Source of the DNA: Alphaproteobacteria bacterium HGW-Alphaproteobacteria-18 | GTDB lineage: Bacteria > Pseudomonadota > Alphaproteobacteria > Caulobacterales > Hyphomonadaceae | Direction: 5' to 3' | Length of the DNA: 64,000 bases | Assembly: GCA_002841155.1 (NCBI GenBank) | Contig: PHEH01000005.1 | Span: 124,001-188,000 of the forward strand | Part shown: in pieces, positions 1 through 64,000 of the stretch | Layout of the letters: the number at the start of each line of letters is the position of its first letter | How positions within the stretch are numbered: the stretch's first letter is position 1 | Notes under the pieces: model-generated | Seen by the model: the letters and a program-made list of their open reading frames with translations, nothing else | Told to the model about the DNA's origin: nothing | The model's database searches: none | Translations under genes and position numbers: made by a program

Positions 1-1665
1 GTGGCGCTGGCCGATGAGCGCGGGGATGATCGCAGGAAACTGCGCGGCACGACACAGAACGACATCGTGAAGGAATACCTCTCGCGCGGCACCTATGTGT
101 TTCCGCCCGAGCCGTCGCTGCGCCTGATCGGCGATATGGTGAGCTGGTGTTATCTGGAAGTTCCAAAATGGAACCCGATGAATGTCTGCTCCTATCACCT
201 GCAGGAAGCGGGCGCGACGCCGGAACAGGAGCTGGCCTATGCGCTGGCGACCGCCATTGCGGTGCTCGATACCGTGAAGGCCGGCGGGCAAGTTCCAGAA
301 TCAGACTTTGAAACCGTGTTCGGCCGCATTTCCTTCTTTGTGAATGCCGGGGTCCGTTTCGTAACGGAACTTTGCAAGATGCGGGCGTTCGTCGATCTCT
401 GGGAAGAGATTGGCCGCGAGCGTTATGGCGTCACCGATCCCAAGGCGCTGCTCTTCCGCTATGGCGTGCAGGTGAACTCGCTGGGCCTGACCGAGCCGCA
501 GCCGGAAAACAATGTCTACCGTATCCTGATGGAGGCGATGGCGGTGACGCTTTCCAAACGGGCCCGCTGCCGCGCGTTGCAGCTGCCCGCCTGGAATGAG
601 GCGCTGGGCCTGCCACGCCCCTGGGACCAACAATGGTCGCTGCGCCTGCAGCAGATCCTCGCCTATGAAACCGACCTTCTGGAATTTGAAGACATCTTCG
701 ATGGCAGCCATGTCATCACCGCCAAGACCGAAGAGCTGAAAGAAAAAGCCCGCGTCGCGCTGGCAGAGATCGACGAGATCGGCGGCGCGCAGGCGGCGAT
801 CCCGTTCATGAAGGAAAGCCTCGTCGGCGCCCATATCGACCGTATACGCGCAATTGAGTCCGGCGCGCTCACCGTGGTCGGCGTCAACCGCTTCACCGAA
901 ACCGCAGAGAGCCCGCTGGGCGGCGGGGATGGCGCGATCCAGACGGTCGATCCGGCCGAAGAAGCCGCGCAGGTGCGTGATCTCAAAGCCTGGCGCGCCG
1001 CGCGCGACAATGGCGCCGCCGAGGCTGCCCTCGCTGAGCTGCGCGCAGCCGCCGCCGAGAACCGCAACATCATGGAACCCTCGATCACCTGCGCCAAGGC
1101 GGGCGTGACCACCGGCGAATGGGGCACGGTGCTGCGCGAAGTGTTCGGCGAATTCCGCGCGCCGACGGGGGTTGCCCTCGTCGTTACAAGCAGCGGTGAA
1201 GAAGATGTTGAGAAGGTGAAAGCCGAAGTCGCCCGCGTCTCGATGGCATTGGGCCGTACACTGACATATGTGCTCGGCAAGCCCGGCCTTGATGGCCACT
1301 CCAACGGCGCCGAGCAGATCGCCGCGCGCGGGCGCGAGGTCGGCATGGAGGTTGTCTATGAAGGCATCCGCTTCACGCCCGCCGAGATTGCCGCGCAGGC
1401 CAAGGAAGCCAAAGCGCATGTCGTCGGCCTCTCGATCCTCTCGGGCAGCCATCTTGATCTTGTGCGCGAGACCGTGGCGGAGCTGCGCAAGCTCGGCCTC
1501 GAAAATGTGCCCGTGGTCGTCGGCGGTATCATCCCGCCCGAAGATGGCCGCGCGCTGCGCCAGATGGGCGTTGCGGCGGTCTATACACCCAAGGATTTCC
1601 GGATCACGGAGATCATGGGCGATGTCACCCGCCTTGTTGAAAAAGCCTGGCTTGTGAAGGGATAA
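1..1665 (+). CDS. ecm: Ethylmalonyl-CoA mutase (MeaA/Ecm-like), 5'-truncated by window edge
   Basis: Protein carries mutase catalytic core (NPMNVCSYHLQEAGATPEQELAYALATA, FEDIFDGSHVI) and C-terminal B12-binding domain (KPGLDGHSNGAEQIA, SILSGSHLDLV); open from base 1. Confidence 0.9.
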   Translation: MALADERGDDRRKLRGTTQNDIVKEYLSRGTYVFPPEPSLRLIGDMVSWCYLEVPKWNPMNVCSYHLQEAGATPEQELAYALATAIAVLDTVKAGGQVPESDFETVFGRISFFVNAGVRFVTELCKMRAFVDLWEEIGRERYGVTDPKALLFRYGVQVNSLGLTEPQPENNVYRILMEAMAVTLSKRARCRALQLPAWNEALGLPRPWDQQWSLRLQQILAYETDLLEFEDIFDGSHVITAKTEELKEKARVALAEIDEIGGAQAAIPFMKESLVGAHIDRIRAIESGALTVVGVNRFTETAESPLGGGDGAIQTVDPAEEAAQVRDLKAWRAARDNGAAEAALAELRAAAAENRNIMEPSITCAKAGVTTGEWGTVLREVFGEFRAPTGVALVVTSSGEEDVEKVKAEVARVSMALGRTLTYVLGKPGLDGHSNGAEQIAARGREVGMEVVYEGIRFTPAEIAAQAKEAKAHVVGLSILSGSHLDLVRETVAELRKLGLENVPVVVGGIIPPEDGRALRQMGVAAVYTPKDFRITEIMGDVTRLVEKAWLVKG

Positions 1666-1749
1666 CTCCAGAACTCTGTAGCTGGTCTTGCGGGGCAGGG
1701 TGAAAGCTGACTAACGGAGGGCGAAGTCAGATGACGGAGCCCGCGCGCC

Positions 1750-3138
1750 ATGCCTTCTGCTGCCCCGTTCCAGCTCGGCTGGGAAGAATGGATCGCGCTG
1801 CGCGAGCTCGGCCTTCCCGCCATCAAGGCCAAGATCGATACCGGCGCCAAGACGTCCGCCCTGCATGCCAGCGTGATCGAACCCTTCGGGCCAGCGCATG
1901 CCCCCCAGGTGCGTTTCCTGATCCAGCCTGACCCCAGCGACCCTTCCCTTGAGATCACCTGCTCGGCCCCGGTGGTCGACCGGCGCGAGGTTGCCAGTTC
2001 CAATGGCGAGCGGGAGCTGCGTTACGTCATCGAGACCCATGCCGAGATGGGCGGGCTCGCCTGGCCGATCCAGCTGACACTGTCGAACCGCGAAACGATG
2101 ACCTACCGGATGCTGCTCGGGCGCGGCGCCATCCAGCCGAGCTGGATCATTGATCCGAATGCGTCCTTTCTCCAGCCCCAGCTCAGTTTCCAGACCTATC
2201 AGGGCCTGCCGCGCCGCAAACCGGTGAAGCGGCCCCTGCGCATCGCGCTGCTGACACGCGAGCCGAAGAATTATTCCTCCCGGCGCCTGATCGAGGCGGC
2301 CGAAAAGCGCGGCCATGTGATCGAGGTGATTGATACGGCCCGCTGTTACATGCGTATCGGGGCAGTGGATGCCGAAGTGCATTATGATGGCCAGGCGCTG
2401 CCGAGATATGACGCGGTGATCCCGCGTATCGGCGCGACGATCACCGATTATGGCATGGCGGTGCTGCGCCAGTTTTCCAATACCGGGGCTTTCTGTCTCA
2501 ACACGGCCGGCGCCATCGGCCGCTCGCGTGACAAGCTGCTGGCCCATCAGATGCTGGCGCGGGCAAAGATCGCCATGCCGATCACAGCTTTTGCGCACAG
2601 CCCGAAGGATACAGCCGGGCTCGTCGCGCTCGCAGGCGGGGCGCCGATCGTGCTGAAGCTGCTTTCTTCCACGCAAGGGAAGGGCGTGCTGCTGGCCGAG
2701 ACGCGCAAATCGGCCGAGCGGCTGGTCGACGCGTTCCGGGGGCTCGACGCAAACTTCCTGGTTCAGGAATTTGTCGAGGAGGCGGGCGGGGCGGATGTGC
2801 GCGCCTTTGTCGTGGGCGGCAAGGTAGTGGGCGCCATGCGCCGGCAGTCCGAGACCGGCGAGTTCCGCTCAAACCTCCACCGGGGCGGCACGGCCAGTGA
2901 AGCCAAGCTCTCCCCGCAGGAGCGGGACGTGGCGCGCGAAGCGGCCAAGGTGCTGCGGCTGGAAGTGGCGGGGGTTGACCTCCTGCAGACCAAAGACGGG
3001 CCGAAGGTTCTGGAGGTGAACTCTTCGCCCGGCCTCAAGGGCATCGAGAAGGCCACCGGCAAGGACATCGCCGCGCGCATCATCGAGCATCTGGAGAAGG
3101 TCGTCCGCCCGCTCTCCCGCCACCGGGAGCCGCTTTAG
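1750..3138 (+). CDS. Fusion protein: N-terminal RimB-like (PF05618) protease domain + RimK-like ATP-grasp ligase
   Basis: N-term KIDTGAKTSALHA motif of the PF05618 family; C-term RimK features (RIGATITDYGMAVLRQF, LKLLSSTQGKGV, VQEFVEEAGGADVRAFVVG, VLEVNSSPGLKGIE). Confidence 0.88.
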   Translation: MPSAAPFQLGWEEWIALRELGLPAIKAKIDTGAKTSALHASVIEPFGPAHAPQVRFLIQPDPSDPSLEITCSAPVVDRREVASSNGERELRYVIETHAEMGGLAWPIQLTLSNRETMTYRMLLGRGAIQPSWIIDPNASFLQPQLSFQTYQGLPRRKPVKRPLRIALLTREPKNYSSRRLIEAAEKRGHVIEVIDTARCYMRIGAVDAEVHYDGQALPRYDAVIPRIGATITDYGMAVLRQFSNTGAFCLNTAGAIGRSRDKLLAHQMLARAKIAMPITAFAHSPKDTAGLVALAGGAPIVLKLLSSTQGKGVLLAETRKSAERLVDAFRGLDANFLVQEFVEEAGGADVRAFVVGGKVVGAMRRQSETGEFRSNLHRGGTASEAKLSPQERDVAREAAKVLRLEVAGVDLLQTKDGPKVLEVNSSPGLKGIEKATGKDIAARIIEHLEKVVRPLSRHREPL

Positions 3139-3149
3139 GAGCGGCCCCC

Positions 3150-4466
3150 TCAAAAGCGGCTGAACAGGCGGCCTTTTTCCGTCACCAGGATAACGACCAG
3201 CGAGGCGGCGCCAAGGATCACGAAGCCGAAAGTCAGCGGCACGGTGGTGCCGTCAAATTGCGCGCCGATGATCATGCCGATGATGCTGGAGATCATCGTC
3301 GTGGCAAAGCCATAGGCGGCTGAGGCTGTGCCCGCGATCTTGCCCAGCGGCTCCATCGCGAGGGCGGAGAAGTTCGATCCCATCATCCCGAAACAGCCAA
3401 AGCCGATAGCAAACAGCGGGAAGAACACGGCGAGATTTTCGCCCCAGGCAAGCGTTGCAAATGTCAGCAACAATGAAGACAGCATGAAGACGAACAGCGC
3501 GATGTGACTGATACGGCGCATGCCGACCTTCTCGACGAGGCGCGAGTTGGCAAAGTTCGACAGGGCAAGGGTGGCCGCAATGCCGGCAAACCAGTAGGCG
3601 AACGTGTCGCCCTGATCAAATACGTCGCGGAACACCTGTTCGGACGAGGCGATGAACGCAAACAGTGAGCCGAAGACCAGGCCTGAGGCCAGCATGTAGC
3701 CAAAGCTCACCCGCGTGCGGATGACCTGCAAATAGGCGGAGAGAACGCTGCCTATCTCAAGCGACCGGCGTGCTTCCTTTGGCAGACTTTCGGGCAGCCG
3801 GAACCATGTCCAGCCCAGCATCAGGGCGCCCCATACCGCGAGTACGATAAAGATGCCTTCCCAGGGGGCGACATAGAGAATGACCTGGCCAATGGCCGGT
3901 GCGATAATCGGCACGATCATGAAGACCGTCATGACCAGGGACATGAAACTCGCCATTGCGCGGCCGGCGAACAGGTCGCGCACAACCGCAGCGGCGACCG
4001 TGCGGGCGCCCGATGAGAACACCCCTTGCAGGAAACGCGCGGCCAGAAGGGCCCAGAAATCATGCGCCATGACGCAGAGCAGGGCGGTCAGCATATAACC
4101 AATGAGACCGATGAACAGCGGCGCGCGCCGGCCGAAACGGTCGGTGATCGGTCCCCAGATCAGCTGGGGCGCGCCAAAGCCGAGCACATAGGCAAAGATG
4201 ATCAGCTGCTGGCGGTTCTGGTCACCGCCCTCGGCCGTCAGGCCTGTGGCCCGTGCAATCTCGCTCAGCGCGGGCAGCATGATGTCGATGGCAATCGCGT
4301 TGAGGGCCATGAGGCCTGCAACGATGGCCACGAATTCGACTTTGCGCATGCCTGTGGGCTGGGGCGCGTGAAGGCCTTCGGCCTTGCCCGCTTCACTTCC
4401 GTCCATCGGTCCGGTCTTTCCAAAATCCGGCAGGGGCCAGATTTTCGCCGGACCGCCCGTCAACAA
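3150..4466 (-). CDS. MFS transporter, Bcr/CflA-type multidrug efflux
   Basis: 12-TM-like protein with MLPALSEIARATG and GPITDRFGRRAPLFIGL motifs. Confidence 0.85.
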   Translation of the reverse strand: MLTGGPAKIWPLPDFGKTGPMDGSEAGKAEGLHAPQPTGMRKVEFVAIVAGLMALNAIAIDIMLPALSEIARATGLTAEGGDQNRQQLIIFAYVLGFGAPQLIWGPITDRFGRRAPLFIGLIGYMLTALLCVMAHDFWALLAARFLQGVFSSGARTVAAAVVRDLFAGRAMASFMSLVMTVFMIVPIIAPAIGQVILYVAPWEGIFIVLAVWGALMLGWTWFRLPESLPKEARRSLEIGSVLSAYLQVIRTRVSFGYMLASGLVFGSLFAFIASSEQVFRDVFDQGDTFAYWFAGIAATLALSNFANSRLVEKVGMRRISHIALFVFMLSSLLLTFATLAWGENLAVFFPLFAIGFGCFGMMGSNFSALAMEPLGKIAGTASAAYGFATTMISSIIGMIIGAQFDGTTVPLTFGFVILGAASLVVILVTEKGRLFSRF

Positions 4467-4592
4467 TCCGGCCTTTTGGACCCATCTTTCCCGCTTGGCC
4501 AGAGTATGAGCAGATAAATTCGTGCCGCCGGATAATTACCTTGCCAAATGTACACTTCGGGCGGCTTTGACGCAGTGCTAAGGATTCCATTC

Positions 4593-6155
4593 ATGAAGAC
4601 AGTGATGTTCCGTACAGGGCGCTGGGTTGCACTCGCGACTGCCAGCATGTTCGTGCTCCAGGCTTGCGGGGGAGGCGGTGGGGGCGGTTCAAACCAGCCT
4701 CCGGTGATCACGTCGGGGAACTCGGTCAATATCAATGAGGGCACGACCGGCGCGATCTACACGCTGTCGGCCACCGACCCGGATGGCGATAGCCTCACCC
4801 GCGAAATGCTGTCGGGCGGGGATTCTGCCGTGTTCAGCTTCAATGCCACAACGGGCGTTCTCTCCCTCAGCACGCCCCTCGATTATGAAGCGCCTCAGGA
4901 TACCAACAGCGACAATATCTATGAGGTGACATTCAGGGTCAGCGATGGGCGCGGGGGTACGGTCACCCTGACGGTCCAGATCCGGGTTCAGGATGTCGAC
5001 GAGACGGTCAACGGGATGGCGCTTCGGCGGGTTGTGACCGGTCTGTCGGCGCCGCTCTATCTTGAAGGTATTCCGGGTACGAACCGCGTGGTCATTCTCC
5101 AGAAGGGCGGGCTTGCCCGCGTCTACAATCCGGATACGGGCATGGAAGAGGGCGTTCCTTTCCTTAACGTTCAAGGTGATGTCGGGACTGAAGGCGAGCA
5201 GGGCCTCGTCGGGATTGCCTTTTCGCCCAATTTCACTACGGACCGCAGGGTCTATGTGAACCTCACCAACACTGCGGGTAATACAGAGATCCGCCGCTAC
5301 CTGACGGATATAAACAGTGCGCTCCAGCTCGACCCGTCGACGATGGATGTCATCCTGACCATCAGCCAGGTGGACGAGTACCATAATGGTGGCTGGCTGG
5401 GCTTCGACAATAATGGCTTGCTGTATATAGGCACGGGCGATGGCGGCGCGTTCGCGACACGCCCTGACGGGTCTCCTGCACGCAACAACGCCCAGGACAC
5501 CAACTCGCTGCTCGGCAAGATCCTCCGGATCGATGTGTCGGGGGATGATTTTCCCGATGATACCAGCCGCGACTATCGCATCCCTGCGGGCAATGCGTTT
5601 CCGTCAGACGGAAGCGCCGGGCGGCCGGAAATCTTAGCGCTCGGACTGCGTAACCCGTGGCGGTCGAGCTTCGACCGGCAGACAGGCGACCTCTTCATTG
5701 CTGATGTGGGGGAGAACAACCGTGAGGAAGTCAACCGGATGCGTCCGGGCGATGTTGGCGCAAACTATGGCTGGGCCGTGCGCGAGGGCACGCAATTCTA
5801 TACCGGCAACGATTCCGCCAGCTTCACCCCGCCGGTTGCCGAATATGGCCACGGTACAGGCCCGACGCAGGGCCGCTCGATCACCGGGGGGTATGTCTAT
5901 CGCGGGAATATCGGACCGATCCGCAACCACTACCTGTTTGCCGACTTCATCAGCGGCAATGTCTGGTCAGTCCCGGTCTCGTCCCTGACCGTCGGTCAGA
6001 CTGTGGCAGCCAGCCAGTTCAACCGGTTGAATGACACTCTGGTGCCGGATGCGGGAACGCTGAGCAGTATATCGAGCTTTGGCATCGATAATAACGGCGA
6101 GATCTACATCGTGTCTTATGGTGGCAGTGTCTTCCGTATCGAGGGCGCCCCGTAA
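4593..6155 (+). CDS. Lipoprotein PQQ-dependent sugar/sorbosone dehydrogenase-like, with cadherin-like repeat
   Basis: Lipobox FVLQAC followed by Gly run; cadherin-like domain; GIAFSPNF, YHNGGWLGF, YIGTGDGG, ALGLRNPWR motifs; start chosen at 4593. Confidence 0.85.
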   Translation: MKTVMFRTGRWVALATASMFVLQACGGGGGGGSNQPPVITSGNSVNINEGTTGAIYTLSATDPDGDSLTREMLSGGDSAVFSFNATTGVLSLSTPLDYEAPQDTNSDNIYEVTFRVSDGRGGTVTLTVQIRVQDVDETVNGMALRRVVTGLSAPLYLEGIPGTNRVVILQKGGLARVYNPDTGMEEGVPFLNVQGDVGTEGEQGLVGIAFSPNFTTDRRVYVNLTNTAGNTEIRRYLTDINSALQLDPSTMDVILTISQVDEYHNGGWLGFDNNGLLYIGTGDGGAFATRPDGSPARNNAQDTNSLLGKILRIDVSGDDFPDDTSRDYRIPAGNAFPSDGSAGRPEILALGLRNPWRSSFDRQTGDLFIADVGENNREEVNRMRPGDVGANYGWAVREGTQFYTGNDSASFTPPVAEYGHGTGPTQGRSITGGYVYRGNIGPIRNHYLFADFISGNVWSVPVSSLTVGQTVAASQFNRLNDTLVPDAGTLSSISSFGIDNNGEIYIVSYGGSVFRIEGAP

Positions 6156-6197
6156 GGCGCCCTCCCAGATCAACAAAGCCAGTCTGGCCGGGTCAGA

Positions 6198-6770
6198 TCA
6201 CTGCGCCGAGCGCTGGATCTGGCCGGCGAGGTTGAAGATCACCTGATCGGCGTCGAAGTAAGCGACATCGTCGGGCTTTGGCCCTTTGCCCATGACGATC
6301 TCGGCGCTCGCGACATAGCTCGTCTGTTCGCGATAGCTGATCGGGCCGTCCCAGAAGGGATCATAGAAGCTGTACCGGCTGTAGCGCACGCTGCGATAGG
6401 GATCGTAGAAGTAAGCCGCGCGCGGGCCGAAATAGCGGTAGTTCAGGTAGAAGTGGTCGTAATAGGGTGAGTAAGCCGCGCCCGAGGGGATGACGCGCGT
6501 GTTGGCGTCCGTATCGCGCCGGACCACCCGGAAATTGTCATACCCGTTCTGCTTGGTCAGCTCGGCCGCCCGGAAGAGAAGATAGGTCTCCACCGTCTTG
6601 CGGTCGGTCAGCGAGTTGCCCGAGAACTCCACCTGGAAGCGGTTATCCTCGATCTTCATTTCGGAAAAACCGCGATCCGACAGGGTCGCAGGCTGGTAAG
6701 GGGTTGCCGTGGCGCAGGCCGCCGTAAAGGCGAGCGCGGCGACGGCAGCGGCAAGGCTAAGGCGTTTCAT
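6198..6770 (-). CDS. CC0125/CC1285 family lipoprotein
   Basis: Lipobox AFTAAC; Tyr-rich PYYDHFYLNYRYFGPR segment; start at internal Met (6770). Confidence 0.75.
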   Translation of the reverse strand: MKRLSLAAAVAALAFTAACATATPYQPATLSDRGFSEMKIEDNRFQVEFSGNSLTDRKTVETYLLFRAAELTKQNGYDNFRVVRRDTDANTRVIPSGAAYSPYYDHFYLNYRYFGPRAAYFYDPYRSVRYSRYSFYDPFWDGPISYREQTSYVASAEIVMGKGPKPDDVAYFDADQVIFNLAGQIQRSAQ

Positions 6771-6913
6771 GGCACGGCCTCCAAGAGTTTCTTCTGCACT
6801 ATATAGTGTGACTCCACGAAGATGAACGCCACCCAACACGCAAGTTCACAACAACGTGACGAGACCGCTACCCGATCACGATCCTGTGGGCGATCCCTTC
6901 TGGCCCAAAAAGA

Positions 6914-6938
6914 AACGGCAGCCTGAAAGACTGCCGTT
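6914..6938 (-). terminator. Rho-independent terminator downstream of aldehyde dehydrogenase
   Basis: Stem AACGGCAG/CTGCCGTT with T-rich tract on the minus strand. Confidence 0.75.
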
Positions 6939-6964
6939 CCATAAATCATACATAAATGGGGTGA

Positions 6965-8395
6965 TCAGGCCGCGTTGTAGCCGATCACGGCTTTGACTTC
7001 GAGGAACTCTTCGAAGCCATGTTCGCCCCATTCGCGACCATTGCCCGACTGGCCATAGCCACCGAAGGGTGCCGAGAAGTCCGGGCGCGCGCCATTGACG
7101 AGGATCTGGCCGGCGCGGATGCGGTTGGCTACTTCGTTGGCTTCCTTGTCCGGACCCTGAACATAGCCGGCGAGACCATAGACTGTGTCGTTGGCCATTT
7201 CGACGGCTTGGTCGACGGTGTCATAAGGGATCATGACGAGCACCGGCCCGAAGATTTCTTCGCGCGCGATGGTCATCTCATTGGTGACGTTTGCAAACAC
7301 GGTCGGGCGGGCGAAGTAGCCTTTGTTGAAGCCTTCCGGGCGGCCAGGGCCACCGGCGACGAGGGTTGCGCCCTCTTCGATGCCCTTCTGGATCAGATCC
7401 TGGACCTTCTGATACTGGTTGCCGTTCGAGATCGGGCCGATGGCGCCGGGCGCGGCGTCTGCCGGCATGCCGACTTTCACGGACTCGGCGGTTGCCTTGG
7501 CAATCGCGATGGCCTGTTCCTGCTGGTCTTTCTGCACGAACATGCGCGACGGCGCGTTACAGCTCTGGCCGGAATTGGTCATCATGTTCATGATGCCGCT
7601 GGAAACGGCCTTCTGAAGATCGGCCGTAGGCAGAACAATGTTCGGGCTCTTGCCGCCGAGTTCCTGAGCAACGCGCTTGACCGTCGGGGCAGCGGCCTGC
7701 GCCACCAGCACGCCGGCGCGGGTCGAACCGGTAAAGCTCACCATGTCGACATCGGGGTGGGAAGACATCGCCGAGCCAACGCCGGGGCCGTCGCCATTGA
7801 CGAGGTTGAACACGCCCTTGGGCACGCCGGCCTCATGCAGCACTTCGGCGAAGATCATCGCATCCAGCGGCGCGATTTCCGACGGCTTCAGCACCATGGT
7901 GCAGCCAGCGGCCAGCGCCGGGGCAACTTTACAGGCGATCTGGTTCAGCGGCCAGTTCCAGGGCGTGATGAAGGCGCAGACGCCGATCGGCTCCTTGCGC
8001 AGAAGGGTGGTGCCCTTCAGCTCTTCCCATTTGTACTCGCGCAGGATGCCGGCAGTGGTCGCGAAGTGACCGAGGCCCGAAGGCACCTGGGCGGCATTGG
8101 CCAGCCACATCGGGGCGCCCATCTCGTCGGAGATGGCCTTGGCAAGGTCGGGCATGCGCTTCTGGAGGCCAGCCGTGATCTTGTCGAGCAGGTCGGCGCG
8201 GTATTCCACGCTGGTCTGCGAGAAGCTCGGGAAGGCGCGCTTGGCAGCGGCAACAGCCTTGTCCACATCCGCAGACGAACCGATGGAGATGACCGCGAAG
8301 TTTTCTTCGGTCGCCGGGTTTTCGACTTCCAGCGTGCGCGGCGTTACCGGATCAACCCATTCGCCGTCGATATAGAATTTGAGGAATTGTTGCAT
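6965..8395 (-). CDS. Aldehyde dehydrogenase family protein
   Basis: FITPWNWPLNQ, VAQELGGKSPNIV, NSGQSCNAPSRM, EEIFGPVL motifs; start at MQQFLKF. Confidence 0.92.
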   Translation of the reverse strand: MQQFLKFYIDGEWVDPVTPRTLEVENPATEENFAVISIGSSADVDKAVAAAKRAFPSFSQTSVEYRADLLDKITAGLQKRMPDLAKAISDEMGAPMWLANAAQVPSGLGHFATTAGILREYKWEELKGTTLLRKEPIGVCAFITPWNWPLNQIACKVAPALAAGCTMVLKPSEIAPLDAMIFAEVLHEAGVPKGVFNLVNGDGPGVGSAMSSHPDVDMVSFTGSTRAGVLVAQAAAPTVKRVAQELGGKSPNIVLPTADLQKAVSSGIMNMMTNSGQSCNAPSRMFVQKDQQEQAIAIAKATAESVKVGMPADAAPGAIGPISNGNQYQKVQDLIQKGIEEGATLVAGGPGRPEGFNKGYFARPTVFANVTNEMTIAREEIFGPVLVMIPYDTVDQAVEMANDTVYGLAGYVQGPDKEANEVANRIRAGQILVNGARPDFSAPFGGYGQSGNGREWGEHGFEEFLEVKAVIGYNAA

Positions 8396-8545
8396 GGGCC
8401 AGGGCCTCCCTTGAGCGCGTCTTAAATGGACATCTCCCTTACTATAGGAGACCCAGAGGCGTTTCGCCACTCCTGACGCGGGGGGAGGGGCGAAAGGGCA
8501 TGACACCAAAACCAGCGCTGTTTCAGGCGCTAACGGAGACGTAAG

Positions 8546-8779
8546 ATGAATTCACGGCTGGAATTGGTTCTCACGCCGGAGTGGGCTGCGGGGCAGAGCC
8601 GCAAGGGTACGAAGAAAGTCGCCTTCGAGGCGCCTGTCTTCGATGAGCAGATGCAGGCCTGGAAATGCGTGTTTCATGTCGACGGGGAGCCGACGCGCCA
8701 CGCTTACGGCGTGACGGCGATGCAGAGCCTGACGCTCGCCACGCGGCTGGTCAGCCACGCCGAGGAAAACATGGAGTGA
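8546..8779 (+). CDS. Small hypothetical protein
   Basis: 77-aa ORF in an intergenic gap with plausible RBS (acggagacgtaag). Confidence 0.55.
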   Translation: MNSRLELVLTPEWAAGQSRKGTKKVAFEAPVFDEQMQAWKCVFHVDGEPTRHAYGVTAMQSLTLATRLVSHAEENME

Positions 8780-8791
8780 GACGCGCGGCGC

Positions 8792-8992
8792 TTACTTCTT
8801 CGCCTTCGTCCAGCCCCGCCCGGCCATGCAGGTGATAAAGTTGGCTTCGATATTGTAGCTGATCTCGCTGCAAGCGGCGCGGGCGGATTCGTAGGGCATG
8901 GCCCCCTCTCGGGCGGTCCAGCCGCTGTTGGGCGCGCTGGTGCAGGCAGAGAGCAGGGCGGCGGCGGCAAGAACCAGAACGGACTGTCTCAT
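8792..8992 (-). CDS. Small hypothetical lipoprotein
   Basis: Signal peptide and lipobox ALLSAC; abuts the DUF853 gene. Confidence 0.6.
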   Translation of the reverse strand: MRQSVLVLAAAALLSACTSAPNSGWTAREGAMPYESARAACSEISYNIEANFITCMAGRGWTKAKK

Positions 8993-10563
8993 TTTTTCAT
9001 GTTTCCAAAAATCCCGCGCAGGATGTAGCGGGTGAATTCACGGCTGGCGGTGGTGGCGGCCGTATTGGCGGCACGCTCGGTCGGGGTCATCCGGCGCGAG
9101 CGGCTGGCGGTGGTCGCGCGGCCCTTCGCGGGCGCTTTAGCCGGTGTTTTGGCGCTCGCCTTCGCCTTGGCGGCAGCTTCCTTTTCCTTCTCCGCTTCCA
9201 GGCGCGCCTTCTCGGCAAGCTTGGCCGCAGCCGCCTCTTTCTTGGTCAGGATCTCATAGGCCGACTCCCGGTCCACCATCTTGTCATACCGGCCAAAGAG
9301 GGGGCTGCCTTTCACGATCTCGGCGCGCTCGGCATCCGTGACCGGACCAAGGCGTGAGGCCGGCGGACGGATCAGCGTGCGCTGCACCATCGAGGGCGTG
9401 CCCTTTGCGTCGAGGGTTGAGACCAGCGCTTCGCCGACGCCAAGCTCGGTGATCACCGTCTCGGTCTTGAAGCCCGGATTGGGGCGGAAGGAGGCCGCCG
9501 CGGACTTCACCGCCTTCTGCTCCATCGGCGTATAGGCACGCAGGGCATGCTGGATGCGGTTGCCAAGCTGGGCAAGCACGCTCTCGGGCACATCGCGCGG
9601 GTTCTGGGTCACGAAGTAAACCCCGACCCCTTTGGAGCGGATGAGGCGGACCACCTGCTCGATCTTCTGCATCAGGGCAGGCGGGGTGTCCGTGAACAAC
9701 AGGTGGGCCTCATCGAAGAAGAAGACGAGGCGCGGCTTTTCCGGGTCGCCAATCTCTGGCAGCTGTTCGAACAGTTCCGACAGCAGCCAGAGCAGGAAGG
9801 TGGAATAGAGCTTCGGGCTGTTGATCAGCTTGGTCGCGTCCAGGATGTTCACATAGCCGCGCCCGTCCCGCGTCGTGCGCATGAAGTCTGAAAGCTCCAG
9901 CGCCGGTTCTCCGAAGAAGGCCTCTGCGCCCGCCCGCTCCAGCACCAGCAATTCGCGTTGAACAGCGGCCAGCGAGGCGGCGGCGACGTTGCCATACTTG
10001 CGGCTCACCTCTTCGCGGATGCCAGGCTCGCCGAGATGCGCCAGCAGCTTGCGCAGGTCTTTGAGATCAAGGATGCGGAAATCGGGGTCTTCAACACAGC
10101 GATCGTCTGCATACTGAAAGGCAATGTTGAGGATACCTTCCTGCACGGCGGTCAGGCCCATCAGGCGCGAGAGCAGCACGGGGCCCATCTCGGCGATAGT
10201 GGCGCGGATCGGGTGGCCCTTCTCGCCGAACACGTCCCAGAAGATGACCGGGGCAGGGTGGTAGGTCAGCGGCCCCATTGCGATTGCTTCGGCGCGGCTG
10301 GCGAAGCTGCCATGTGCCTTGTGGGTTTCGGTGCCGGGGAAGGCGATGCCCGAAAGGTCGCCTTTCACGTCGGCGGCGAAGACCGGCACGCCCGCATCGG
10401 CAAAGGCCTGCGCCATCACCTGTAGCGTCACGGTCTTGCCCGTGCCCGTGGCACCGGCGACGATCCCGTGCCGGTTGGCCGCTTTCAGCAGCAGCATCTG
10501 GGCGTCATCAGGCGTGCCGGAGCCATCGGCGTCTGCGCCGCCCAGGAAAATTGTCTCGCTCAT
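8989..10563 (-). CDS. DUF853/YjgR-like HerA-type ATPase
   Basis: Walker A GATGTGKT, FFFDEAHLLF, SKGVGVYFVTQNPRDVPE; start at MSETIFLGG. Confidence 0.9.
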   Translation of the reverse strand: MSETIFLGGADADGSGTPDDAQMLLLKAANRHGIVAGATGTGKTVTLQVMAQAFADAGVPVFAADVKGDLSGIAFPGTETHKAHGSFASRAEAIAMGPLTYHPAPVIFWDVFGEKGHPIRATIAEMGPVLLSRLMGLTAVQEGILNIAFQYADDRCVEDPDFRILDLKDLRKLLAHLGEPGIREEVSRKYGNVAAASLAAVQRELLVLERAGAEAFFGEPALELSDFMRTTRDGRGYVNILDATKLINSPKLYSTFLLWLLSELFEQLPEIGDPEKPRLVFFFDEAHLLFTDTPPALMQKIEQVVRLIRSKGVGVYFVTQNPRDVPESVLAQLGNRIQHALRAYTPMEQKAVKSAAASFRPNPGFKTETVITELGVGEALVSTLDAKGTPSMVQRTLIRPPASRLGPVTDAERAEIVKGSPLFGRYDKMVDRESAYEILTKKEAAAAKLAEKARLEAEKEKEAAAKAKASAKTPAKAPAKGRATTASRSRRMTPTERAANTAATTASREFTRYILRGIFGNMKK

Positions 10564-10716
10564 GCCGCCGGCCCCTTGTTGATGCGTTCTCAAATCACGT
10601 GTCAAAGGCTAGTCGTTCCACCAATTTGAGCAAGCCAAGCTGCGCAGGTTTCTCCCGCTTGACGGGTGCCGGGTGTGGCCGCACCCTGACACGCCTCAGC
10701 TTTATCGGAGCAATAC

Positions 10717-11805
10717 ATGGGCAGCGCCACCAAGACGGGCATCTGGATCATCGCGACCGGCGTTATCATTGCGCTGCTGTATTTTGGCCGTGAGATCCTG
10801 GCGACCTTTGCCATGGCCGTCTTCCTGTTCCTCATCATCGAGGGCTTCGGCACAGCCATCAACAATTCCTCCCGCATGATCCATATCGGCTTCGCCCGGC
10901 TGCTGGCGGTCTTGCTGGTTGTTGGCGGATTTGTCGGCTTCATTGCGCTGATGGCCAACGGGGTTGCCGAGTTTGGCCGGGACGGGAGTGAATATGAGGA
11001 GAAGATCAACGCCCTGATCGCCGACGTCTATCGCCTCGCAAGCCTGAAAGATGCGCCCACGCTGACGCAGCTTGCCTTCAACGAAGGCGGCCAGCGCTTC
11101 TTTGCCAACATCGCCAACTCCGTGCGCGGCCTTTCGGGCGATATCGTGCTGATCCTGATCTATGTCGCCTTCCTGTTCACCGCCCAGTCCATGTGGACCC
11201 AGAAGCTCGACAACATCTTCCCCGATTCGCAGCGCCGGGAGATGGTACGCCACATTGGCAATGATGCCCGCCTGGCGATCGAAAAGTATCTCTGGACGCA
11301 GACGGTGATCTCGGCCCTCATCACCCTGCTGTCCTACATCTCTCTATTGGCACTGGGTGTGCAAAATGCCCTGTTCCTGTCGGCTGTGATTTTCGTGCTG
11401 AACTACATCCCCACCGTGGGCTCAATTGTCGCAGCGCTGGTGCCGCCCCTGTTTGCCCTTGTGCAGCCGGTTATTCCAGGCTGGGTGCCGGCCATCGCGC
11501 TCGAGGAGCCCTATGTCTACACGGTTATCGTCTTTGCCGTGGTCAGTTTCTGGCAGTTCTCGATCGGCAATTTCGTCCAGCCCCGGATGATGGGGGAATC
11601 CTTGAATCTTTCGGCGCTGGTGGTGCTTCTGGCGCTGGCCATCTGGGGCGTACTCTGGGGCATTCCCGGCATGTTTCTGTCTGCGCCGTTGACCGTCCTG
11701 ATGATGATCCTGTTTGCCCAGTCGTCTCATACGCGCTGGATCGCCATCCTGCTCTCAGCCGATGGGAAGCCGCAGGGCAGGGTTGCAATCGAAGATGCAG
11801 GCTGA
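10717..11805 (+). CDS. AI-2E family transporter
   Basis: Multi-TM protein with LNYIPTVGSIVAALVPPLFAL and LWGIPGMFLSAPLTVL motifs. Confidence 0.9.
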   Translation: MGSATKTGIWIIATGVIIALLYFGREILATFAMAVFLFLIIEGFGTAINNSSRMIHIGFARLLAVLLVVGGFVGFIALMANGVAEFGRDGSEYEEKINALIADVYRLASLKDAPTLTQLAFNEGGQRFFANIANSVRGLSGDIVLILIYVAFLFTAQSMWTQKLDNIFPDSQRREMVRHIGNDARLAIEKYLWTQTVISALITLLSYISLLALGVQNALFLSAVIFVLNYIPTVGSIVAALVPPLFALVQPVIPGWVPAIALEEPYVYTVIVFAVVSFWQFSIGNFVQPRMMGESLNLSALVVLLALAIWGVLWGIPGMFLSAPLTVLMMILFAQSSHTRWIAILLSADGKPQGRVAIEDAG

Positions 11806-12198
11806 CTGTGGGGCAGGGTAGCCAACAGGGCATTGAAATGTTACATGGCAATTGGGCTGAGGGTGTCTTGCGAGTGATTCTGACTTGCAGCACTACCGAT
11901 AATTAAGGTTTGTTACGCCGGAATGTAGTTGATTTGCCGGCAACGCAAACAACATATGACAAAATCAGGCATCCGCGTGCGTCCCCCCACCCAGCCTGCG
12001 GATTTTGCCTGTAGGGCCCGCTGGACATGTCCCCGTCTGGCGGGCCCGCTTGCATCGGGCTGTCTCTTACATCCGCGCGCCTGGTTCCCGTCTTCCGCTG
12101 AATTCCGGCAACCGTTTCGTTTGAAACATGTTTCTTGAAGCCTTCCCTTAGGGCGGGTAGACCCGATTCTTGACCGGTTTTCGTGCAGAGTCGTTCCC

Positions 12199-15100
12199 AT
12201 GCCCCATACCACGCGTTCCAACGGGCCTGCTGGCCAGCTTCTTGACCAGATTATGCAGGAAGCTGCCCGGGAGGATGTTTCCGGCCTGACCGAGGCGGAC
12301 ATCCACACCCTGGCACAGCGGCTGTGGGACTGGGCTGAAACCGTCCCTGCGGGGCAGCGGTCGGTTCACGTTTCGGTGAAGGCCGAAGGCGCCGGCGGCA
12401 CGCTGTCGCGCAGCCTTCTTCAGGTCACTGGGCCGGACATGCCTTTCCTCGTCGATTCGCTGCTGGGCGAATGCGCGGCTCAGGGGCATGAGGTCAAAAC
12501 CCTGTTCCACCCCGTCGTGACGATGGCGGATGGGCGGATGGTGTCCGTCATCCAGATCCACACCGCGCTCCTGACGCCAGGCGAGGCTGCCATCCTCGAA
12601 GAGGGCGCCCGCGCCACGCTGGCCGATGTCGAGCGCGCGGTCGCCGATCACGCCGCCATGCGCGCCCGCATGCGCAGCGAGATGAAGCGCATCTCGGGGC
12701 TGTCCCATCTTCAGTCTGCGGAGCGTGATGAGGCGGTTGCCTTCCTCGAATGGCTCTCGCGGGAGCATTTCGTTTTCCTGGGCGCGCGCGAATATGATTT
12801 CGAAACCGACGCGCAGGGCAGGGTGGTGCCGGCCGAGCCGGTCATGGTCGAGGGGTCCAATCTCGGCATCCTGCGCGACGAGACCCTCAACGTCCTCAGC
12901 CGCGACAGCGAGCCCCTCGTCTTGACCCGCGAGATCGGCGACTTCCTGCAATCGCCCGTGCCGCTGATTATTGCCAAGTCAACGCTGCCAAGCCGTGTCC
13001 ATCGCCGCGTCTCTTGCGATTATATCGGCGTGAAGAAGTATGACGCCGAAGGCCGGGTGAATGGCGAGGTGCGCTTCCTGGGTCTCTTCACCGCCGAGGC
13101 CTATGACGAAACCGCGCGCTCCATTCCCTTCGTGCGCCGCCGTGTCCAGAAGGTCATGACCGCTTCGGGCGCCGCCCCTGGCGGGCACACCGAAAAGGCC
13201 CTCGCCAACCTCATTGAGACCTGGCCGCGCGACGAACTGTTCCAGACCCGTTCGACCGTGCTCGGCCCCATGATCATGGGCGCGCTACACCTGATCGGCC
13301 GCCCGCGCACGCGCGCCTTCCTGCGCCGCGACGAGTTTGACCGCTTCGTCACCGCGCTGGTCTTTGTGCCGCGCGAATCCTATGACACGGCCCTGCGCCA
13401 GCGCATCGGCGCGCTGCTCACCGAAGCCTATCAGGGTGACCTGAAAAGCTTCCAGCCCTATTTCGACTCCGGCCCGCTCGCGCGCGTCCATTTCGAGATT
13501 GCGCTGCACCCGGACCATCCTGAGCCCGATCCGGAAATTCTGGAACAGCGCATCATCGAGCTTGCGCGCACCTGGGATCAGGGTTTCCGCGAGCTACTCA
13601 TGGGCTCGGGCCTTTCGGGCCATGCACGCGACGGCGCACGCGCCTTCATCGGCGCCTTCAATGCCGCCTATCGCGAGGCCTTCTCGCCCGAAGAGGCAAT
13701 GCTCGACGTGACCTGTATGGCAGAGCTCAGCGCCGGCCAGCCCATCTTTGCCCGTGCCTACAGGCTGCCCGCTGACGCCCCGTCCAAGGTCCGCGTCAAG
13801 ATCTATGCGCGCACAGGCTCCATCGCGCTCTCCCATTGCGTGCCGGTATTTGAAAATCTCGGCCTGTTCGTGGATTTCGAAACCGGATATCCTGTCCGTC
13901 CCCTGATGAAGCCGGTCGAAGACGCACCTGATGTTTACTGGATTCATTCCCTCTCGATGGAGACCGCAGACGGCTCGGCCCTTCCGCTCTCCGAGATCGC
14001 CGATGATTTCGAACAGGCCTTCCTTGCCGTCTGGGGCGGGCAGGCAGAAAATGACGGCTTCAACAAGCTCGTCCTCGTGGCCGGTGCCAGCTGGCGGGAA
14101 GCCGCGCTGATCCGAGCCCTCGCCTCCTTCCGCCGCCAGAGCGGCCTCGATCAGCCTCAGGAAGTGCAGGAAGCTGCGCTCGCCGGTTATCCGGCCGTTA
14201 CGCGTCTTCTGCTGGAACTCTTCGCCGCGCGGCTCGACCCTGCCGCGCACAAGACGCTCGAGGCCCGCCGCAAGGCGCAAGGCGAGATTGCCAAACGGTT
14301 TGAAGAAGCCATGAAGGATGTCGTCAGCCTGGCCGATGATGTCGTGCTGCGCCGGCTCTTCCATCTTGTCGAATCCCTTCAGCGTACGAACTTCTATCAG
14401 CGCGATGAGAACGGCGCCGTGCGCCCCTTCATCAGCTTCAAGGTCGCCAGCCGCGAACTGGCAGACCTGCCCGAGCCCAAACCCTTCCGCGAAATCTTCA
14501 TGCACAGCCCGCAGGTCGAAGGCGTCCATCTGCGCTTCGGCCCGGTCGCGCGGGGCGGCCTGCGATGGTCAGACCGCCCGTCGGATTACCGCACCGAAGT
14601 CCTCGGCCTGGTAAAGGCCCAGCAGGTAAAGAACGCGGTCATCGTGCCTGTTGGCTCCAAAGGCGGCTTCTATCCCAAACAGCTCGCCGACCGGTCAGAC
14701 CGCGACGCCTGGTTCGAAAGCGGGCGCGACGCTTACAAGCAGTTCATCACATCGCTGCTCGGCATCACCGACAACATCATTGAAGGCAAGGTCGTCCACC
14801 CTGCCGACACTGTGATCTGGGACGGGGAAGACCCCTATCTCGTGGTTGCGGCCGATAAAGGCACCGCCACCTTCTCAGACACCGCTAACGCCATCAGCCT
14901 CGAAAAAGGCCACTGGCTGGGCGATGCCTTCGCCTCGGGCGGCTCGGCCGGGTATGACCACAAGAAGATGGGCATCACCGCACGCGGCGCCTGGGAAGCG
15001 GTCAAGCGCCACTTCCGCGAAATGGGCCGCGACATCCAGACCGAACCTTTCACCGTCATCGGCGTGGGGGATATGTCGGGCGATGTCTTCGGCAATGGCA

Positions 15101-16923
15101 TGCTGCTCTCGCCGGAAATCCGTCTCGTGGCGGCCTTCAACCATATGCACATCTTCCTGGACCCTGATCCGAAGGACGCAAAGAAATGCCTCGCCGAGCG
15201 GGAGCGTATGTTTGCCCTGCCGCGGTCGAGCTGGGCTGATTACAATACCAAGCTCATCTCCAAAGGCGGCGGCATTTTCGAGCGCGCCGCCAAGTCGATC
15301 ACGCTGACGCCCGAGATCAAATCGCTCGCCGGTCTCAGCAAGGATGTCGTCACGCCGGACGAGCTGATCAACGCCCTCCTGAAAGCGGAGGCAGACCTCC
15401 TCTGGTTTGGCGGGATCGGCACCTATGTGAAAGCCGCCCATGAATCCCATGCCGATGTCGGCGACCGGGCCAATGACGGCGTGCGCGTCAATGGCCGCGA
15501 TCTCAAAGCCAAGGTCATCGGGGAGGGGGCAAATCTCGGCATGACCCAGGCCGCCCGGATCGAATTTGCCCTTGCCGGCGGGCGCCTCAACACCGACGCG
15601 ATCGACAATTCGGCCGGCGTTGATTCCTCCGACCACGAAGTGAATATCAAGATCCTCGCCGCCGAAGCCATCCGCCTCGGCGGGCTGACGGAGACGACCC
15701 GCAATCCGATGCTGGCGCAGATGACCGATGATGTCGCCCGCCTCGTCCTCACTCATAACTATGACCAGACCAACGCGCTGAGTATCGCAGAGGCGACCGC
15801 CAGCGAAGACCATGAGGCCCTGGAGCGGCTGATGGTCTATCTGGAAGAGCGCGGCGTGCTCAGCCGCCCGCTGGAAGGTCTGCCCTCCACGCAGGAGATG
15901 CAGGCACGCGGCGCCGAAGGGCGCCCGCTAACACGGCCGGAACTCGCCGTGCTGCTCGCCTGGTCCAAGATCGTCCTCTTTGACGATATCGTCGCCTCCG
16001 ACCTGCCGGACGATCCATTTTTTGCCGAAGTCCTCAAGGGTTATTTTCCGAGCCCGATTGACGGCTTCGAGGAAGCCCTCGCCAACCACCGCCTGCGCCG
16101 CGAGATCATCGCCACGGTCATCGCCAATCGCAGCCTTGATCTCGGCGGCCCCGTCGCCATCCTGCGCCTGCGCGAGCTTACCGGCGCGGCGCCCGCGCTT
16201 GCCATCCGCGGTCTCGAAGCGGCCCGCGCCGTGCTCGACATCGCCGGCTTCCGCAAGGAGGTGTTCGCCCTCGACAACAAGGTCTCCGCAGAGTTGCAGG
16301 CAGAGCTTCACCTCGAAGCGGTCCAGGCCGTCAGCGAGGCGGCCGCCTGGTTCATCCGTACCCTGCCGGAAAAAACCACCGGTGAAGCGGTCGCCGCCAC
16401 GCACGGCCCGCTGAATGAACTCAAAGCCGCCCTCAGCGATATCCAGACTGCCTATCCCGCCTCGCGGATCGAGCGGTCTGCCCGTGCCTTCATCAAGCGC
16501 GGCGCGCCCGACGCGCTCGCCCGCTGGGCAGCGGCCATGAGCTATTTTGCGCAAGGCCTCGTCGTCACCGACATCGCCGCCCGCACCGGCCGCAAGGTCA
16601 CCGAAGCCGGCGCCAGCTTCTACCAGGCGGGCGATGCCCTCCGGCTTGACCGTCTGCGCACGTCCGCGCGCGAAGGCCTCATCAAGGCGCCCTATTGGGA
16701 CCGTGTCGCCGGCCGGCGCCTCATCTCGGAACTCGTACGCCTCCAGGCCAGCGTCTCGGAGGAAGCCCTCAGCGCCGGCGGGCTGGAGCCCTGGCTCGAA
16801 ACCCGCAATGATGGCCGCAAGCAGCTTCTCGCCACGCTCGGCGCCCTTAGCAAGGATCGCGACTGGTCCTTCGCCAAATTCGCCCTCTCCACGGACGCCG
16901 TGCGACAGTTCATGGGTCGTTAG
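12199..16923 (+). CDS. NAD-dependent glutamate dehydrogenase, large type
   Basis: 1574 aa; FGPVARGGLRWSDRPSDYRTEVLGLVKAQQVKNAVIVPVGSKGGF motif. Confidence 0.95.
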   Translation: MPHTTRSNGPAGQLLDQIMQEAAREDVSGLTEADIHTLAQRLWDWAETVPAGQRSVHVSVKAEGAGGTLSRSLLQVTGPDMPFLVDSLLGECAAQGHEVKTLFHPVVTMADGRMVSVIQIHTALLTPGEAAILEEGARATLADVERAVADHAAMRARMRSEMKRISGLSHLQSAERDEAVAFLEWLSREHFVFLGAREYDFETDAQGRVVPAEPVMVEGSNLGILRDETLNVLSRDSEPLVLTREIGDFLQSPVPLIIAKSTLPSRVHRRVSCDYIGVKKYDAEGRVNGEVRFLGLFTAEAYDETARSIPFVRRRVQKVMTASGAAPGGHTEKALANLIETWPRDELFQTRSTVLGPMIMGALHLIGRPRTRAFLRRDEFDRFVTALVFVPRESYDTALRQRIGALLTEAYQGDLKSFQPYFDSGPLARVHFEIALHPDHPEPDPEILEQRIIELARTWDQGFRELLMGSGLSGHARDGARAFIGAFNAAYREAFSPEEAMLDVTCMAELSAGQPIFARAYRLPADAPSKVRVKIYARTGSIALSHCVPVFENLGLFVDFETGYPVRPLMKPVEDAPDVYWIHSLSMETADGSALPLSEIADDFEQAFLAVWGGQAENDGFNKLVLVAGASWREAALIRALASFRRQSGLDQPQEVQEAALAGYPAVTRLLLELFAARLDPAAHKTLEARRKAQGEIAKRFEEAMKDVVSLADDVVLRRLFHLVESLQRTNFYQRDENGAVRPFISFKVASRELADLPEPKPFREIFMHSPQVEGVHLRFGPVARGGLRWSDRPSDYRTEVLGLVKAQQVKNAVIVPVGSKGGFYPKQLADRSDRDAWFESGRDAYKQFITSLLGITDNIIEGKVVHPADTVIWDGEDPYLVVAADKGTATFSDTANAISLEKGHWLGDAFASGGSAGYDHKKMGITARGAWEAVKRHFREMGRDIQTEPFTVIGVGDMSGDVFGNGMLLSPEIRLVAAFNHMHIFLDPDPKDAKKCLAERERMFALPRSSWADYNTKLISKGGGIFERAAKSITLTPEIKSLAGLSKDVVTPDELINALLKAEADLLWFGGIGTYVKAAHESHADVGDRANDGVRVNGRDLKAKVIGEGANLGMTQAARIEFALAGGRLNTDAIDNSAGVDSSDHEVNIKILAAEAIRLGGLTETTRNPMLAQMTDDVARLVLTHNYDQTNALSIAEATASEDHEALERLMVYLEERGVLSRPLEGLPSTQEMQARGAEGRPLTRPELAVLLAWSKIVLFDDIVASDLPDDPFFAEVLKGYFPSPIDGFEEALANHRLRREIIATVIANRSLDLGGPVAILRLRELTGAAPALAIRGLEAARAVLDIAGFRKEVFALDNKVSAELQAELHLEAVQAVSEAAAWFIRTLPEKTTGEAVAATHGPLNELKAALSDIQTAYPASRIERSARAFIKRGAPDALARWAAAMSYFAQGLVVTDIAARTGRKVTEAGASFYQAGDALRLDRLRTSAREGLIKAPYWDRVAGRRLISELVRLQASVSEEALSAGGLEPWLETRNDGRKQLLATLGALSKDRDWSFAKFALSTDAVRQFMGR

Positions 16924-17003
16924 CAAACGAGAGAGTTGAAAAAAGTCGGGGAATCGCGCCGGGCTCCACACAACGTTTACGCATGTTATCCACAGTGTAA
17001 AAC

Positions 17004-17681
17004 ATGCTGAGATTGTATCACTGGCCCCTCGACCCCGCCGGCCGCACGGTCCGGCTCGTGCTCGCCGAGAAAGGCGAGCCGTTCGAGGCCGTATCCTCCC
17101 GTCCCTGGGCACCGGAACTTGAGATCGCCTCGATCGCGCCCGGCGCGGTGGCCCCGGCCCTGGTGTCGACACATGGCGCCAGCCCCCGCTTTGCTGCCAG
17201 CGGCACCCGCGCCATCTGCGAGCATCTCGAAGAAATCCGCCCCGTGCCGTCGCTCCTCCCCGATGACCGTACCGAACGCGCCGAGGCCCGCCGCCTCTGG
17301 TCCTGGGTCGAGGCGGGCATGGAGGAAGTCACCGACACCCTCCTGTCGGAACGTGTGATCCAGTGGACCCACCGGGGCCGCCAGCCTGATTCCGAAAAGC
17401 TCCGCCTCGGCGCCCATGCTCTGCGGGGCCGCCTCACCTTCCTCAACGCGCTGGCCGAGCAGCGCGGCAACCTCGCCGGCCGCCACCTCTCGCTGGCAGA
17501 CTTCGCCGCCGCCGCGCATCTTTCCGCCTATGACTATTTTGGCGACGTGCAGTGGGACGCCGTGCCAGACCTCAAAGCCTGGTATATGCGGATAAAGTCC
17601 CGGCCCAGTTTCCGGCCGATCCTTGCTGACCGCCTGGAGGCTGCCCGTCCCGTACCCCATTATGCAGAGCTCGATTTCTGA
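17004..17681 (+). CDS. Glutathione S-transferase family protein
   Basis: N-term thioredoxin-like fold ([28 protein letters not shown]) and C-term GST helices ([13 protein letters not shown]). Confidence 0.85.
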
Positions 17682-18789
17682 CCCCGAAACACAGCTGAAA
17701 GCCCGCGCCCTCGCCCTCGGCTTTGACGCCGCCGGCATCGCGCGCGCCGATGAGGCGTGGCCGGCAGGCGAACGCCTGAAAACCTTCGTCGAGCTCGGCC
17801 GCCATGGCGACATGGCCTGGATGGAAACCACGCTCGCCCGCCGCAGCGCCCCCACCGCCATGTGGCCCGAGGCCCGCTCCGCCCTCGTCGTCGCCATGAA
17901 TTACGGCCCGGACCACAACCCCCTCGACAATCTCGCCCAGCGCGAAACCGGCAACATCTCCGTCTACGCAAGGGGCAGGGACTATCACGACCTGATCAAA
18001 TCCCGCCTTAAACAGCTCGCCGGCGAGGTCGCAGAGATCACCGGCGCAGACGTCAAAGTCTTCGTCGACACCGCCCCGCTGATGGAAAAGCCGCTCGCCC
18101 AGAAGGCAGGCCTTGGCTGGCAGGGCCGCCACACCAATCTTGTCAGCCGCGATCTCGGCTCCTGGTTCTTCCTCGGCACGGTCCTCACCAGCGCGGCCCT
18201 GACGCCCGACGCCCCCGAACCCGACCATTGCGGCTCCTGCCACGCCTGCCTCGACATCTGCCCGACAGGCGCGTTCCCCGCACCTTACCAGCTCGACGCC
18301 CGCCGCTGCATCTCCTACCTCACCATCGAATATGGCGGCCCGATCCCCGCCGAATTCCGCCCCGCCATGGGCAACCGCATCTATGGCTGCGATGATTGCC
18401 TGGCCGCCTGTCCCTGGAACAAGTTTGCGAGCAGCGCGTCTGAAGCCGCCCTTTATGCGCGCGCAGAGCTCAAAGGCCCCGGCCTGGATGAACTTGCCGC
18501 CCTCGATGACGCGGCCTTCCGCGATGTCTTCTCCGGCTCCCCGGTGAAGCGCTCAGGCCGGGACCGGTTCGTGCGCAATGTGTGCATTGCCATCGGCAAT
18601 TCGGGGGAGCCGTGCCTCATCGCCAGCCTGCTGCCCTTGCTGCAGGACACCGCCCCGGTCGTGCGCGGGGCGGCCATCTGGGCGCTCGCCCGCCTTGATC
18701 CTGCCCGCTTTGCAGCCGAAAAGGCGCGCCTCAGGCCGTCAGAGCATGATATATCGGTATTGGCAGAGTGGGACGAAACAGCCGCATGA
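17662..18789 (+). CDS. queG: tRNA epoxyqueuosine(34) reductase QueG
   Basis: Two 4Fe-4S motifs ([27 protein letters not shown]), [30 protein letters not shown]; overlaps GST end. Confidence 0.93.
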
Positions 18790-19883
18790 GCGATGGCATG
18801 AACGACACCGCCCCCGGCTACCGCGACGGCCCTGCGCCGCCCGCGCCGCCAAAGCGCAAAGCCCCCCTCTGGCGCCGCATCCTTGTGGGCATCGTGCTCA
18901 CCGGCATCGGCCTCGTCGTCCTCTTCCATCTCTACGCGCTGATCCTGCGCTTCGCGCCCATCCCCGGCACCATCCTGATGACCCAGCGCGCGATGCAGGG
19001 CGAAGAGGTCCAGCGCGACTGGGTCTCGCTGGATGAAATCTCCCCGCGCCTCGTCTATGCAGTCATCGCCGCCGAAGACGCCAAATTCTGCGCCCATGGC
19101 GGCATCGACTGGGAAGCCATTGAAGCGGCCCGCGAATGGAACGCCAAAAATCCTGACCGCAGCCGCCGCGGCGGCTCCACCATCAGTCAACAAACCGCCA
19201 AGAATGTCTTCTTCTGGAATGGTGGCGGCATGCCCCGCAAGGCCGGCGAAGCCTGGATGACCTATGTGATCGAGGCCGTCTGGGGCAAGCGCCGCATCAT
19301 GGAAGCCTATCTCAACGTCGCCGAATGGGGCGACGGCATCTTCGGCGCCGAAGCCGCCGCGCAGGAACGTTTCGGCAAATCCGCCGCCGATCTCACAGAG
19401 CGCGAAGCCGCGCTTTTGGCGGCAGTCCTTCCGTCCCCGAACAAATGGAAGGCGGTCAATCCGGGCCCTTACGTCCAGCGCCGCGCCGGCTCCATCCAGG
19501 GCCGCATGCGCGTCGTGGCCAATGAAGGCTATGCCGCCTGCGTTCTGGGCGGCGAGGCTCCGAAACTCCCGCCCCGCGAAACCCCCAAAGGCGAAACGCC
19601 CCGGCCGCCACCTGTGTTCGAAGAGCTCCCCGAAGCCCCCGAAACCGGCGAGGAAGCCCTCGACACGCCCCGCAACGCCAATGACGAACTCAACGACTTC
19701 CTGAACGCGGCGGATGAAACCTTCGCCAATCCTCCGGTGTCGGAACCCGCGCCGGAAACACCTGCCGAAATCACCGAAGAACCCGCCCCCGAACCCGAGC
19801 CGCTCCCGGAACCCGAACCCACCGATCCGCCCCCGGAAGACCCCGTCTCAACCGGCCCCACCGAACTCCGCCCGCCGGAGTAA
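18786..19883 (+). CDS. mtgA: Monofunctional biosynthetic peptidoglycan transglycosylase, with long P/E-rich C-terminal tail
   Basis: [52 protein letters not shown] motifs; ATGA overlap with queG stop. Confidence 0.92.
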
Positions 19884-19900
19884 TTGGCCCCCACTCGTAG

Positions 19901-19927
19901 GGTGCATTAAGCGCAGCGCAATGCACC
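19901..19927. repeat. Palindromic mini-element (GGTGCATT...AATGCACC)
   Basis: ggtgcatt-aagcgcagcgc-aatgcacc with nested gcgc-a-gcgc. Confidence 0.7.
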
Positions 19928-19930
19928 AAA

Positions 19931-19990
19931 CTGTCCCCAACTTGTCCTGATCTGTCCCAACTTGTCCCGGATTGTCCCAATCTGTCCCCG
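19931..19990. repeat. Six-unit ~10-bp-period TGTCC array
   Basis: TGTCC at 19932, 19943, 19953, 19963, 19973, 19983. Confidence 0.85.
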
Positions 19991-20019
19991 GATGCCGTTG
20001 GCGTTTCCTTGGAGGAAAA

Positions 20020-20044
20020 TTGGAGTTTTCCCAGAAAACTCCAA
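20020..20044. repeat. Perfect 11-bp-stem hairpin
   Basis: TTGGAGTTTTC-CCA-GAAAACTCCAA. Confidence 0.85.
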
Positions 20045-20068
20045 CGACGCCCGCGCCCCCCTGACCAC

Positions 20069-20192
20069 GCCCCACCCCAACCCTCCCCATAGTCATGGGG
20101 AGGGGGGCAGGTATCGCGAACCTGAGAACTTTCATCTCCCCACAGAACAACAGGCCCCCTCCCCATGACTATGGGGAGGGTTGGGGTGGGGC
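20069..20192. repeat. 38-bp perfect inverted repeat with 48-bp spacer (MITE/REP-like)
   Basis: 20069-20106 gccccaccccaaccctccccatagtcatggggaggggg is the exact reverse complement of 20155-20192; each arm holds an internal palindrome ctccccat-agtc-atggggag. Confidence 0.9.
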
Positions 20193-20334
20193 ACCTCTCC
20201 GTAATTCGCGCCCGTTGAAACAGGGACAAAGCTAATCTTGTCCAACACCGGGAAGACCGCATCCTCAGCAGAACCAACCCCAAAACCCCCCGCCCAATCC
20301 GACCGGCCCCACGCCTCCGCTATCCTCGCCGCGA

Positions 20335-20727
20335 ATGACCTACGCCCTCGCCACCCCGCTCCCCGGCCTCAGCCTGATCCAGCGCCTCCTCTGGCCGCTG
20401 ATCTTTGTGCAGCTGATTGCCCTGCGCGACTGGGTCCGCGCCCATTACGGCTGCGGCGTGCCCTACTGGATCACCATTTCAAAGTTCGGCCGGGTCCGTC
20501 TGCGCCATCTGCCCACGGATTTCGCCTTCAGCTACGCGGCGCCGGTCACCTACGAAACCTTCGGTCACGACTATTCTGCCGGGCTCACACGCGCATTGCT
20601 GACAGCTACCTACGCGGAGGAAGAAACCCCGCCAGCGCCATACCCGGCGCCAGCCCTCCCCATCCCCCAAACGCAATCGGGGCAGGCCCCCTCACAAAAG
20701 GGAATGGCCCACCCCGACACGTCTTAG
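20335..20727 (+). CDS. Hypothetical protein
   Basis: 130-aa ORF with hydrophobic N-terminus and no recognised motif. Confidence 0.5.
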   Translation: MTYALATPLPGLSLIQRLLWPLIFVQLIALRDWVRAHYGCGVPYWITISKFGRVRLRHLPTDFAFSYAAPVTYETFGHDYSAGLTRALLTATYAEEETPPAPYPAPALPIPQTQSGQAPSQKGMAHPDTS

Positions 20728-21660
20728 ATCTATTTTCCGTCCCCGGATCGCCGGGGCTGGGAACACGCTCGCCGTCGCGCCGAGATCGGTAAAGTCCGGG
20801 CTCATTGCGGGGAAGGCCTGGGAGATCAGGCTCTCGGGATTCCAGCCCTCCATCCGGGCGAGGGACTTCACCGGGCGGGGCTGATCGAACAGGATCACCT
20901 CATTGCCGCGCACGCCGAAGATCTGTCCCGAGACGTTCGAAGACTGATCCGAGCAGAGCGCCACGGCGAGCTGGGCGACCTGATCGGCGCGCATGCCGTT
21001 CTTCATCCGCTCGACGCGCTGGGCGCTGGCTTCATCCTTCACCGGGATCGAGGCGATCATCCGGGTCCAGGCGAATGGCGCGATCACGTTGGAGCGGATA
21101 TTCTTGGCCGTCCCTTCCATGGCGAGGATGCGCGAGAGGCCGACAATGCCGAGCTTGGCCGCGGCATAATTGGCCTGGCCGATATTGCCGATCAGGCCGG
21201 AGGTGGAGGTGAAGAAGACGTAGGATCCGCGCTCGTTCTCGCGGAAATATTCCACCGCCGCGCGCCCGACATTGTAGGAGCCATGCAGGTGCACATCGAT
21301 CACGGCTTTCCAGTCGGCTTCGCTCATCTTGTGGAACATCCCGTCGCGCAGGATGCCGGCCGGATTGACGATCGAATCGAGGCGGCCAAACGTGTCGAGC
21401 GCCTGGGTCACCATATTGGCCACCGCGCCATAATCGGTCACGCTTTCGGAATTGGAAGCCGCTTCCCCGCCGGCGGCGCGGATTTCCGCTGCGACAGCCT
21501 CGGCCGGGCCGGCATCGCCCTCGTCGCCGCCTTTCAGGCCGCCACCGAGATCATTGACCAGCACTTTTGCGCCTTCGCGCGCCGCCAGAAGCGCTGTTTC
21601 CTTGCCGATGCCGTTGCCGCCGCCCGTTACCAGAACGACCTTGCCGTCGAGAACACCCAT
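20692..21660 (-). CDS. SDR family oxidoreductase
   Basis: VTGGGNGIGKETALLAA, YAAAKLGIVGLSR; start at MGVLDGK. Confidence 0.9.
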   Translation of the reverse strand: MGVLDGKVVLVTGGGNGIGKETALLAAREGAKVLVNDLGGGLKGGDEGDAGPAEAVAAEIRAAGGEAASNSESVTDYGAVANMVTQALDTFGRLDSIVNPAGILRDGMFHKMSEADWKAVIDVHLHGSYNVGRAAVEYFRENERGSYVFFTSTSGLIGNIGQANYAAAKLGIVGLSRILAMEGTAKNIRSNVIAPFAWTRMIASIPVKDEASAQRVERMKNGMRADQVAQLAVALCSDQSSNVSGQIFGVRGNEVILFDQPRPVKSLARMEGWNPESLISQAFPAMSPDFTDLGATASVFPAPAIRGRKIDLRRVGVGHSLL

Positions 21661-21780
21661 GACTTCCTCCATATTGCTTCTTGGTTCGCGCGGGACACTA
21701 CCGGCCAGAAGCGCGCCTGCAAGAGGCGGGGAGAAAATCAAGGTTTGAAATACCGCGCCCAAGCGGCTAGCAAGCCGGTC

Positions 21781-22431
21781 ATGACACGTACCTTTCAGGC
21801 AGTAATCTGGGATTTCGGCGGGGTATTCACCTCCTCGCCCTTCGAGGCTTTCAACCGGTATGAGGCCGAAAAGGGCCTGCCCACCGACTTCATCCGCTCG
21901 GTCAACGCCGTCAATCCGCTGGAAAACGCCTGGGCCAGGCTCGAGCGCAGCCTCGTTGGCGCCGAGGAATTCGACGGTCTCTTCCGGGCTGAAGCCCTCG
22001 CCATGGGGCATGATGTCCCCGGCAAGGACATCCTCGCGCTGCTCTCGGGCCATCTGCGCCCGCGCGTCGTCAACGCGCTGAAGGTCTGCAAGGGCCATGG
22101 CAAGGTCGGCTGCATCACCAACAACGCCCCCATCGGCAAGGGCGCCTCGATGACCCATGATGAGGGCAAGGCGGCACAGCTCGCCGAAGTCTTTGCCCAG
22201 TTCGATCACCTGATCGAAAGCTCGAAACTCGGCATTCGCAAGCCCGATCCGCGCATCTACGCCCTGATGTGCGAAGCCCTCGATGTGGACCCAAAGAACT
22301 GCGTCTATCTCGATGATCTCGGGATCAATCTGAAGCCGGCCCGCGAAATGGGCATGGCAACCATCAAGGTGACCAGCGAAGACCAATTGCTGGCCGATCT
22401 GGAAGCCATCACCGGCTATGCGGTGCGCTAG
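21781..22431 (+). CDS. HAD-IA family hydrolase
   Basis: AVIWDFGGVFTSSPF, ESSKLGIRKPDPRIY, YLDDLGINLKPAREMGM. Confidence 0.88.
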   Translation: MTRTFQAVIWDFGGVFTSSPFEAFNRYEAEKGLPTDFIRSVNAVNPLENAWARLERSLVGAEEFDGLFRAEALAMGHDVPGKDILALLSGHLRPRVVNALKVCKGHGKVGCITNNAPIGKGASMTHDEGKAAQLAEVFAQFDHLIESSKLGIRKPDPRIYALMCEALDVDPKNCVYLDDLGINLKPAREMGMATIKVTSEDQLLADLEAITGYAVR

Positions 22432-23011
22432 CTTCGCGCTCGCCCTCCTGCTGGGGATGCTCGCGGCCTGTTCGCAGGCCGAGCCCGCCAATGCGCCGGT
22501 TACGCTGCCGCCAGCCCCGCCCGAATCCCTCACCCGTCCGCCCCAACCGCCCGAACCGGTGGAGCTGACAGCCCCGGCCGAAGAGATGAAAGCCGCCATC
22601 CTGCGCGAAGCCGAACGCGGCGCTCTGCGCAGCCTCGCGCGCCTGGCCGATCAGCAGGACGGCTTCATCTCCAATATCGGCGGCCAAAGCCATTTCGAGT
22701 TCTGGGATCTCCTGCGCCGCACCGGCGTTGATCCCAACCGCAAGCTCCGCGACCTCTTCGAAGGTCCGCCCGGCAAACGCGAGATCGACGGCGAGACCTG
22801 GTTTGTCTGGCCCGATATTGCGGCCAAGGATGTCAGGGATCTGATCCCGGAAAAGCTCACTTTCGTGGAACGCCGGCGCCTGCGTGAACTGATCGGCGAA
22901 GATGGCATCGCGCGTATTCGCGCCGGCGAAGGCTATCCGGGCATGCGCACCGCGATATCGGCCGATGGCCGCTGGGTCTATTTCGTACTCGGCCAGGATG
23001 GAGAAGAATAG
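22418..23011 (+). CDS. Hypothetical lipoprotein
   Basis: Signal peptide and lipobox LGMLAAC; overlaps HAD stop by 14 bp. Confidence 0.7.
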   Translation: MRCASFALALLLGMLAACSQAEPANAPVTLPPAPPESLTRPPQPPEPVELTAPAEEMKAAILREAERGALRSLARLADQQDGFISNIGGQSHFEFWDLLRRTGVDPNRKLRDLFEGPPGKREIDGETWFVWPDIAAKDVRDLIPEKLTFVERRRLRELIGEDGIARIRAGEGYPGMRTAISADGRWVYFVLGQDGEE

Positions 23012-23013
23012 AG

Positions 23014-23304
23014 ATGTCAAAGATCGGAGCAGACGCCGCCCTCAAGGCCCTCAAGGGCTGGAAGATCGCTGAAGGCGAGCGCGACGCGATTGCCAAAGCC
23101 TATCGCTTTGCCGACTTCAAGACGGCGTTCGCCTTCATGTCGGCCACGGCGCTCAAGGCCGAGCAGATGGACCACCATCCCGAATGGTTCAACGTCTATA
23201 ACAAGGTAGACGTGATCCTCACCACGCATGATGCCGATGGCGTCACGCAGAAGGATCTGGAACTGGCCGGTTTCATGGACCAGCTGGCGGCAAAGCTCAG
23301 CTGA
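23014..23304 (+). CDS. phhB: 4a-hydroxytetrahydrobiopterin dehydratase
   Basis: FAFMSATALKAEQMDHHPEWFNVYNKVDVILTTHDADGVT signature. Confidence 0.93.
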   Translation: MSKIGADAALKALKGWKIAEGERDAIAKAYRFADFKTAFAFMSATALKAEQMDHHPEWFNVYNKVDVILTTHDADGVTQKDLELAGFMDQLAAKLS

Positions 23305-23305
23305 T

Positions 23306-24847
23306 CTACTTCCAGGCCACCCGGTAAAGATCAAACCGCCGGTCTTTCAGGTTCTGCACGGCACCCGACTGGCGCGCGGTGAGCAGGTCTGACAGCGAGA
23401 GGTCTGCAATCGCCACCGTTTCGGTGTTGGGCGCAGCGTCTGCCGCAATCCCGTCGCGCGAGAAGGGGAAGTCTGACGGGGTGAGAATACAGCTCTCTGC
23501 ATAGTGAATGTCCATATTTTCGACATTCGGCAGATTGCCGACAACGCCCGACATCACCACATAACACTGGTTCTCGACCGCGCGCGCCTGGCTGCAATAG
23601 CGCACACGGAGGTAGCCCCGGCGCTCATCGGTGCAGAAGGGAACGAAGAGGATCAGCGCGCCCTGATCGACCAGATGGCGGGCGATCTCCGGGAACTCGG
23701 AATCATAGCAGATCATCACGCCAATCGGGCCGCAATCGGTGTGGATGACGGAGTTGCCATCACCGCCCTTGATGTTCCACCAGCTGCGTTCGGACGGCGT
23801 CGGGTGGAGCTTCTCCTGCGTGTGGACCGATCCATCGCGCAGGAAGATGTAAGCCACATTGTGAATGTCGCCATCGGGCATCCGCGAGGGATGAGAGCCG
23901 CCGATGATGTTGATGTTATAGGAGACGGCCAGGCGCTCCATGAAGGCGATGAAGCGCGGGGTATATTCCGATATCCGCGCAATTGCCTCTGCCGGGCCGA
24001 GGGGCTTGCCTTCCAGCGAGAGGAGCTGGAGTGTGAAGAGTTCCGGAAATGCCACGAAGTCGGCGCGGTAGTCTGAGGCAATATCGACGAAGTATTCGAC
24101 CTGCTGTTCGAAATCATCAATCGCGCTGATCCGGCGCATCTGGAATTGAACGGTGGCCACGCGCACGCGCTCGGGCAGGGATGTGTCGCCGAGGCTCGGC
24201 TTGGCCTTGATCGTTTCCTGTTCCAGCGGATTGCGCCAGAACATCTGGGTTGCGTGGCCGCAGGAGTCGATATCCTCGGGCATATAGTTCTTCAGCACGC
24301 CCACGACTTCAAAACCCTGACGCAGCTGGAAGCTGAGCACCGGATCGCGCATCTTGGAGGCTTTGACCGCTTCAATATAGTCGACCGGGTTGGGAAATTC
24401 CTTCTGGTGGCGATGGTATCCGGGCATGCGTCCGCCGAACACGATGCCTTTGAGTTCCAGCCACTGGCAGAGATCCTGGCGCACCTTGTAGAAGCGCTGA
24501 CCGATACGCAGACGGCGGAATTCGGAATCGACAATCACATCCATGCCGTAGAGCATGTCGCCCTCGGGATCATGCCGGGCGGCAAAGCCGCCACCGGTGA
24601 TCTCGTTCCAGGTGTGCTGGGAAAGCGCCGTGGCAGAATCGATCACGAAAGTTACGCAATGGCCGACAATCTGGCCTTCAAACTCGGCCACAAACTGCCC
24701 GTCGGGGAATTTGTTGATCTGTCCGGCGATCTGATCGACCGTGTAGCCATCGGCAACGCCATAGACCTTGTCATAAAGCGGGCGGATGCCCGCGATGTCT
24801 TTCGGCTTGGCATTGCGGATGACGAGTTTGGTGCGTGTGGCAGTCAT
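23306..24847 (-). CDS. Bifunctional GNAT N-acetyltransferase / carbon-nitrogen hydrolase (nitrilase family)
   Basis: N-term GNAT-like region; C-term nitrilase motifs (FPELFTLQ, KLHPTPSER, GVMICYDSEFPE). Confidence 0.9.
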   Translation of the reverse strand: MTATRTKLVIRNAKPKDIAGIRPLYDKVYGVADGYTVDQIAGQINKFPDGQFVAEFEGQIVGHCVTFVIDSATALSQHTWNEITGGGFAARHDPEGDMLYGMDVIVDSEFRRLRIGQRFYKVRQDLCQWLELKGIVFGGRMPGYHRHQKEFPNPVDYIEAVKASKMRDPVLSFQLRQGFEVVGVLKNYMPEDIDSCGHATQMFWRNPLEQETIKAKPSLGDTSLPERVRVATVQFQMRRISAIDDFEQQVEYFVDIASDYRADFVAFPELFTLQLLSLEGKPLGPAEAIARISEYTPRFIAFMERLAVSYNINIIGGSHPSRMPDGDIHNVAYIFLRDGSVHTQEKLHPTPSERSWWNIKGGDGNSVIHTDCGPIGVMICYDSEFPEIARHLVDQGALILFVPFCTDERRGYLRVRYCSQARAVENQCYVVMSGVVGNLPNVENMDIHYAESCILTPSDFPFSRDGIAADAAPNTETVAIADLSLSDLLTARQSGAVQNLKDRRFDLYRVAWK

Positions 24848-24878
24848 GGTTTCTCCGATGAGCGTCCTGGCACCTTAT

Positions 24879-26180
24879 CTAGTGCGGCAATCTTAAGATT
24901 GCCCGTAATCCACCCAGTGGGCTGGACGCAAGGCGTACATCCCCGCCATGCATCCGGGCGGTATCGCGTGCCAGCGTCAGGCCAAGCCCGGACCCCGAAG
25001 CGTTCTGGTTGCGCGCTTCGTCCAACCGGGAGAAGGGGCGGAAGGCCTCTTCATGGCGTTCCGGCGCAATGCCGGGGCCGTCATCATCAACGATGATCTC
25101 TGCCCAGTGCGGCCCGTCTACAAGCGTGACGCGGGCATGGCTGGCATATTTGAGGGCGTTTGACAGAAGGTTCGTAACGGCCCGTTTCAGCGCGAGCGGT
25201 CGGCCTTGCACAATGAGGGTTTGTGGCCCGCTGACCGGGACATGCGGTCCAAAGCTCGCGGCCACGTGATGCACGGTGGCGCCAAGGTCAAACTCAGCCG
25301 GTTCGTCGCCTTCCTCTCCGCGCGCAAAGGCAAGGTATTCATCCAGCATCATCGCCATGTCATTGAGGTCTGACTGGGCTCCCTTGAGATCTTCGGATTC
25401 CGGCATGAGCGCGAGGGTCAGTTTCAGGCGTGTCAGCGGCGTGCGCAGGTCATGGCTGACGCCGGCCAGCATGGCGGTGCGCTGATCTGCAAAGGCGGTG
25501 AGGCGGCTTTTCATGTCGATGATGGCGCGCGCGGCGTCGCGCACTTCAGTGGCCCCGGACGGTCGGAAGCCTTCCAGATCACGGCCGCGCCCGAAGGCCC
25601 GCGCAGCATTCGACAGGCGAAGAATTGAGCGGACCTGCTGGTTGAGGAAACCGACAGCAACAGCAACCATCAACAGGGAGAAGAAGATGACCCAGACGAT
25701 GAAGAAGTGCGCATTGATGACGAGGGCGCGCTTTCGGTCGATCATTATCTCGGCTGTAGACCCGTCAACAGGGAAGCGTATGTGCAGCTTTGCGTCACGC
25801 GGGATCTGGCCGATGATTATATCGTTGCCAAGACGTGCGGCCAGTTCGCTGTTGAGCGTGTTATTATAGGCAAAGCTCCGCCGCAGCGCTTCGGTGGGAA
25901 ATGCGTCGGGCGGCAAACTACAGTTGAACTCTGTTTCCAGAAGATTCTGGATACGCAGGTGATCTGCCGGACCATAGCTCGGGTTGAGGCAGGCGTCCCG
26001 GATAAGCGCGGCATCACGTGCGATGCCTTGCCCGAGCTTGCGGTTCACCTCTGCAATGTGGCTGGAATAATAATACCAGGTCATCAGACTAAGGATCAGC
26101 AGGACCGGCGCCAGGATCAACAGCAGGCTGCGAGCATACAGTCCGCGAGGAGTGATATCTCTGAGACGTAGCATCCGCAT
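24879..26180 (-). CDS. Sensor histidine kinase (EnvZ-like)
   Basis: HAMP-like region, GVSHDLRTPLTRLKLTLALMPE, VDDDGPGIAPERHEEAFRPF. Confidence 0.92.
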   Translation of the reverse strand: MRMLRLRDITPRGLYARSLLLILAPVLLILSLMTWYYYSSHIAEVNRKLGQGIARDAALIRDACLNPSYGPADHLRIQNLLETEFNCSLPPDAFPTEALRRSFAYNNTLNSELAARLGNDIIIGQIPRDAKLHIRFPVDGSTAEIMIDRKRALVINAHFFIVWVIFFSLLMVAVAVGFLNQQVRSILRLSNAARAFGRGRDLEGFRPSGATEVRDAARAIIDMKSRLTAFADQRTAMLAGVSHDLRTPLTRLKLTLALMPESEDLKGAQSDLNDMAMMLDEYLAFARGEEGDEPAEFDLGATVHHVAASFGPHVPVSGPQTLIVQGRPLALKRAVTNLLSNALKYASHARVTLVDGPHWAEIIVDDDGPGIAPERHEEAFRPFSRLDEARNQNASGSGLGLTLARDTARMHGGDVRLASSPLGGLRAILRLPH

Positions 26181-26181
26181 C

Positions 26182-26871
26182 TCAGTCTGGCATCAGGCGG
26201 TAGCCGATGCCCCGCACGGTCTGGATATGGATCGGCTCTTTGGGATTGGGCTCGATCTTGCGGCGCAGGCGGGTGACCTGGACATCGACAGAGCGCTCCA
26301 TGCCAGCGGAGGTCATTTCGGCGAGGTCTTCGCGGCTGATGGCTTCGCCCGGTGTTCGTGCCAGGATCGTCAGCAGCTGGACTTCGGCATCCGTCAGACG
26401 GATGCGCTGATCGCCCACTTTCAGCTCTCCGCGCGCGATATTGAAGACAAGACCCGACATCTCGACTTCTTCCGGAGGAGGGGCAGGTTTCTGCGACCGC
26501 CGCAGGATTGCCTCGCAGCGCAGGGCGAGTTCCTCGGGCTCAAAGGGTTTGGCGAGGTAGTCGTCCGCGCCAAGGCGCAGGCCTTCGATCCGGTCCCGCG
26601 CTTCCCCGCGTGCCGTCAGCAGCATGACCGGTGTGGCCCGGGCTGGGCCAGACCGGATGCGGTCCAGCAGTTCAAGGCCCGTCTCACCCGGCATCATGAT
26701 ATCGAGCACAGCAAGATCGAAAGTCATGTTCTCCATCAACCGGCGCGCGCCAACCGCGTCCGGGGCGGCGGTCACCCGGTATCCCTTCAGGGTGAGGAAG
26801 CGCTTTGTCAGGTCGCGGATGCGGTCGTCATCATCGACGATCAGGATATGGGCGGGATCGCGCAGGCTCAT
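26182..26871 (-). CDS. OmpR-family response regulator
   Basis: Receiver domain (ILIVDDDDRIRDL, LAVLDIMMPGETGLEL) and winged-helix DNA-binding domain. Confidence 0.93.
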   Translation of the reverse strand: MSLRDPAHILIVDDDDRIRDLTKRFLTLKGYRVTAAPDAVGARRLMENMTFDLAVLDIMMPGETGLELLDRIRSGPARATPVMLLTARGEARDRIEGLRLGADDYLAKPFEPEELALRCEAILRRSQKPAPPPEEVEMSGLVFNIARGELKVGDQRIRLTDAEVQLLTILARTPGEAISREDLAEMTSAGMERSVDVQVTRLRRKIEPNPKEPIHIQTVRGIGYRLMPD

Positions 26872-26881
26872 GGTATCGCGC

Positions 26882-27346
26882 TCACTTCACCAGCGCTTCG
26901 AGCATGAAGCGCGCCCCGGCGACCGCTTCGGGGCCGCAGGCGCGGAAAGCCACGCGCAGGCGCTCGCGCAGCTCGATGGCAATCGGGGTCGTCAGAGTGG
27001 TGCCCGCTTCTGACAGGGAGAGCTTCCGGCGGCGGCCATCAGAGCCTTCCCGCGCCCGTTCGATCAGGCCGCGGGCGTCCAGCTGGCCGATGATGCGGGC
27101 GAAAGTGGGCACCGTCATGCCGAGCTGATCCCTCAATTTGCTGACCGTCAGACCCGGCTTATAGCGGATTGCCATGAGAATCTGCAGCTCTGACTTGCTC
27201 AGACCGGCCTTTTTGCGGGCTGCTTCACTGGCCCGCACAAGCTCATCTGCCCCTGAAATCAGGAGTCCTGCGCCTCTGTCGAGCTCCTGATCGGTCAGGA
27301 ACAGGCGGGGATCGAATGGGCGGTTCAGGTTGACGGATTGGGCCAT
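26882..27346 (-). CDS. MarR family transcriptional regulator
   Basis: wHTH region (SKSELQILMAIRYKPGLTVSKLRDQLGMTVPTFARIIGQLDARGLIERAREGSDGRRRKLSLSEAG). Confidence 0.9.
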   Translation of the reverse strand: MAQSVNLNRPFDPRLFLTDQELDRGAGLLISGADELVRASEAARKKAGLSKSELQILMAIRYKPGLTVSKLRDQLGMTVPTFARIIGQLDARGLIERAREGSDGRRRKLSLSEAGTTLTTPIAIELRERLRVAFRACGPEAVAGARFMLEALVK

Positions 27347-27399
27347 AAGTCGGAAATGAACGCGAACCGCAACAAAAGTGCAAGCGAGGAGCGTACGCA

Positions 27400-28284
27400 A
27401 TGTCTGCCATCCCTTATGATGACCGCGATGGATACATCTGGATGGACGGCTCGTTTGTACCCTGGCGCGACACCAAGGTTCACGTGCTGACCCATGCGCT
27501 GCACTACGCCTCGTCCGTGTTTGAGGGCGAGCGGGCCTATAGCGGCAAGATCTTCCGCTCGCTGGACCATTCCAAACGCCTGCACAATTCGGCGGGCATC
27601 ATGGGCTTCGATATTCCGTTCAGCGTGGAAGAAATCGAGCGTGCCAAGAAAGAGGCCCTGGAAAAGTCAGGCCTCGAGAGCGCCTATGTCCGCGCGGTGG
27701 CCTGGCGGGGCTCTGAGATGATGGGTGTTTCGGCCCAGAACAACACCATCCACCTAGCCATCGCTGTCTGGCATTGGGGCGACTATTTTGCCGACAAGAT
27801 GAAGGGCATCCGCCTGACCCATGCGCAGTGGCGCCGCCCGGCGCCCGATACTGCGCCTTGCCATGCCAAGGCCGCCGGCCTCTACATGATCTGCACCCTC
27901 TCCAAGCATGCCGCCGAGAAGGCGGGATATCAGGACGCGCTGATGCTGGACTATCGCGGCCAGGTGGCCGAGGCGACGGGCGCGAACATCTTCTTCGTGC
28001 GCGACGGCGTGCTGCACACCCCGACACCAGACTGTTTCCTCAACGGCCTGACGCGCCAGACGACGATCGCGCTCGCCAAGGCGCGCCAGATCGAAGTGGT
28101 CGAGCGGGCGATCTTCCCGGACGAGCTCTCGACATTCAGCGAGTGTTTCATCACGGGCTCTGCCGCCGAACTCACCCCCGTGGCCGAGATCGGCGAGCAC
28201 CGATACAAGCCGGGCCAGATCTCCGAAGCCTTGGTGAACGACTATTCCAACCTCGTGAACGGCAAGCTGGAAATGGCGCTTTAG
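27400..28284 (+). CDS. ilvE: Branched-chain amino acid aminotransferase
   Basis: DGYIWMDGSFVPWRDTKVHVLTHALHYASSVFEGERAY; EATGANIFFVRDG. Confidence 0.94.
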   Translation: MSAIPYDDRDGYIWMDGSFVPWRDTKVHVLTHALHYASSVFEGERAYSGKIFRSLDHSKRLHNSAGIMGFDIPFSVEEIERAKKEALEKSGLESAYVRAVAWRGSEMMGVSAQNNTIHLAIAVWHWGDYFADKMKGIRLTHAQWRRPAPDTAPCHAKAAGLYMICTLSKHAAEKAGYQDALMLDYRGQVAEATGANIFFVRDGVLHTPTPDCFLNGLTRQTTIALAKARQIEVVERAIFPDELSTFSECFITGSAAELTPVAEIGEHRYKPGQISEALVNDYSNLVNGKLEMAL

Positions 28285-28288
28285 GGCG

Positions 28289-29858
28289 TCAGTTTTGAGG
28301 ACGCAAAAAGAATTTTACTTCGGCTTTTTGCGGATAGGCGATGAATGTGCCTTGCATAGGCCCTCGGTCTGTCGCCGGTAGTGCCATTACCGCTCCCAGA
28401 CCTATTTCGGCAAAGTGGGGCGGGTCCAATTTCAGAACATTTAGTCCCTCCAAAGGGTTCAGCAGGCCAGCTGTGCCATCGTAAACTTCAAATATGATCG
28501 CCTGAGGTGATGTGGGCGAAACAATCATCAGTTCCGAGAATAAGTCATTATCAAATGATTCCTGTATGATGGTGGCAGGCACGCCGATCGGCCAGCTATA
28601 AACTTCCTGCAGGATATTATAGTTGGCATCGAGCCCAATCATCAGAAGACGATGATTGCCTTGGTGCTCGCCGTCCGTAAACACGAGCGCCATCCCCACA
28701 TTGCCGGAGGGAATACGAACCTCGGTGGAGTCCACGACCGTTAGCGGTGTGCTGCTGTTGAGATGCGCATGAACCGATTGGCTGAGGTAATATCGAGTGT
28801 CGAGTAGGCCAGATCCAGGAACTTGCCGGAAAACGTCAATCGTGTTTGCGGTCGAATTGTAAGCCAGAAATGAATGGGCTTCACCTTGTCCAGTGAAGGC
28901 TAGCTTATCGGCAGGACGGGTGATCCTCATTACATGACAGAGTGACTGACCATTCTGTATGACCACGGCAGGCTCAATATCATTGCTTAGAAAATTAATA
29001 ATATCCGAAGGCTCGTAACTGGTGAAGCCTGTGTTGCGCTGTCCAACAATCAGTTTGCCTGATGTCGACACGCCACATGGCTTCTGTACAGACAAGTCTT
29101 TATCCAAAGACAGCCGGTCTTCACTCGTCAGATCACTGAAAATCTGAATACGATTGGCTGCTTCGTCAACAACGCCAACCCCCAAACGATATGGTAGTTT
29201 GGTAGCGTTAATTGGTGCCAATCTGACGTTTCGGTCAAATACTTGATCTACGACGGGTGATGCGGTTGTTGGAACGACCCCGCCAGTTCTTGGCATGTCC
29301 GTTTTAAATATCTCCACGCCGCGTCCGTCATCCGTCACCAAGGCAACCGCAACACCTGAGTATCCGAGGCTCGGTTCGTAGTATGTGATGGAGGAAATCT
29401 CGCGAGAATATTTGCTGGTGGCGTATGCTTCCGTTCTGAAACCTGACCATTCTGGTAGCTGAGCAATGTTTTCGAAGGTCACTGCGACATCCGCCGTACT
29501 GGTGTTGGTGCCGTCGGAGACGGCGACGCGGAAGACGGCCTGTGTATCTTCGGCAACTTCAGCGGCGGCGAGTTCGATCCGGGCCTGGTTTGAGGTGGTG
29601 AGGGTGACGGGCGGGCCGGAGACCTGGCTCCAGGAAAATGTAAGGGCGGCGCCTTCCGGGTCGGTGGAGGCGGAGGCGTCGAGGGTGAAGGGCTGGCCTT
29701 CCTGGGCCGCGGTGGGGGTGGCGGTTGCCTGCGCGGTTGGCGCTGCATTCACCGGGGGAGGTGGCGGCGGGGGAGGCGGGGGGACAGGCAGCCAGGGTGG
29801 CAAGAGCAAGGGCGGAGACGGCCACACGTAGGCGTGGCTGGAGCAAGCTGACTTTCAT
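28289..29858 (-). CDS. PKD-domain-containing lipoprotein, apparent frameshift just after the lipobox
   Basis: Signal peptide/lipobox (MKVSLLQPRLRVAVSALALATLAAC) is in the 29858 frame; the Pro linker and mature domain are in the 29827 frame; breakpoint fits G6 run at 29778-29783. Confidence 0.75.
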
Positions 29859-30050
29859 GGACCCCTCGGTAATCTAAAGTTACGTTACGGGTATCAAATA
29901 ATTTCTGCGCCGCAAGCTAGAAATTCGTGTATTTTTAAAGACTTGTGGGACTTTCCAAAAATCCATCTTCCGCGTTGGCAGTTAACCATAATACAGCCTG
30001 CAGACGAAAGCGCGCCATCGCTGTCATGCTCCCGCCGGAGAAAAAAGGTT

Positions 30051-30962
30051 TCAGGTCAGGATGTCGCTGGCTGGCAGCTTGGCCTGGCGGCGGGCGATGA
30101 AGTGGGTTTCGAAGGCGACGACGAGGCAGGCCGCGATGATGATGCCGGCCCCGGCCCAGACGCGCCAGCCGGGGATCTCCTGAAAGAAGGCATAGCCCAG
30201 AATGGCAGACCAGATGAGGCCGGTATATTCGAAGGGCGCGAGCGTCTGCGCTTTGGCCCGGGCATAGGCCATGGTCATCAGCCACCAGATGCCAATGCCG
30301 AACACGGCCGCGCCGGTCAGCATTGTCCAGGCGCCCTCTGCCGGCAGAGGATCTGTGAAGATCAGCAGGAACGGCAAGAGGAAGAGTGCCGGGAAGATAT
30401 TCATGAAGGTCACAAGAGTGAGGCTGTCTTCCTCTCTCGTCCGCAGGCGGAGGAGAACGATATTGAGGGCGTAGAGCACAGCTGAGGCGAGGACGGCGAC
30501 CGTGCCATAGAGCCGGTTGCCCTCCGCCGGGGCGCCGGTACTTTCCGCTGTTGCGGCAAGAGCGGCGCCGCAAAAGCCGATCAGGGAGGCGCCGATGGTC
30601 ACCGGGCTCATCTTTTCGCCAAGGATGACGCGCGCGATGGGCGCAATCATCAAGGCCGCCGTGAACCCCATGACGACGGCTTCGGCAAGGGCAATCTGGG
30701 TGAGGGAATAGAAGAAGCAGAAAGCTGAGATGACCTGTGCCAGCGATCTCAGCGCGTGGAAGCGAATAGCTGGCAGCGTGGGAAACGGGCGCCGCGCCTG
30801 CAGGAAGAGGCCGAGCATGATCGCCGAGCCGAGGAGGTAGCGCCAGCTGGTCGCCGTCAGGACACTGGTGGGGCCCTGCATGACGGATTTCATCAGCGCG
30901 TCGATGCCGCAGCCAAAGATCACGCCGAAGCAGACCAGAAGGATGGGATGGGGCGCGCGCAT
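30051..30962 (-). CDS. DMT/EamA family transporter
   Basis: Ten-TM-like protein with two EamA-like halves; start at MRAPHPILL. Confidence 0.88.
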   Translation of the reverse strand: MRAPHPILLVCFGVIFGCGIDALMKSVMQGPTSVLTATSWRYLLGSAIMLGLFLQARRPFPTLPAIRFHALRSLAQVISAFCFFYSLTQIALAEAVVMGFTAALMIAPIARVILGEKMSPVTIGASLIGFCGAALAATAESTGAPAEGNRLYGTVAVLASAVLYALNIVLLRLRTREEDSLTLVTFMNIFPALFLLPFLLIFTDPLPAEGAWTMLTGAAVFGIGIWWLMTMAYARAKAQTLAPFEYTGLIWSAILGYAFFQEIPGWRVWAGAGIIIAACLVVAFETHFIARRQAKLPASDILT

Positions 30963-30963
30963 G

Positions 30964-31095
30964 TCAGGCCCCGGCGTGAAGCCCAGGCCAGAGGATGCAG
31001 GCGGCATACCTCATCAGAATGGCAGCGCCATTGACCAGCAACTCGCCGCCCGCAATCAGCAGGACCAATCCGAGCAGAAGGGAGGGAAGCAGCAT
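30964..31095 (-). pseudogene. Possible remnant of a calcium/sodium antiporter N-terminus
   Basis: MLLPSLLLGLVLLIAGGELLVNGAAILMR resembles the first TM of CaCA exchangers; ORF stops after about 43 aa. Confidence 0.4.
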
Positions 31096-31230
31096 GGAGG
31101 GGGGCGCCTGAGTTTCTTCGCGCAACATCTGGCCTATCCGGGGTGCGCGGGGAAGGAGGGGGCGGGAAATTTTCTGCCGCTTTAGGCTGCCACTTTTCTC
31201 AGAATAGGGCAAAGATGAAGTGGGCTATGG

Positions 31231-32292
31231 ATGAACCTGCTTTTGAATTCTCAGTTTGGGAGGGGGCGGATGGCACCCGATGCTCTGGCAATACTCAACA
31301 GCGTGTCGACCCCGATACAGGTGCTCGACCGCAATTTCTGTTTTGTGTTTGTAAACCCGGCCTATCTGAAGTTTTTCGGCAAGACCTGGGAGGAGCTTGC
31401 CGGACGCACGGCCTCTGATGTCTACCCGGAAGATCCTGACCGGATGGCCGAGGTGCGCGCACGGTATGAGCGGGTGCTGAGCGGTGAGGTCACCGGCTCC
31501 ATCATACAGGCCTACCGTGTCGCGCCGCCGGGGCAGCCGCGGGCCGAGAGGTTCTGGAAAGTGGATCAGGCCGCGCTTTTGAGCGCCGATGGCCAGGTCA
31601 CATACATCGTGGAGACAATTCAGGATGTGACCGTTGAAGTTCAATTGCGACGGCAGAAGGATGTGATCAATTCCGAACTGGAACACCGCCTGCGCAATAC
31701 GCTGACAATGGTTGGTTCCCTTGCCATCCTTACCGGACAAAGCGCGGGTAGTACGCAGGCCTTCGTGGAAACCTTCACCGACAGGCTTGAAGCGATGAGC
31801 CGCAACCTTCTGATGATTTCAGACAATCACTGGCAGGGCCTGACCTATCGGCAGATCCTTGAGGCGGAACTGGCGCAGGTTGTCGCGCTGGACAGTCCCA
31901 GGCTTCTGATGCGTGGACCGAATGTTCTGTTTACAGTGCGCTCAACCAAATGGACGGCGCTGCTGGCGCATGAAATGGTGAAGAACGCGCTTCGCTATGG
32001 CTGTTTCTCCGTGCCGGATGGAAAGCTTACCCTGCTGTGGGTCGTGGAGGACGGCAACTTTGTGACCGAATGGATCGAAGAGGGGCACTCGCCTGGCGCG
32101 GACCTTTCCCGCAGCGGCTTTGGCTCGCAGATGCTGGGTCTGATGCCGAACACGAAAATTTATCGGGAAATGCGCCCGGAGGGGCTTTATCTGCGTACGG
32201 AGTCGCCCGCGACATTTCTTCAGGATGGTCCTGAGATGTCCAATCTTGAGCTGTTGGCCGAGTCAGGACTGCCGCATCGACTGGATGAATAG
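31231..32292 (+). CDS. PAS domain HWE-family sensor histidine kinase
   Basis: PAS (TPIQVLDRNFCFVFVNPAYLKFFGKTWEELAGR) and HWE-type H-box (ELEHRLRNTLTMVGSLA). Confidence 0.85.
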   Translation: MNLLLNSQFGRGRMAPDALAILNSVSTPIQVLDRNFCFVFVNPAYLKFFGKTWEELAGRTASDVYPEDPDRMAEVRARYERVLSGEVTGSIIQAYRVAPPGQPRAERFWKVDQAALLSADGQVTYIVETIQDVTVEVQLRRQKDVINSELEHRLRNTLTMVGSLAILTGQSAGSTQAFVETFTDRLEAMSRNLLMISDNHWQGLTYRQILEAELAQVVALDSPRLLMRGPNVLFTVRSTKWTALLAHEMVKNALRYGCFSVPDGKLTLLWVVEDGNFVTEWIEEGHSPGADLSRSGFGSQMLGLMPNTKIYREMRPEGLYLRTESPATFLQDGPEMSNLELLAESGLPHRLDE

Positions 32293-33009
32293 GGCCTGGG
32301 TCACCACGGCCTTCACCTGCGCCGGTTTGAAAGGTTTGGGGATGAGGAAAGCGGGCTCGCCGGGCGCGCCGGTCAGCATGCGTTCCGGGAACGCCGTGAT
32401 GAAAACAACGGGTACGGAAAAGTGCGTCCAAATTTCCTTGATCGCATCGGTTCCCTGAGATCCGTCCGAGAGCTGAATATCGGCCAGAATCAGATCCGGC
32501 CGGGTTTCCAGCACAGCGGCCACGGCCTGGTCCCGTGTAACCGCGATGCCGGCAATGCTGTGTCCCAGGGATTTCACGAGCTGAGACAGGCTTGCCGCAA
32601 TCAGGGGTTCGTCTTCGATGATGAAGATGCGGGCCGTGAGCATGCCTGTAAGTTCGATTTCGGCCGCATCCAGGAGCTCCTCCACCCTTTCGGAACTGAC
32701 GCCGAGGATCTTGCCCGCATCAAGCGTGTCGAAGCCTTCCATGGCGGTTAGCAGCAGGGCCCGCCGGGACTGGGGGGAAATGCCGTGCAAGCCTTTGCTC
32801 TTGGAGGGCGCATTGCCGGGCAGGCGTTCGATTGTGCTGTCCAGACGTTTGAACATGCCGGGCTTGTCGAGGATTTCGGGCAAGTTCCCGAACAATTCTT
32901 CCAGCATGGCCTCGACGGTTCTGTCCCCCTGCGCGGCGCTGCCCAGAACGGCGCGGGCATACCGGCGCAGATAGGGAAGTTGCTGTTCAAGCGCCTCGGA
33001 TATTTTCAT
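32263..33009 (-). CDS. phyR: PhyR-type response regulator (sigma-like N-term + receiver C-term)
   Basis: Sigma-like N-term (YLRRYARAVLGSAAQGD, RRALLLTAMEGFDTLDAGKILGVSSERVEELLDAAE) then receiver (IFIIEDEPLIAASLSQLVKSLGH, LILADIQLSDGS). Confidence 0.92.
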   Translation of the reverse strand: MKISEALEQQLPYLRRYARAVLGSAAQGDRTVEAMLEELFGNLPEILDKPGMFKRLDSTIERLPGNAPSKSKGLHGISPQSRRALLLTAMEGFDTLDAGKILGVSSERVEELLDAAEIELTGMLTARIFIIEDEPLIAASLSQLVKSLGHSIAGIAVTRDQAVAAVLETRPDLILADIQLSDGSQGTDAIKEIWTHFSVPVVFITAFPERMLTGAPGEPAFLIPKPFKPAQVKAVVTQALFIQSMRQS

Positions 33010-33227
33010 TTGCTGTGTCCCCCATCGGCTGGTCGGCTGCCGCTTAGAACGTAAGCTTAGTTCATGCACCGGGATTGGAAAGGGTTGGAAATGACATGGG
33101 GTACGCCAATTTATTGGTGTGTCCCCTTGACGCCGGCTCATCACAGGCGGATTTGAAGGGGCGGATTTGATCTGGACCTGAAGTCCACAGATGCGCTTTG
33201 CATGCACCAGCATGCCGGGGAGGCGGG

Positions 33228-33401
33228 ATGAGTCAAGGACCGGACAAGCAGAGCCCCGCCTGGGATATCCGCGGTTGGAGCCGCGATGGCGTCATCTCGG
33301 CTGCCCTGCAAGCTGCCCATGCCATTCCGGAGGAAGAGCCTTTTCCAGAGGCCTTGCATGGGCTGATCCAGGAGATCAGGCGGCGCGAAGATCAACCCTG
33401 A
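33228..33401 (+). CDS. nepR: NepR-like anti-sigma factor
   Basis: 57 aa; ISAALQAAHAIPEEEPFPEALHGLIQEIRRRED fits the NepR core (amphipathic helix, EPhP, LLxxL); divergent from phyR; RBS ggggaggcggg. Confidence 0.75.
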   Translation: MSQGPDKQSPAWDIRGWSRDGVISAALQAAHAIPEEEPFPEALHGLIQEIRRREDQP

Positions 33402-33543
33402 GCGCTGATTTCTGGCGAGCTGAGGCGTTGTGCCTGACAAGGCTCAAGCAGCCTGCCGCCATCGGACAATTCTGAAACCGGATGCGGCCCTGGATGGTCT
33501 CTGTTTCATAGACAGGCGCCACGTGACCTGTGAGAAGGCTCAT
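33376..33543 (-). CDS. Small hypothetical ORF (55 aa)
   Basis: MSLLTGHVAPVYETETIQGRIRFQNCPMAAGCLSLVRHNASARQKSALRVDLRAA preceded by AGGAGG; below the ORF-track cutoff. Confidence 0.35.
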   Translation of the reverse strand: MSLLTGHVAPVYETETIQGRIRFQNCPMAAGCLSLVRHNASARQKSALRVDLRAA

Positions 33544-33665
33544 CTTTTGGTCTCCCTCCTATTGATTTCCCCTGTATTAGTAGTGCCTAAGACCTGCTTG
33601 ACCAACTTAGAGCGCCTGTTTCAGTCCATGAGAATTCCTCTACAATTCAGGGTGAGGGCCGCCGC

Positions 33666-34178
33666 ATGAAACGCCTGATCCTGATGCGCCACGCCAAGAC
33701 AGAGCCCTGGAATGAGGGGATCGACGATTTCAGCCGCGCGCTGACGGCTCAGGGGCATGAAGATGCTACCCGCATCGCACAGGAAATCGTTGCGCTGGGC
33801 TGGAGCCCTGAGCGCATTCTGGTTTCAAGCGCGCGCCGGGCCAGGGAGACCTGTTCACAAGTAGCCAAGGTCGTGGCGGGGGAAAAGGTGCGCCCGATGG
33901 AGGCGCTTTACCTCACTGGCGTGCGGGGGCTTACCGAGGCTGTTGCGCAGAATGACGGTGCCCGGGTTCTGATGTTGATCGGGCACAATCCAGGCTTGCA
34001 CGATTTTGCGTTGGGCATCCTGCGCGAAGGCGGATCGCAGGATCACGCGGCGGCCCTCCGGCTGAATGAAAAATTCCCTACCAGCTGCGCGGCGCTGTTC
34101 GAAATGGAGCAGGAGGGTGCCTTTGTGCCGGCCCATTTCCGCCTTGTGCAGGTTCTTCGGGCCAAGGATTTCCGTTAG
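33666..34178 (+). CDS. SixA-like phosphohistidine phosphatase
   Basis: LMRHAKTEPWNEGIDDFSRALTAQGHEDA and MLIGHNPGLHDFA motifs. Confidence 0.88.
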   Translation: MKRLILMRHAKTEPWNEGIDDFSRALTAQGHEDATRIAQEIVALGWSPERILVSSARRARETCSQVAKVVAGEKVRPMEALYLTGVRGLTEAVAQNDGARVLMLIGHNPGLHDFALGILREGGSQDHAAALRLNEKFPTSCAALFEMEQEGAFVPAHFRLVQVLRAKDFR

Positions 34179-34203
34179 CTACTGCCGGCTAAGCGACCCC
34201 CAT

Positions 34204-34239
34204 AAAAAAACCGCCTCTGCCCGGTGAGGCGAGAGGCGG
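34204..34239 (-). terminator. Rho-independent terminator downstream of the UrcA-family gene
   Basis: Stem ccgcctct/agaggcgg followed by seven T on the minus strand. Confidence 0.8.
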
Positions 34240-34310
34240 GAGGAGCCACGGTTCCGTGGAGGGTCAGGGTTGAGAGGCTGGAGGGTCGGGAACCGTGAAC
34301 CTGATATGGC

Positions 34311-34616
34311 CTAGCGGCGTTCAGTGTGCACTTCGGTCAACAGCGGGCTGCCGATGGAACTGACCGCGCGGTCCATTGTCTTGCGAACGCAGTAGGTCTG
34401 GGCATAGCCGCCCGCAAACCGCATTTGCGCATGTTCAGCTGCGCAGCGCTCTGCGACCTGATTCCGGATATGTTCATACTCCGTTTCGGCGCCAGAGCGA
34501 CTGGAGAGGTTCTTGCCGGAGTAGCTCACTTCCATCTTGAAGCTGTCGCTAGCTGCAAATGCGGGGGCGGAGAGAGTGGCGGTTGCGAGCGCCGTTGCGA
34601 TGATGAAGCGTTTCAT
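34311..34616 (-). CDS. UrcA family protein
   Basis: Signal peptide; VSYSGKNLSSRSGAETEYEHIRNQVAERC pattern. Confidence 0.7.
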   Translation of the reverse strand: MKRFIIATALATATLSAPAFAASDSFKMEVSYSGKNLSSRSGAETEYEHIRNQVAERCAAEHAQMRFAGGYAQTYCVRKTMDRAVSSIGSPLLTEVHTERR

Positions 34617-34698
34617 GGGCGTTTCCTGAAAGTTGCAATTTCTGGGAGAGGGGTGTGCAGCCGGGCCCAGGGGGAGAGCCCAGCTGCACGTTTGCCGC

Positions 34699-34884
34699 TT
34701 AGTTACGGGCTTCGCGGCGATTCTGGCGGCGGCGGCGAGCGACCAGGAGGTTCAAGCGGCCCTCCGAACCTTCGTCATTCGCCGGCAGGGACCGGATGGC
34801 GGCATCGCCGGGGACGAGGCCGTAGGCCAGGACACCCTCAAACACCATGGGGCCGTTGTCGTTGAGACGGGGGCGGGGGGACAT
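34699..34884 (-). CDS. Small Arg-rich hypothetical protein (61 aa)
   Basis: RBS agaaggag upstream of ATG; promoter and operator cluster upstream. Confidence 0.6.
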   Translation of the reverse strand: MSPRPRLNDNGPMVFEGVLAYGLVPGDAAIRSLPANDEGSEGRLNLLVARRRRQNRREARN

Positions 34885-34958
34885 GACTTGATACTCCTTC
34901 TTGCTGGTCAGTTTGTCCGTTTTGTCGGCGGCGGTCTGTTTCCGTTGCCGACACGAAC

Positions 34959-34987
34959 TAGATAGACCAGCTATTATTGTTTTTCAA
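34959..34987 (-). promoter_or_regulatory. Sigma70-type promoter for the 34884 gene
   Basis: Minus strand TTGAAA (34982-34987)-N17-TATCTA (34959-34964). Confidence 0.55.
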
Positions 34988-35100
34988 TATGAAATTATCG
35001 AAAAAAAATAAATCCAAATAAAATCAAGGCCATAAAATCATCGAAAAACGATAATTATCAGATTTTGGGATCTTTCGAGAAGATTATCGCAATTCGATAA
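34974..35100. promoter_or_regulatory. Cluster of four TTATCG-N5-CGATAA-like operators
   Basis: 34974-34990 TTATTG-TTTTT-CAATAT; 34995-35011 TTATCG-AAAAA-AAATAA; 35038-35054 TCATCG-AAAAA-CGATAA; 35084-35100 TTATCG-CAATT-CGATAA. Confidence 0.75.
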
Positions 35101-35114
35101 GCGCCGGGAGCGGC

Positions 35115-35261
35115 TTATCGCTTCCGGCGGCAACGGTCCGAGCAGTATTTCACCTCGTCCCACACCCGCTCCCACTTTTTGCGCCAGGAGAAAGGCCGCC
35201 CGCAGGCGGCACAGACTTTCGAGGGCAGGTTTGCTTTACTGTGGGAGGCGCTATGAGGCAT
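35115..35261 (-). CDS. DUF2256 family protein (absent from ORF track)
   Basis: [48 protein letters not shown]; overlaps photolyase stop by 11 bp. Confidence 0.9.
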
Positions 35262-36843
35262 GGGCGCGTGAAGCCGGGACCAAGCCGAGATCAAAGCTCA
35301 GCTGAGCGGACTCTGAAACCTTCGGCGCAGCTTTCTTGCGGGCAGGCTGTTGGCCGCGAAATGGAATGCCGGCCCGTTTGCTTCCGTGACGCATCTGGAT
35401 CTTGCCGGCATGCTCACCATGCCCGGCCCGCTTTCTGACGGCCGAGATCCGGCTTCGGGCCTCTTCGGCCGCGGCCATATGATCCACGATCCGCATGGGA
35501 TAGGTCTGGCCCAGGACAATTCCGGCCCGCGCGCGCACCGATGCGGGCGCTTCCCAGGGCGCGTGCAGCCATTCGTCCGGCAGGCCGGCAAGCTCGGGTA
35601 CCCAGCGGCGGATGAATGTGCCGTCAGGATCCTGGTCACGCGATTGTTTGACGGGATTGTAGATGCGGGGTGTGTTGATGCCGGTGGTGGCAGATTGCAT
35701 CTGCGCCTGCGGATAGTGAATGCCCGGCTCAAAATCCGTGAACAGGGCCGCCAGTTGTTCTGCGGGCTGTTTCCAGTCAAGCCAGAGATGGTGGGACGCA
35801 AAGCCCATGGTCATGGCGCGCATGCGGAAGTTCAGCCAGCCTGTCTCCCTCAACGAGCGCATGCAGGCGTCGAGGAAAGGAAAGCCGGTGCGCCCTTCGA
35901 TCCAGGCGGCGAGACGCGGATCGCCTGCCGCCGGCTCCGGGCGAAGTCCATCATAGCCAGGATGCAGATTGCGGGATTCGATGGAGGTCTGATCCTCGAG
36001 CTTCTGGATGAAATGGCAATGCCAGTACAGCCGCGAGATAAAGCTGCCGATCGAGGCGGCAAATCCGGTGTCGCCCGCGCGGTCATGCCCGTCGAGCGAC
36101 TTCCGGGCTGCCTGCCAGGCTTCCCGGATCGAGACCGTGCCGAAAGCCAGATGAGGCGACAGGCGCGAGCAGGCATCCGCCGCAGTGAGCGGGCTCGACA
36201 TGTCCCTCTGATAGGAGCGGCCCCGGTGTTCGAGGAAGCTGCGCAGGCAGTCTACGCCAGCCATGCGCCCGCCATTCTGGCGCTGGGGACAGTCATCCGG
36301 GCCAAGGCCAAAATCCTGCGGCAGGGGCCATTCTTCGCTTTCCGCGCCTGCCGGTTTGAGGGCCTCCGGGGCCACCAGCCTGGGGCGGCGCATGAAGGCT
36401 TCCCACTGGTTTGCCCAGCCGTCGCGCGATTTCAGGGCGCGCTGAACGCCGTTCTGGGGCTGCTCGCGGACAGAAATACCGGCATTGCGTGCCCAGCGGC
36501 GAACGGCCCGGTCGCGCTCAAACGTCCATTGCAGACCGGTTTCCTCATGCGCATGGATCGCCTCGATCCCGTGCTTCCGGTGAATGGCGGATAGGACGTC
36601 AATGGCATTGCCTGTGCGCACAATCAGGCCGGCGCCCCGCGCCTTCAGGGCGGCGTCCAGTTCTGCAAGGGACTCACGGACAAAGTCGAACTGCCGGCGG
36701 GAATGCTCGGGAAGGGCCCAATAGGAGGGCTCGAAGATGTATAGTGGCAGGATGGGCGCGCCGCTCGCGACGGCCGCCGCCAGGGCTGCGTGATCGTGAA
36801 CACGCAGATCCCGTTTGAACCAGATGACATGCACATCAGACAT
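35251..36843 (-). CDS. Cryptochrome/deoxyribodipyrimidine photolyase family protein
   Basis: [86 protein letters not shown]. Confidence 0.93.
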
Positions 36844-36844
36844 G

Positions 36845-36859
36845 GAACAAATATAGAAC
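36845..36859. promoter_or_regulatory. LexA/SOS box, alphaproteobacterial type (GAAC-N7-GAAC)
   Basis: GAAC-AAATATA-GAAC, 1 bp upstream of the photolyase ATG. Confidence 0.65.
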
Positions 36860-37059
36860 AAACGCCGATTTACGCAAGATACTTACTCACAGGGATGAGC
36901 CAGCCTCGCAGAGGCCTCCCGAATAGCAGGGATATTCTCTCTCTGCTGGAGGCGATCCAGCCCCAGAAACCGCAATTTCATCAGCTCGTTGCGATAGCGA
37001 AACGAGTGTGATTTAAGGTTTAAGAAATGGAGGCGTAATTCCCGGGGGGGAAGAGAAAC

Positions 37060-38565
37060 ATGGGGGCAGACGGCGAGGCAGCCCGGCAGTTATTCCTGCC
37101 GCTATCGGGGGGCGGTGTTCGTGAGCCGCCGCCGGATCTGGCAAGCGCTCATGCTGCGGCCAATGCGCTCGCGCTTGATCAACCAGAAGTCTCCGCCATC
37201 AGGACGCTGACCAAATCCCAAGCTTATGTCATCGCCGTTGTTGCTGTTCTGCTGTCGGCTTCCGCGCTGCTGGTCCCCAAAGTTTTTTTCGCCCTGGCTG
37301 GCGTTGTTTCATTCCTGACCTTTGCTGTCGCGCTGGGCTTTCGGTGCACGGTCTATCTGCGTGGGGCCGCCGTCTATCAAGATCCGCCGCGGCATGCGGA
37401 AGAAGGGGCGAGCGGGGAGGGGATCATTTGGCCGATCTATACCGTTCTCATCGCCCTCAAGCATGAAGCTGAGAGTGCGGCCCAGCTGTCGGCGGCCATC
37501 TGCAGTCTGGATTATCCGCGCGGCAGGCTGGACATAAAATTGCTGATCGAAACGGGAGACGAGGCCACGCGCGAAGCCCTGCACGCGCAGAGATGGCCCG
37601 CCGGTACGCAGCTTCTCATCGTTCCGCCCGGAATGCCGCGGACCAAGCCGCGCGCTCTGAATTATGGACTACGCTCGGCGCGGGGCGAGTTCGTGGTTGT
37701 CTATGATGCGGAGGATCGTCCGCAGGCAGATCAACTCAAAGTGGCTGTCCGGGCTTTCCGGGCGGGAGGAGGCGACCTTGCCTGCGTGCAGGCGCCGCTT
37801 GTGGGAGAGGGTGGCCGTGGCTGGATCGCTGGCCAATGGGCGCTGGAATATGCGGTGCAGTTCGGGCGCTTTCTGCCAGGGCTCGCTTCTCTCGGTCTGC
37901 CAATTGCGCTGGGCGGCACCAGCAATCATTTCCGCCGCGCGCATCTGGAAGCGGCCGGCGGATGGGACGCGTGGAATGTGACGGAGGACGCCGATCTGGG
38001 CTTGCGTCTTGCGCGCAGGCGATTGCGGGTCGGTGTGATCGCGCCGCCAACGCTGGAGGCGCCGCCGGAAAAGCTGGGTGTGTGGCTTGCCCAACGCTCG
38101 CGCTGGCTGAAAGGGTTCCTGCAGACTTGGCTGGTCGTCATGCGCCGGCCTGGCAAAGCTCTCAGAGAGATGGGGCTCGGAAATTTCCTGGCGCTTCAAC
38201 TCACATTGGGCGTCGCCATTCTCTCTGCGATGGTCCACGGGCCTTGGGTCCTTTGGCTTGCTGCCATGGTCTTGCTGCCAGGCAGTGTCGTGGCGCCGGT
38301 CTTCCTGTGGTTTGTCGGGTTTTCCTATGCGGCGGGCATTCTCATGGCCCTGGCGGCGCCCGGCAAACAGGATATGCGGCGTCTCCTGCTGGCACTTACT
38401 TTGCCCGCCTACTGGCCGCTCCAGTCCGTAGCGATGGCGCGCGCCCTTTATAGCCTTGCGCGCAGGCCCTATTTCTGGGCCAAGACACCGCATGGGGAAG
38501 CGCCCGGTTTAGTCCACGCAAAAGTCATCGCGCCTGTCAGGCGAGTTTATTCGTCTGAGGCTTGA
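37060..38565 (+). CDS. Family 2 glycosyltransferase, membrane-bound processive type
   Basis: TKPRALNYGLRSARGEFVVVYDAEDRPQ, TSNHFRR, NVTEDADLGLRLARR, QRSRWLKGFLQTW motifs, TM segments. Confidence 0.9.
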   Translation: MGADGEAARQLFLPLSGGGVREPPPDLASAHAAANALALDQPEVSAIRTLTKSQAYVIAVVAVLLSASALLVPKVFFALAGVVSFLTFAVALGFRCTVYLRGAAVYQDPPRHAEEGASGEGIIWPIYTVLIALKHEAESAAQLSAAICSLDYPRGRLDIKLLIETGDEATREALHAQRWPAGTQLLIVPPGMPRTKPRALNYGLRSARGEFVVVYDAEDRPQADQLKVAVRAFRAGGGDLACVQAPLVGEGGRGWIAGQWALEYAVQFGRFLPGLASLGLPIALGGTSNHFRRAHLEAAGGWDAWNVTEDADLGLRLARRRLRVGVIAPPTLEAPPEKLGVWLAQRSRWLKGFLQTWLVVMRRPGKALREMGLGNFLALQLTLGVAILSAMVHGPWVLWLAAMVLLPGSVVAPVFLWFVGFSYAAGILMALAAPGKQDMRRLLLALTLPAYWPLQSVAMARALYSLARRPYFWAKTPHGEAPGLVHAKVIAPVRRVYSSEA

Positions 38566-38568
38566 AAT

Positions 38569-38584
38569 GTTTCGGTAACGAAAC
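38569..38584. promoter_or_regulatory. Candidate operator upstream of acyl-CoA dehydrogenase genes
   Basis: GTTTCG-GTAA-CGAAAC inverted repeat. Confidence 0.4.
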
Positions 38585-38719
38585 GTTCGGGTTGCGTTCG
38601 CAGATGAAATCGGGAACGCCGGGGTGTGCCACACTCTGACGCCGCGTGAACGCTTGGCGAGACGCGATGGCGGGCATAGAGTGACGTAGAGATACAGACT
38701 GTCCAAAGGGAGCATCGCC

Positions 38720-39934
38720 ATGGCTTACGATAATGCCGAACAACTTGAAGAGTTCCGGCTTGAAACGCGCAAATGGCTGGAGGCCAATTGCCCCGCCTCC
38801 ATGCGCACACCGATGAAGGATGATGAAGTCGTCTGGGGTGGCCGCCATGCAACCTTCAAGAACCCCGATTCCAAGCTCTGGCTCGACCGGATGGGAGAGA
38901 AAGGCTGGACGGCGCCGGAATGGCCCAAGGAATATGGTGGCGGTGGCCTGTCGCGCGCAGAAGCCCGCGTGCTGGAGCAGGAGATGCGCCGGATCAAGGC
39001 TCGCCCGCCGCTCTTTTCCTTCGGTCTCTGGATGTTTGGCCCGGCGCTCTTGGAGTTTGGCAATCACGAGCAGAAGCTGCGCTTCATCCCCGATATCGTC
39101 AAAGGCAAGATCCGCTGGTGCCAGGGGTACTCCGAGCCCGGCGCAGGCTCAGACCTCGCGGGCCTACAGACCCGGTGTGAAGACAAGGGCGATCACTATC
39201 TGATCAATGGCCAGAAGGTGTGGACTTCCTATGCCGACAAGGCCGACTGGATCTTCTGCCTGGTGCGCACCGACACCAGCACGAAGCATGAAGGCATCAG
39301 CTTCATCCTGTTCGACATGAAGAGCCCCGGCGTCGAAGCGCGTCCGATCCAGCTGATTTCCGGCGAAAGCCCTTTCTGCGAAACCTTCTTCACCGATGTG
39401 AAGGTGCCCAAGGATCAACTTGTTGGCCGGGTGAATGGCGGCTGGGATATCGCCAAGCGGCTTCTCCAGTTTGAGCGTTCGTCGATTTCGGCCGGCGGTT
39501 TTGGCGGGACAGGCGGCTCGGGCATTCTCGGCCCGGATGATTACGCCAAGCATCATGTTGGCATCGACGAGACGGGCCGCGTTGCCGATGGCGACCTGCG
39601 GGGCCGTATCGCTGATCACAAGATGTACACCAAGGCCTTCGCCCTGACGGTTCAGCGCCAGACTGAGCAGGCCAAGGCCGGTCAGGCGGTCGGCCATACC
39701 GCGTCCATCCTGAAATATGCCGCCGCCAAGATGAACCAGGACCGCCATGAGCTTCTCATCGAAGCGCTCGGCACGGAGGGTCTCGGCTGGGAAGGGGAGG
39801 GCTTTGACAAGGGCGCCCTGAAGGCAACGCGCCAATGGCTGCGCTCCAAGGGCAATTCCATTGAGGGCGGCACGTCTGAGATCAATCTCAACGTCATCGC
39901 CAAGCGCGTGCTCGGCCTGAAAGAGCATCAGTAG
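38720..39934 (+). CDS. Acyl-CoA dehydrogenase family protein
   Basis: WCQGYSEPGAGSDLAGLQTRCEDKGDHYLINGQKVWTSYA; C-term IEGGTSEINLNVIAKRVLGL. Confidence 0.92.
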   Translation: MAYDNAEQLEEFRLETRKWLEANCPASMRTPMKDDEVVWGGRHATFKNPDSKLWLDRMGEKGWTAPEWPKEYGGGGLSRAEARVLEQEMRRIKARPPLFSFGLWMFGPALLEFGNHEQKLRFIPDIVKGKIRWCQGYSEPGAGSDLAGLQTRCEDKGDHYLINGQKVWTSYADKADWIFCLVRTDTSTKHEGISFILFDMKSPGVEARPIQLISGESPFCETFFTDVKVPKDQLVGRVNGGWDIAKRLLQFERSSISAGGFGGTGGSGILGPDDYAKHHVGIDETGRVADGDLRGRIADHKMYTKAFALTVQRQTEQAKAGQAVGHTASILKYAAAKMNQDRHELLIEALGTEGLGWEGEGFDKGALKATRQWLRSKGNSIEGGTSEINLNVIAKRVLGLKEHQ

Positions 39935-39996
39935 GCGCGCGTCTCGCGCGGCCTTTTCAAACGATCCTATGATTTAAAATTTAAGGTGTCAGAGTA

Positions 39997-41133
39997 ATGA
40001 GCTTTGTACTGACTGAAGACCAGGAAATGCTGCGCGAAACCGCGATGGCGTTTGCCCGCGATGAGCTTTCCGTCACCCATCTGCGCGCCCTGCGCGATGC
40101 CGGCGCCAATGGCAAGGATGCCAAGACCCGGCAGAAGCTGGCGGAGCTTGGATTTTTCGGGGTGATTATTCCCGATGAACCAGGCGCAGAAACTTTTGGC
40201 TTGGCTGGCCTGGGGCAGATCCTTGAAGCCCAGGGGCGCACGCTGGCGGCGACGCCGCTGCTACAGACGGCGCTGATTGCAGCCTCTACCCTGCAACTCG
40301 GCGGAAGTCCTGCCCAGCAGGCTGAATGGCTGCCTAAGATCGCGGGCGGCGAGGTCACCTTCGCGCTGGCGCTTGACGAGTCCGCACATTTTTCACCTTA
40401 CAGCGTTGCCACGGAAGCCGAGCGCAATGGGCAGGGCTATACGATCAATGGCCTCAAGAAATATGTGCCGGACGCGCATCATGCCGACATGCTGATCGTG
40501 GTGGCCCGCACATTCGGAGAAAGCGGGGATCGCCATGGCCTCAGCCTCTTCCTCGTGCCGCGCGACGCGAAGGGTGTGACGATCAGTGAGCTGAAGACTG
40601 TGGACAGCCACGGGGCGGCTCATGTGACATTTGAGAATGTGAATGTCGCAGAAGCCGCGCTCATCGGGCCGGCCGATGAGGCTGCGGATATTCTTGATCC
40701 CGTTCTGGATCGCGCCGCCATCGGCCTTGCCGCAGAGATGCTGGGATCGGCCCAGGCGGCGTTCGACATGACGCTGGACTATCTCAATAATCGCAAGCAG
40801 TTCGGCCAGCTGATCGGATCTTTCCAGTCCATGCAGCACCGCGCCGCGAAGATGTTCATTGATCTGGAGATGACACGCTCCTGTGTCGGGGCTGCGCTTG
40901 CGGCAGCGGACGCCGGAAAATCGGACATTGCCGAGCTTGCAAGCCTTGCCAAGGCGCGGGCCGGTGAACTCATTCATCTGGTGTCGAACGAATGCGTTCA
41001 GATGTATGGCGGCATCGGTATGACGGATGCGGCAGAACCCGGTTTCTACATGAAACGCGCGCGGGTTCAGGAGGCCCTCTACGGATCAGCAAGCTGGCAC
41101 CGGGACCGGTATGCCCGCCTGAATGGCTTCTGA
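39997..41133 (+). CDS. Acyl-CoA dehydrogenase family protein
   Basis: GAETFGLAGLGQILEAQGRTLAATPLL, YLNNRKQFGQLIGSFQSMQHRAAKMFID, QMYGGIGMTDAAEPGFYMKRA. Confidence 0.92.
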   Translation: MSFVLTEDQEMLRETAMAFARDELSVTHLRALRDAGANGKDAKTRQKLAELGFFGVIIPDEPGAETFGLAGLGQILEAQGRTLAATPLLQTALIAASTLQLGGSPAQQAEWLPKIAGGEVTFALALDESAHFSPYSVATEAERNGQGYTINGLKKYVPDAHHADMLIVVARTFGESGDRHGLSLFLVPRDAKGVTISELKTVDSHGAAHVTFENVNVAEAALIGPADEAADILDPVLDRAAIGLAAEMLGSAQAAFDMTLDYLNNRKQFGQLIGSFQSMQHRAAKMFIDLEMTRSCVGAALAAADAGKSDIAELASLAKARAGELIHLVSNECVQMYGGIGMTDAAEPGFYMKRARVQEALYGSASWHRDRYARLNGF

Positions 41134-41232
41134 GGCTCTGCCGAAAAGCTGACAAGTCGTTCCGCTTTGGGTTTTCTTTTCGGGTGTTATGTGGAACCAT
41201 GAGTTCCGCATAACAACGAGAAGGAGACACCT

Positions 41233-41769
41233 ATGGCGATTTCCCGCCGCGACGCCAAACCGCTCTGCACAGCTGCCGAGTTTGCGCTTGCCAGTGAGAG
41301 CTTTCCGCCTGATGTCGGCAATCTGACTGAAAGAGAACTCCGTCAACGGATTACGCGTGCGCGTAAACTGCGTGACAAATATACTGATCTTGCAAGCAAA
41401 CAATCCCGCGAGATCCGGGGCAAGGCGGCGCCCACGCGCCAGAAAAAGCCGACCGGCAATGCAGGCACGGAAATGAAGCGCGACTTTTTCGCCGAAACGC
41501 TGGGCCGGTTTGAGGCCAAGCTGGGGATTGTCGAGCGCCGCAATGAGCGCGAAAAGGCTGCTGCCGAGAAGGAAAAGGCGCAGACAGCATTGAAAGCGGC
41601 GCTGGAGCGCAAGCAGAGTGCCAGCACGCCTGCCTCTCGCAAGGCCGGAAAGGGAATGAAGGCGACGCCTTCAAAGAAGGCTCAGGCGTTCCCGAATCTG
41701 CGCACCATGAAAGGCGCTGCGCGTGCGAACAATGCGCGCAGCCAGGCAAAGCGCGACTCCAAACGCTAA
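41233..41769 (+). CDS. Conserved hypothetical Lys/Arg/Ala-rich protein
   Basis: RBS aaggagac; long charged C-terminus. Confidence 0.7.
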   Translation: MAISRRDAKPLCTAAEFALASESFPPDVGNLTERELRQRITRARKLRDKYTDLASKQSREIRGKAAPTRQKKPTGNAGTEMKRDFFAETLGRFEAKLGIVERRNEREKAAAEKEKAQTALKAALERKQSASTPASRKAGKGMKATPSKKAQAFPNLRTMKGAARANNARSQAKRDSKR

Positions 41770-41782
41770 GACGTCAAACAAA

Positions 41783-41817
41783 AAAGCCGCCGCTCCGGCA
41801 TTCGGGGCGGCGGCTTT
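41783..41817. terminator. Bidirectional rho-independent terminator
   Basis: AAAGCCGCCGC/GCGGCGGCTTT stem between convergent genes with flanking A/T tracts. Confidence 0.88.
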
Positions 41818-41836
41818 GTTTTGGGAGAAGACTTGA

Positions 41837-42211
41837 TCAGGCGTTCTTGAGCGCTGCGGCCTTCTTCAGTTCCTTTGCGATGAGATAGTAGACAACCGGG
41901 CGGTGCTTTGCGCGAACGCTACGGCCATACTTCTCGATCGCGGCCTTGATGGCGGCGTCAGCCTTGGCTTCATCTGTCACGCCAAGACGCTTTCCGATGA
42001 AATTCATCTTTACACGAGCAAGTTCTTCCTTGTCGGAAGCGGCGACTGTCGCTGCGTCGGACTTGTAGATGGCAGGGCCGCAAGCTTTGACGCACGCATC
42101 GAGAAGGGCAAGATCGGGGCGGGTCTCGCCGACTTTTTCCTTCAGGTCTGCAATATATTTCTCAACGAGCACTTCTTTGGCGCTGGGCGCCTTGGTGGTG
42201 GCTTTTGCCAT
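41837..42211 (-). CDS. DUF2853 family protein
   Basis: KYIADLKEKVGETRPDLALLDACVKACGPAIYKSDAATVA; VYYLIAKELKK. Confidence 0.85.
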   Translation of the reverse strand: MAKATTKAPSAKEVLVEKYIADLKEKVGETRPDLALLDACVKACGPAIYKSDAATVAASDKEELARVKMNFIGKRLGVTDEAKADAAIKAAIEKYGRSVRAKHRPVVYYLIAKELKKAAALKNA

Positions 42212-42333
42212 GTTTGATTTCCTTCCTTGGTCCGCGCCAGCACAAAAGGCGAAGCGGACAATACTTCAGGGATTGCGAAGGAGGCCTGATGCCTCAATGG
42301 GCATGTAGACCTCGCTTCGCCAGAAGGATCAAG

Positions 42334-42360
42334 CAGAAATGCACAGCCTGTGCATTTCTG
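42334..42360. terminator. Strong hairpin, possible terminator of the SIMPL gene
   Basis: CAGAAATGCACA-GCC-TGTGCATTTCTG, perfect 12-bp stem; weak T tract. Confidence 0.5.
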
Positions 42361-42383
42361 TCTCAATAATCAGTATGCGGAAA

Positions 42384-43295
42384 TCACTTTTTCAGGGCGT
42401 AGATCATGCAGACGCTGGAAGATATCTGCTGTGATTTATCGTCCGAAGGCAGATTCAAAGAGTCAATGTCTGCCTGAGTAATGGTTACCTGTTGCCCGCC
42501 GATGCGTGCTGCTGTGACAGTAACGCTGCTCGGACGCGGTGGGGGCGGAGGTGGGGCCGGGGCCATAGCGGCGGGCGCAGAACGATAATAGTCATAGTCA
42601 CTGCCAGCCATTGAGGACCACTGGCCAAGGCAAGGCCCGCTGCCTTCCTGGACTACCATCAGATTGCCCAAGGTTGCGCCGCTTGCTGCTGCCGTGGCTC
42701 TGGCGCGCGCGGCACCGTCTTTCACGGCCGCTTCATAGGAGGCCAGGTTCATTTCCGTAGTGCGTTCCAGGTAAGTCGAGAGGCCAGTTGAGTTTTCCGG
42801 GCTGAGCGCAAGAGCGCCTGCGCGGGCGGCGCCGGCTTTGGCAACTTCGTCAACGATCACGCTGAGTGTGACGCGCGCTTCATACGCTCTGATCTTGTCT
42901 GAGCGTTCATTGTCGATGCGGTTGCCGTCCTTGTCCTTGTATTGCTCATAGAGCGCGGTGACATTGACAGAGGATTGGATGACGGCGCTGTCGCCGGCCG
43001 TCTTCTTGATCGTCTCATAAGCAAGGCGGCCGCGCTCGACGGCGAGCTGCATGGCCTTCCTGGAATCCTTGTCCGTCTCCAGATAGGTCACCGAGAAAGA
43101 GGCGCGATTTGGCGTCACTTCCATATTCGCGCGGCCGAGCACTTCGATAACCGGGCTGCGCGTCCAGTAAGGCGTGACGAACGCTTCGTTCTGGAAGTCC
43201 GGCACACTCTGCGCGCTGGCCATCATGGCAGAACCCGCGGCGGTGATTGCAAAGAAGGAGCAAGCCAGGGCTCGCAGTCCGGAAAAACGTGTCAT
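42384..43295 (-). CDS. SIMPL (DUF541) domain-containing periplasmic protein
   Basis: VEVLGRANMEVTPNRASFSVTYLETDKDSRKAM-like N-term and C-terminal VTVTA region; start at MTRFSGL. Confidence 0.8.
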   Translation of the reverse strand: MTRFSGLRALACSFFAITAAGSAMMASAQSVPDFQNEAFVTPYWTRSPVIEVLGRANMEVTPNRASFSVTYLETDKDSRKAMQLAVERGRLAYETIKKTAGDSAVIQSSVNVTALYEQYKDKDGNRIDNERSDKIRAYEARVTLSVIVDEVAKAGAARAGALALSPENSTGLSTYLERTTEMNLASYEAAVKDGAARARATAAASGATLGNLMVVQEGSGPCLGQWSSMAGSDYDYYRSAPAAMAPAPPPPPPRPSSVTVTAARIGGQQVTITQADIDSLNLPSDDKSQQISSSVCMIYALKK

Positions 43296-43325
43296 GCATG
43301 TCCCCATAAGATCAGATGTCGAAAC

Positions 43326-43352
43326 GGCCCACGGATGAAATCCGCGGGCCGT
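43326..43352 (-). terminator. Hairpin downstream of bfr
   Basis: cggcccacgga-tgaaa-tccgcgggccg. Confidence 0.55.
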
Positions 43353-43393
43353 CAAAACTATCGAACCTTTAATGTGGCGGCACAATGACCAGA

Positions 43394-43879
43394 TTAGCTC
43401 GCTTTTTCGTTCGCTTCGGACTGAAGTAGCGTGTAGCGCTCGATGCCGATCCGCTCGATCAGGGAGAACTGGGTCTCCAGATAATCGACATGCTCCTCTT
43501 CATTATGGAGGATCTTGTAGAAGAGATCGCGGCTGCCATAGTCGCGCACTTCTTCGCAATACTGGATGGCGTCGCGCAGCAGCGGGATGGCGATATTCTC
43601 AAGCTTGAGGTCGCATTCCAGGATTTCCAGAACGGACTCGCCGATGTGCAGCTTGCCGAGATCCTGGAGGTTTGGAAGCCCCCCGAGGAAGAGGACGCGC
43701 TCAATCAGCCAGTCGGCGTGATGCATTTCCTCGATCGATTCGTCGTGTTCCTTCTTCGCCAGTTTCGAGACGCCCCAGTCGCGCAGCATGCGGGAGTGGA
43801 GGAAATACTGGTTGATGGCGGTCAGCTCGTTTTTCAGGGCCTGGTTCAGGAAGTCGATGACCTTCTTGTCGCCTTTCAT
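43394..43879 (-). CDS. bfr: Bacterioferritin
   Basis: MKGDKKVIDFLNQALKNELTAINQYFLHSRMLRDWG; EEMHHADWLIERVLFLGGLPN; NEEEHVDYLETQ. Confidence 0.97.
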   Translation of the reverse strand: MKGDKKVIDFLNQALKNELTAINQYFLHSRMLRDWGVSKLAKKEHDESIEEMHHADWLIERVLFLGGLPNLQDLGKLHIGESVLEILECDLKLENIAIPLLRDAIQYCEEVRDYGSRDLFYKILHNEEEHVDYLETQFSLIERIGIERYTLLQSEANEKAS

Positions 43880-44085
43880 GGGGAGCTCCGCTTTCTGGCT
43901 TGTTTAGGTGAATCTACTTAGCGCTATAGGCGAGCGGTTTGTAAGGATCAACCAAAAAACCCAATAAAATCAATTGCATATGAAAGTGCGACACAGTTGC
44001 AGCGCGTGCAGGGTGGCGCGCCGTCCCAGCCGGTTCACATCAGTACTTTGAGTTTAAAGGAAGAAACGCTTCAAACAGCGTTGAT

Positions 44086-44295
44086 CTATTCAGCGGCCAT
44101 CATCGGAAACGGCGAACTCTGGCAGTCCATTTTTTCCGAAATCATCTCGCCGATGGTGGTCGAGCACTTACCGCAATTGATCTTGCAGCCATGATGGGCC
44201 TGCACAGCCTTGGGGCTGCGCGCGCCAGCATCGACGGCCTCGCGAACCGACCGGCAGTTGATACGATTGCACACGCAAATGATCATGCGAACCAT
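44086..44295 (-). CDS. bfd: Bacterioferritin-associated ferredoxin
   Basis: MIICVCNRINCRSVREAV...CKINCGKCSTTI, four-Cys 2Fe-2S pattern; upstream of bfr. Confidence 0.9.
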   Translation of the reverse strand: MVRMIICVCNRINCRSVREAVDAGARSPKAVQAHHGCKINCGKCSTTIGEMISEKMDCQSSPFPMMAAE

Positions 44296-44369
44296 TTGCA
44301 GCACTTGCGAATGAGTGTCAATCAGGCTTTTTCCGAAAAAGCGGACTGTTCGGGAAATGGCCAGAAAGC

Positions 44370-44597
44370 TCAATTCTGATGTGGTGGTTCCCAGCCAAAA
44401 ACGTCTTCGATTCCAAGGTTGAAGACCCGGGATATCCGGAAGGCGCTTTCCAGGGATGGGGAGTATTTTCCCAGCTCTATGGCAATGACGGTCTGCCGGG
44501 TGACGCCAATGGCCTCGGCCAGCGCGGCCTGGCTCATCCCGCCCTGAGATTCGCGCAGCTCCCGGATACGATTGGTGATGGGCGGGGCTTTCGCCAT
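44370..44597 (-). CDS. XRE-family helix-turn-helix regulator
   Basis: IRELRESQGGMSQAALAEAIGVTRQTVIAIELGKYSPSLESAFRISRVFNLGIEDVF. Confidence 0.9.
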   Translation of the reverse strand: MAKAPPITNRIRELRESQGGMSQAALAEAIGVTRQTVIAIELGKYSPSLESAFRISRVFNLGIEDVFGWEPPHQN

Positions 44598-44600
44598 CGC

Positions 44601-45083
44601 TCAGGCCCCCCGGCGATAAAGGAAGATCTGAAACACATATTCGGAAATCTGTGACAGCATCAGGCTGAGAAAGATCAGGTGGAACAGCATGTTCCCGTCC
44701 ATTTGGACCGAATAGTGCCAGAGCGCCCCGAGCGCAGGCACGGCCAGCACATAGCTTGACCAGTTGCCGGCCTTATCCGCGATGATCTTTTCCCGCTCAT
44801 CGGCCGGAGCGTCGGCCTCCCTGGCCGCAGAAACAGCGAGAACGGACATAACGATCACTGACGCGATCACGATCAGGATGACATAGCCGATAACGAGACC
44901 GATCAGCGGCGGCGCGGTTTGCCCGAGGGCATTGGAGATACGCACCACTTTGTCGAAATAGAAGAAACCTGCGGCGGCCAGTATGATCGCCATGGCCCAG
45001 GCTGTTTTTTCACGAAACGAAATGTTCTGGAAGGAGGCTAAGAAGGACATCATCAAACCCGCTATGTTAAAGATTTCATACAT
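44601..45083 (-). CDS. Small multi-TM membrane protein paired with XRE regulator
   Basis: Four or five hydrophobic segments; 3-bp gap to the HTH gene. Confidence 0.75.
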   Translation of the reverse strand: MYEIFNIAGLMMSFLASFQNISFREKTAWAMAIILAAAGFFYFDKVVRISNALGQTAPPLIGLVIGYVILIVIASVIVMSVLAVSAAREADAPADEREKIIADKAGNWSSYVLAVPALGALWHYSVQMDGNMLFHLIFLSLMLSQISEYVFQIFLYRRGA

Positions 45084-45109
45084 TCGTGTGTGGATGAAGA
45101 GCTTGGCAA

Positions 45110-45127
45110 TGTCAAATATATTTTACA
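45110..45127. promoter_or_regulatory. Candidate operator of the XRE/membrane protein pair
   Basis: TGTCAAATATATTTTACA, 16/18 palindromic, directly upstream of the operon. Confidence 0.55.
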
Positions 45128-45193
45128 ATTCGCTTGGGGTTCGCTTGACGCCTCCGGGCGCGGCCTCTAGGTCCGGCGCACCATCAATCACCC

Positions 45194-46801
45194 ATGACTG
45201 ACGCCCTGATGACCGATCTCCGCACTCTCGCCCAATCTGCCAAGGCCTGGCCTTTCGAACTCGCGCGCGCGCTGGAAAAGCGCGTCGAGGAGCAGGTGAA
45301 GGCCGGCGAGCGGACGCCTGATGCGCCGGTGATCTTCGAGACTGGCTATGGTCCCTCGGGCTTGCCCCATATCGGCACTTTCGGCGAAGTGGTCCGCACC
45401 ACCATGGTCCGCCACGCTTTTGAAGTGCTGACCGCTGGCAAATACACCACGCGCCTCATCTGCGTGTCCGATGATATGGACGGTATGCGGAAGGTTCCCG
45501 AGACCGTGCCCGATCCCAGATCGCTGGAACAGTTCCTCCAGAAGCCACTGACCACCGTGCCTGATCCGTTTGGCACGCACCCGTCTTATGGCGCGCACAT
45601 GAATGCGCGCCTCTGCGCTTTTCTCGACAAGTTCGGTTTCCAGTACGAGTTTCTCTCGGCAACCGACTGTTACCGGTCTGGCCGGTTTGATGCGATGCTG
45701 CTGCGCGCGGCGGACAAATATCAGGCGATCATGGATGTGATGCTGCCGACCCTTGGGGAAGAGCGCCGCGCGACCTATTCGCCTTTCCTGCCAATCAGCC
45801 CGAGCACCGGCCGGGTGCTCTATGTGCCGATGAAGAAGGTTGACGCGGCCCGCGGGGAAATAACGTTTACGGATGAGGATGGCACTGATGTGACGCTCCC
45901 GGTAACGGGCGGCGCCGTGAAGATGCAGTGGAAACCGGACTTCGGTATGCGCTGGGCCGCCCTTGGCGTGGACTTTGAAATGTTCGGCAAGGACCATCAG
46001 GCCAACGCGCCGATCTATTCGAAAATCTGCCGCATCCTCGGCGCCCGCCCGCCGGAACAATATGTCTATGAACTGTTCCTGGACGAGAAGGGCGAGAAAA
46101 TCTCCAAGACCAAGGGCAATGGCATTTCGGTCGAGCAATGGCTGACTTATGCGCCTGACGAGAGCCTTGCGCTGTTCCAGTTCCAGAAGCCGCGCGTGGC
46201 CAAGAAGCTCTACTTCGACGTGATCCCGAAAGCGGTCGACGAATACCTGACCTTCCTGGAGAAGTTCCCGCAGGAAGAGGCCGCCGCCCAGCTTGAAAAT
46301 CCGGTCTGGCATATTCATTCGGGCCATCCGCCCCTATGGTCGAGCCCGGTCAGCTTTGCGCTTCTTATGAACCTCGTCGCGGTGGCCAATCCGACCGATA
46401 CGTCCCAGCTCTGGGCCTATATCATGCGCTATGCGCCTGAGGCTTCGCCGGAGACCCACCCGCTGCTCGATGAACTCGCTGGCTACGCCATGCGCTATTA
46501 CCGCGACTTCGTGCTGCCCGCCAAAACCTTCCGCGCGCCGACAGATCAGGAGCGCGCCGCGATGGCCGATCTTTCTGCCCTGTTCAAGGCCTTCACCGAT
46601 GAGCCGACCGGCGAAAACCTTCAGACGCTGACCTTCAGCGTCGGCAAGGATCACGGTTTTGAGAATCTGCGCGAATGGTTCAAGGCGCTGTATGAAGTCC
46701 TGCTGGGCCAGGAGCAGGGGCCCCGCTTTGGCAGCTTTGCCGCCCTCTATGGCGTGGCCGAAACAGCGGCGTTGATTGACGACGCCCTCGCGCGTGGCTG
46801 A
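45194..46801 (+). CDS. lysK: Lysine--tRNA ligase, class I
   Basis: [28 protein letters not shown] (HIGH-like), [12 protein letters not shown] (KMSKS-like), class I Rossmann fold. Confidence 0.93.
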
Positions 46802-46866
46802 GTGGTAAGCTGAAAGTAATACAAAGCCGGGTTATAGGTGGGCCTTCCCAAGGAGGCCTGCCGCCC

Positions 46867-47199
46867 ATGCGTTCACTCATTCTCGCCACGCTCGCCCTGA
46901 CGCTGCCGCTGTCAGGCTGTCTTGCCTCCAAGATCGTGACCGTGCCGGTCAGCCTCGCGGGCGACGCGCTGGAAGCAACTGGCAAGGGCGTGCTCTATGT
47001 CGGCGGCACGGCCGTGCGGGTCACCGGCGACGCGCTCGATGGGCCCGACGAGATGGTTCGCCTCCAGATGACCTACAAGAAAGGCAAGAGCACGCGCACC
47101 GAGACACGCGAAGTGAAAGCCAAATATGTGGAGCGCGAAATCAAGAAGATGAGCAAGAAGGGCAAAGTGGTCGACGTTTCAGTCGAGCCGCTGGACTGA
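46867..47199 (+). CDS. Hypothetical lipoprotein
   Basis: Signal peptide/lipobox LPLSGC; Lys-rich C-term. Confidence 0.7.
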   Translation: MRSLILATLALTLPLSGCLASKIVTVPVSLAGDALEATGKGVLYVGGTAVRVTGDALDGPDEMVRLQMTYKKGKSTRTETREVKAKYVEREIKKMSKKGKVVDVSVEPLD

Positions 47200-47220
47200 T
47201 CTGCGCCCGCCAAGCTGGCC

Positions 47221-47250
47221 ACCCCCGACATGCTTGCGCGTATCGGGGGT
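47221..47250. terminator. Hairpin between convergent genes
   Basis: ACCCCCGA...TCGGGGGT. Confidence 0.5.
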
Positions 47251-47292
47251 GAGGTTTCACTGATCCGGCGCCAGAGGCGGGAAGCGGCCCGC

Positions 47293-50200
47293 TTATCCGG
47301 CAGCCGAGATCAGCGAGACTTTCGCCTTGGGCAGCGCGCCTTGCGGCCAGCCGGCCCAGAGGTCAGCTTCGTGAGCTTTGGCCTTTTCGGCCGCCGCTTC
47401 CTTCACATGGCCAAAGCCGCGGATCTCATCGGGTACGCGGGCAATCTCCACGGCGAGGGAATGGTTTGCCGCCGTCAGTTCGGAAGCAATGCGGCTCATA
47501 TTGGCGAGATAGGTATCGCGCAGGTCGCGCTCCATCTTGCGCTCTTCGGTATAGCCGAAAAGGTCAAATTGCGTGCCGCGCAGGCCCTTGAGTTTTGCCA
47601 GCACACGGAAGCCGGTCCACATCCAGGCGCCGAAATGCTTTTTCTCCTGATGCCCGTTTGCATCCTTCTTGGAGATGATCGGCGGGGCGAGCCAGAAGCG
47701 AAGCTTTCCGCCCTTGAACTGGCTGGCCAGCTGCTGAGCGAATTTTCCATCCGTGTAGAGACGGGCCACCTCATACTCGTCCTTATAGGCCATCAGCTTG
47801 TAGGCATAGGTCGCCACCGCGCGCGTCACATTCTCGCCGAGGCCGGCGGCTTCCTCTGCGGCGCGAACCTCTGCAACAGCGGCGCGGTAGCGCTCGGCAT
47901 AGGCTGCGTTCTGATACGCCGTAAGCCGTTCGGCGCGATCGGCGATCAGGGCGTCCAGGGTCTTGGGCTCAACCTGTCCGCGCGGGTCATGCTGGGCAGC
48001 TAGGCGCTCGGGCGCAGCGGCCGCAATACGGCCAATGTTGAAGGCCGCCATATTGTCCTCCACCTTCGTGCCGTTGAGGCGGATGGAGCGGTAGAGCCCC
48101 CGAAGGCTGACGGGCACTTTGCCCTTCTGCCAGGAATATCCCACCATGATCATATTGGTGTAGATCGCGTCATGCAGATAGCCGACGGCGAGGGCTTCGG
48201 CGTCGATGGCATTGAACTCTGCCGTCTGGCGCTTCACGCGGGCCGAGAGAAGCTCGCTTTCAAAGCGTTTTGACCGGTTGCGGATGAATTCTGAAGTCGG
48301 CGTCACGTCGGAGTTGGCGTAGGCGGCGGTGCGTTGCGGGTCCATAAGGGTGAGGGCGTCGCCGCCTGCGGCCACCACAAGGTCGCATCCGATGATGAGG
48401 TCCGCGCTCGCGGGGGGAACCCGGCCCGTCGAGATCATTTCCGGCTCACGCGCAAAGCGCAGATGGCTGAGCACCGGGCCGCCCTTCTGGGCAAGGCCGG
48501 TCATGTCCAGCGTGCAGGCGGCATTGCCGTCCACATGCGCGGCCATCGCCAGGACGGCGGCCACCGTGGTGACGCCTGTACCGCCGACGCCTGTGAAGAG
48601 GACGTTCCAGGGGCGGGCAAGGCTCGGCGTTTCCGGCAAGGGCAGGCCGTCCGCATCGAAGATCTGGCGCGGCTGGTCTTCCCAGGCGGCCTCGCCATCC
48701 TGAATGGTCACGAAGCTCGGGCAGAAGCCCTTCACGCAGGAGAGGTCGGTATTGCAGGTGGACTGGTTGATGCGGCGTTTGCGGCCGAGTTCGGTTTCTA
48801 CAGGCTCCACCGAGAGGCAGTTGGACTTGACTGAACAATCGCCGCAGCCTTCGCAGACTTCGGTGTTGATGATCGTGCGTACACGGTCGGGCGCGATCAT
48901 GCCGCGTTTGGAACGGCGGCGTTTCTCGGTGGCGCACATCTGGTCATAGATGATGACGGTGACGCCGGGCGTGCCGCGCAGTTCCTTCTGCACGGCTTCA
49001 AGATCATCGCGGTGATAGATCTTCACGCTGCGCGGCAAGCCGGTGACCGCGGCATAGCGGGTCGGATCTTCGGTCACGATACGGATGGTCTTGACGCCTT
49101 CGGCCTCAACCTGCTGGGCGATCTGGGCCGGGGTCTGGCCGGACTCCACATGCTGGCCGCCGGTCATGGCAACAGCGTCATTATAGAGGATCTTGTAGGT
49201 CATGTTCGCGCCGGAAGTGACGGCGGCGCGGATAGCAAGGGAGCCGGAATGGGAATAGGTGCCATCCCCCAGATTGACGAACACATGGGGCTCATCCGTG
49301 GCCCAATGCTGACCGACCCAGGCAATCCCTTCGCCGCCCATCTGGCTCGTCATGTCGGTTTTCCGGTCCGGCATGAAGTTCGCCATGTAGTGGCAGCCGA
49401 TCCCCGCCAGCGCGCGGGAGCCGTCGGGCACATTCGTGGACGTATTGTGCGGGCAGCCCGAGCAGAAATGAGGCGACCGGACTGTGGGGGAGGCATTGGT
49501 GCGTGCGGCTTCACCGGAACTGCCCACACGGTCGAAATAGGCTTCGGCGCGGCTGGTGTCCCAGCCGGAGGGAATTGAGCGCATCAGCGCATGGGCGATT
49601 TCCGGAATGCTGAGGGAGGCGATGTCTGACAGCAGCGGTCGGCCTTCGCCGTCGAACTTGCCTTCGATGACAGGGCGGCGGCTTTCGGGAAGGTCATAGA
49701 GCGCGGCTTTGAGCTGGCTCTCGATCAGCGGGCGCTTGTGTTCGATGACGACAACGCGCTCAAGGCCGGCGCAGAATTCGCGGACGCCTTGTGCTTCCAG
49801 CGGCCAGGGCATGGCGACTTTGTAGATGCTGAGGCCTAGGCGACCGGCTTCTTCGGGCGTGAGGCCGATGGCGGCGAGCGCCTCAAACACATCGCGGGCC
49901 GCCTGTCCGGTGACGATCACGCCAATGCGCGGGTTCGGGGAGGGCAGGATGACATGATCGAGCCGGTTGGCGCGGACATAGGCCTGCGCGGCGGGCAGCT
50001 TGACCTGCCGCAGACGCGCTTCCTTGCTGAGTGGAATGTCGCCCCGGCGCATGTGCACGCCGCTTTCGGGCAGCTGGAAGCTCGGTTTCTGGAGGGCGAG
50101 GCGGTTCAGCGTCACATCGACGACGGAGCCGGAATCCATCGTGTCGGCGAGGGCAACCAGGCCGACCCAAGCGCCGGAGAAGCGGCTCATTTCCCAGCCA

Positions 50201-50754
50201 TGGATGCCATAGTCCAGCACATCCTGGATCGAGGCCGGGTTCAGGACGGGGATTTCGGCGTCTGCCATCGCGTATTCGGACTGGGAAGGCAGGGTGGAGG
50301 ATTTGCAGTTGTGATCATCGCCGACGATGGCGAGAACGCCGCCAAGGGCGGATGTGCCTGCTGCATTGGCGTGTTTGAACACGTCACCGGTGCGGTCAAC
50401 GCCCGGCGCCTTGCCGTACCAGATGCCGAAGAGGCCATCGAATTTTGCGCCGGGGAAGAGGCCGAGCTGCTGGGAGCCCCAGACGGCGGTGGCGCCGAGG
50501 TCTTCGTTCAGGCCTTCCCAGAATTTTATGTCATGAGAATCAAGGAGTTTCTGGACGGCCCGGAGCTGCTGGTCGTAGCCCCCGAGGGGGGAGCCGCGAT
50601 AGCCTGAGATGAAGCCGCCGGTATTGTGGCCGGCGGCGCGGTCGAGGCGCTTGCGATCAAGGGGGAGGCGGACAAGGGCCTGGATGCCCGTCATATAGGC
50701 CTTGCCCTCGACAAGTTCGTATTTGTCGTCCAGCGTAACTTCACGATGTTTCAT
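47293..50754 (-). CDS. Indolepyruvate ferredoxin oxidoreductase family protein, fused subunits
   Basis: 1153 aa with TPP-binding, ferredoxin (CEGCGDCSVKSNC) and gamma-like (GVGGTGVTTVAAVLAMAAHVDG) domains. Confidence 0.93.
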   Translation of the reverse strand: MKHREVTLDDKYELVEGKAYMTGIQALVRLPLDRKRLDRAAGHNTGGFISGYRGSPLGGYDQQLRAVQKLLDSHDIKFWEGLNEDLGATAVWGSQQLGLFPGAKFDGLFGIWYGKAPGVDRTGDVFKHANAAGTSALGGVLAIVGDDHNCKSSTLPSQSEYAMADAEIPVLNPASIQDVLDYGIHGWEMSRFSGAWVGLVALADTMDSGSVVDVTLNRLALQKPSFQLPESGVHMRRGDIPLSKEARLRQVKLPAAQAYVRANRLDHVILPSPNPRIGVIVTGQAARDVFEALAAIGLTPEEAGRLGLSIYKVAMPWPLEAQGVREFCAGLERVVVIEHKRPLIESQLKAALYDLPESRRPVIEGKFDGEGRPLLSDIASLSIPEIAHALMRSIPSGWDTSRAEAYFDRVGSSGEAARTNASPTVRSPHFCSGCPHNTSTNVPDGSRALAGIGCHYMANFMPDRKTDMTSQMGGEGIAWVGQHWATDEPHVFVNLGDGTYSHSGSLAIRAAVTSGANMTYKILYNDAVAMTGGQHVESGQTPAQIAQQVEAEGVKTIRIVTEDPTRYAAVTGLPRSVKIYHRDDLEAVQKELRGTPGVTVIIYDQMCATEKRRRSKRGMIAPDRVRTIINTEVCEGCGDCSVKSNCLSVEPVETELGRKRRINQSTCNTDLSCVKGFCPSFVTIQDGEAAWEDQPRQIFDADGLPLPETPSLARPWNVLFTGVGGTGVTTVAAVLAMAAHVDGNAACTLDMTGLAQKGGPVLSHLRFAREPEMISTGRVPPASADLIIGCDLVVAAGGDALTLMDPQRTAAYANSDVTPTSEFIRNRSKRFESELLSARVKRQTAEFNAIDAEALAVGYLHDAIYTNMIMVGYSWQKGKVPVSLRGLYRSIRLNGTKVEDNMAAFNIGRIAAAAPERLAAQHDPRGQVEPKTLDALIADRAERLTAYQNAAYAERYRAAVAEVRAAEEAAGLGENVTRAVATYAYKLMAYKDEYEVARLYTDGKFAQQLASQFKGGKLRFWLAPPIISKKDANGHQEKKHFGAWMWTGFRVLAKLKGLRGTQFDLFGYTEERKMERDLRDTYLANMSRIASELTAANHSLAVEIARVPDEIRGFGHVKEAAAEKAKAHEADLWAGWPQGALPKAKVSLISAAG

Positions 50755-50806
50755 GGCAGAGTCACTCTCCGGGTGCCTGCGGCATATTATTGGGAAAATC
50801 GAACGA

Positions 50807-50832
50807 AATTGCTTGCCTTTCTTGCAAGAATT
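50807..50832. promoter_or_regulatory. Candidate Lrp-type site between IOR gene and Lrp gene
   Basis: AATTGCTTGC-CTTTCTT-GCAAGAATT, imperfect inverted repeat in divergent promoter region. Confidence 0.4.
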
Positions 50833-50881
50833 TTGCTATTTCCGGGCATATTCTTCTGTTTGTCGAGGGGTTTCCGGTAAA

Positions 50882-51379
50882 TTGTCCCAAGAGCTTGATA
50901 CCATTGATGCCCGCATCCTGGATCTGATTCAGCATGATGCGAGCCTGTCAGTTGCCGAAATTGCAGAGCGGGTGGGACTTTCTTCTTCGCCCTGCTGGCG
51001 GCGTATCAAGCGTATGGAAGAGGCCGGTTTCATTCTCGGCCGGGTGACGCTGATCAACAATCATGCGCTGGGGCTGAACTTCGAGGTGATTGCGAGTGTC
51101 AAACTGGCCCTTCCGAGCCGGGAAAATCTTGAAGCTTTTGAAGCGCTTGTGCAGAACTGGCCGGAAGTCGTCGAATGTATGACGGTGACCGGTGCGGTAG
51201 ACTATTCGATGCATATCGTAACAACGGACATGCATGCTTATGACAACTTCCTTCGAGACAAACTCCTTGGTTCCAAACTGGTTTCTGACGTTCAGTCGCG
51301 GATTGTCATCCGCGTGGCGAAGCGAACCACGGCCCTGCCGCTCGGCCTTGTGCGTCAGACGACCAAGTCCAGCGACTAG
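50882..51379 (+). CDS. Lrp/AsnC family regulator, probable TTG start
   Basis: LDTIDARILDLIQHDASLSVAEIAERVGLSSSPCWRRIKRMEEAGFI; no in-frame ATG near the conserved N-term. Confidence 0.9.
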   Translation: MSQELDTIDARILDLIQHDASLSVAEIAERVGLSSSPCWRRIKRMEEAGFILGRVTLINNHALGLNFEVIASVKLALPSRENLEAFEALVQNWPEVVECMTVTGAVDYSMHIVTTDMHAYDNFLRDKLLGSKLVSDVQSRIVIRVAKRTTALPLGLVRQTTKSSD

Positions 51380-51446
51380 GCGTTTTGGCGCGCCAAAGGC
51401 CGTCACAGCGGTGCTTTTTGCGGTCATTTTCGGGTCAGGCCCTGTC

Positions 51447-52514
51447 ATGTCTGAGACAATTCAGGACACATCAGGACAATTGAGGACACTTCTGGAGACC
51501 GCGCGGGCCGATCATGGCCTCGTCGGACTCGGCGCCGTGATCGCCACGCCGGAGAACGGCATCGTCGCCCTGGCGGTGACTGGCGCGCGGACCCGCGGCG
51601 GGGACCCCGTTCAGCCGGGAGACGCCTGGCATATTGGGTCCAATACAAAGATGCTGACAGCGCTTGGCTGGGCGCGCTTAGTGGAGGCAGGATCTGCGCG
51701 CTGGGGGATGACCTTGGCGGAGATCTTCGAGGGCGAAGAGCTGGCCCCCGGCTGGCGCGATGTGACCATCGAGGAATTGCTCAGCCACCGCTCGGGCGCC
51801 GCGCCCAATCCGGGCGTGCTGTGGATGACCGGTGCCGGACGCAACGGCGACCCGGTTGACCGGCAGCGGGCGAGCCTTGTCTTGAGCACGCTGAAGAAAA
51901 AGCCTGCCGGCACGCGCGGCGCGTTCACCTATTCCAATCTGGGCTTCATCATTGCCGGGCGGGCGATGGAGAAGGTTGCCGGCACCGGCGAGACTTATGA
52001 GGAATTGATGGCCCGGCTTGTCATTGCCAAGGCCCCGGAAGGCGCAGGCGAGGGGTTTGGCTTTGGGCCTCCGCCCCAGGGTATCCAAGGCCATAGCAAG
52101 CCCTTGTTTGGAGGGCTGAAGCCTGCCGGGGTCGGTCCGTCTGCAGACAATGCTCCGGCTTTTGCTTCAGCGGGCACGGCGCATATCACCCTCAAGGGGC
52201 ACGCCCTCTTATTGCTGCCCTTCCTGGATGGGCCTGAAGCACTTCCCGAGGCGATGCGGGTGAAGCTGACGACGCCTTATCCCGATGCCGGGTCGGATTA
52301 TGCGCTCGGGCTGGGCGTTCAGAAGGGAAAGGACGGCAAGCCGGTCTATCTGCATGCCGGGTCCAACACGATGTGGCTGTCTCAAGTGGTCATGGTGCCG
52401 GAGGCTGGCGCGGTGATCATCATCAATACCAATCAGGCAGGCGCCGCTGCGGACGCAGCCATCCGTGAGCTGACGGGCGATCTTCTGGATTGGGTGAAGG
52501 ATGATTTGCGCTAG
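51447..52514 (+). CDS. Serine hydrolase, beta-lactamase/PBP class C-like
   Basis: SNTKMLTALG (SxxK), YSNLGF (YxN), LHAGSNTMW (HxG); upstream in-frame hydrophobic segment may be a signal peptide from a non-ATG start. Confidence 0.85.
   Translation: MSETIQDTSGQLRTLLETARADHGLVGLGAVIATPENGIVALAVTGARTRGGDPVQPGDAWHIGSNTKMLTALGWARLVEAGSARWGMTLAEIFEGEELAPGWRDVTIEELLSHRSGAAPNPGVLWMTGAGRNGDPVDRQRASLVLSTLKKKPAGTRGAFTYSNLGFIIAGRAMEKVAGTGETYEELMARLVIAKAPEGAGEGFGFGPPPQGIQGHSKPLFGGLKPAGVGPSADNAPAFASAGTAHITLKGHALLLLPFLDGPEALPEAMRVKLTTPYPDAGSDYALGLGVQKGKDGKPVYLHAGSNTMWLSQVVMVPEAGAVIIINTNQAGAAADAAIRELTGDLLDWVKDDLR
51461..51490. repeat. 10-bp-period AGGACA (TGTCCT) repeat within a CDS
   Basis: TCAGGACACA TCAGGACAAT TGAGGACACT. 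Confidence 0.75.
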
Positions 52515-53593
52515 AGAGCCTGGACCTGGGTGACGTGTCCGTCCGAGCGGAGGAGCCGCTGGTCTTCGCCTTCCGGCCAGATGCGCATGTAGGTGATGAA
52601 GTCGCTCGGGTCGATGCCGACCTGATCGAGGCCCTGGAAGAAGGCGCCAGGCTCGAAACAAACCCAGGCAAGGGGCCGCTCCCAGGTCGCCTCGGCGCCC
52701 GCGTCCTCGATCAGTTTGAGCAGGGCGTTGCGGGTTTCGGTGGGCGGATATTGCAGGAAGACTGAGTGATAGATCACGGTCGGCCCCTCTTCAGGGCGCG
52801 CGGAAAGTTTCGTCTTCAGCCAGTCTGCGGCGTCTGCCTTGTCTACCCGTACGCGCGTGCGGCGGGCAAGGGCGATGGCCGCGTCCAGCCGCGCGAGCCG
52901 TTCAGGCTGGTCTGGCCAGATATAGGATTTGAGCCGCCGCGCCGACGAAGCCTTGGACAGGTTTACCGGAGACTGGTCGCAGGCTGCGCGCGTGGCAACA
53001 TTGAACGACATATCCATATGATCCGGAGGCGGACCATTCCAGTTTGTGGTGATGGTTACATCGCTATTGCCTGTCAGCTCCCAGCGGGGGGTCTGATAAT
53101 TGAACCTGTCCCAGTTCTGGTTGAGGCCGGCGCTGGCGCCAAGCTCAAGCAAATGCATCGGCCCTGGAAACTGGCTGGCCACTTTCAGGAAGCCCGGTAG
53201 CAAGGCAATTGCGCGGCGGGTTTCATTCGTCTGTGGAGGTGATTTGATAAAGACCTTTGCCGCCCTCTCATGCCGTGCCAACCAATCATGGGCGACAGGC
53301 CATACGGCTTCCATCGTCCAATCGGGATTGCCCGCTGGGTAAACGGCGGTCAGTTCCGGCGCCTTGTTACCGAGGGCTGAGTAATGAAGGTATCCGGCGA
53401 TGCGCAGGGCCAGAGCGTCACGTCGCGGGTTGCCGGCCCAGCCCTTGATCAGACGGCCGACGGGGCCATGCTGCTCAATGTCGTCCACCATTGCCAGGCA
53501 GAGGGCTTCCATGAACGGCGAGCCCAGAGCCTGGCAGAAGCCTGCCTGCTCGCGGAAATGCGCGACAATTTCGTCCTTCGCTGATGCCGCCAC
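52511..53593 (-). CDS. DUF2332 family protein
   Basis: LLELGASAGLNQNWDRFNY; VIYHSVFLQYPP; MRIWPEGEDQRLLRSDGH. Confidence 0.88.
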   Translation of the reverse strand: MAASAKDEIVAHFREQAGFCQALGSPFMEALCLAMVDDIEQHGPVGRLIKGWAGNPRRDALALRIAGYLHYSALGNKAPELTAVYPAGNPDWTMEAVWPVAHDWLARHERAAKVFIKSPPQTNETRRAIALLPGFLKVASQFPGPMHLLELGASAGLNQNWDRFNYQTPRWELTGNSDVTITTNWNGPPPDHMDMSFNVATRAACDQSPVNLSKASSARRLKSYIWPDQPERLARLDAAIALARRTRVRVDKADAADWLKTKLSARPEEGPTVIYHSVFLQYPPTETRNALLKLIEDAGAEATWERPLAWVCFEPGAFFQGLDQVGIDPSDFITYMRIWPEGEDQRLLRSDGHVTQVQAL

Positions 53594-53611
53594 GCAGTTG
53601 TGCCCCTTCGC

Positions 53612-54235
53612 TCACATACTACCGATAGAGGGATGCAGGGCGGCTTGATAGCCGGAATTTAAAGCGGCGCAGCTGATTTCTGGTGTTAACCTTAATCCTG
53701 CCCGATGCAGCGGCACGGCAGGGCCGTACCCGCCAAATGACCAGGCGCGAGCGTTGCGCTTGTGGACCAACCAGGCCGAGCCACCGGCAGCATACATGGC
53801 CCCATCGGGCAGGGTGGCCGGGGCCAGGATGTCCCGCTCTTTCCTGCCGTTCAGCACGGTCTGAATTTCCCCTGCGGAAAGTTTATCCACTTCCGAGATG
53901 GACGCGCCGCGCGTCATCCGGCCCGCTCGAATGAGCGCTTCGCGGAAGGCCACGGCCGCTTCGCGGCGGCATTCAAAGCAGGGGCGATGGCCGCCTGCCA
54001 GAGCGGTTGCCTCATCCAGGAAGAAGAGTTCCGTATAGTGACCGGGCCGCATCAGCGGGCGGCGCCGGCCTTTGAATTCCAGCCGGCAGATGATCCAGCG
54101 CTGGCTGGCCCATTGCCGGTCCCTCAGTGTGCGGTCTTCCCGGTGGAAGCAGCCGCCCCGGTTTCCCATGAAGCCGCCCCGCGCGGGCACTGCGTGCAGC
54201 AGCCCGAACGGATCAGCCCTGTTGCGGAGCGGCAT
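53612..54235 (-). CDS. Conserved hypothetical protein
   Basis: LEFKGRRRPLMRPGHYTELFFLDEATALAGGHRPCFECRREAAVAF; start at MPLRNRADPFG. Confidence 0.7.
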   Translation of the reverse strand: MPLRNRADPFGLLHAVPARGGFMGNRGGCFHREDRTLRDRQWASQRWIICRLEFKGRRRPLMRPGHYTELFFLDEATALAGGHRPCFECRREAAVAFREALIRAGRMTRGASISEVDKLSAGEIQTVLNGRKERDILAPATLPDGAMYAAGGSAWLVHKRNARAWSFGGYGPAVPLHRAGLRLTPEISCAALNSGYQAALHPSIGSM

Positions 54236-54245
54236 GGCCTGCGGA

Positions 54246-55427
54246 TCAGGCGCGCTCAACCGCCATAGCGATGCCTTCGCCGCCGCCGATGCAGAGGGAG
54301 GCAACGCCCTTCTTCAGGCCGCGATCTTCCATGGCAGCGAGCAGCGTGATGAGCACGCGGGCGCCCGAGGCGCCGATGGGGTGGCCCATGGCGCAGGCGC
54401 CGCCATTCACGTTGAGCTTGTCATGGCTGATGCCGAGCTCTTTCATGGCAATCATCGGGACGACCGCGAAGGCTTCATTGACTTCCCAGAGATCAACATC
54501 ATCGGCCTTCCAGCCGGCTTTCTTCAGGGTCTTCTCAATGGCCTGAACGGGGGCCGTGGTGAAGTACGCCGGTTCATGCGCATGGCTGGAGGCCGAAACG
54601 ATCGTGGCGATCGGCGTGAGGCCGCGCTTTTTGGCTTCGGACGCGCGCATCAGAACAAGCGCGGCGGCGCCGTCAGAGATGGCCGAGGCGTTGGCGGCCG
54701 TGACCGTGCCGTCCTTGTTGAAGGCCGGGCGCAGGGTCGGGATCTTGTCGGGCATCGCTTCGCGGGGCAGCTGGTCTGTATCCACCACCGTTTCGCCCTT
54801 GCGGGTTTTCACCGTGAGGGGAGCAATTTCGCGCTTGAACCGGCCATTTTTCGTGGCGTCCTGCGCGCGGCGCAGGGTTTCGAGGGCATAGGCGTCCTGC
54901 TGCTCGCGCGTGAACTGGTATTCGCGGGCGATCATGTCGGCGAAATTGCCCATCGGTCCGCCTTCATAGGCGTCTTCCAGGCCATCGGTGGCCATATGAT
55001 CGCGGGCATTGGCCGCGCCGTATTTATGGCCCTGGCGGAGGGTGAGAAGGTGGGGGGCGTTGGTCATGGATTCCATGCCGCCCGCGACGATGACGGTGGC
55101 TTCGCCCGCGAGCAGGGCGTTGCGGCCCATGACGACAGCTTCCATGCCCGAGCCACACATCTTGTTGATGGTGGTGGCTTCGGTTTTCTTGTCGAGGCCA
55201 GCCTTGATGGCAGCCTGGCGGGCTGGGGCCTGGCCCTGGCCGGCGGGCAGGCAATTGCCCATGATGATTTCGTCAACCTCGTCAGCGCCGAGCTTGGCTT
55301 CGGCGGTGGCAGCTTTCACGGCATGGGCGCCAAGCTCGTTGGCGGAGAAGCTGGTGAGTTCACCGAGCAGGCCGCCCATGGGGGTGCGGGCCATACCTAC
55401 GATAACGACCGGATCTTTCTCTGACAT
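54246..55427 (-). CDS. Acetyl-CoA C-acyltransferase (thiolase)
   Basis: NKMCGSGMEAVVMGRN, NVNGGACAMGHPIGASGARV, CIGGGEGIAMAVER. Confidence 0.95.
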   Translation of the reverse strand: MSEKDPVVIVGMARTPMGGLLGELTSFSANELGAHAVKAATAEAKLGADEVDEIIMGNCLPAGQGQAPARQAAIKAGLDKKTEATTINKMCGSGMEAVVMGRNALLAGEATVIVAGGMESMTNAPHLLTLRQGHKYGAANARDHMATDGLEDAYEGGPMGNFADMIAREYQFTREQQDAYALETLRRAQDATKNGRFKREIAPLTVKTRKGETVVDTDQLPREAMPDKIPTLRPAFNKDGTVTAANASAISDGAAALVLMRASEAKKRGLTPIATIVSASSHAHEPAYFTTAPVQAIEKTLKKAGWKADDVDLWEVNEAFAVVPMIAMKELGISHDKLNVNGGACAMGHPIGASGARVLITLLAAMEDRGLKKGVASLCIGGGEGIAMAVERA

Positions 55428-55525
55428 GCGACGATTTCCTTCCTGATTTTGCGTTCTTGTGCGGCGCGGGAGAATAGGCGCCGGACATGCCGCTTCGTCA
55501 AGGCCGGGACGGGGTGTTCCCGGTG

Positions 55526-56122
55526 TCAGATGCCGAGGGCGGCTTCGATATCGGCAGCCAGGCGGGGGTCTTCGGGCTTGACGGAGGAGGGGTAGGCCTT
55601 GAGCGGTGTGCCGTCGGCGCTGACGAGGATCTTGTGGAAGTTCCATTTCGGCAGGGCGGGCTCGCCGAGCGTCGTGATCGCGGCCTTGTAGAAGGGGTGC
55701 TGGCCAGCCCCGGTGACGGCGTATTTTTTCGTCAGCGGGAAGGTGACGCCGTAATTGATCTCGCAGAAGGCTTTGACGTCTTCTTCGCTGCCCGGTTCCT
55801 GTCCGCCAAAATCATTTGAGGGGACGCCGATGACAATGAGGCCATCGGCCCTGTTGGCGTCGTAGAGTTTCTGGAGGCCGGCATATTGGGGCGTGTATCC
55901 GCAGCGCGAGGCGGTGTTTACCACCAGGATGGCCTTCGCGCCGAGGGCGGTGAGGTCGAGCGGCTGGCCGTCGATGCGGGTGAACTGGGTGGCGGACATG
56001 GCGGGAGCGGCCTCCTCGGCCGGGGGAGCTGTGGCGGGAGGGACGGTAGGCTGGCCGGCGGTTGCCTCGGCGCAGGCGGCGACGAGGGCGGTTGCGGCAA
56101 GGGCGATCATCGCAAGGCGCAT
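55526..56122 (-). CDS. Glutathione peroxidase (Cys type), lipoprotein
   Basis: NTASRCGYTPQYAGLQKLYD, GVPSNDFGGQEPGS, PKWNFHKILVSADG; lipobox LVAAC. Confidence 0.92.
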   Translation of the reverse strand: MRLAMIALAATALVAACAEATAGQPTVPPATAPPAEEAAPAMSATQFTRIDGQPLDLTALGAKAILVVNTASRCGYTPQYAGLQKLYDANRADGLIVIGVPSNDFGGQEPGSEEDVKAFCEINYGVTFPLTKKYAVTGAGQHPFYKAAITTLGEPALPKWNFHKILVSADGTPLKAYPSSVKPEDPRLAADIEAALGI

Positions 56123-56228
56123 CGGCGCGTCTCCTGTTGTTATTCCACAGGAAGTTATAGGGCCGGCTGAGGGCGCGTCATCCCCGACAAATATGAAATG
56201 CTTGTGAGGTTGGGGCAGGCCCAGGCGC

Positions 56229-56558
56229 TCAGATCAGCTTGAGGCCGATCTCGGAGCCCTTCTGCCAGACGACCTGCGCGCGGCCGGAGAGGCCGACAGC
56301 GCGCGCGTTCACTGTCAGGATACGGGGCAGGCTCTCATTTGTGGGGAAGCGGATGCGCAAGCCCGCATCGGTATAGTCGAGCACGATGCCTTTCCGGCTG
56401 TAGCCGGAGTCAAGCGTGACGATGGCTTCGCGGTAGACCTGCGCGCGGACGGGGCGGGCATAGTCTTCTCCGGTCTGAGATGTGGTCGCACGGGTGATGC
56501 GGGATGGGTCTACCGTCCCAGTTTTCCGGCTACCGAAGATGCGTTCCAGAATCGTCAT
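56229..56558 (-). CDS. PilZ domain-containing protein
   Basis: Short protein with RxxxR-type start and LDYTDAGLRIRFP core. Confidence 0.75.
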   Translation of the reverse strand: MTILERIFGSRKTGTVDPSRITRATTSQTGEDYARPVRAQVYREAIVTLDSGYSRKGIVLDYTDAGLRIRFPTNESLPRILTVNARAVGLSGRAQVVWQKGSEIGLKLI

Positions 56559-56633
56559 GACCCATCATAGGCAAGTATCATGCCAGACTTGTCCAAATCT
56601 GTTCACATTCTAGGAAATTCGGGGTTAAGGGTG

Positions 56634-56668
56634 GGTTGACCGGAAGGGGTGAATTCTTCCGGTCAACC
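56634..56668 (-). terminator. Rho-independent-like terminator of the M13 peptidase gene
   Basis: GGTTGACCGGAAG-N9-CTTCCGGTCAACC, perfect 13-bp stem. Confidence 0.75.
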
Positions 56669-58921
56669 GTAGTAAGTGCAACAGATCCCGGTGTTTACCA
56701 GATCCGGACGCGGTCTTCCGGCGGAAGGTAGAGCGCGTCGTCTTCCGTTATGCCGAAGGCCGAATACCATTCGTCGAGATTGCGGACGACACCATTGATC
56801 CTGTATTGCGGGGGGGGAATGCGGACCCGTCTGAAGTTGCTGGCGCAGGGCCTCATCCCGATAGTTCGACCGCCATACCTGGGCCCAGCCGAGGAAGAAG
56901 CGCTGATCACCGCTCAACCCATCGAGCACGGGAGCCTGCTCGGCTTCGCTGATCTGGCCATCACCATCTGTGTCCAGGCTCAGCTGGTAGGCGCGGTAGG
57001 CCATCGACAGGCCGCCGAGATCGCCGATATTCTCCCCCAGAGCCAGGCGGCCATTGATGCAGGTCTGGCCATCATCCAGCGGGCAGTAGCTGTTATACTG
57101 GGCGACGAGGGCATCTCCGAGCTCGCGGAAAGCGGCCTGATCTTCCGGAGTCCACCAGTTGCTCAGTGCGCCGGCGGCATCGAACTTGGCGCCCTGATCG
57201 TCAAAGCCATGGCCCATTTCGTGACCGATGACGCCGCCGATCGCGCCATAGTTCACGGCAGGGTCGGCAGAGAGATTGAAGAAGGGGGGCTGAAGGATTG
57301 CCGCGGGGAACACGATCTCGTTGAAGCTCGGATTGTAATAGGCGTTGACCGTCTGAGAGGTCATGAACCATTTGCTCTTGTCGACTGTTTTGCCGAGGTC
57401 AGAGAGATTGTCATCCTGAGCCCATTTGCTGGCCGACATCGAATTCTCGAGCGCGTTTGAGCCCACAACCAGCGTGTCATAAGTCTCGAAAGTGTCCGGA
57501 TATCCGATTTTCGGATTGAAGGTGTCGAGCTTCTCTTTGGCCTTTACCTTCGTCGTCTCGCTCATCCAGGTGAGCTCTTGGAGGTTTGCAGACATGGCCT
57601 TGCGCAGGTTGGCGACGAGGTCGTCCATCGCGGCTTTGTTCTCGGGTGGGAAATAGCGTTCGACGAAGACCTTGCCGATAGCCTCCCCCATCACGTCCTC
57701 AGTGGAGGAGACCGCCCGTTTCCAGCGCTCGCGCTGTTCAGGCTGACCGCGCAGGGTGGTGCCATAGAAGGCAAAGACTTCCCGGTCGATCTCATCAGGC
57801 AGGACATGCGCATGATCGATCAGGAAGTGAGCCTTGAGATAAGCTTTCCACGTGTCGAGCGGGGTTGCGCCTGCAATCTCGAACATTGCCGGGAAACCGC
57901 CGCCGAGCTTGGCGGCATCCTCTTCGGAAATACCGGCGGCTGCCAGTTCTTCTGCCGTCGGAGGAACCTGCGCGACGAGGAAACTTGCCTGATCGCCCAC
58001 ACCGATCGTGTCGAGTGCAGCAGAAGCCGGGAAGTCGCCGGCAAGCGCATAGAATTCTTCACGCGAGAGCTTGTTGTAGGTGATCTCGGGATTGCGCGAG
58101 AGGGCGCGGTCCCAATGAGTCTTTGCCATTTCTGTTTCGAAAGCCATCACATCGGCCGCCGCAGACGCGGGATCCGTATAACCAGCCTTCTCGAGAAGGG
58201 TGGTCAGCAGTTCGACATATTTGGCGCGCTGTTCGACGGATTTGGCATCATCTTTCAGGTAATAGTCACGATCGGGCAGGCCGAGGCCGCTGAGGCTCAT
58301 CTGGAAGATGTAGGTTTCGGGGTCTTTGTCATCGACGAAGACAAAGCCGCTGATCGGTGTGGCGAAGCCGACAGTCGCCGTAAGGCGGGCGAGGTCTTCG
58401 CTGCTGGCGATGGCATCGATCTGGTCAAAATAGGGCTTCGCCGGATCGAGCCCGGCAGCATTGATCGCATCGATGTCGAGAAAGGCGGCGTAATACGCGC
58501 CGATCTTGCCTTCCGGCGTGTCGATGGAAGGCTCTGCCTTGGCGAGGTCCTCGATAATCAGACGGACGCGCTGCTCGGATTTTTCGCGGAGAAGATCAAA
58601 ATTTCCATAGCGGGAGCGATCAGCCGGGATTTCGATTGTGTCAATCCAGGTGCCGTTCACATACGTATTAAAGTCATCTCCTGGACGCACGCTTTCCTTG
58701 AAGGTGGAGAGATCAACGCCCCAGTCGCCCCAGGTGTCGGGTGCTGACAGAAGAAGACCTTCCGGGGTCGGATACTTCTTCTGTCCCGATGCGGCGTCAG
58801 AATCTGGTGCGGACGCGGTTGATTTTGCGGCGGCAAGATCAGTTGCGGGCGGCGTTTCAGGAGCCGTCGCACAAGCTGTGGTAAGCGCGATCACTGCCGC
58901 GCCAAGAAGCAAACGTTTCAT
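56663..58921 (-). CDS. M13 family metallopeptidase lipoprotein, C-terminal frameshift
   Basis: GGVIGHEMGHGFDDQGAKFD zinc site, GENIGDLGG; conserved C-term (YRINGVVRNLDEWYSAFG...RVRIW) lies in another frame ending at 56695. Confidence 0.92.
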   Translation of the reverse strand: MKRLLLGAAVIALTTACATAPETPPATDLAAAKSTASAPDSDAASGQKKYPTPEGLLLSAPDTWGDWGVDLSTFKESVRPGDDFNTYVNGTWIDTIEIPADRSRYGNFDLLREKSEQRVRLIIEDLAKAEPSIDTPEGKIGAYYAAFLDIDAINAAGLDPAKPYFDQIDAIASSEDLARLTATVGFATPISGFVFVDDKDPETYIFQMSLSGLGLPDRDYYLKDDAKSVEQRAKYVELLTTLLEKAGYTDPASAAADVMAFETEMAKTHWDRALSRNPEITYNKLSREEFYALAGDFPASAALDTIGVGDQASFLVAQVPPTAEELAAAGISEEDAAKLGGGFPAMFEIAGATPLDTWKAYLKAHFLIDHAHVLPDEIDREVFAFYGTTLRGQPEQRERWKRAVSSTEDVMGEAIGKVFVERYFPPENKAAMDDLVANLRKAMSANLQELTWMSETTKVKAKEKLDTFNPKIGYPDTFETYDTLVVGSNALENSMSASKWAQDDNLSDLGKTVDKSKWFMTSQTVNAYYNPSFNEIVFPAAILQPPFFNLSADPAVNYGAIGGVIGHEMGHGFDDQGAKFDAAGALSNWWTPEDQAAFRELGDALVAQYNSYCPLDDGQTCINGRLALGENIGDLGGLSMAYRAYQLSLDTDGDGQISEAEQAPVLDGLSGDQRFFLGWAQVWRSNYRDEALRQQLQTGPHSPPAIQDQWCRPQSRRMVFGLRHNGRRRALPSAGRPRPDLVNTGICCTYYG

Positions 58922-59013
58922 TTTCGGTCCTCCGACTGTTTGCAAGAGATTGGAAATGGCCGGGAGACACCCGGCCATTGGATGATGGATCATGCGGACG
59001 CATGCTCAAAAAG

Positions 59014-62000
59014 CTACTCTGCCGGTTGGGCTGATCCGGGTGTCCCGCCCTGGCTGGTGCCCATCAGGGCTTCTTCATCAAGTGTGACCTGGCCGGTATA
59101 GCCCTCACCGATCTGACGGTAGGGCTTGCCGCCCCAGGTCCAGCGGAAGATACGGCCGACTTCCACGCCAACAGCATAGAGCGCGGGCACCATGAGAAGC
59201 GAGACGAACAGAGCGAAGGCAACCGCATAGCCCAGCGATACGATCATCGGCTGGAGGAACTGTGCCTGCACGGAGCGTTCTGCCATCAGGGGCAGGATAC
59301 CGACGAAGGTGGTAACGGATGTCAGCAATACCGGACGGAAACGGGAGACACCCGCATCCACCAGTGCCTGAACGGCGCCTGCGCCCTCATCGCGTCTGCG
59401 GTTAACATAGTCGATGAGCACGAGGTTGTCGTTGATGACGACGCCGGCCGCCGCCGCGATGCCGAAGAAGGCAAACATGGCCATCGGCACGCCGCTGATC
59501 GCCAGACCGAATATGGCGCCGCAATAGGCAAAGGGCAGGGCCATCATCAGCAGCAGGGGCTGAGAGTAGGAGCGGAAAGCAACGGCCAGCAGCATGTACA
59601 TGGCACCGATACCAATGAGCAGCAGGCGGCCGATTTCAGCAAAGAAGCGCTGCTCCTGCTCGAAGCCGCCAGCTTCGCCGCGGATCACGTCCGGGAACTG
59701 TTGCTTGAAGGAGGGCCAGAAGTCCTGCTCCATCGCCCCCATGATACGTCCCCGTCCGCCTTCGCCGAAGATTTCGGCAGATACGGTTACCGAGCGCATC
59801 CGGTTGCGGCGCACGATCCGGTTGATACCGGGGGCAAACTCGAATTCGGCCACCTGGGTGATCGGAATTTCGCGGCCATCGGGGGTGCGTATGCGGAGTG
59901 TTTCAAGACTGTCGAGATCTTCGCGCGCCGATTCAGGGAAACGAACCATGACCCGGACATCCTCACCATCGCGCGGATTGCGCTGGGCCTCGATGCCATA
60001 ATAAGCCTGCGCCACCTGGCCGGAGACATCGCTCAGGGAGATGCCGAGTGTTTCCGCGCCGGGTTTCAGCGTGACACGGATTTCCTCTGCCGATGAGGAG
60101 AGGTTGTCGGAGATGTCATAGGCTTCTGAGTAGGTGGCCAGATTGGTTTTCAGGAAATCGGCAGCCTCGCGCAGGCGGTCGAGATCGGGATGGCTCAGGG
60201 CGAATTGTATGCCCGTGTCGGCCTCGTTGAAGGTGAAGGAGAAATCGATGTTTTCGGCGTCCTGGATCTCGCCGGTCGCTGTGCGCAGTTTTTCAGCAAT
60301 CTCCTTCGAACGGATTGTTTCAGGTCGCTCCTCTGGCGGCACGAGGCCGATGAAGGCCTGAACCTGGCGTCCCGAAGCGATCACCGATGCATCGCGGATA
60401 AGGCCCTTCTCGACTTCAGGATGTTCCTTGGCCAACTCCTGTTTGGCGATGTCGATTCCGGCCTGTAGCTGATCACGAACCTGGAGCAGGCGCTCATAGG
60501 GTGTTCCGTCGGGCATCTCGATGGAGACCTGGATAAGGTCTGCCTCGATTTCCGGCATGAATTTGAAAGGCACGATGCCGGTTGATTGGAGCGTGGTGGC
60601 AATCGCAAACAGGGAGAAGAAGAACGCGACCGTTGCGTAGCGGAACCGGATCGCCAGTTCGAGCACCGGTTTGTAGATATGGTTGGCAAACCACAGCATG
60701 CTGTCAGCAATACGCCGCTGCATTGCCATGAAACGGCCCGTGCGCCCGCCAAACTCCTGCTTCTTCATATGAGACAGGTGGTTGGGCAGGATCAGCATGG
60801 ACTCGATGATCGAGAAGGTGAGGGCAGCGACAACCACGAAGCTGATCTGCTGAGTGAACATCCGCGTCGGGCCGGTGATGAAGGCCCAGGGCAGGAAGGC
60901 GATGATGGTCGTCAGCACACCGAAGATAACCGGCTTCATCACCATCTGCGTGCCGGCGATGGCTGCATCCAGGCCGCTGCGCCGTCCGCTCTCGACTTCC
61001 CGGTGTATGTTTTCGCCAACAATGATGGCGTCGTCGACGATAACCCCGATGACGAGGAGAACGGCAAATGTGGAGAGGATGTTCCAGGAGACACCGAAGA
61101 GCGGCATCAGCATCACGGCGCCTGCAAAGGCCGTCATGATGCCGACCGTAACCCAGAACGCCACGACGGGGCGCAGGAACAGCACCAGCACAAGCATCAC
61201 CAGAAGGGCGCCCTGAAGGGCCGAGTTGGTGATGAGATCCATCCGGGCGTTGAAGGTTTTCGAATCGTCCCAGAGGATGTCGATCTTGATACCCTCGGGC
61301 AGGATGCCGTTGGCCGGGTCGTTTGCCCGTTCGATATAGTCCCGGAAGCCAGCGGCATATTTCGGGATGTCCATCTTGTCGGGCTCGGGCGTCATCACGA
61401 ACACCGTGTTGCGCCCGTTGAAGGTCGTGCTCAGCTTGTCGCTGACGAGGCCATCCAAAACTGTCGCCACATCGCTGACGCGCACCGTGCCTTCGCCGCT
61501 GGTCTGGCGGATGATGATGTCGCCGAACTCTTCAGCGGAGTCAGCTATGTTGCGAGACATCAGGGAGACATGCCCGACAGGGGATTCGATGCGCCCGCCC
61601 GAGGAGTTGAGCGAGGTGGAACGCACGGCAGCGGCCACATCGTTCAGGCTCAGGCCGAAGCGGCGGAGGGCTTCTTCGGAAACTTCAATATTGACCTGCT
61701 CGTCCATCGTGCCCTGCAAGACGGCGAGTTCTCCGCCTGGCAGGCGGGCAATATCATCGCGGACCTTCTTGCCGATGCGGCGCAAGGTCTTCTGATCGAC
61801 ATCACCGTGTACGGTCATGCCCATGAACCAGTTGCGCTGCTCCCAGCGGGTCACCTGCGGGCGATAGGCCGCCTGCGGAAGGTTGTTGATCTGGTCGACG
61901 CGGATCTTGATCTCGTCAAGGAAGACATCCATGTCGATGTCATCGCGGCCACGGATGTTGACGACGCCCATGCCTTCGCTGGCTATCGAGGTGATCCGGT

Positions 62001-62235
62001 CAAGCCCGTTGATACTGGCAACAGATTCCTCAATACGGGCAACGATCTGTTCTTCGATGTCACGCGGGGATGCGCCGTTCCAGACGACCGAGACCGAGGC
62101 CCCCGACACCTTCACGACCGGGAACATCTCCCGTTCCATCGAGCTGTATCCGAAGACGCCGCCAGCAAAGGCGATGATCATCAGGAGGTTGGCGGCGACC
62201 GCATTGCGGGTGAACCAGGCTACCAGGCCGTTCAT
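59014..62235 (-). CDS. RND efflux transporter permease subunit (AcrB/MexB-like)
   Basis: 1073 aa, RND architecture, VWNGASPRDIEEQIVARIEE, VIGVIVDDAIIVGENIHRE. Confidence 0.95.
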   Translation of the reverse strand: MNGLVAWFTRNAVAANLLMIIAFAGGVFGYSSMEREMFPVVKVSGASVSVVWNGASPRDIEEQIVARIEESVASINGLDRITSIASEGMGVVNIRGRDDIDMDVFLDEIKIRVDQINNLPQAAYRPQVTRWEQRNWFMGMTVHGDVDQKTLRRIGKKVRDDIARLPGGELAVLQGTMDEQVNIEVSEEALRRFGLSLNDVAAAVRSTSLNSSGGRIESPVGHVSLMSRNIADSAEEFGDIIIRQTSGEGTVRVSDVATVLDGLVSDKLSTTFNGRNTVFVMTPEPDKMDIPKYAAGFRDYIERANDPANGILPEGIKIDILWDDSKTFNARMDLITNSALQGALLVMLVLVLFLRPVVAFWVTVGIMTAFAGAVMLMPLFGVSWNILSTFAVLLVIGVIVDDAIIVGENIHREVESGRRSGLDAAIAGTQMVMKPVIFGVLTTIIAFLPWAFITGPTRMFTQQISFVVVAALTFSIIESMLILPNHLSHMKKQEFGGRTGRFMAMQRRIADSMLWFANHIYKPVLELAIRFRYATVAFFFSLFAIATTLQSTGIVPFKFMPEIEADLIQVSIEMPDGTPYERLLQVRDQLQAGIDIAKQELAKEHPEVEKGLIRDASVIASGRQVQAFIGLVPPEERPETIRSKEIAEKLRTATGEIQDAENIDFSFTFNEADTGIQFALSHPDLDRLREAADFLKTNLATYSEAYDISDNLSSSAEEIRVTLKPGAETLGISLSDVSGQVAQAYYGIEAQRNPRDGEDVRVMVRFPESAREDLDSLETLRIRTPDGREIPITQVAEFEFAPGINRIVRRNRMRSVTVSAEIFGEGGRGRIMGAMEQDFWPSFKQQFPDVIRGEAGGFEQEQRFFAEIGRLLLIGIGAMYMLLAVAFRSYSQPLLLMMALPFAYCGAIFGLAISGVPMAMFAFFGIAAAAGVVINDNLVLIDYVNRRRDEGAGAVQALVDAGVSRFRPVLLTSVTTFVGILPLMAERSVQAQFLQPMIVSLGYAVAFALFVSLLMVPALYAVGVEVGRIFRWTWGGKPYRQIGEGYTGQVTLDEEALMGTSQGGTPGSAQPAE

Positions 62236-63503
62236 TGAGCGCTCCCTTCGCCGCCTTCCTTCATACCGGCATCAGCGACCGCTTCAGCCTCTGAAGCGGT
62301 CTTTTTCTGATCGCCATGAACTTTCACTGTGCCGTCGGGCAGGCGCTCCATAACGGTGATGCTCATGCCATCGAAGGCAGCCTGAATGGGGCTTGTGATG
62401 GCCAGCTCGCCAGGCTCAACTCCCGAGCGGAGATAGGCCCCCGTTCGATCAGAAAAGGCGACGTCTACCGAGCGGATAGAGAGCTTGCCGTTTTTGGCGT
62501 CGCCTACAAACAGGCGATCGTCGCCACGAAGCGCTGCCCGCGGGGCGATCAGGACGCTGTCGATTGTCGTGCCCTGGATGCGGGCATTGACAAAGAGGCC
62601 CGGCGCCATCGGCGCGCCATCATCGGCCCCGGTTCCGAAGGGGTCTTTGAGCTCGGCAAAAACGTTGATCTGCCGGGTCTGCGAGTTGATGGCAGCGCCC
62701 GTGCGCACGATCTCACCGATCCAGGTGCGCGGCTTGCCGCCCACGACAGCAGAGAACTCGACCTTTGGACCGGGCTGGTCTGCCGAAGCAGAAAAGGCGA
62801 TCGGCAGGCCGAGCTGACCAAGGTCAGCATCCTTTAGGGGCAGGGCCACTTCCACCACATCGGTGGCAAATATGGTTCCAAGCGCCTGGCCAGGCGAAGC
62901 AAACTGGCCGATATCGGCCGAGCGTTCGCGTACACGTCCATCGAACGGCGCCACAATGGCGGTTCGCCCGAGGCTCAGTTCAGCTTCGGCCAGTTGTGCC
63001 TTGGCAGCCTCGAGGGACGCCCGGGCTTCGGCAAGCTGAGGCTCGCGCCGGGCAAGGGGTGAGGCGTCCGCAAGTCCAAGATCCTTGAGGTCTTGCTGAG
63101 CCAGCTCAGCTTCAGCAATTTCGCGCGCCAGGCCCTGTTCGGCGCTGGCGACTATCGAGCGTGCCCGCACGATCGTGAGTTCATAGTCGGCAGGCTCGAC
63201 ACGAACGAGTACCTGGCCGCGCTTGATGAAGCCCCCATCGACAAAATCCGGTGAGACATAGGTCACGCGGCCGGAAATCTGGGGCGAAACGATGATTTCG
63301 CGTTTCGGGCGCACTTCGCCTTGTGCTTCCACCGTGATCGTAAGGGAGCCTGACGTCACCTGTTCAGCAAAGACGTTGAGACCTGGGCGGGGCTCATCAT
63401 TCTTTTCCGGCACCGGTTTCATGGCCGTGATGGCAATCACCCCCCCGACGCCAAGGATCAGAAGGATTGCGATTGGTGCGATGATGGCGATCAGGCGTCC
63501 CAT
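62232..63503 (-). CDS. RND efflux periplasmic adaptor subunit
   Basis: N-term TM anchor, VEAQGEVRPKREIIVSPQISGRV, RTAIVAPFDGRVRERSADIGQFASPGQALG; 4-bp overlap with permease gene. Confidence 0.94.
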   Translation of the reverse strand: MGRLIAIIAPIAILLILGVGGVIAITAMKPVPEKNDEPRPGLNVFAEQVTSGSLTITVEAQGEVRPKREIIVSPQISGRVTYVSPDFVDGGFIKRGQVLVRVEPADYELTIVRARSIVASAEQGLAREIAEAELAQQDLKDLGLADASPLARREPQLAEARASLEAAKAQLAEAELSLGRTAIVAPFDGRVRERSADIGQFASPGQALGTIFATDVVEVALPLKDADLGQLGLPIAFSASADQPGPKVEFSAVVGGKPRTWIGEIVRTGAAINSQTRQINVFAELKDPFGTGADDGAPMAPGLFVNARIQGTTIDSVLIAPRAALRGDDRLFVGDAKNGKLSIRSVDVAFSDRTGAYLRSGVEPGELAITSPIQAAFDGMSITVMERLPDGTVKVHGDQKKTASEAEAVADAGMKEGGEGSAQ

Positions 63504-63508
63504 GGCGT

Positions 63509-64000
63509 CTATCTCCTGCCGCTTTCGGCGGCGTCAGTGTCAAAGAGGTCATCCTCAGAGGCGAGTTCCATCACCGGAACACCGCCGCCAAGGGCGAGAT
63601 GGTAGTTGATACGATTGCGCGCGCGGTCTGCCCGGGCGGTCACCAGCTGGCTTTCTGCTGTCAGCCGGCGCGTCTGCGCGTCGATGAGGTTGAAGATGTT
63701 GACCGTGCCGCTGGAGTACTGGCGCTCGGCGATTTCCTCGGCAAAGCGGGCCTCTTCCAGCGCGCGGCCCTGCGCGTCTTCCTGATGGGCGATCAGAATA
63801 TCCGCCGTCAGAGCGTTTTCGACCTCGCGCCAGGCATCGAGTGCTGCGCTGGCATAGTTGGCAACGGCCACCTCTGCCTGGGCGATGGTGGCAAGGCGCT
63901 GGGCATCGAGCCGTCCGCCGGTGAAGATGGGTTGCACAAGGCTCCCGATCAGGCGTGCTGCGATGAGGGATGGGTCCAGTGCCTCGGAAAGGTCTGTCTG
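63509..64000 (-). CDS. TolC-family outer membrane efflux protein, 5'-truncated by window edge
   Basis: QPIFTGGRLDAQ, AWREVENALT, QYSSGTVNIFNLIDAQTRRLTAESQLV; frame open to window end. Confidence 0.9.
   Translation of the reverse strand, partial: QTDLSEALDPSLIAARLIGSLVQPIFTGGRLDAQRLATIAQAEVAVANYASAALDAWREVENALTADILIAHQEDAQGRALEEARFAEEIAERQYSSGTVNIFNLIDAQTRRLTAESQLVTARADRARNRINYHLALGGGVPVMELASEDDLFDTDAAESGRR

Follow-up and report, generated by a model that had tools for sequence, protein, structure and literature searches.

In the 64-kb window, i.e., the whole stretch of DNA analysed here, an array of four 17-bp palindromic sites lies between a DUF2256 gene and a predicted two-gene transcript that encodes a 61-aa protein and a UrcA-family protein. 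The features of this locus are listed in Table 1.

Table 1. Positions of genes, promoter elements and operator sites at the locus (window coordinates).
Feature	Position	Strand	Remarks
UrcA-family protein gene	34311-34616	-	Second gene; signal-peptide-like N-terminus; TIGR04433 UrcA_uranyl
RNA hairpin between 61-aa gene and urcA	34655-34689	-	Compensatory changes
61-aa protein gene	34699-34884	-	First gene of predicted transcript; conserved PAND motif, Arg-rich C-terminus
Predicted 5' untranslated region	34885-34952	-	Conserved TGTCGGC start, small GC hairpin; RBS AAGGAG at 34894-34899
-10 hexamer TATCTA	34959-34964	-	N17 from -35 in 30/30 loci; predicted start near 34952
Operator site 1	34974-34990	-	TTATTGTTTTTCAATAT; minus-strand reading ATATTGAAAAACAATAA; holds TTGAAA -35 hexamer, centre ~-31
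-35 hexamer TTGAAA	34982-34987	-	Inside site 1; TTG unchanged in 30/30 genus loci
Operator site 2	34995-35011	-	TTATCGAAAAAAAATAA; minus-strand reading TTATTTTTTTTCGATAA; exactly 21 bp from site 1, ~-52
Operator site 3	35038-35054	-	TCATCGAAAAACGATAA; minus-strand reading TTATCGTTTTTCGATGA; 43 bp from site 2
Operator site 4	35084-35100	-	TTATCGCAATTCGATAA; minus-strand reading TTATCGAATTGCGATAA; perfect palindrome, 46 bp from site 3
DUF2256 gene	35115-35267	-	PF10013, 81.7 bits; stop codon borders array; upstream neighbour, not obviously regulated

The 61-aa gene had been regarded as an orphan in a sequence-only reading of this DNA, a description that no longer holds: it is present in 33 of 37 genus genomes, has a counterpart in the sister genus, and in each of the 30 loci inspected is directly succeeded by a UrcA-like gene with a signal peptide. 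Its substitutions fall mostly at third codon positions and the core PAND...LLV.RRRR is conserved, while searches of Pfam and NCBIfam returned no family match for the protein. The earlier assignment of the downstream gene to the UrcA family is borne out by a TIGR04433 score of 58.2 bits (cut-off 25, E 6.8e-16). In the hairpin that separates the two genes, seven of the ten pairs have changed on both sides with pairing kept, and the loop is usually CCCCTG. Since no T-run follows, a role in stability or translation seems likelier for this hairpin than that of a plain terminator. At the 5' end, the predicted transcript start TGTCGGC and the adjoining GC hairpin (window 34925-34952, minus strand) are strongly conserved, with little covariation.

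All four palindromes were found exactly where the sequence-only reading had placed them, including the offsets of 21, 43 and 46 bp. Their shared geometry, also proposed there, stands for the four sites as such, except that site 2 is degenerate in its right half, AAATAA; the CGATAA half of that site is conserved. As for the additional half-site proposed near 35115, its TTATCG takes in the stop codon of the DUF2256 gene and has no counterpart in relatives, so that a larger array extending to it was dropped. The marked AT-richness of the region was confirmed, with a GC content of 32% in the 158-bp array stretch versus about 60% in its surroundings. Within this stretch, four sites lie at most one mismatch from TTATYG-N5-CRATAA, whereas 20,000 dinucleotide shuffles of it reached two sites a single time and stayed below that in all other cases; on these grounds, a chance origin of the array from AT-richness was rejected. 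Over the entire window, the strict pattern with three mismatches yielded 9 matches against 13.4 expected, i.e., no enrichment, so that the signal of the array is a local one. With a weight matrix derived from genus orthologues, the array sites are the top four matches in the 64 kb, scoring 23.4-26.4, and the next match reaches 12.6.

Each of the 30 genus loci examined has the array upstream of its 61-aa gene, and the spacing of 21 bp between sites 1 and 2 is invariant. Sites 2 and 3 are separated by 43 or 44 bp in most of these loci and by 56 bp in one; site 3 falls below the matching cut-off in four of the 30. Site 4 occurs in part of the genus only, 46-47 bp from site 3, in the clade with the 61-aa protein. 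The information content per position is 1.83 bits for site 2 and 1.54 bits for site 1, compared with about 0.9 bits for the flank and the 4-bp gap. In many loci, a CCTTGA block (window 35024-35029, minus strand) stands upstream of site 2, at a distance of 12 bp. In the sister genus, the 61-aa counterpart (e.g. ...AANDNTGTWKPTLLVQRRRRQNRLAGRV) lies in the order DUF2256 - array - gene - phosphatase, with a TTGAAA-N17-TAGATC promoter and sites 21 bp apart; there is no evident urcA at this locus. The neighbouring DUF2256/photolyase genes were also considered as targets and rejected, as the array follows the 61-aa gene when the upstream neighbour differs; control of these genes is further disfavoured by the direction of the promoter, which points to the 61-aa gene.

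The TTGAAA-N17-TATCTA promoter that the first operator had been said to overlap was confirmed, its TTG and 17-bp spacing being invariant (Table 1) and its -10 hexamer varying among TATCTA, TATCTT and TAGATT in the genus. The upstream half of site 1 is always TTATTG-like and never TTATCG in the 30 loci, by which the TTG of the -35 hexamer is preserved. With this TTG and the N17 spacer both fixed, the centre of site 1 lies near -31 in every genome, a geometry that fits the suggested occlusion of the -35, which would be classical repression.

Genome-wide counts were obtained by pattern searches with TTATYG-N5-CRATAA, allowing one mismatch, and the reversed pattern served as control. The host genome contains 18 motif places versus 2 for the control, and six genus genomes together contain 98 versus 13, confirming genome-wide enrichment of the motif. 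This enrichment reaches through much of the order, in which 80 of 249 genomes carry tandem arrays and the reversed pattern gives none; such arrays also stand before DUF2807, HlyD and PspB-like genes. Fourteen matched regions outside the array were inspected, and 12 of them lie before genes and 2 within coding sequence. The matches are mostly upstream of envelope genes. Sites precede the genes for DUF2807 (two sites, 22 bp apart), DUF805, TM2, SppA peptidase and an ABC transporter, as well as a histidine kinase/lipoprotein pair, a PspB-like small membrane protein region and others, and a secreted-protein gene of the host is preceded by three sites 21 bp apart. One of the 12 regions (C27), like one TonB-receptor site, may be under the control of a different regulator. 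A further host sequence, TTATTGCATTGCAATAA (L038:2001-2017), also satisfies the relaxed pattern; in its form, however, it resembles a palindrome of another kind, which may belong to another regulator. At another locus (L037:2001-2062), three sites are arrayed between argD and the hisZ side, with a good promoter, TTGACG-N16-TATTGT, directed away from argD. At other targets, the site overlaps the -35 (HlyD promoters), fills the spacer of TTGACA-N17-TCATAT (DUF2807) or covers the -10, although these promoter positions are consensus guesses and not every site overlaps a good promoter. The overlaps at several promoters point to repression by occlusion. FNR/FixK sites, TTGAT-N4-ATCAA, were dismissed as the identity of the motif because both half-site and spacing differ.

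No regulator had been named for the motif in the sequence-only reading; comparative evidence now points to an HTH_26 protein encoded with a DUF2975 protein. Among the first 30 arrays fetched regardless of gene content, 10 are located at DUF2975-HTH_26 operons, all of family f3. The host has one such operon, with HTH_26 at G000:C6:8298-8513 and DUF2975 upstream of it (35.3 bits), divergent from rdgB, and the rdgB/DUF2975 intergenic region holds the site TTACCGAATAACGATAT. In the genus, this own-operon site is single and a weaker match (score 18.7). When a matrix trained only on the 61-aa arrays was applied to rdgB/DUF2975-HTH_26 intergenic regions, a significant site was detected in 18 of 18 testable Caulobacterales regions (p <= 0.015 each, 15 of them at the 0.0025 floor), several as 21-bp pairs. 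In Caulobacteraceae, the regulon is nearly absent, yet a strong site is kept before the DUF2975-HTH_26 operon.

Beyond the order, most loci likewise carry the site ahead of the operon. For 80 named loci from several phyla, of which some metagenome-bin names may be wrong, the upstream score is at least 16 in 74 and the downstream score in none, and a DUF2975-like ORF is present in 78. As the loci compared here and within the order are related, these counts and those for the order are not independent tests. The non-metagenome records among them include Pontibacter, Chitinophaga, Kineosporia, Isoptericola, Lysobacter, Tepidanaerobacter and the planctomycete Pla163. Across the 80 loci, neighbouring sites at HTH_26 promoters are most commonly spaced by 21 and 22 bp, and the recognition region ANLSILKTGKA is nearly invariant. 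A few relatives have no obvious site at the HTH_26 operon. Judged by the HTH_26 protein, Hyphomonas oceanitis is the nearest named relative (91%). As HTH_26 occurs in 25 of 25 order genomes tested, its presence or absence cannot confirm the assignment, which draws instead on the conservation of sites at the promoter of HTH_26 itself.

The predicted structure of the HTH_26 protein (pLDDT 76) matches CylR2, VanUg, SinR, controller proteins and phage repressors. Against CylR2 (1utx/2xiu), the model gave a TM-score of 0.88 by target length (E 0.002-0.006) at 15-16% identity in the fold match, and VanUg (3tyr) was the one match with E <= 0.01 when solved structures were searched by sequence. CylR2 of Enterococcus faecalis is a repressor whose induction requires the membrane protein CylR1 (PMC3709268), which makes CylR1/CylR2 the best functional analogy. 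Both systems would pair a small HTH repressor with a membrane protein, with a predicted fold near that of CylR2; however, the identity is low, and the regulon and the signal differ. Phage 434/P22-type repressors, SinR and C.AhdI-type controllers share the Cro/C1 HTH fold predicted here and tandem short palindromes near the core promoter. Unlike these, the HTH_26 protein is about 80 aa long without an extra oligomerisation domain, is chromosomal, has a membrane partner and shows a pair spacing of 21-22 bp.

The gene pair itself is of the YozG/YoaS type, which combines an HTH_26 (PF13443) Xre protein with a YoaS-like/DUF2975 membrane protein, YoaS being presumably a DUF2975 protein; it differs from YozG/YoaS as published in the operator and the envelope-biased regulon proposed here. 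A survey of 2009 tabulated the Xre/YoaS-like association and described the YoaS-like member as 'a membrane protein, likely permease' (PMC2701414). In the open-access literature, no operator, regulon or function was found for the HTH_26/DUF2975 pair.

Taken as a whole, the array is quite probably the cooperative multi-site operator of a self-regulated, Cro/C1-type HTH_26 repressor encoded with DUF2975, as judged from comparative sequence evidence. HTH_26 would probably bind as a dimer at every TTATYG-N5-CRATAA palindrome of 17 bp. Sites 1 and 2, 21 bp or two helical turns apart and thus on the same face, would form the core cooperative pair, which sites 3 and 4 may reinforce. Occupancy of site 1 would hide the -35 and thereby switch off the 61-aa Arg-rich/UrcA transcript. 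Autorepression of the DUF2975-HTH_26 operon would be part of the same scheme, as would repression of roughly a dozen further promoters, most of them envelope-related. DUF2975 probably senses a membrane condition, upon which repression would be relieved, much as is proposed for the action of CylR1 on CylR2.

The same HTH_26 regulator might instead work as a dual switch of the kind seen in restriction-modification controllers: it would activate from the distal positions (site 2 at about -52 and those farther out) and repress once site 1 is also occupied. The small Cro/C1-type fold is predicted to match the controller proteins C.BclI and C.AhdI, the sites are in tandem at two-turn spacing, and the distal sites are conserved though occlusion alone needs none. 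Yet, an activator seems unnecessary because the -35 TTGAAA is near consensus, with a TTG shared by all genomes; moreover, the sites at other promoters often overlap the -35 or the -10, and we consider such a switch rather unlikely.

Still less probable is a different regulator that binds the motif and has the DUF2975-HTH_26 operon as one target among others. The assignment of HTH_26 is comparative, and the Caulobacterales site lies between the divergent rdgB and the operon, where it could serve rdgB. However, the association recurs in unrelated contexts, namely at f3 paralogue operons away from rdgB, in other orders and in other phyla. It also persists in Caulobacteraceae as nearly the sole site, and the motif is missing at an HTH_26 paralogue (L147) whose recognition region differs. 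Control of the urcA transcript by UzcR, with the palindromes incidental, was rejected as extremely improbable: Caulobacter urcA is indeed induced via UzcRS (PMC8963506), but the published UzcR half-sites are absent here, CATTAC-N6-TTAA having no match within two mismatches near 34700-35200, and the palindromes are strictly conserved. HTH_26 and the UzcRS system of Caulobacter crescentus would both control a urcA-family gene, the latter as a two-component regulator with its own motif.

With the self-regulated HTH_26 repressor as the preferred reading, a broader proposal can be made, toward which the comparative data lean slightly. HTH_26/DUF2975 may constitute a membrane-coupled repressor module across several phyla, with the near-constant operator WTATYG-N5-CRATAW. 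In Caulobacterales other than Caulobacteraceae, this module may have been widened to govern an envelope-maintenance regulon comprising UrcA, DUF2807, DUF805, TM2, SppA, HlyD-type proteins and the conserved small Arg-rich protein. The gene pair has been known since 2009; as far as we have found, the operator and regulon proposed here appear new. HTH_26/DUF2975 pairs occur in many bacteria, and the literature offered neither a function nor a target sequence for them; a candidate target sequence is now at hand. Since the operator is shared by Alphaproteobacteria, Bacteroidota, Actinobacteria and Planctomycetes, the family becomes testable and its regulon predictable in many genomes. In Hyphomonas-like bacteria, one putative membrane-associated switch would bring together a new small protein and a set of envelope genes that are little understood (UrcA, DUF2807, DUF805, TM2). 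A distinct arrangement is seen in Sphingomonadales (L186, L194, L195, L199, L201 and L225), whose HTH_26 promoters carry three strong sites spaced by about 16 and 29 bp and thus differ from the 21-bp pair.
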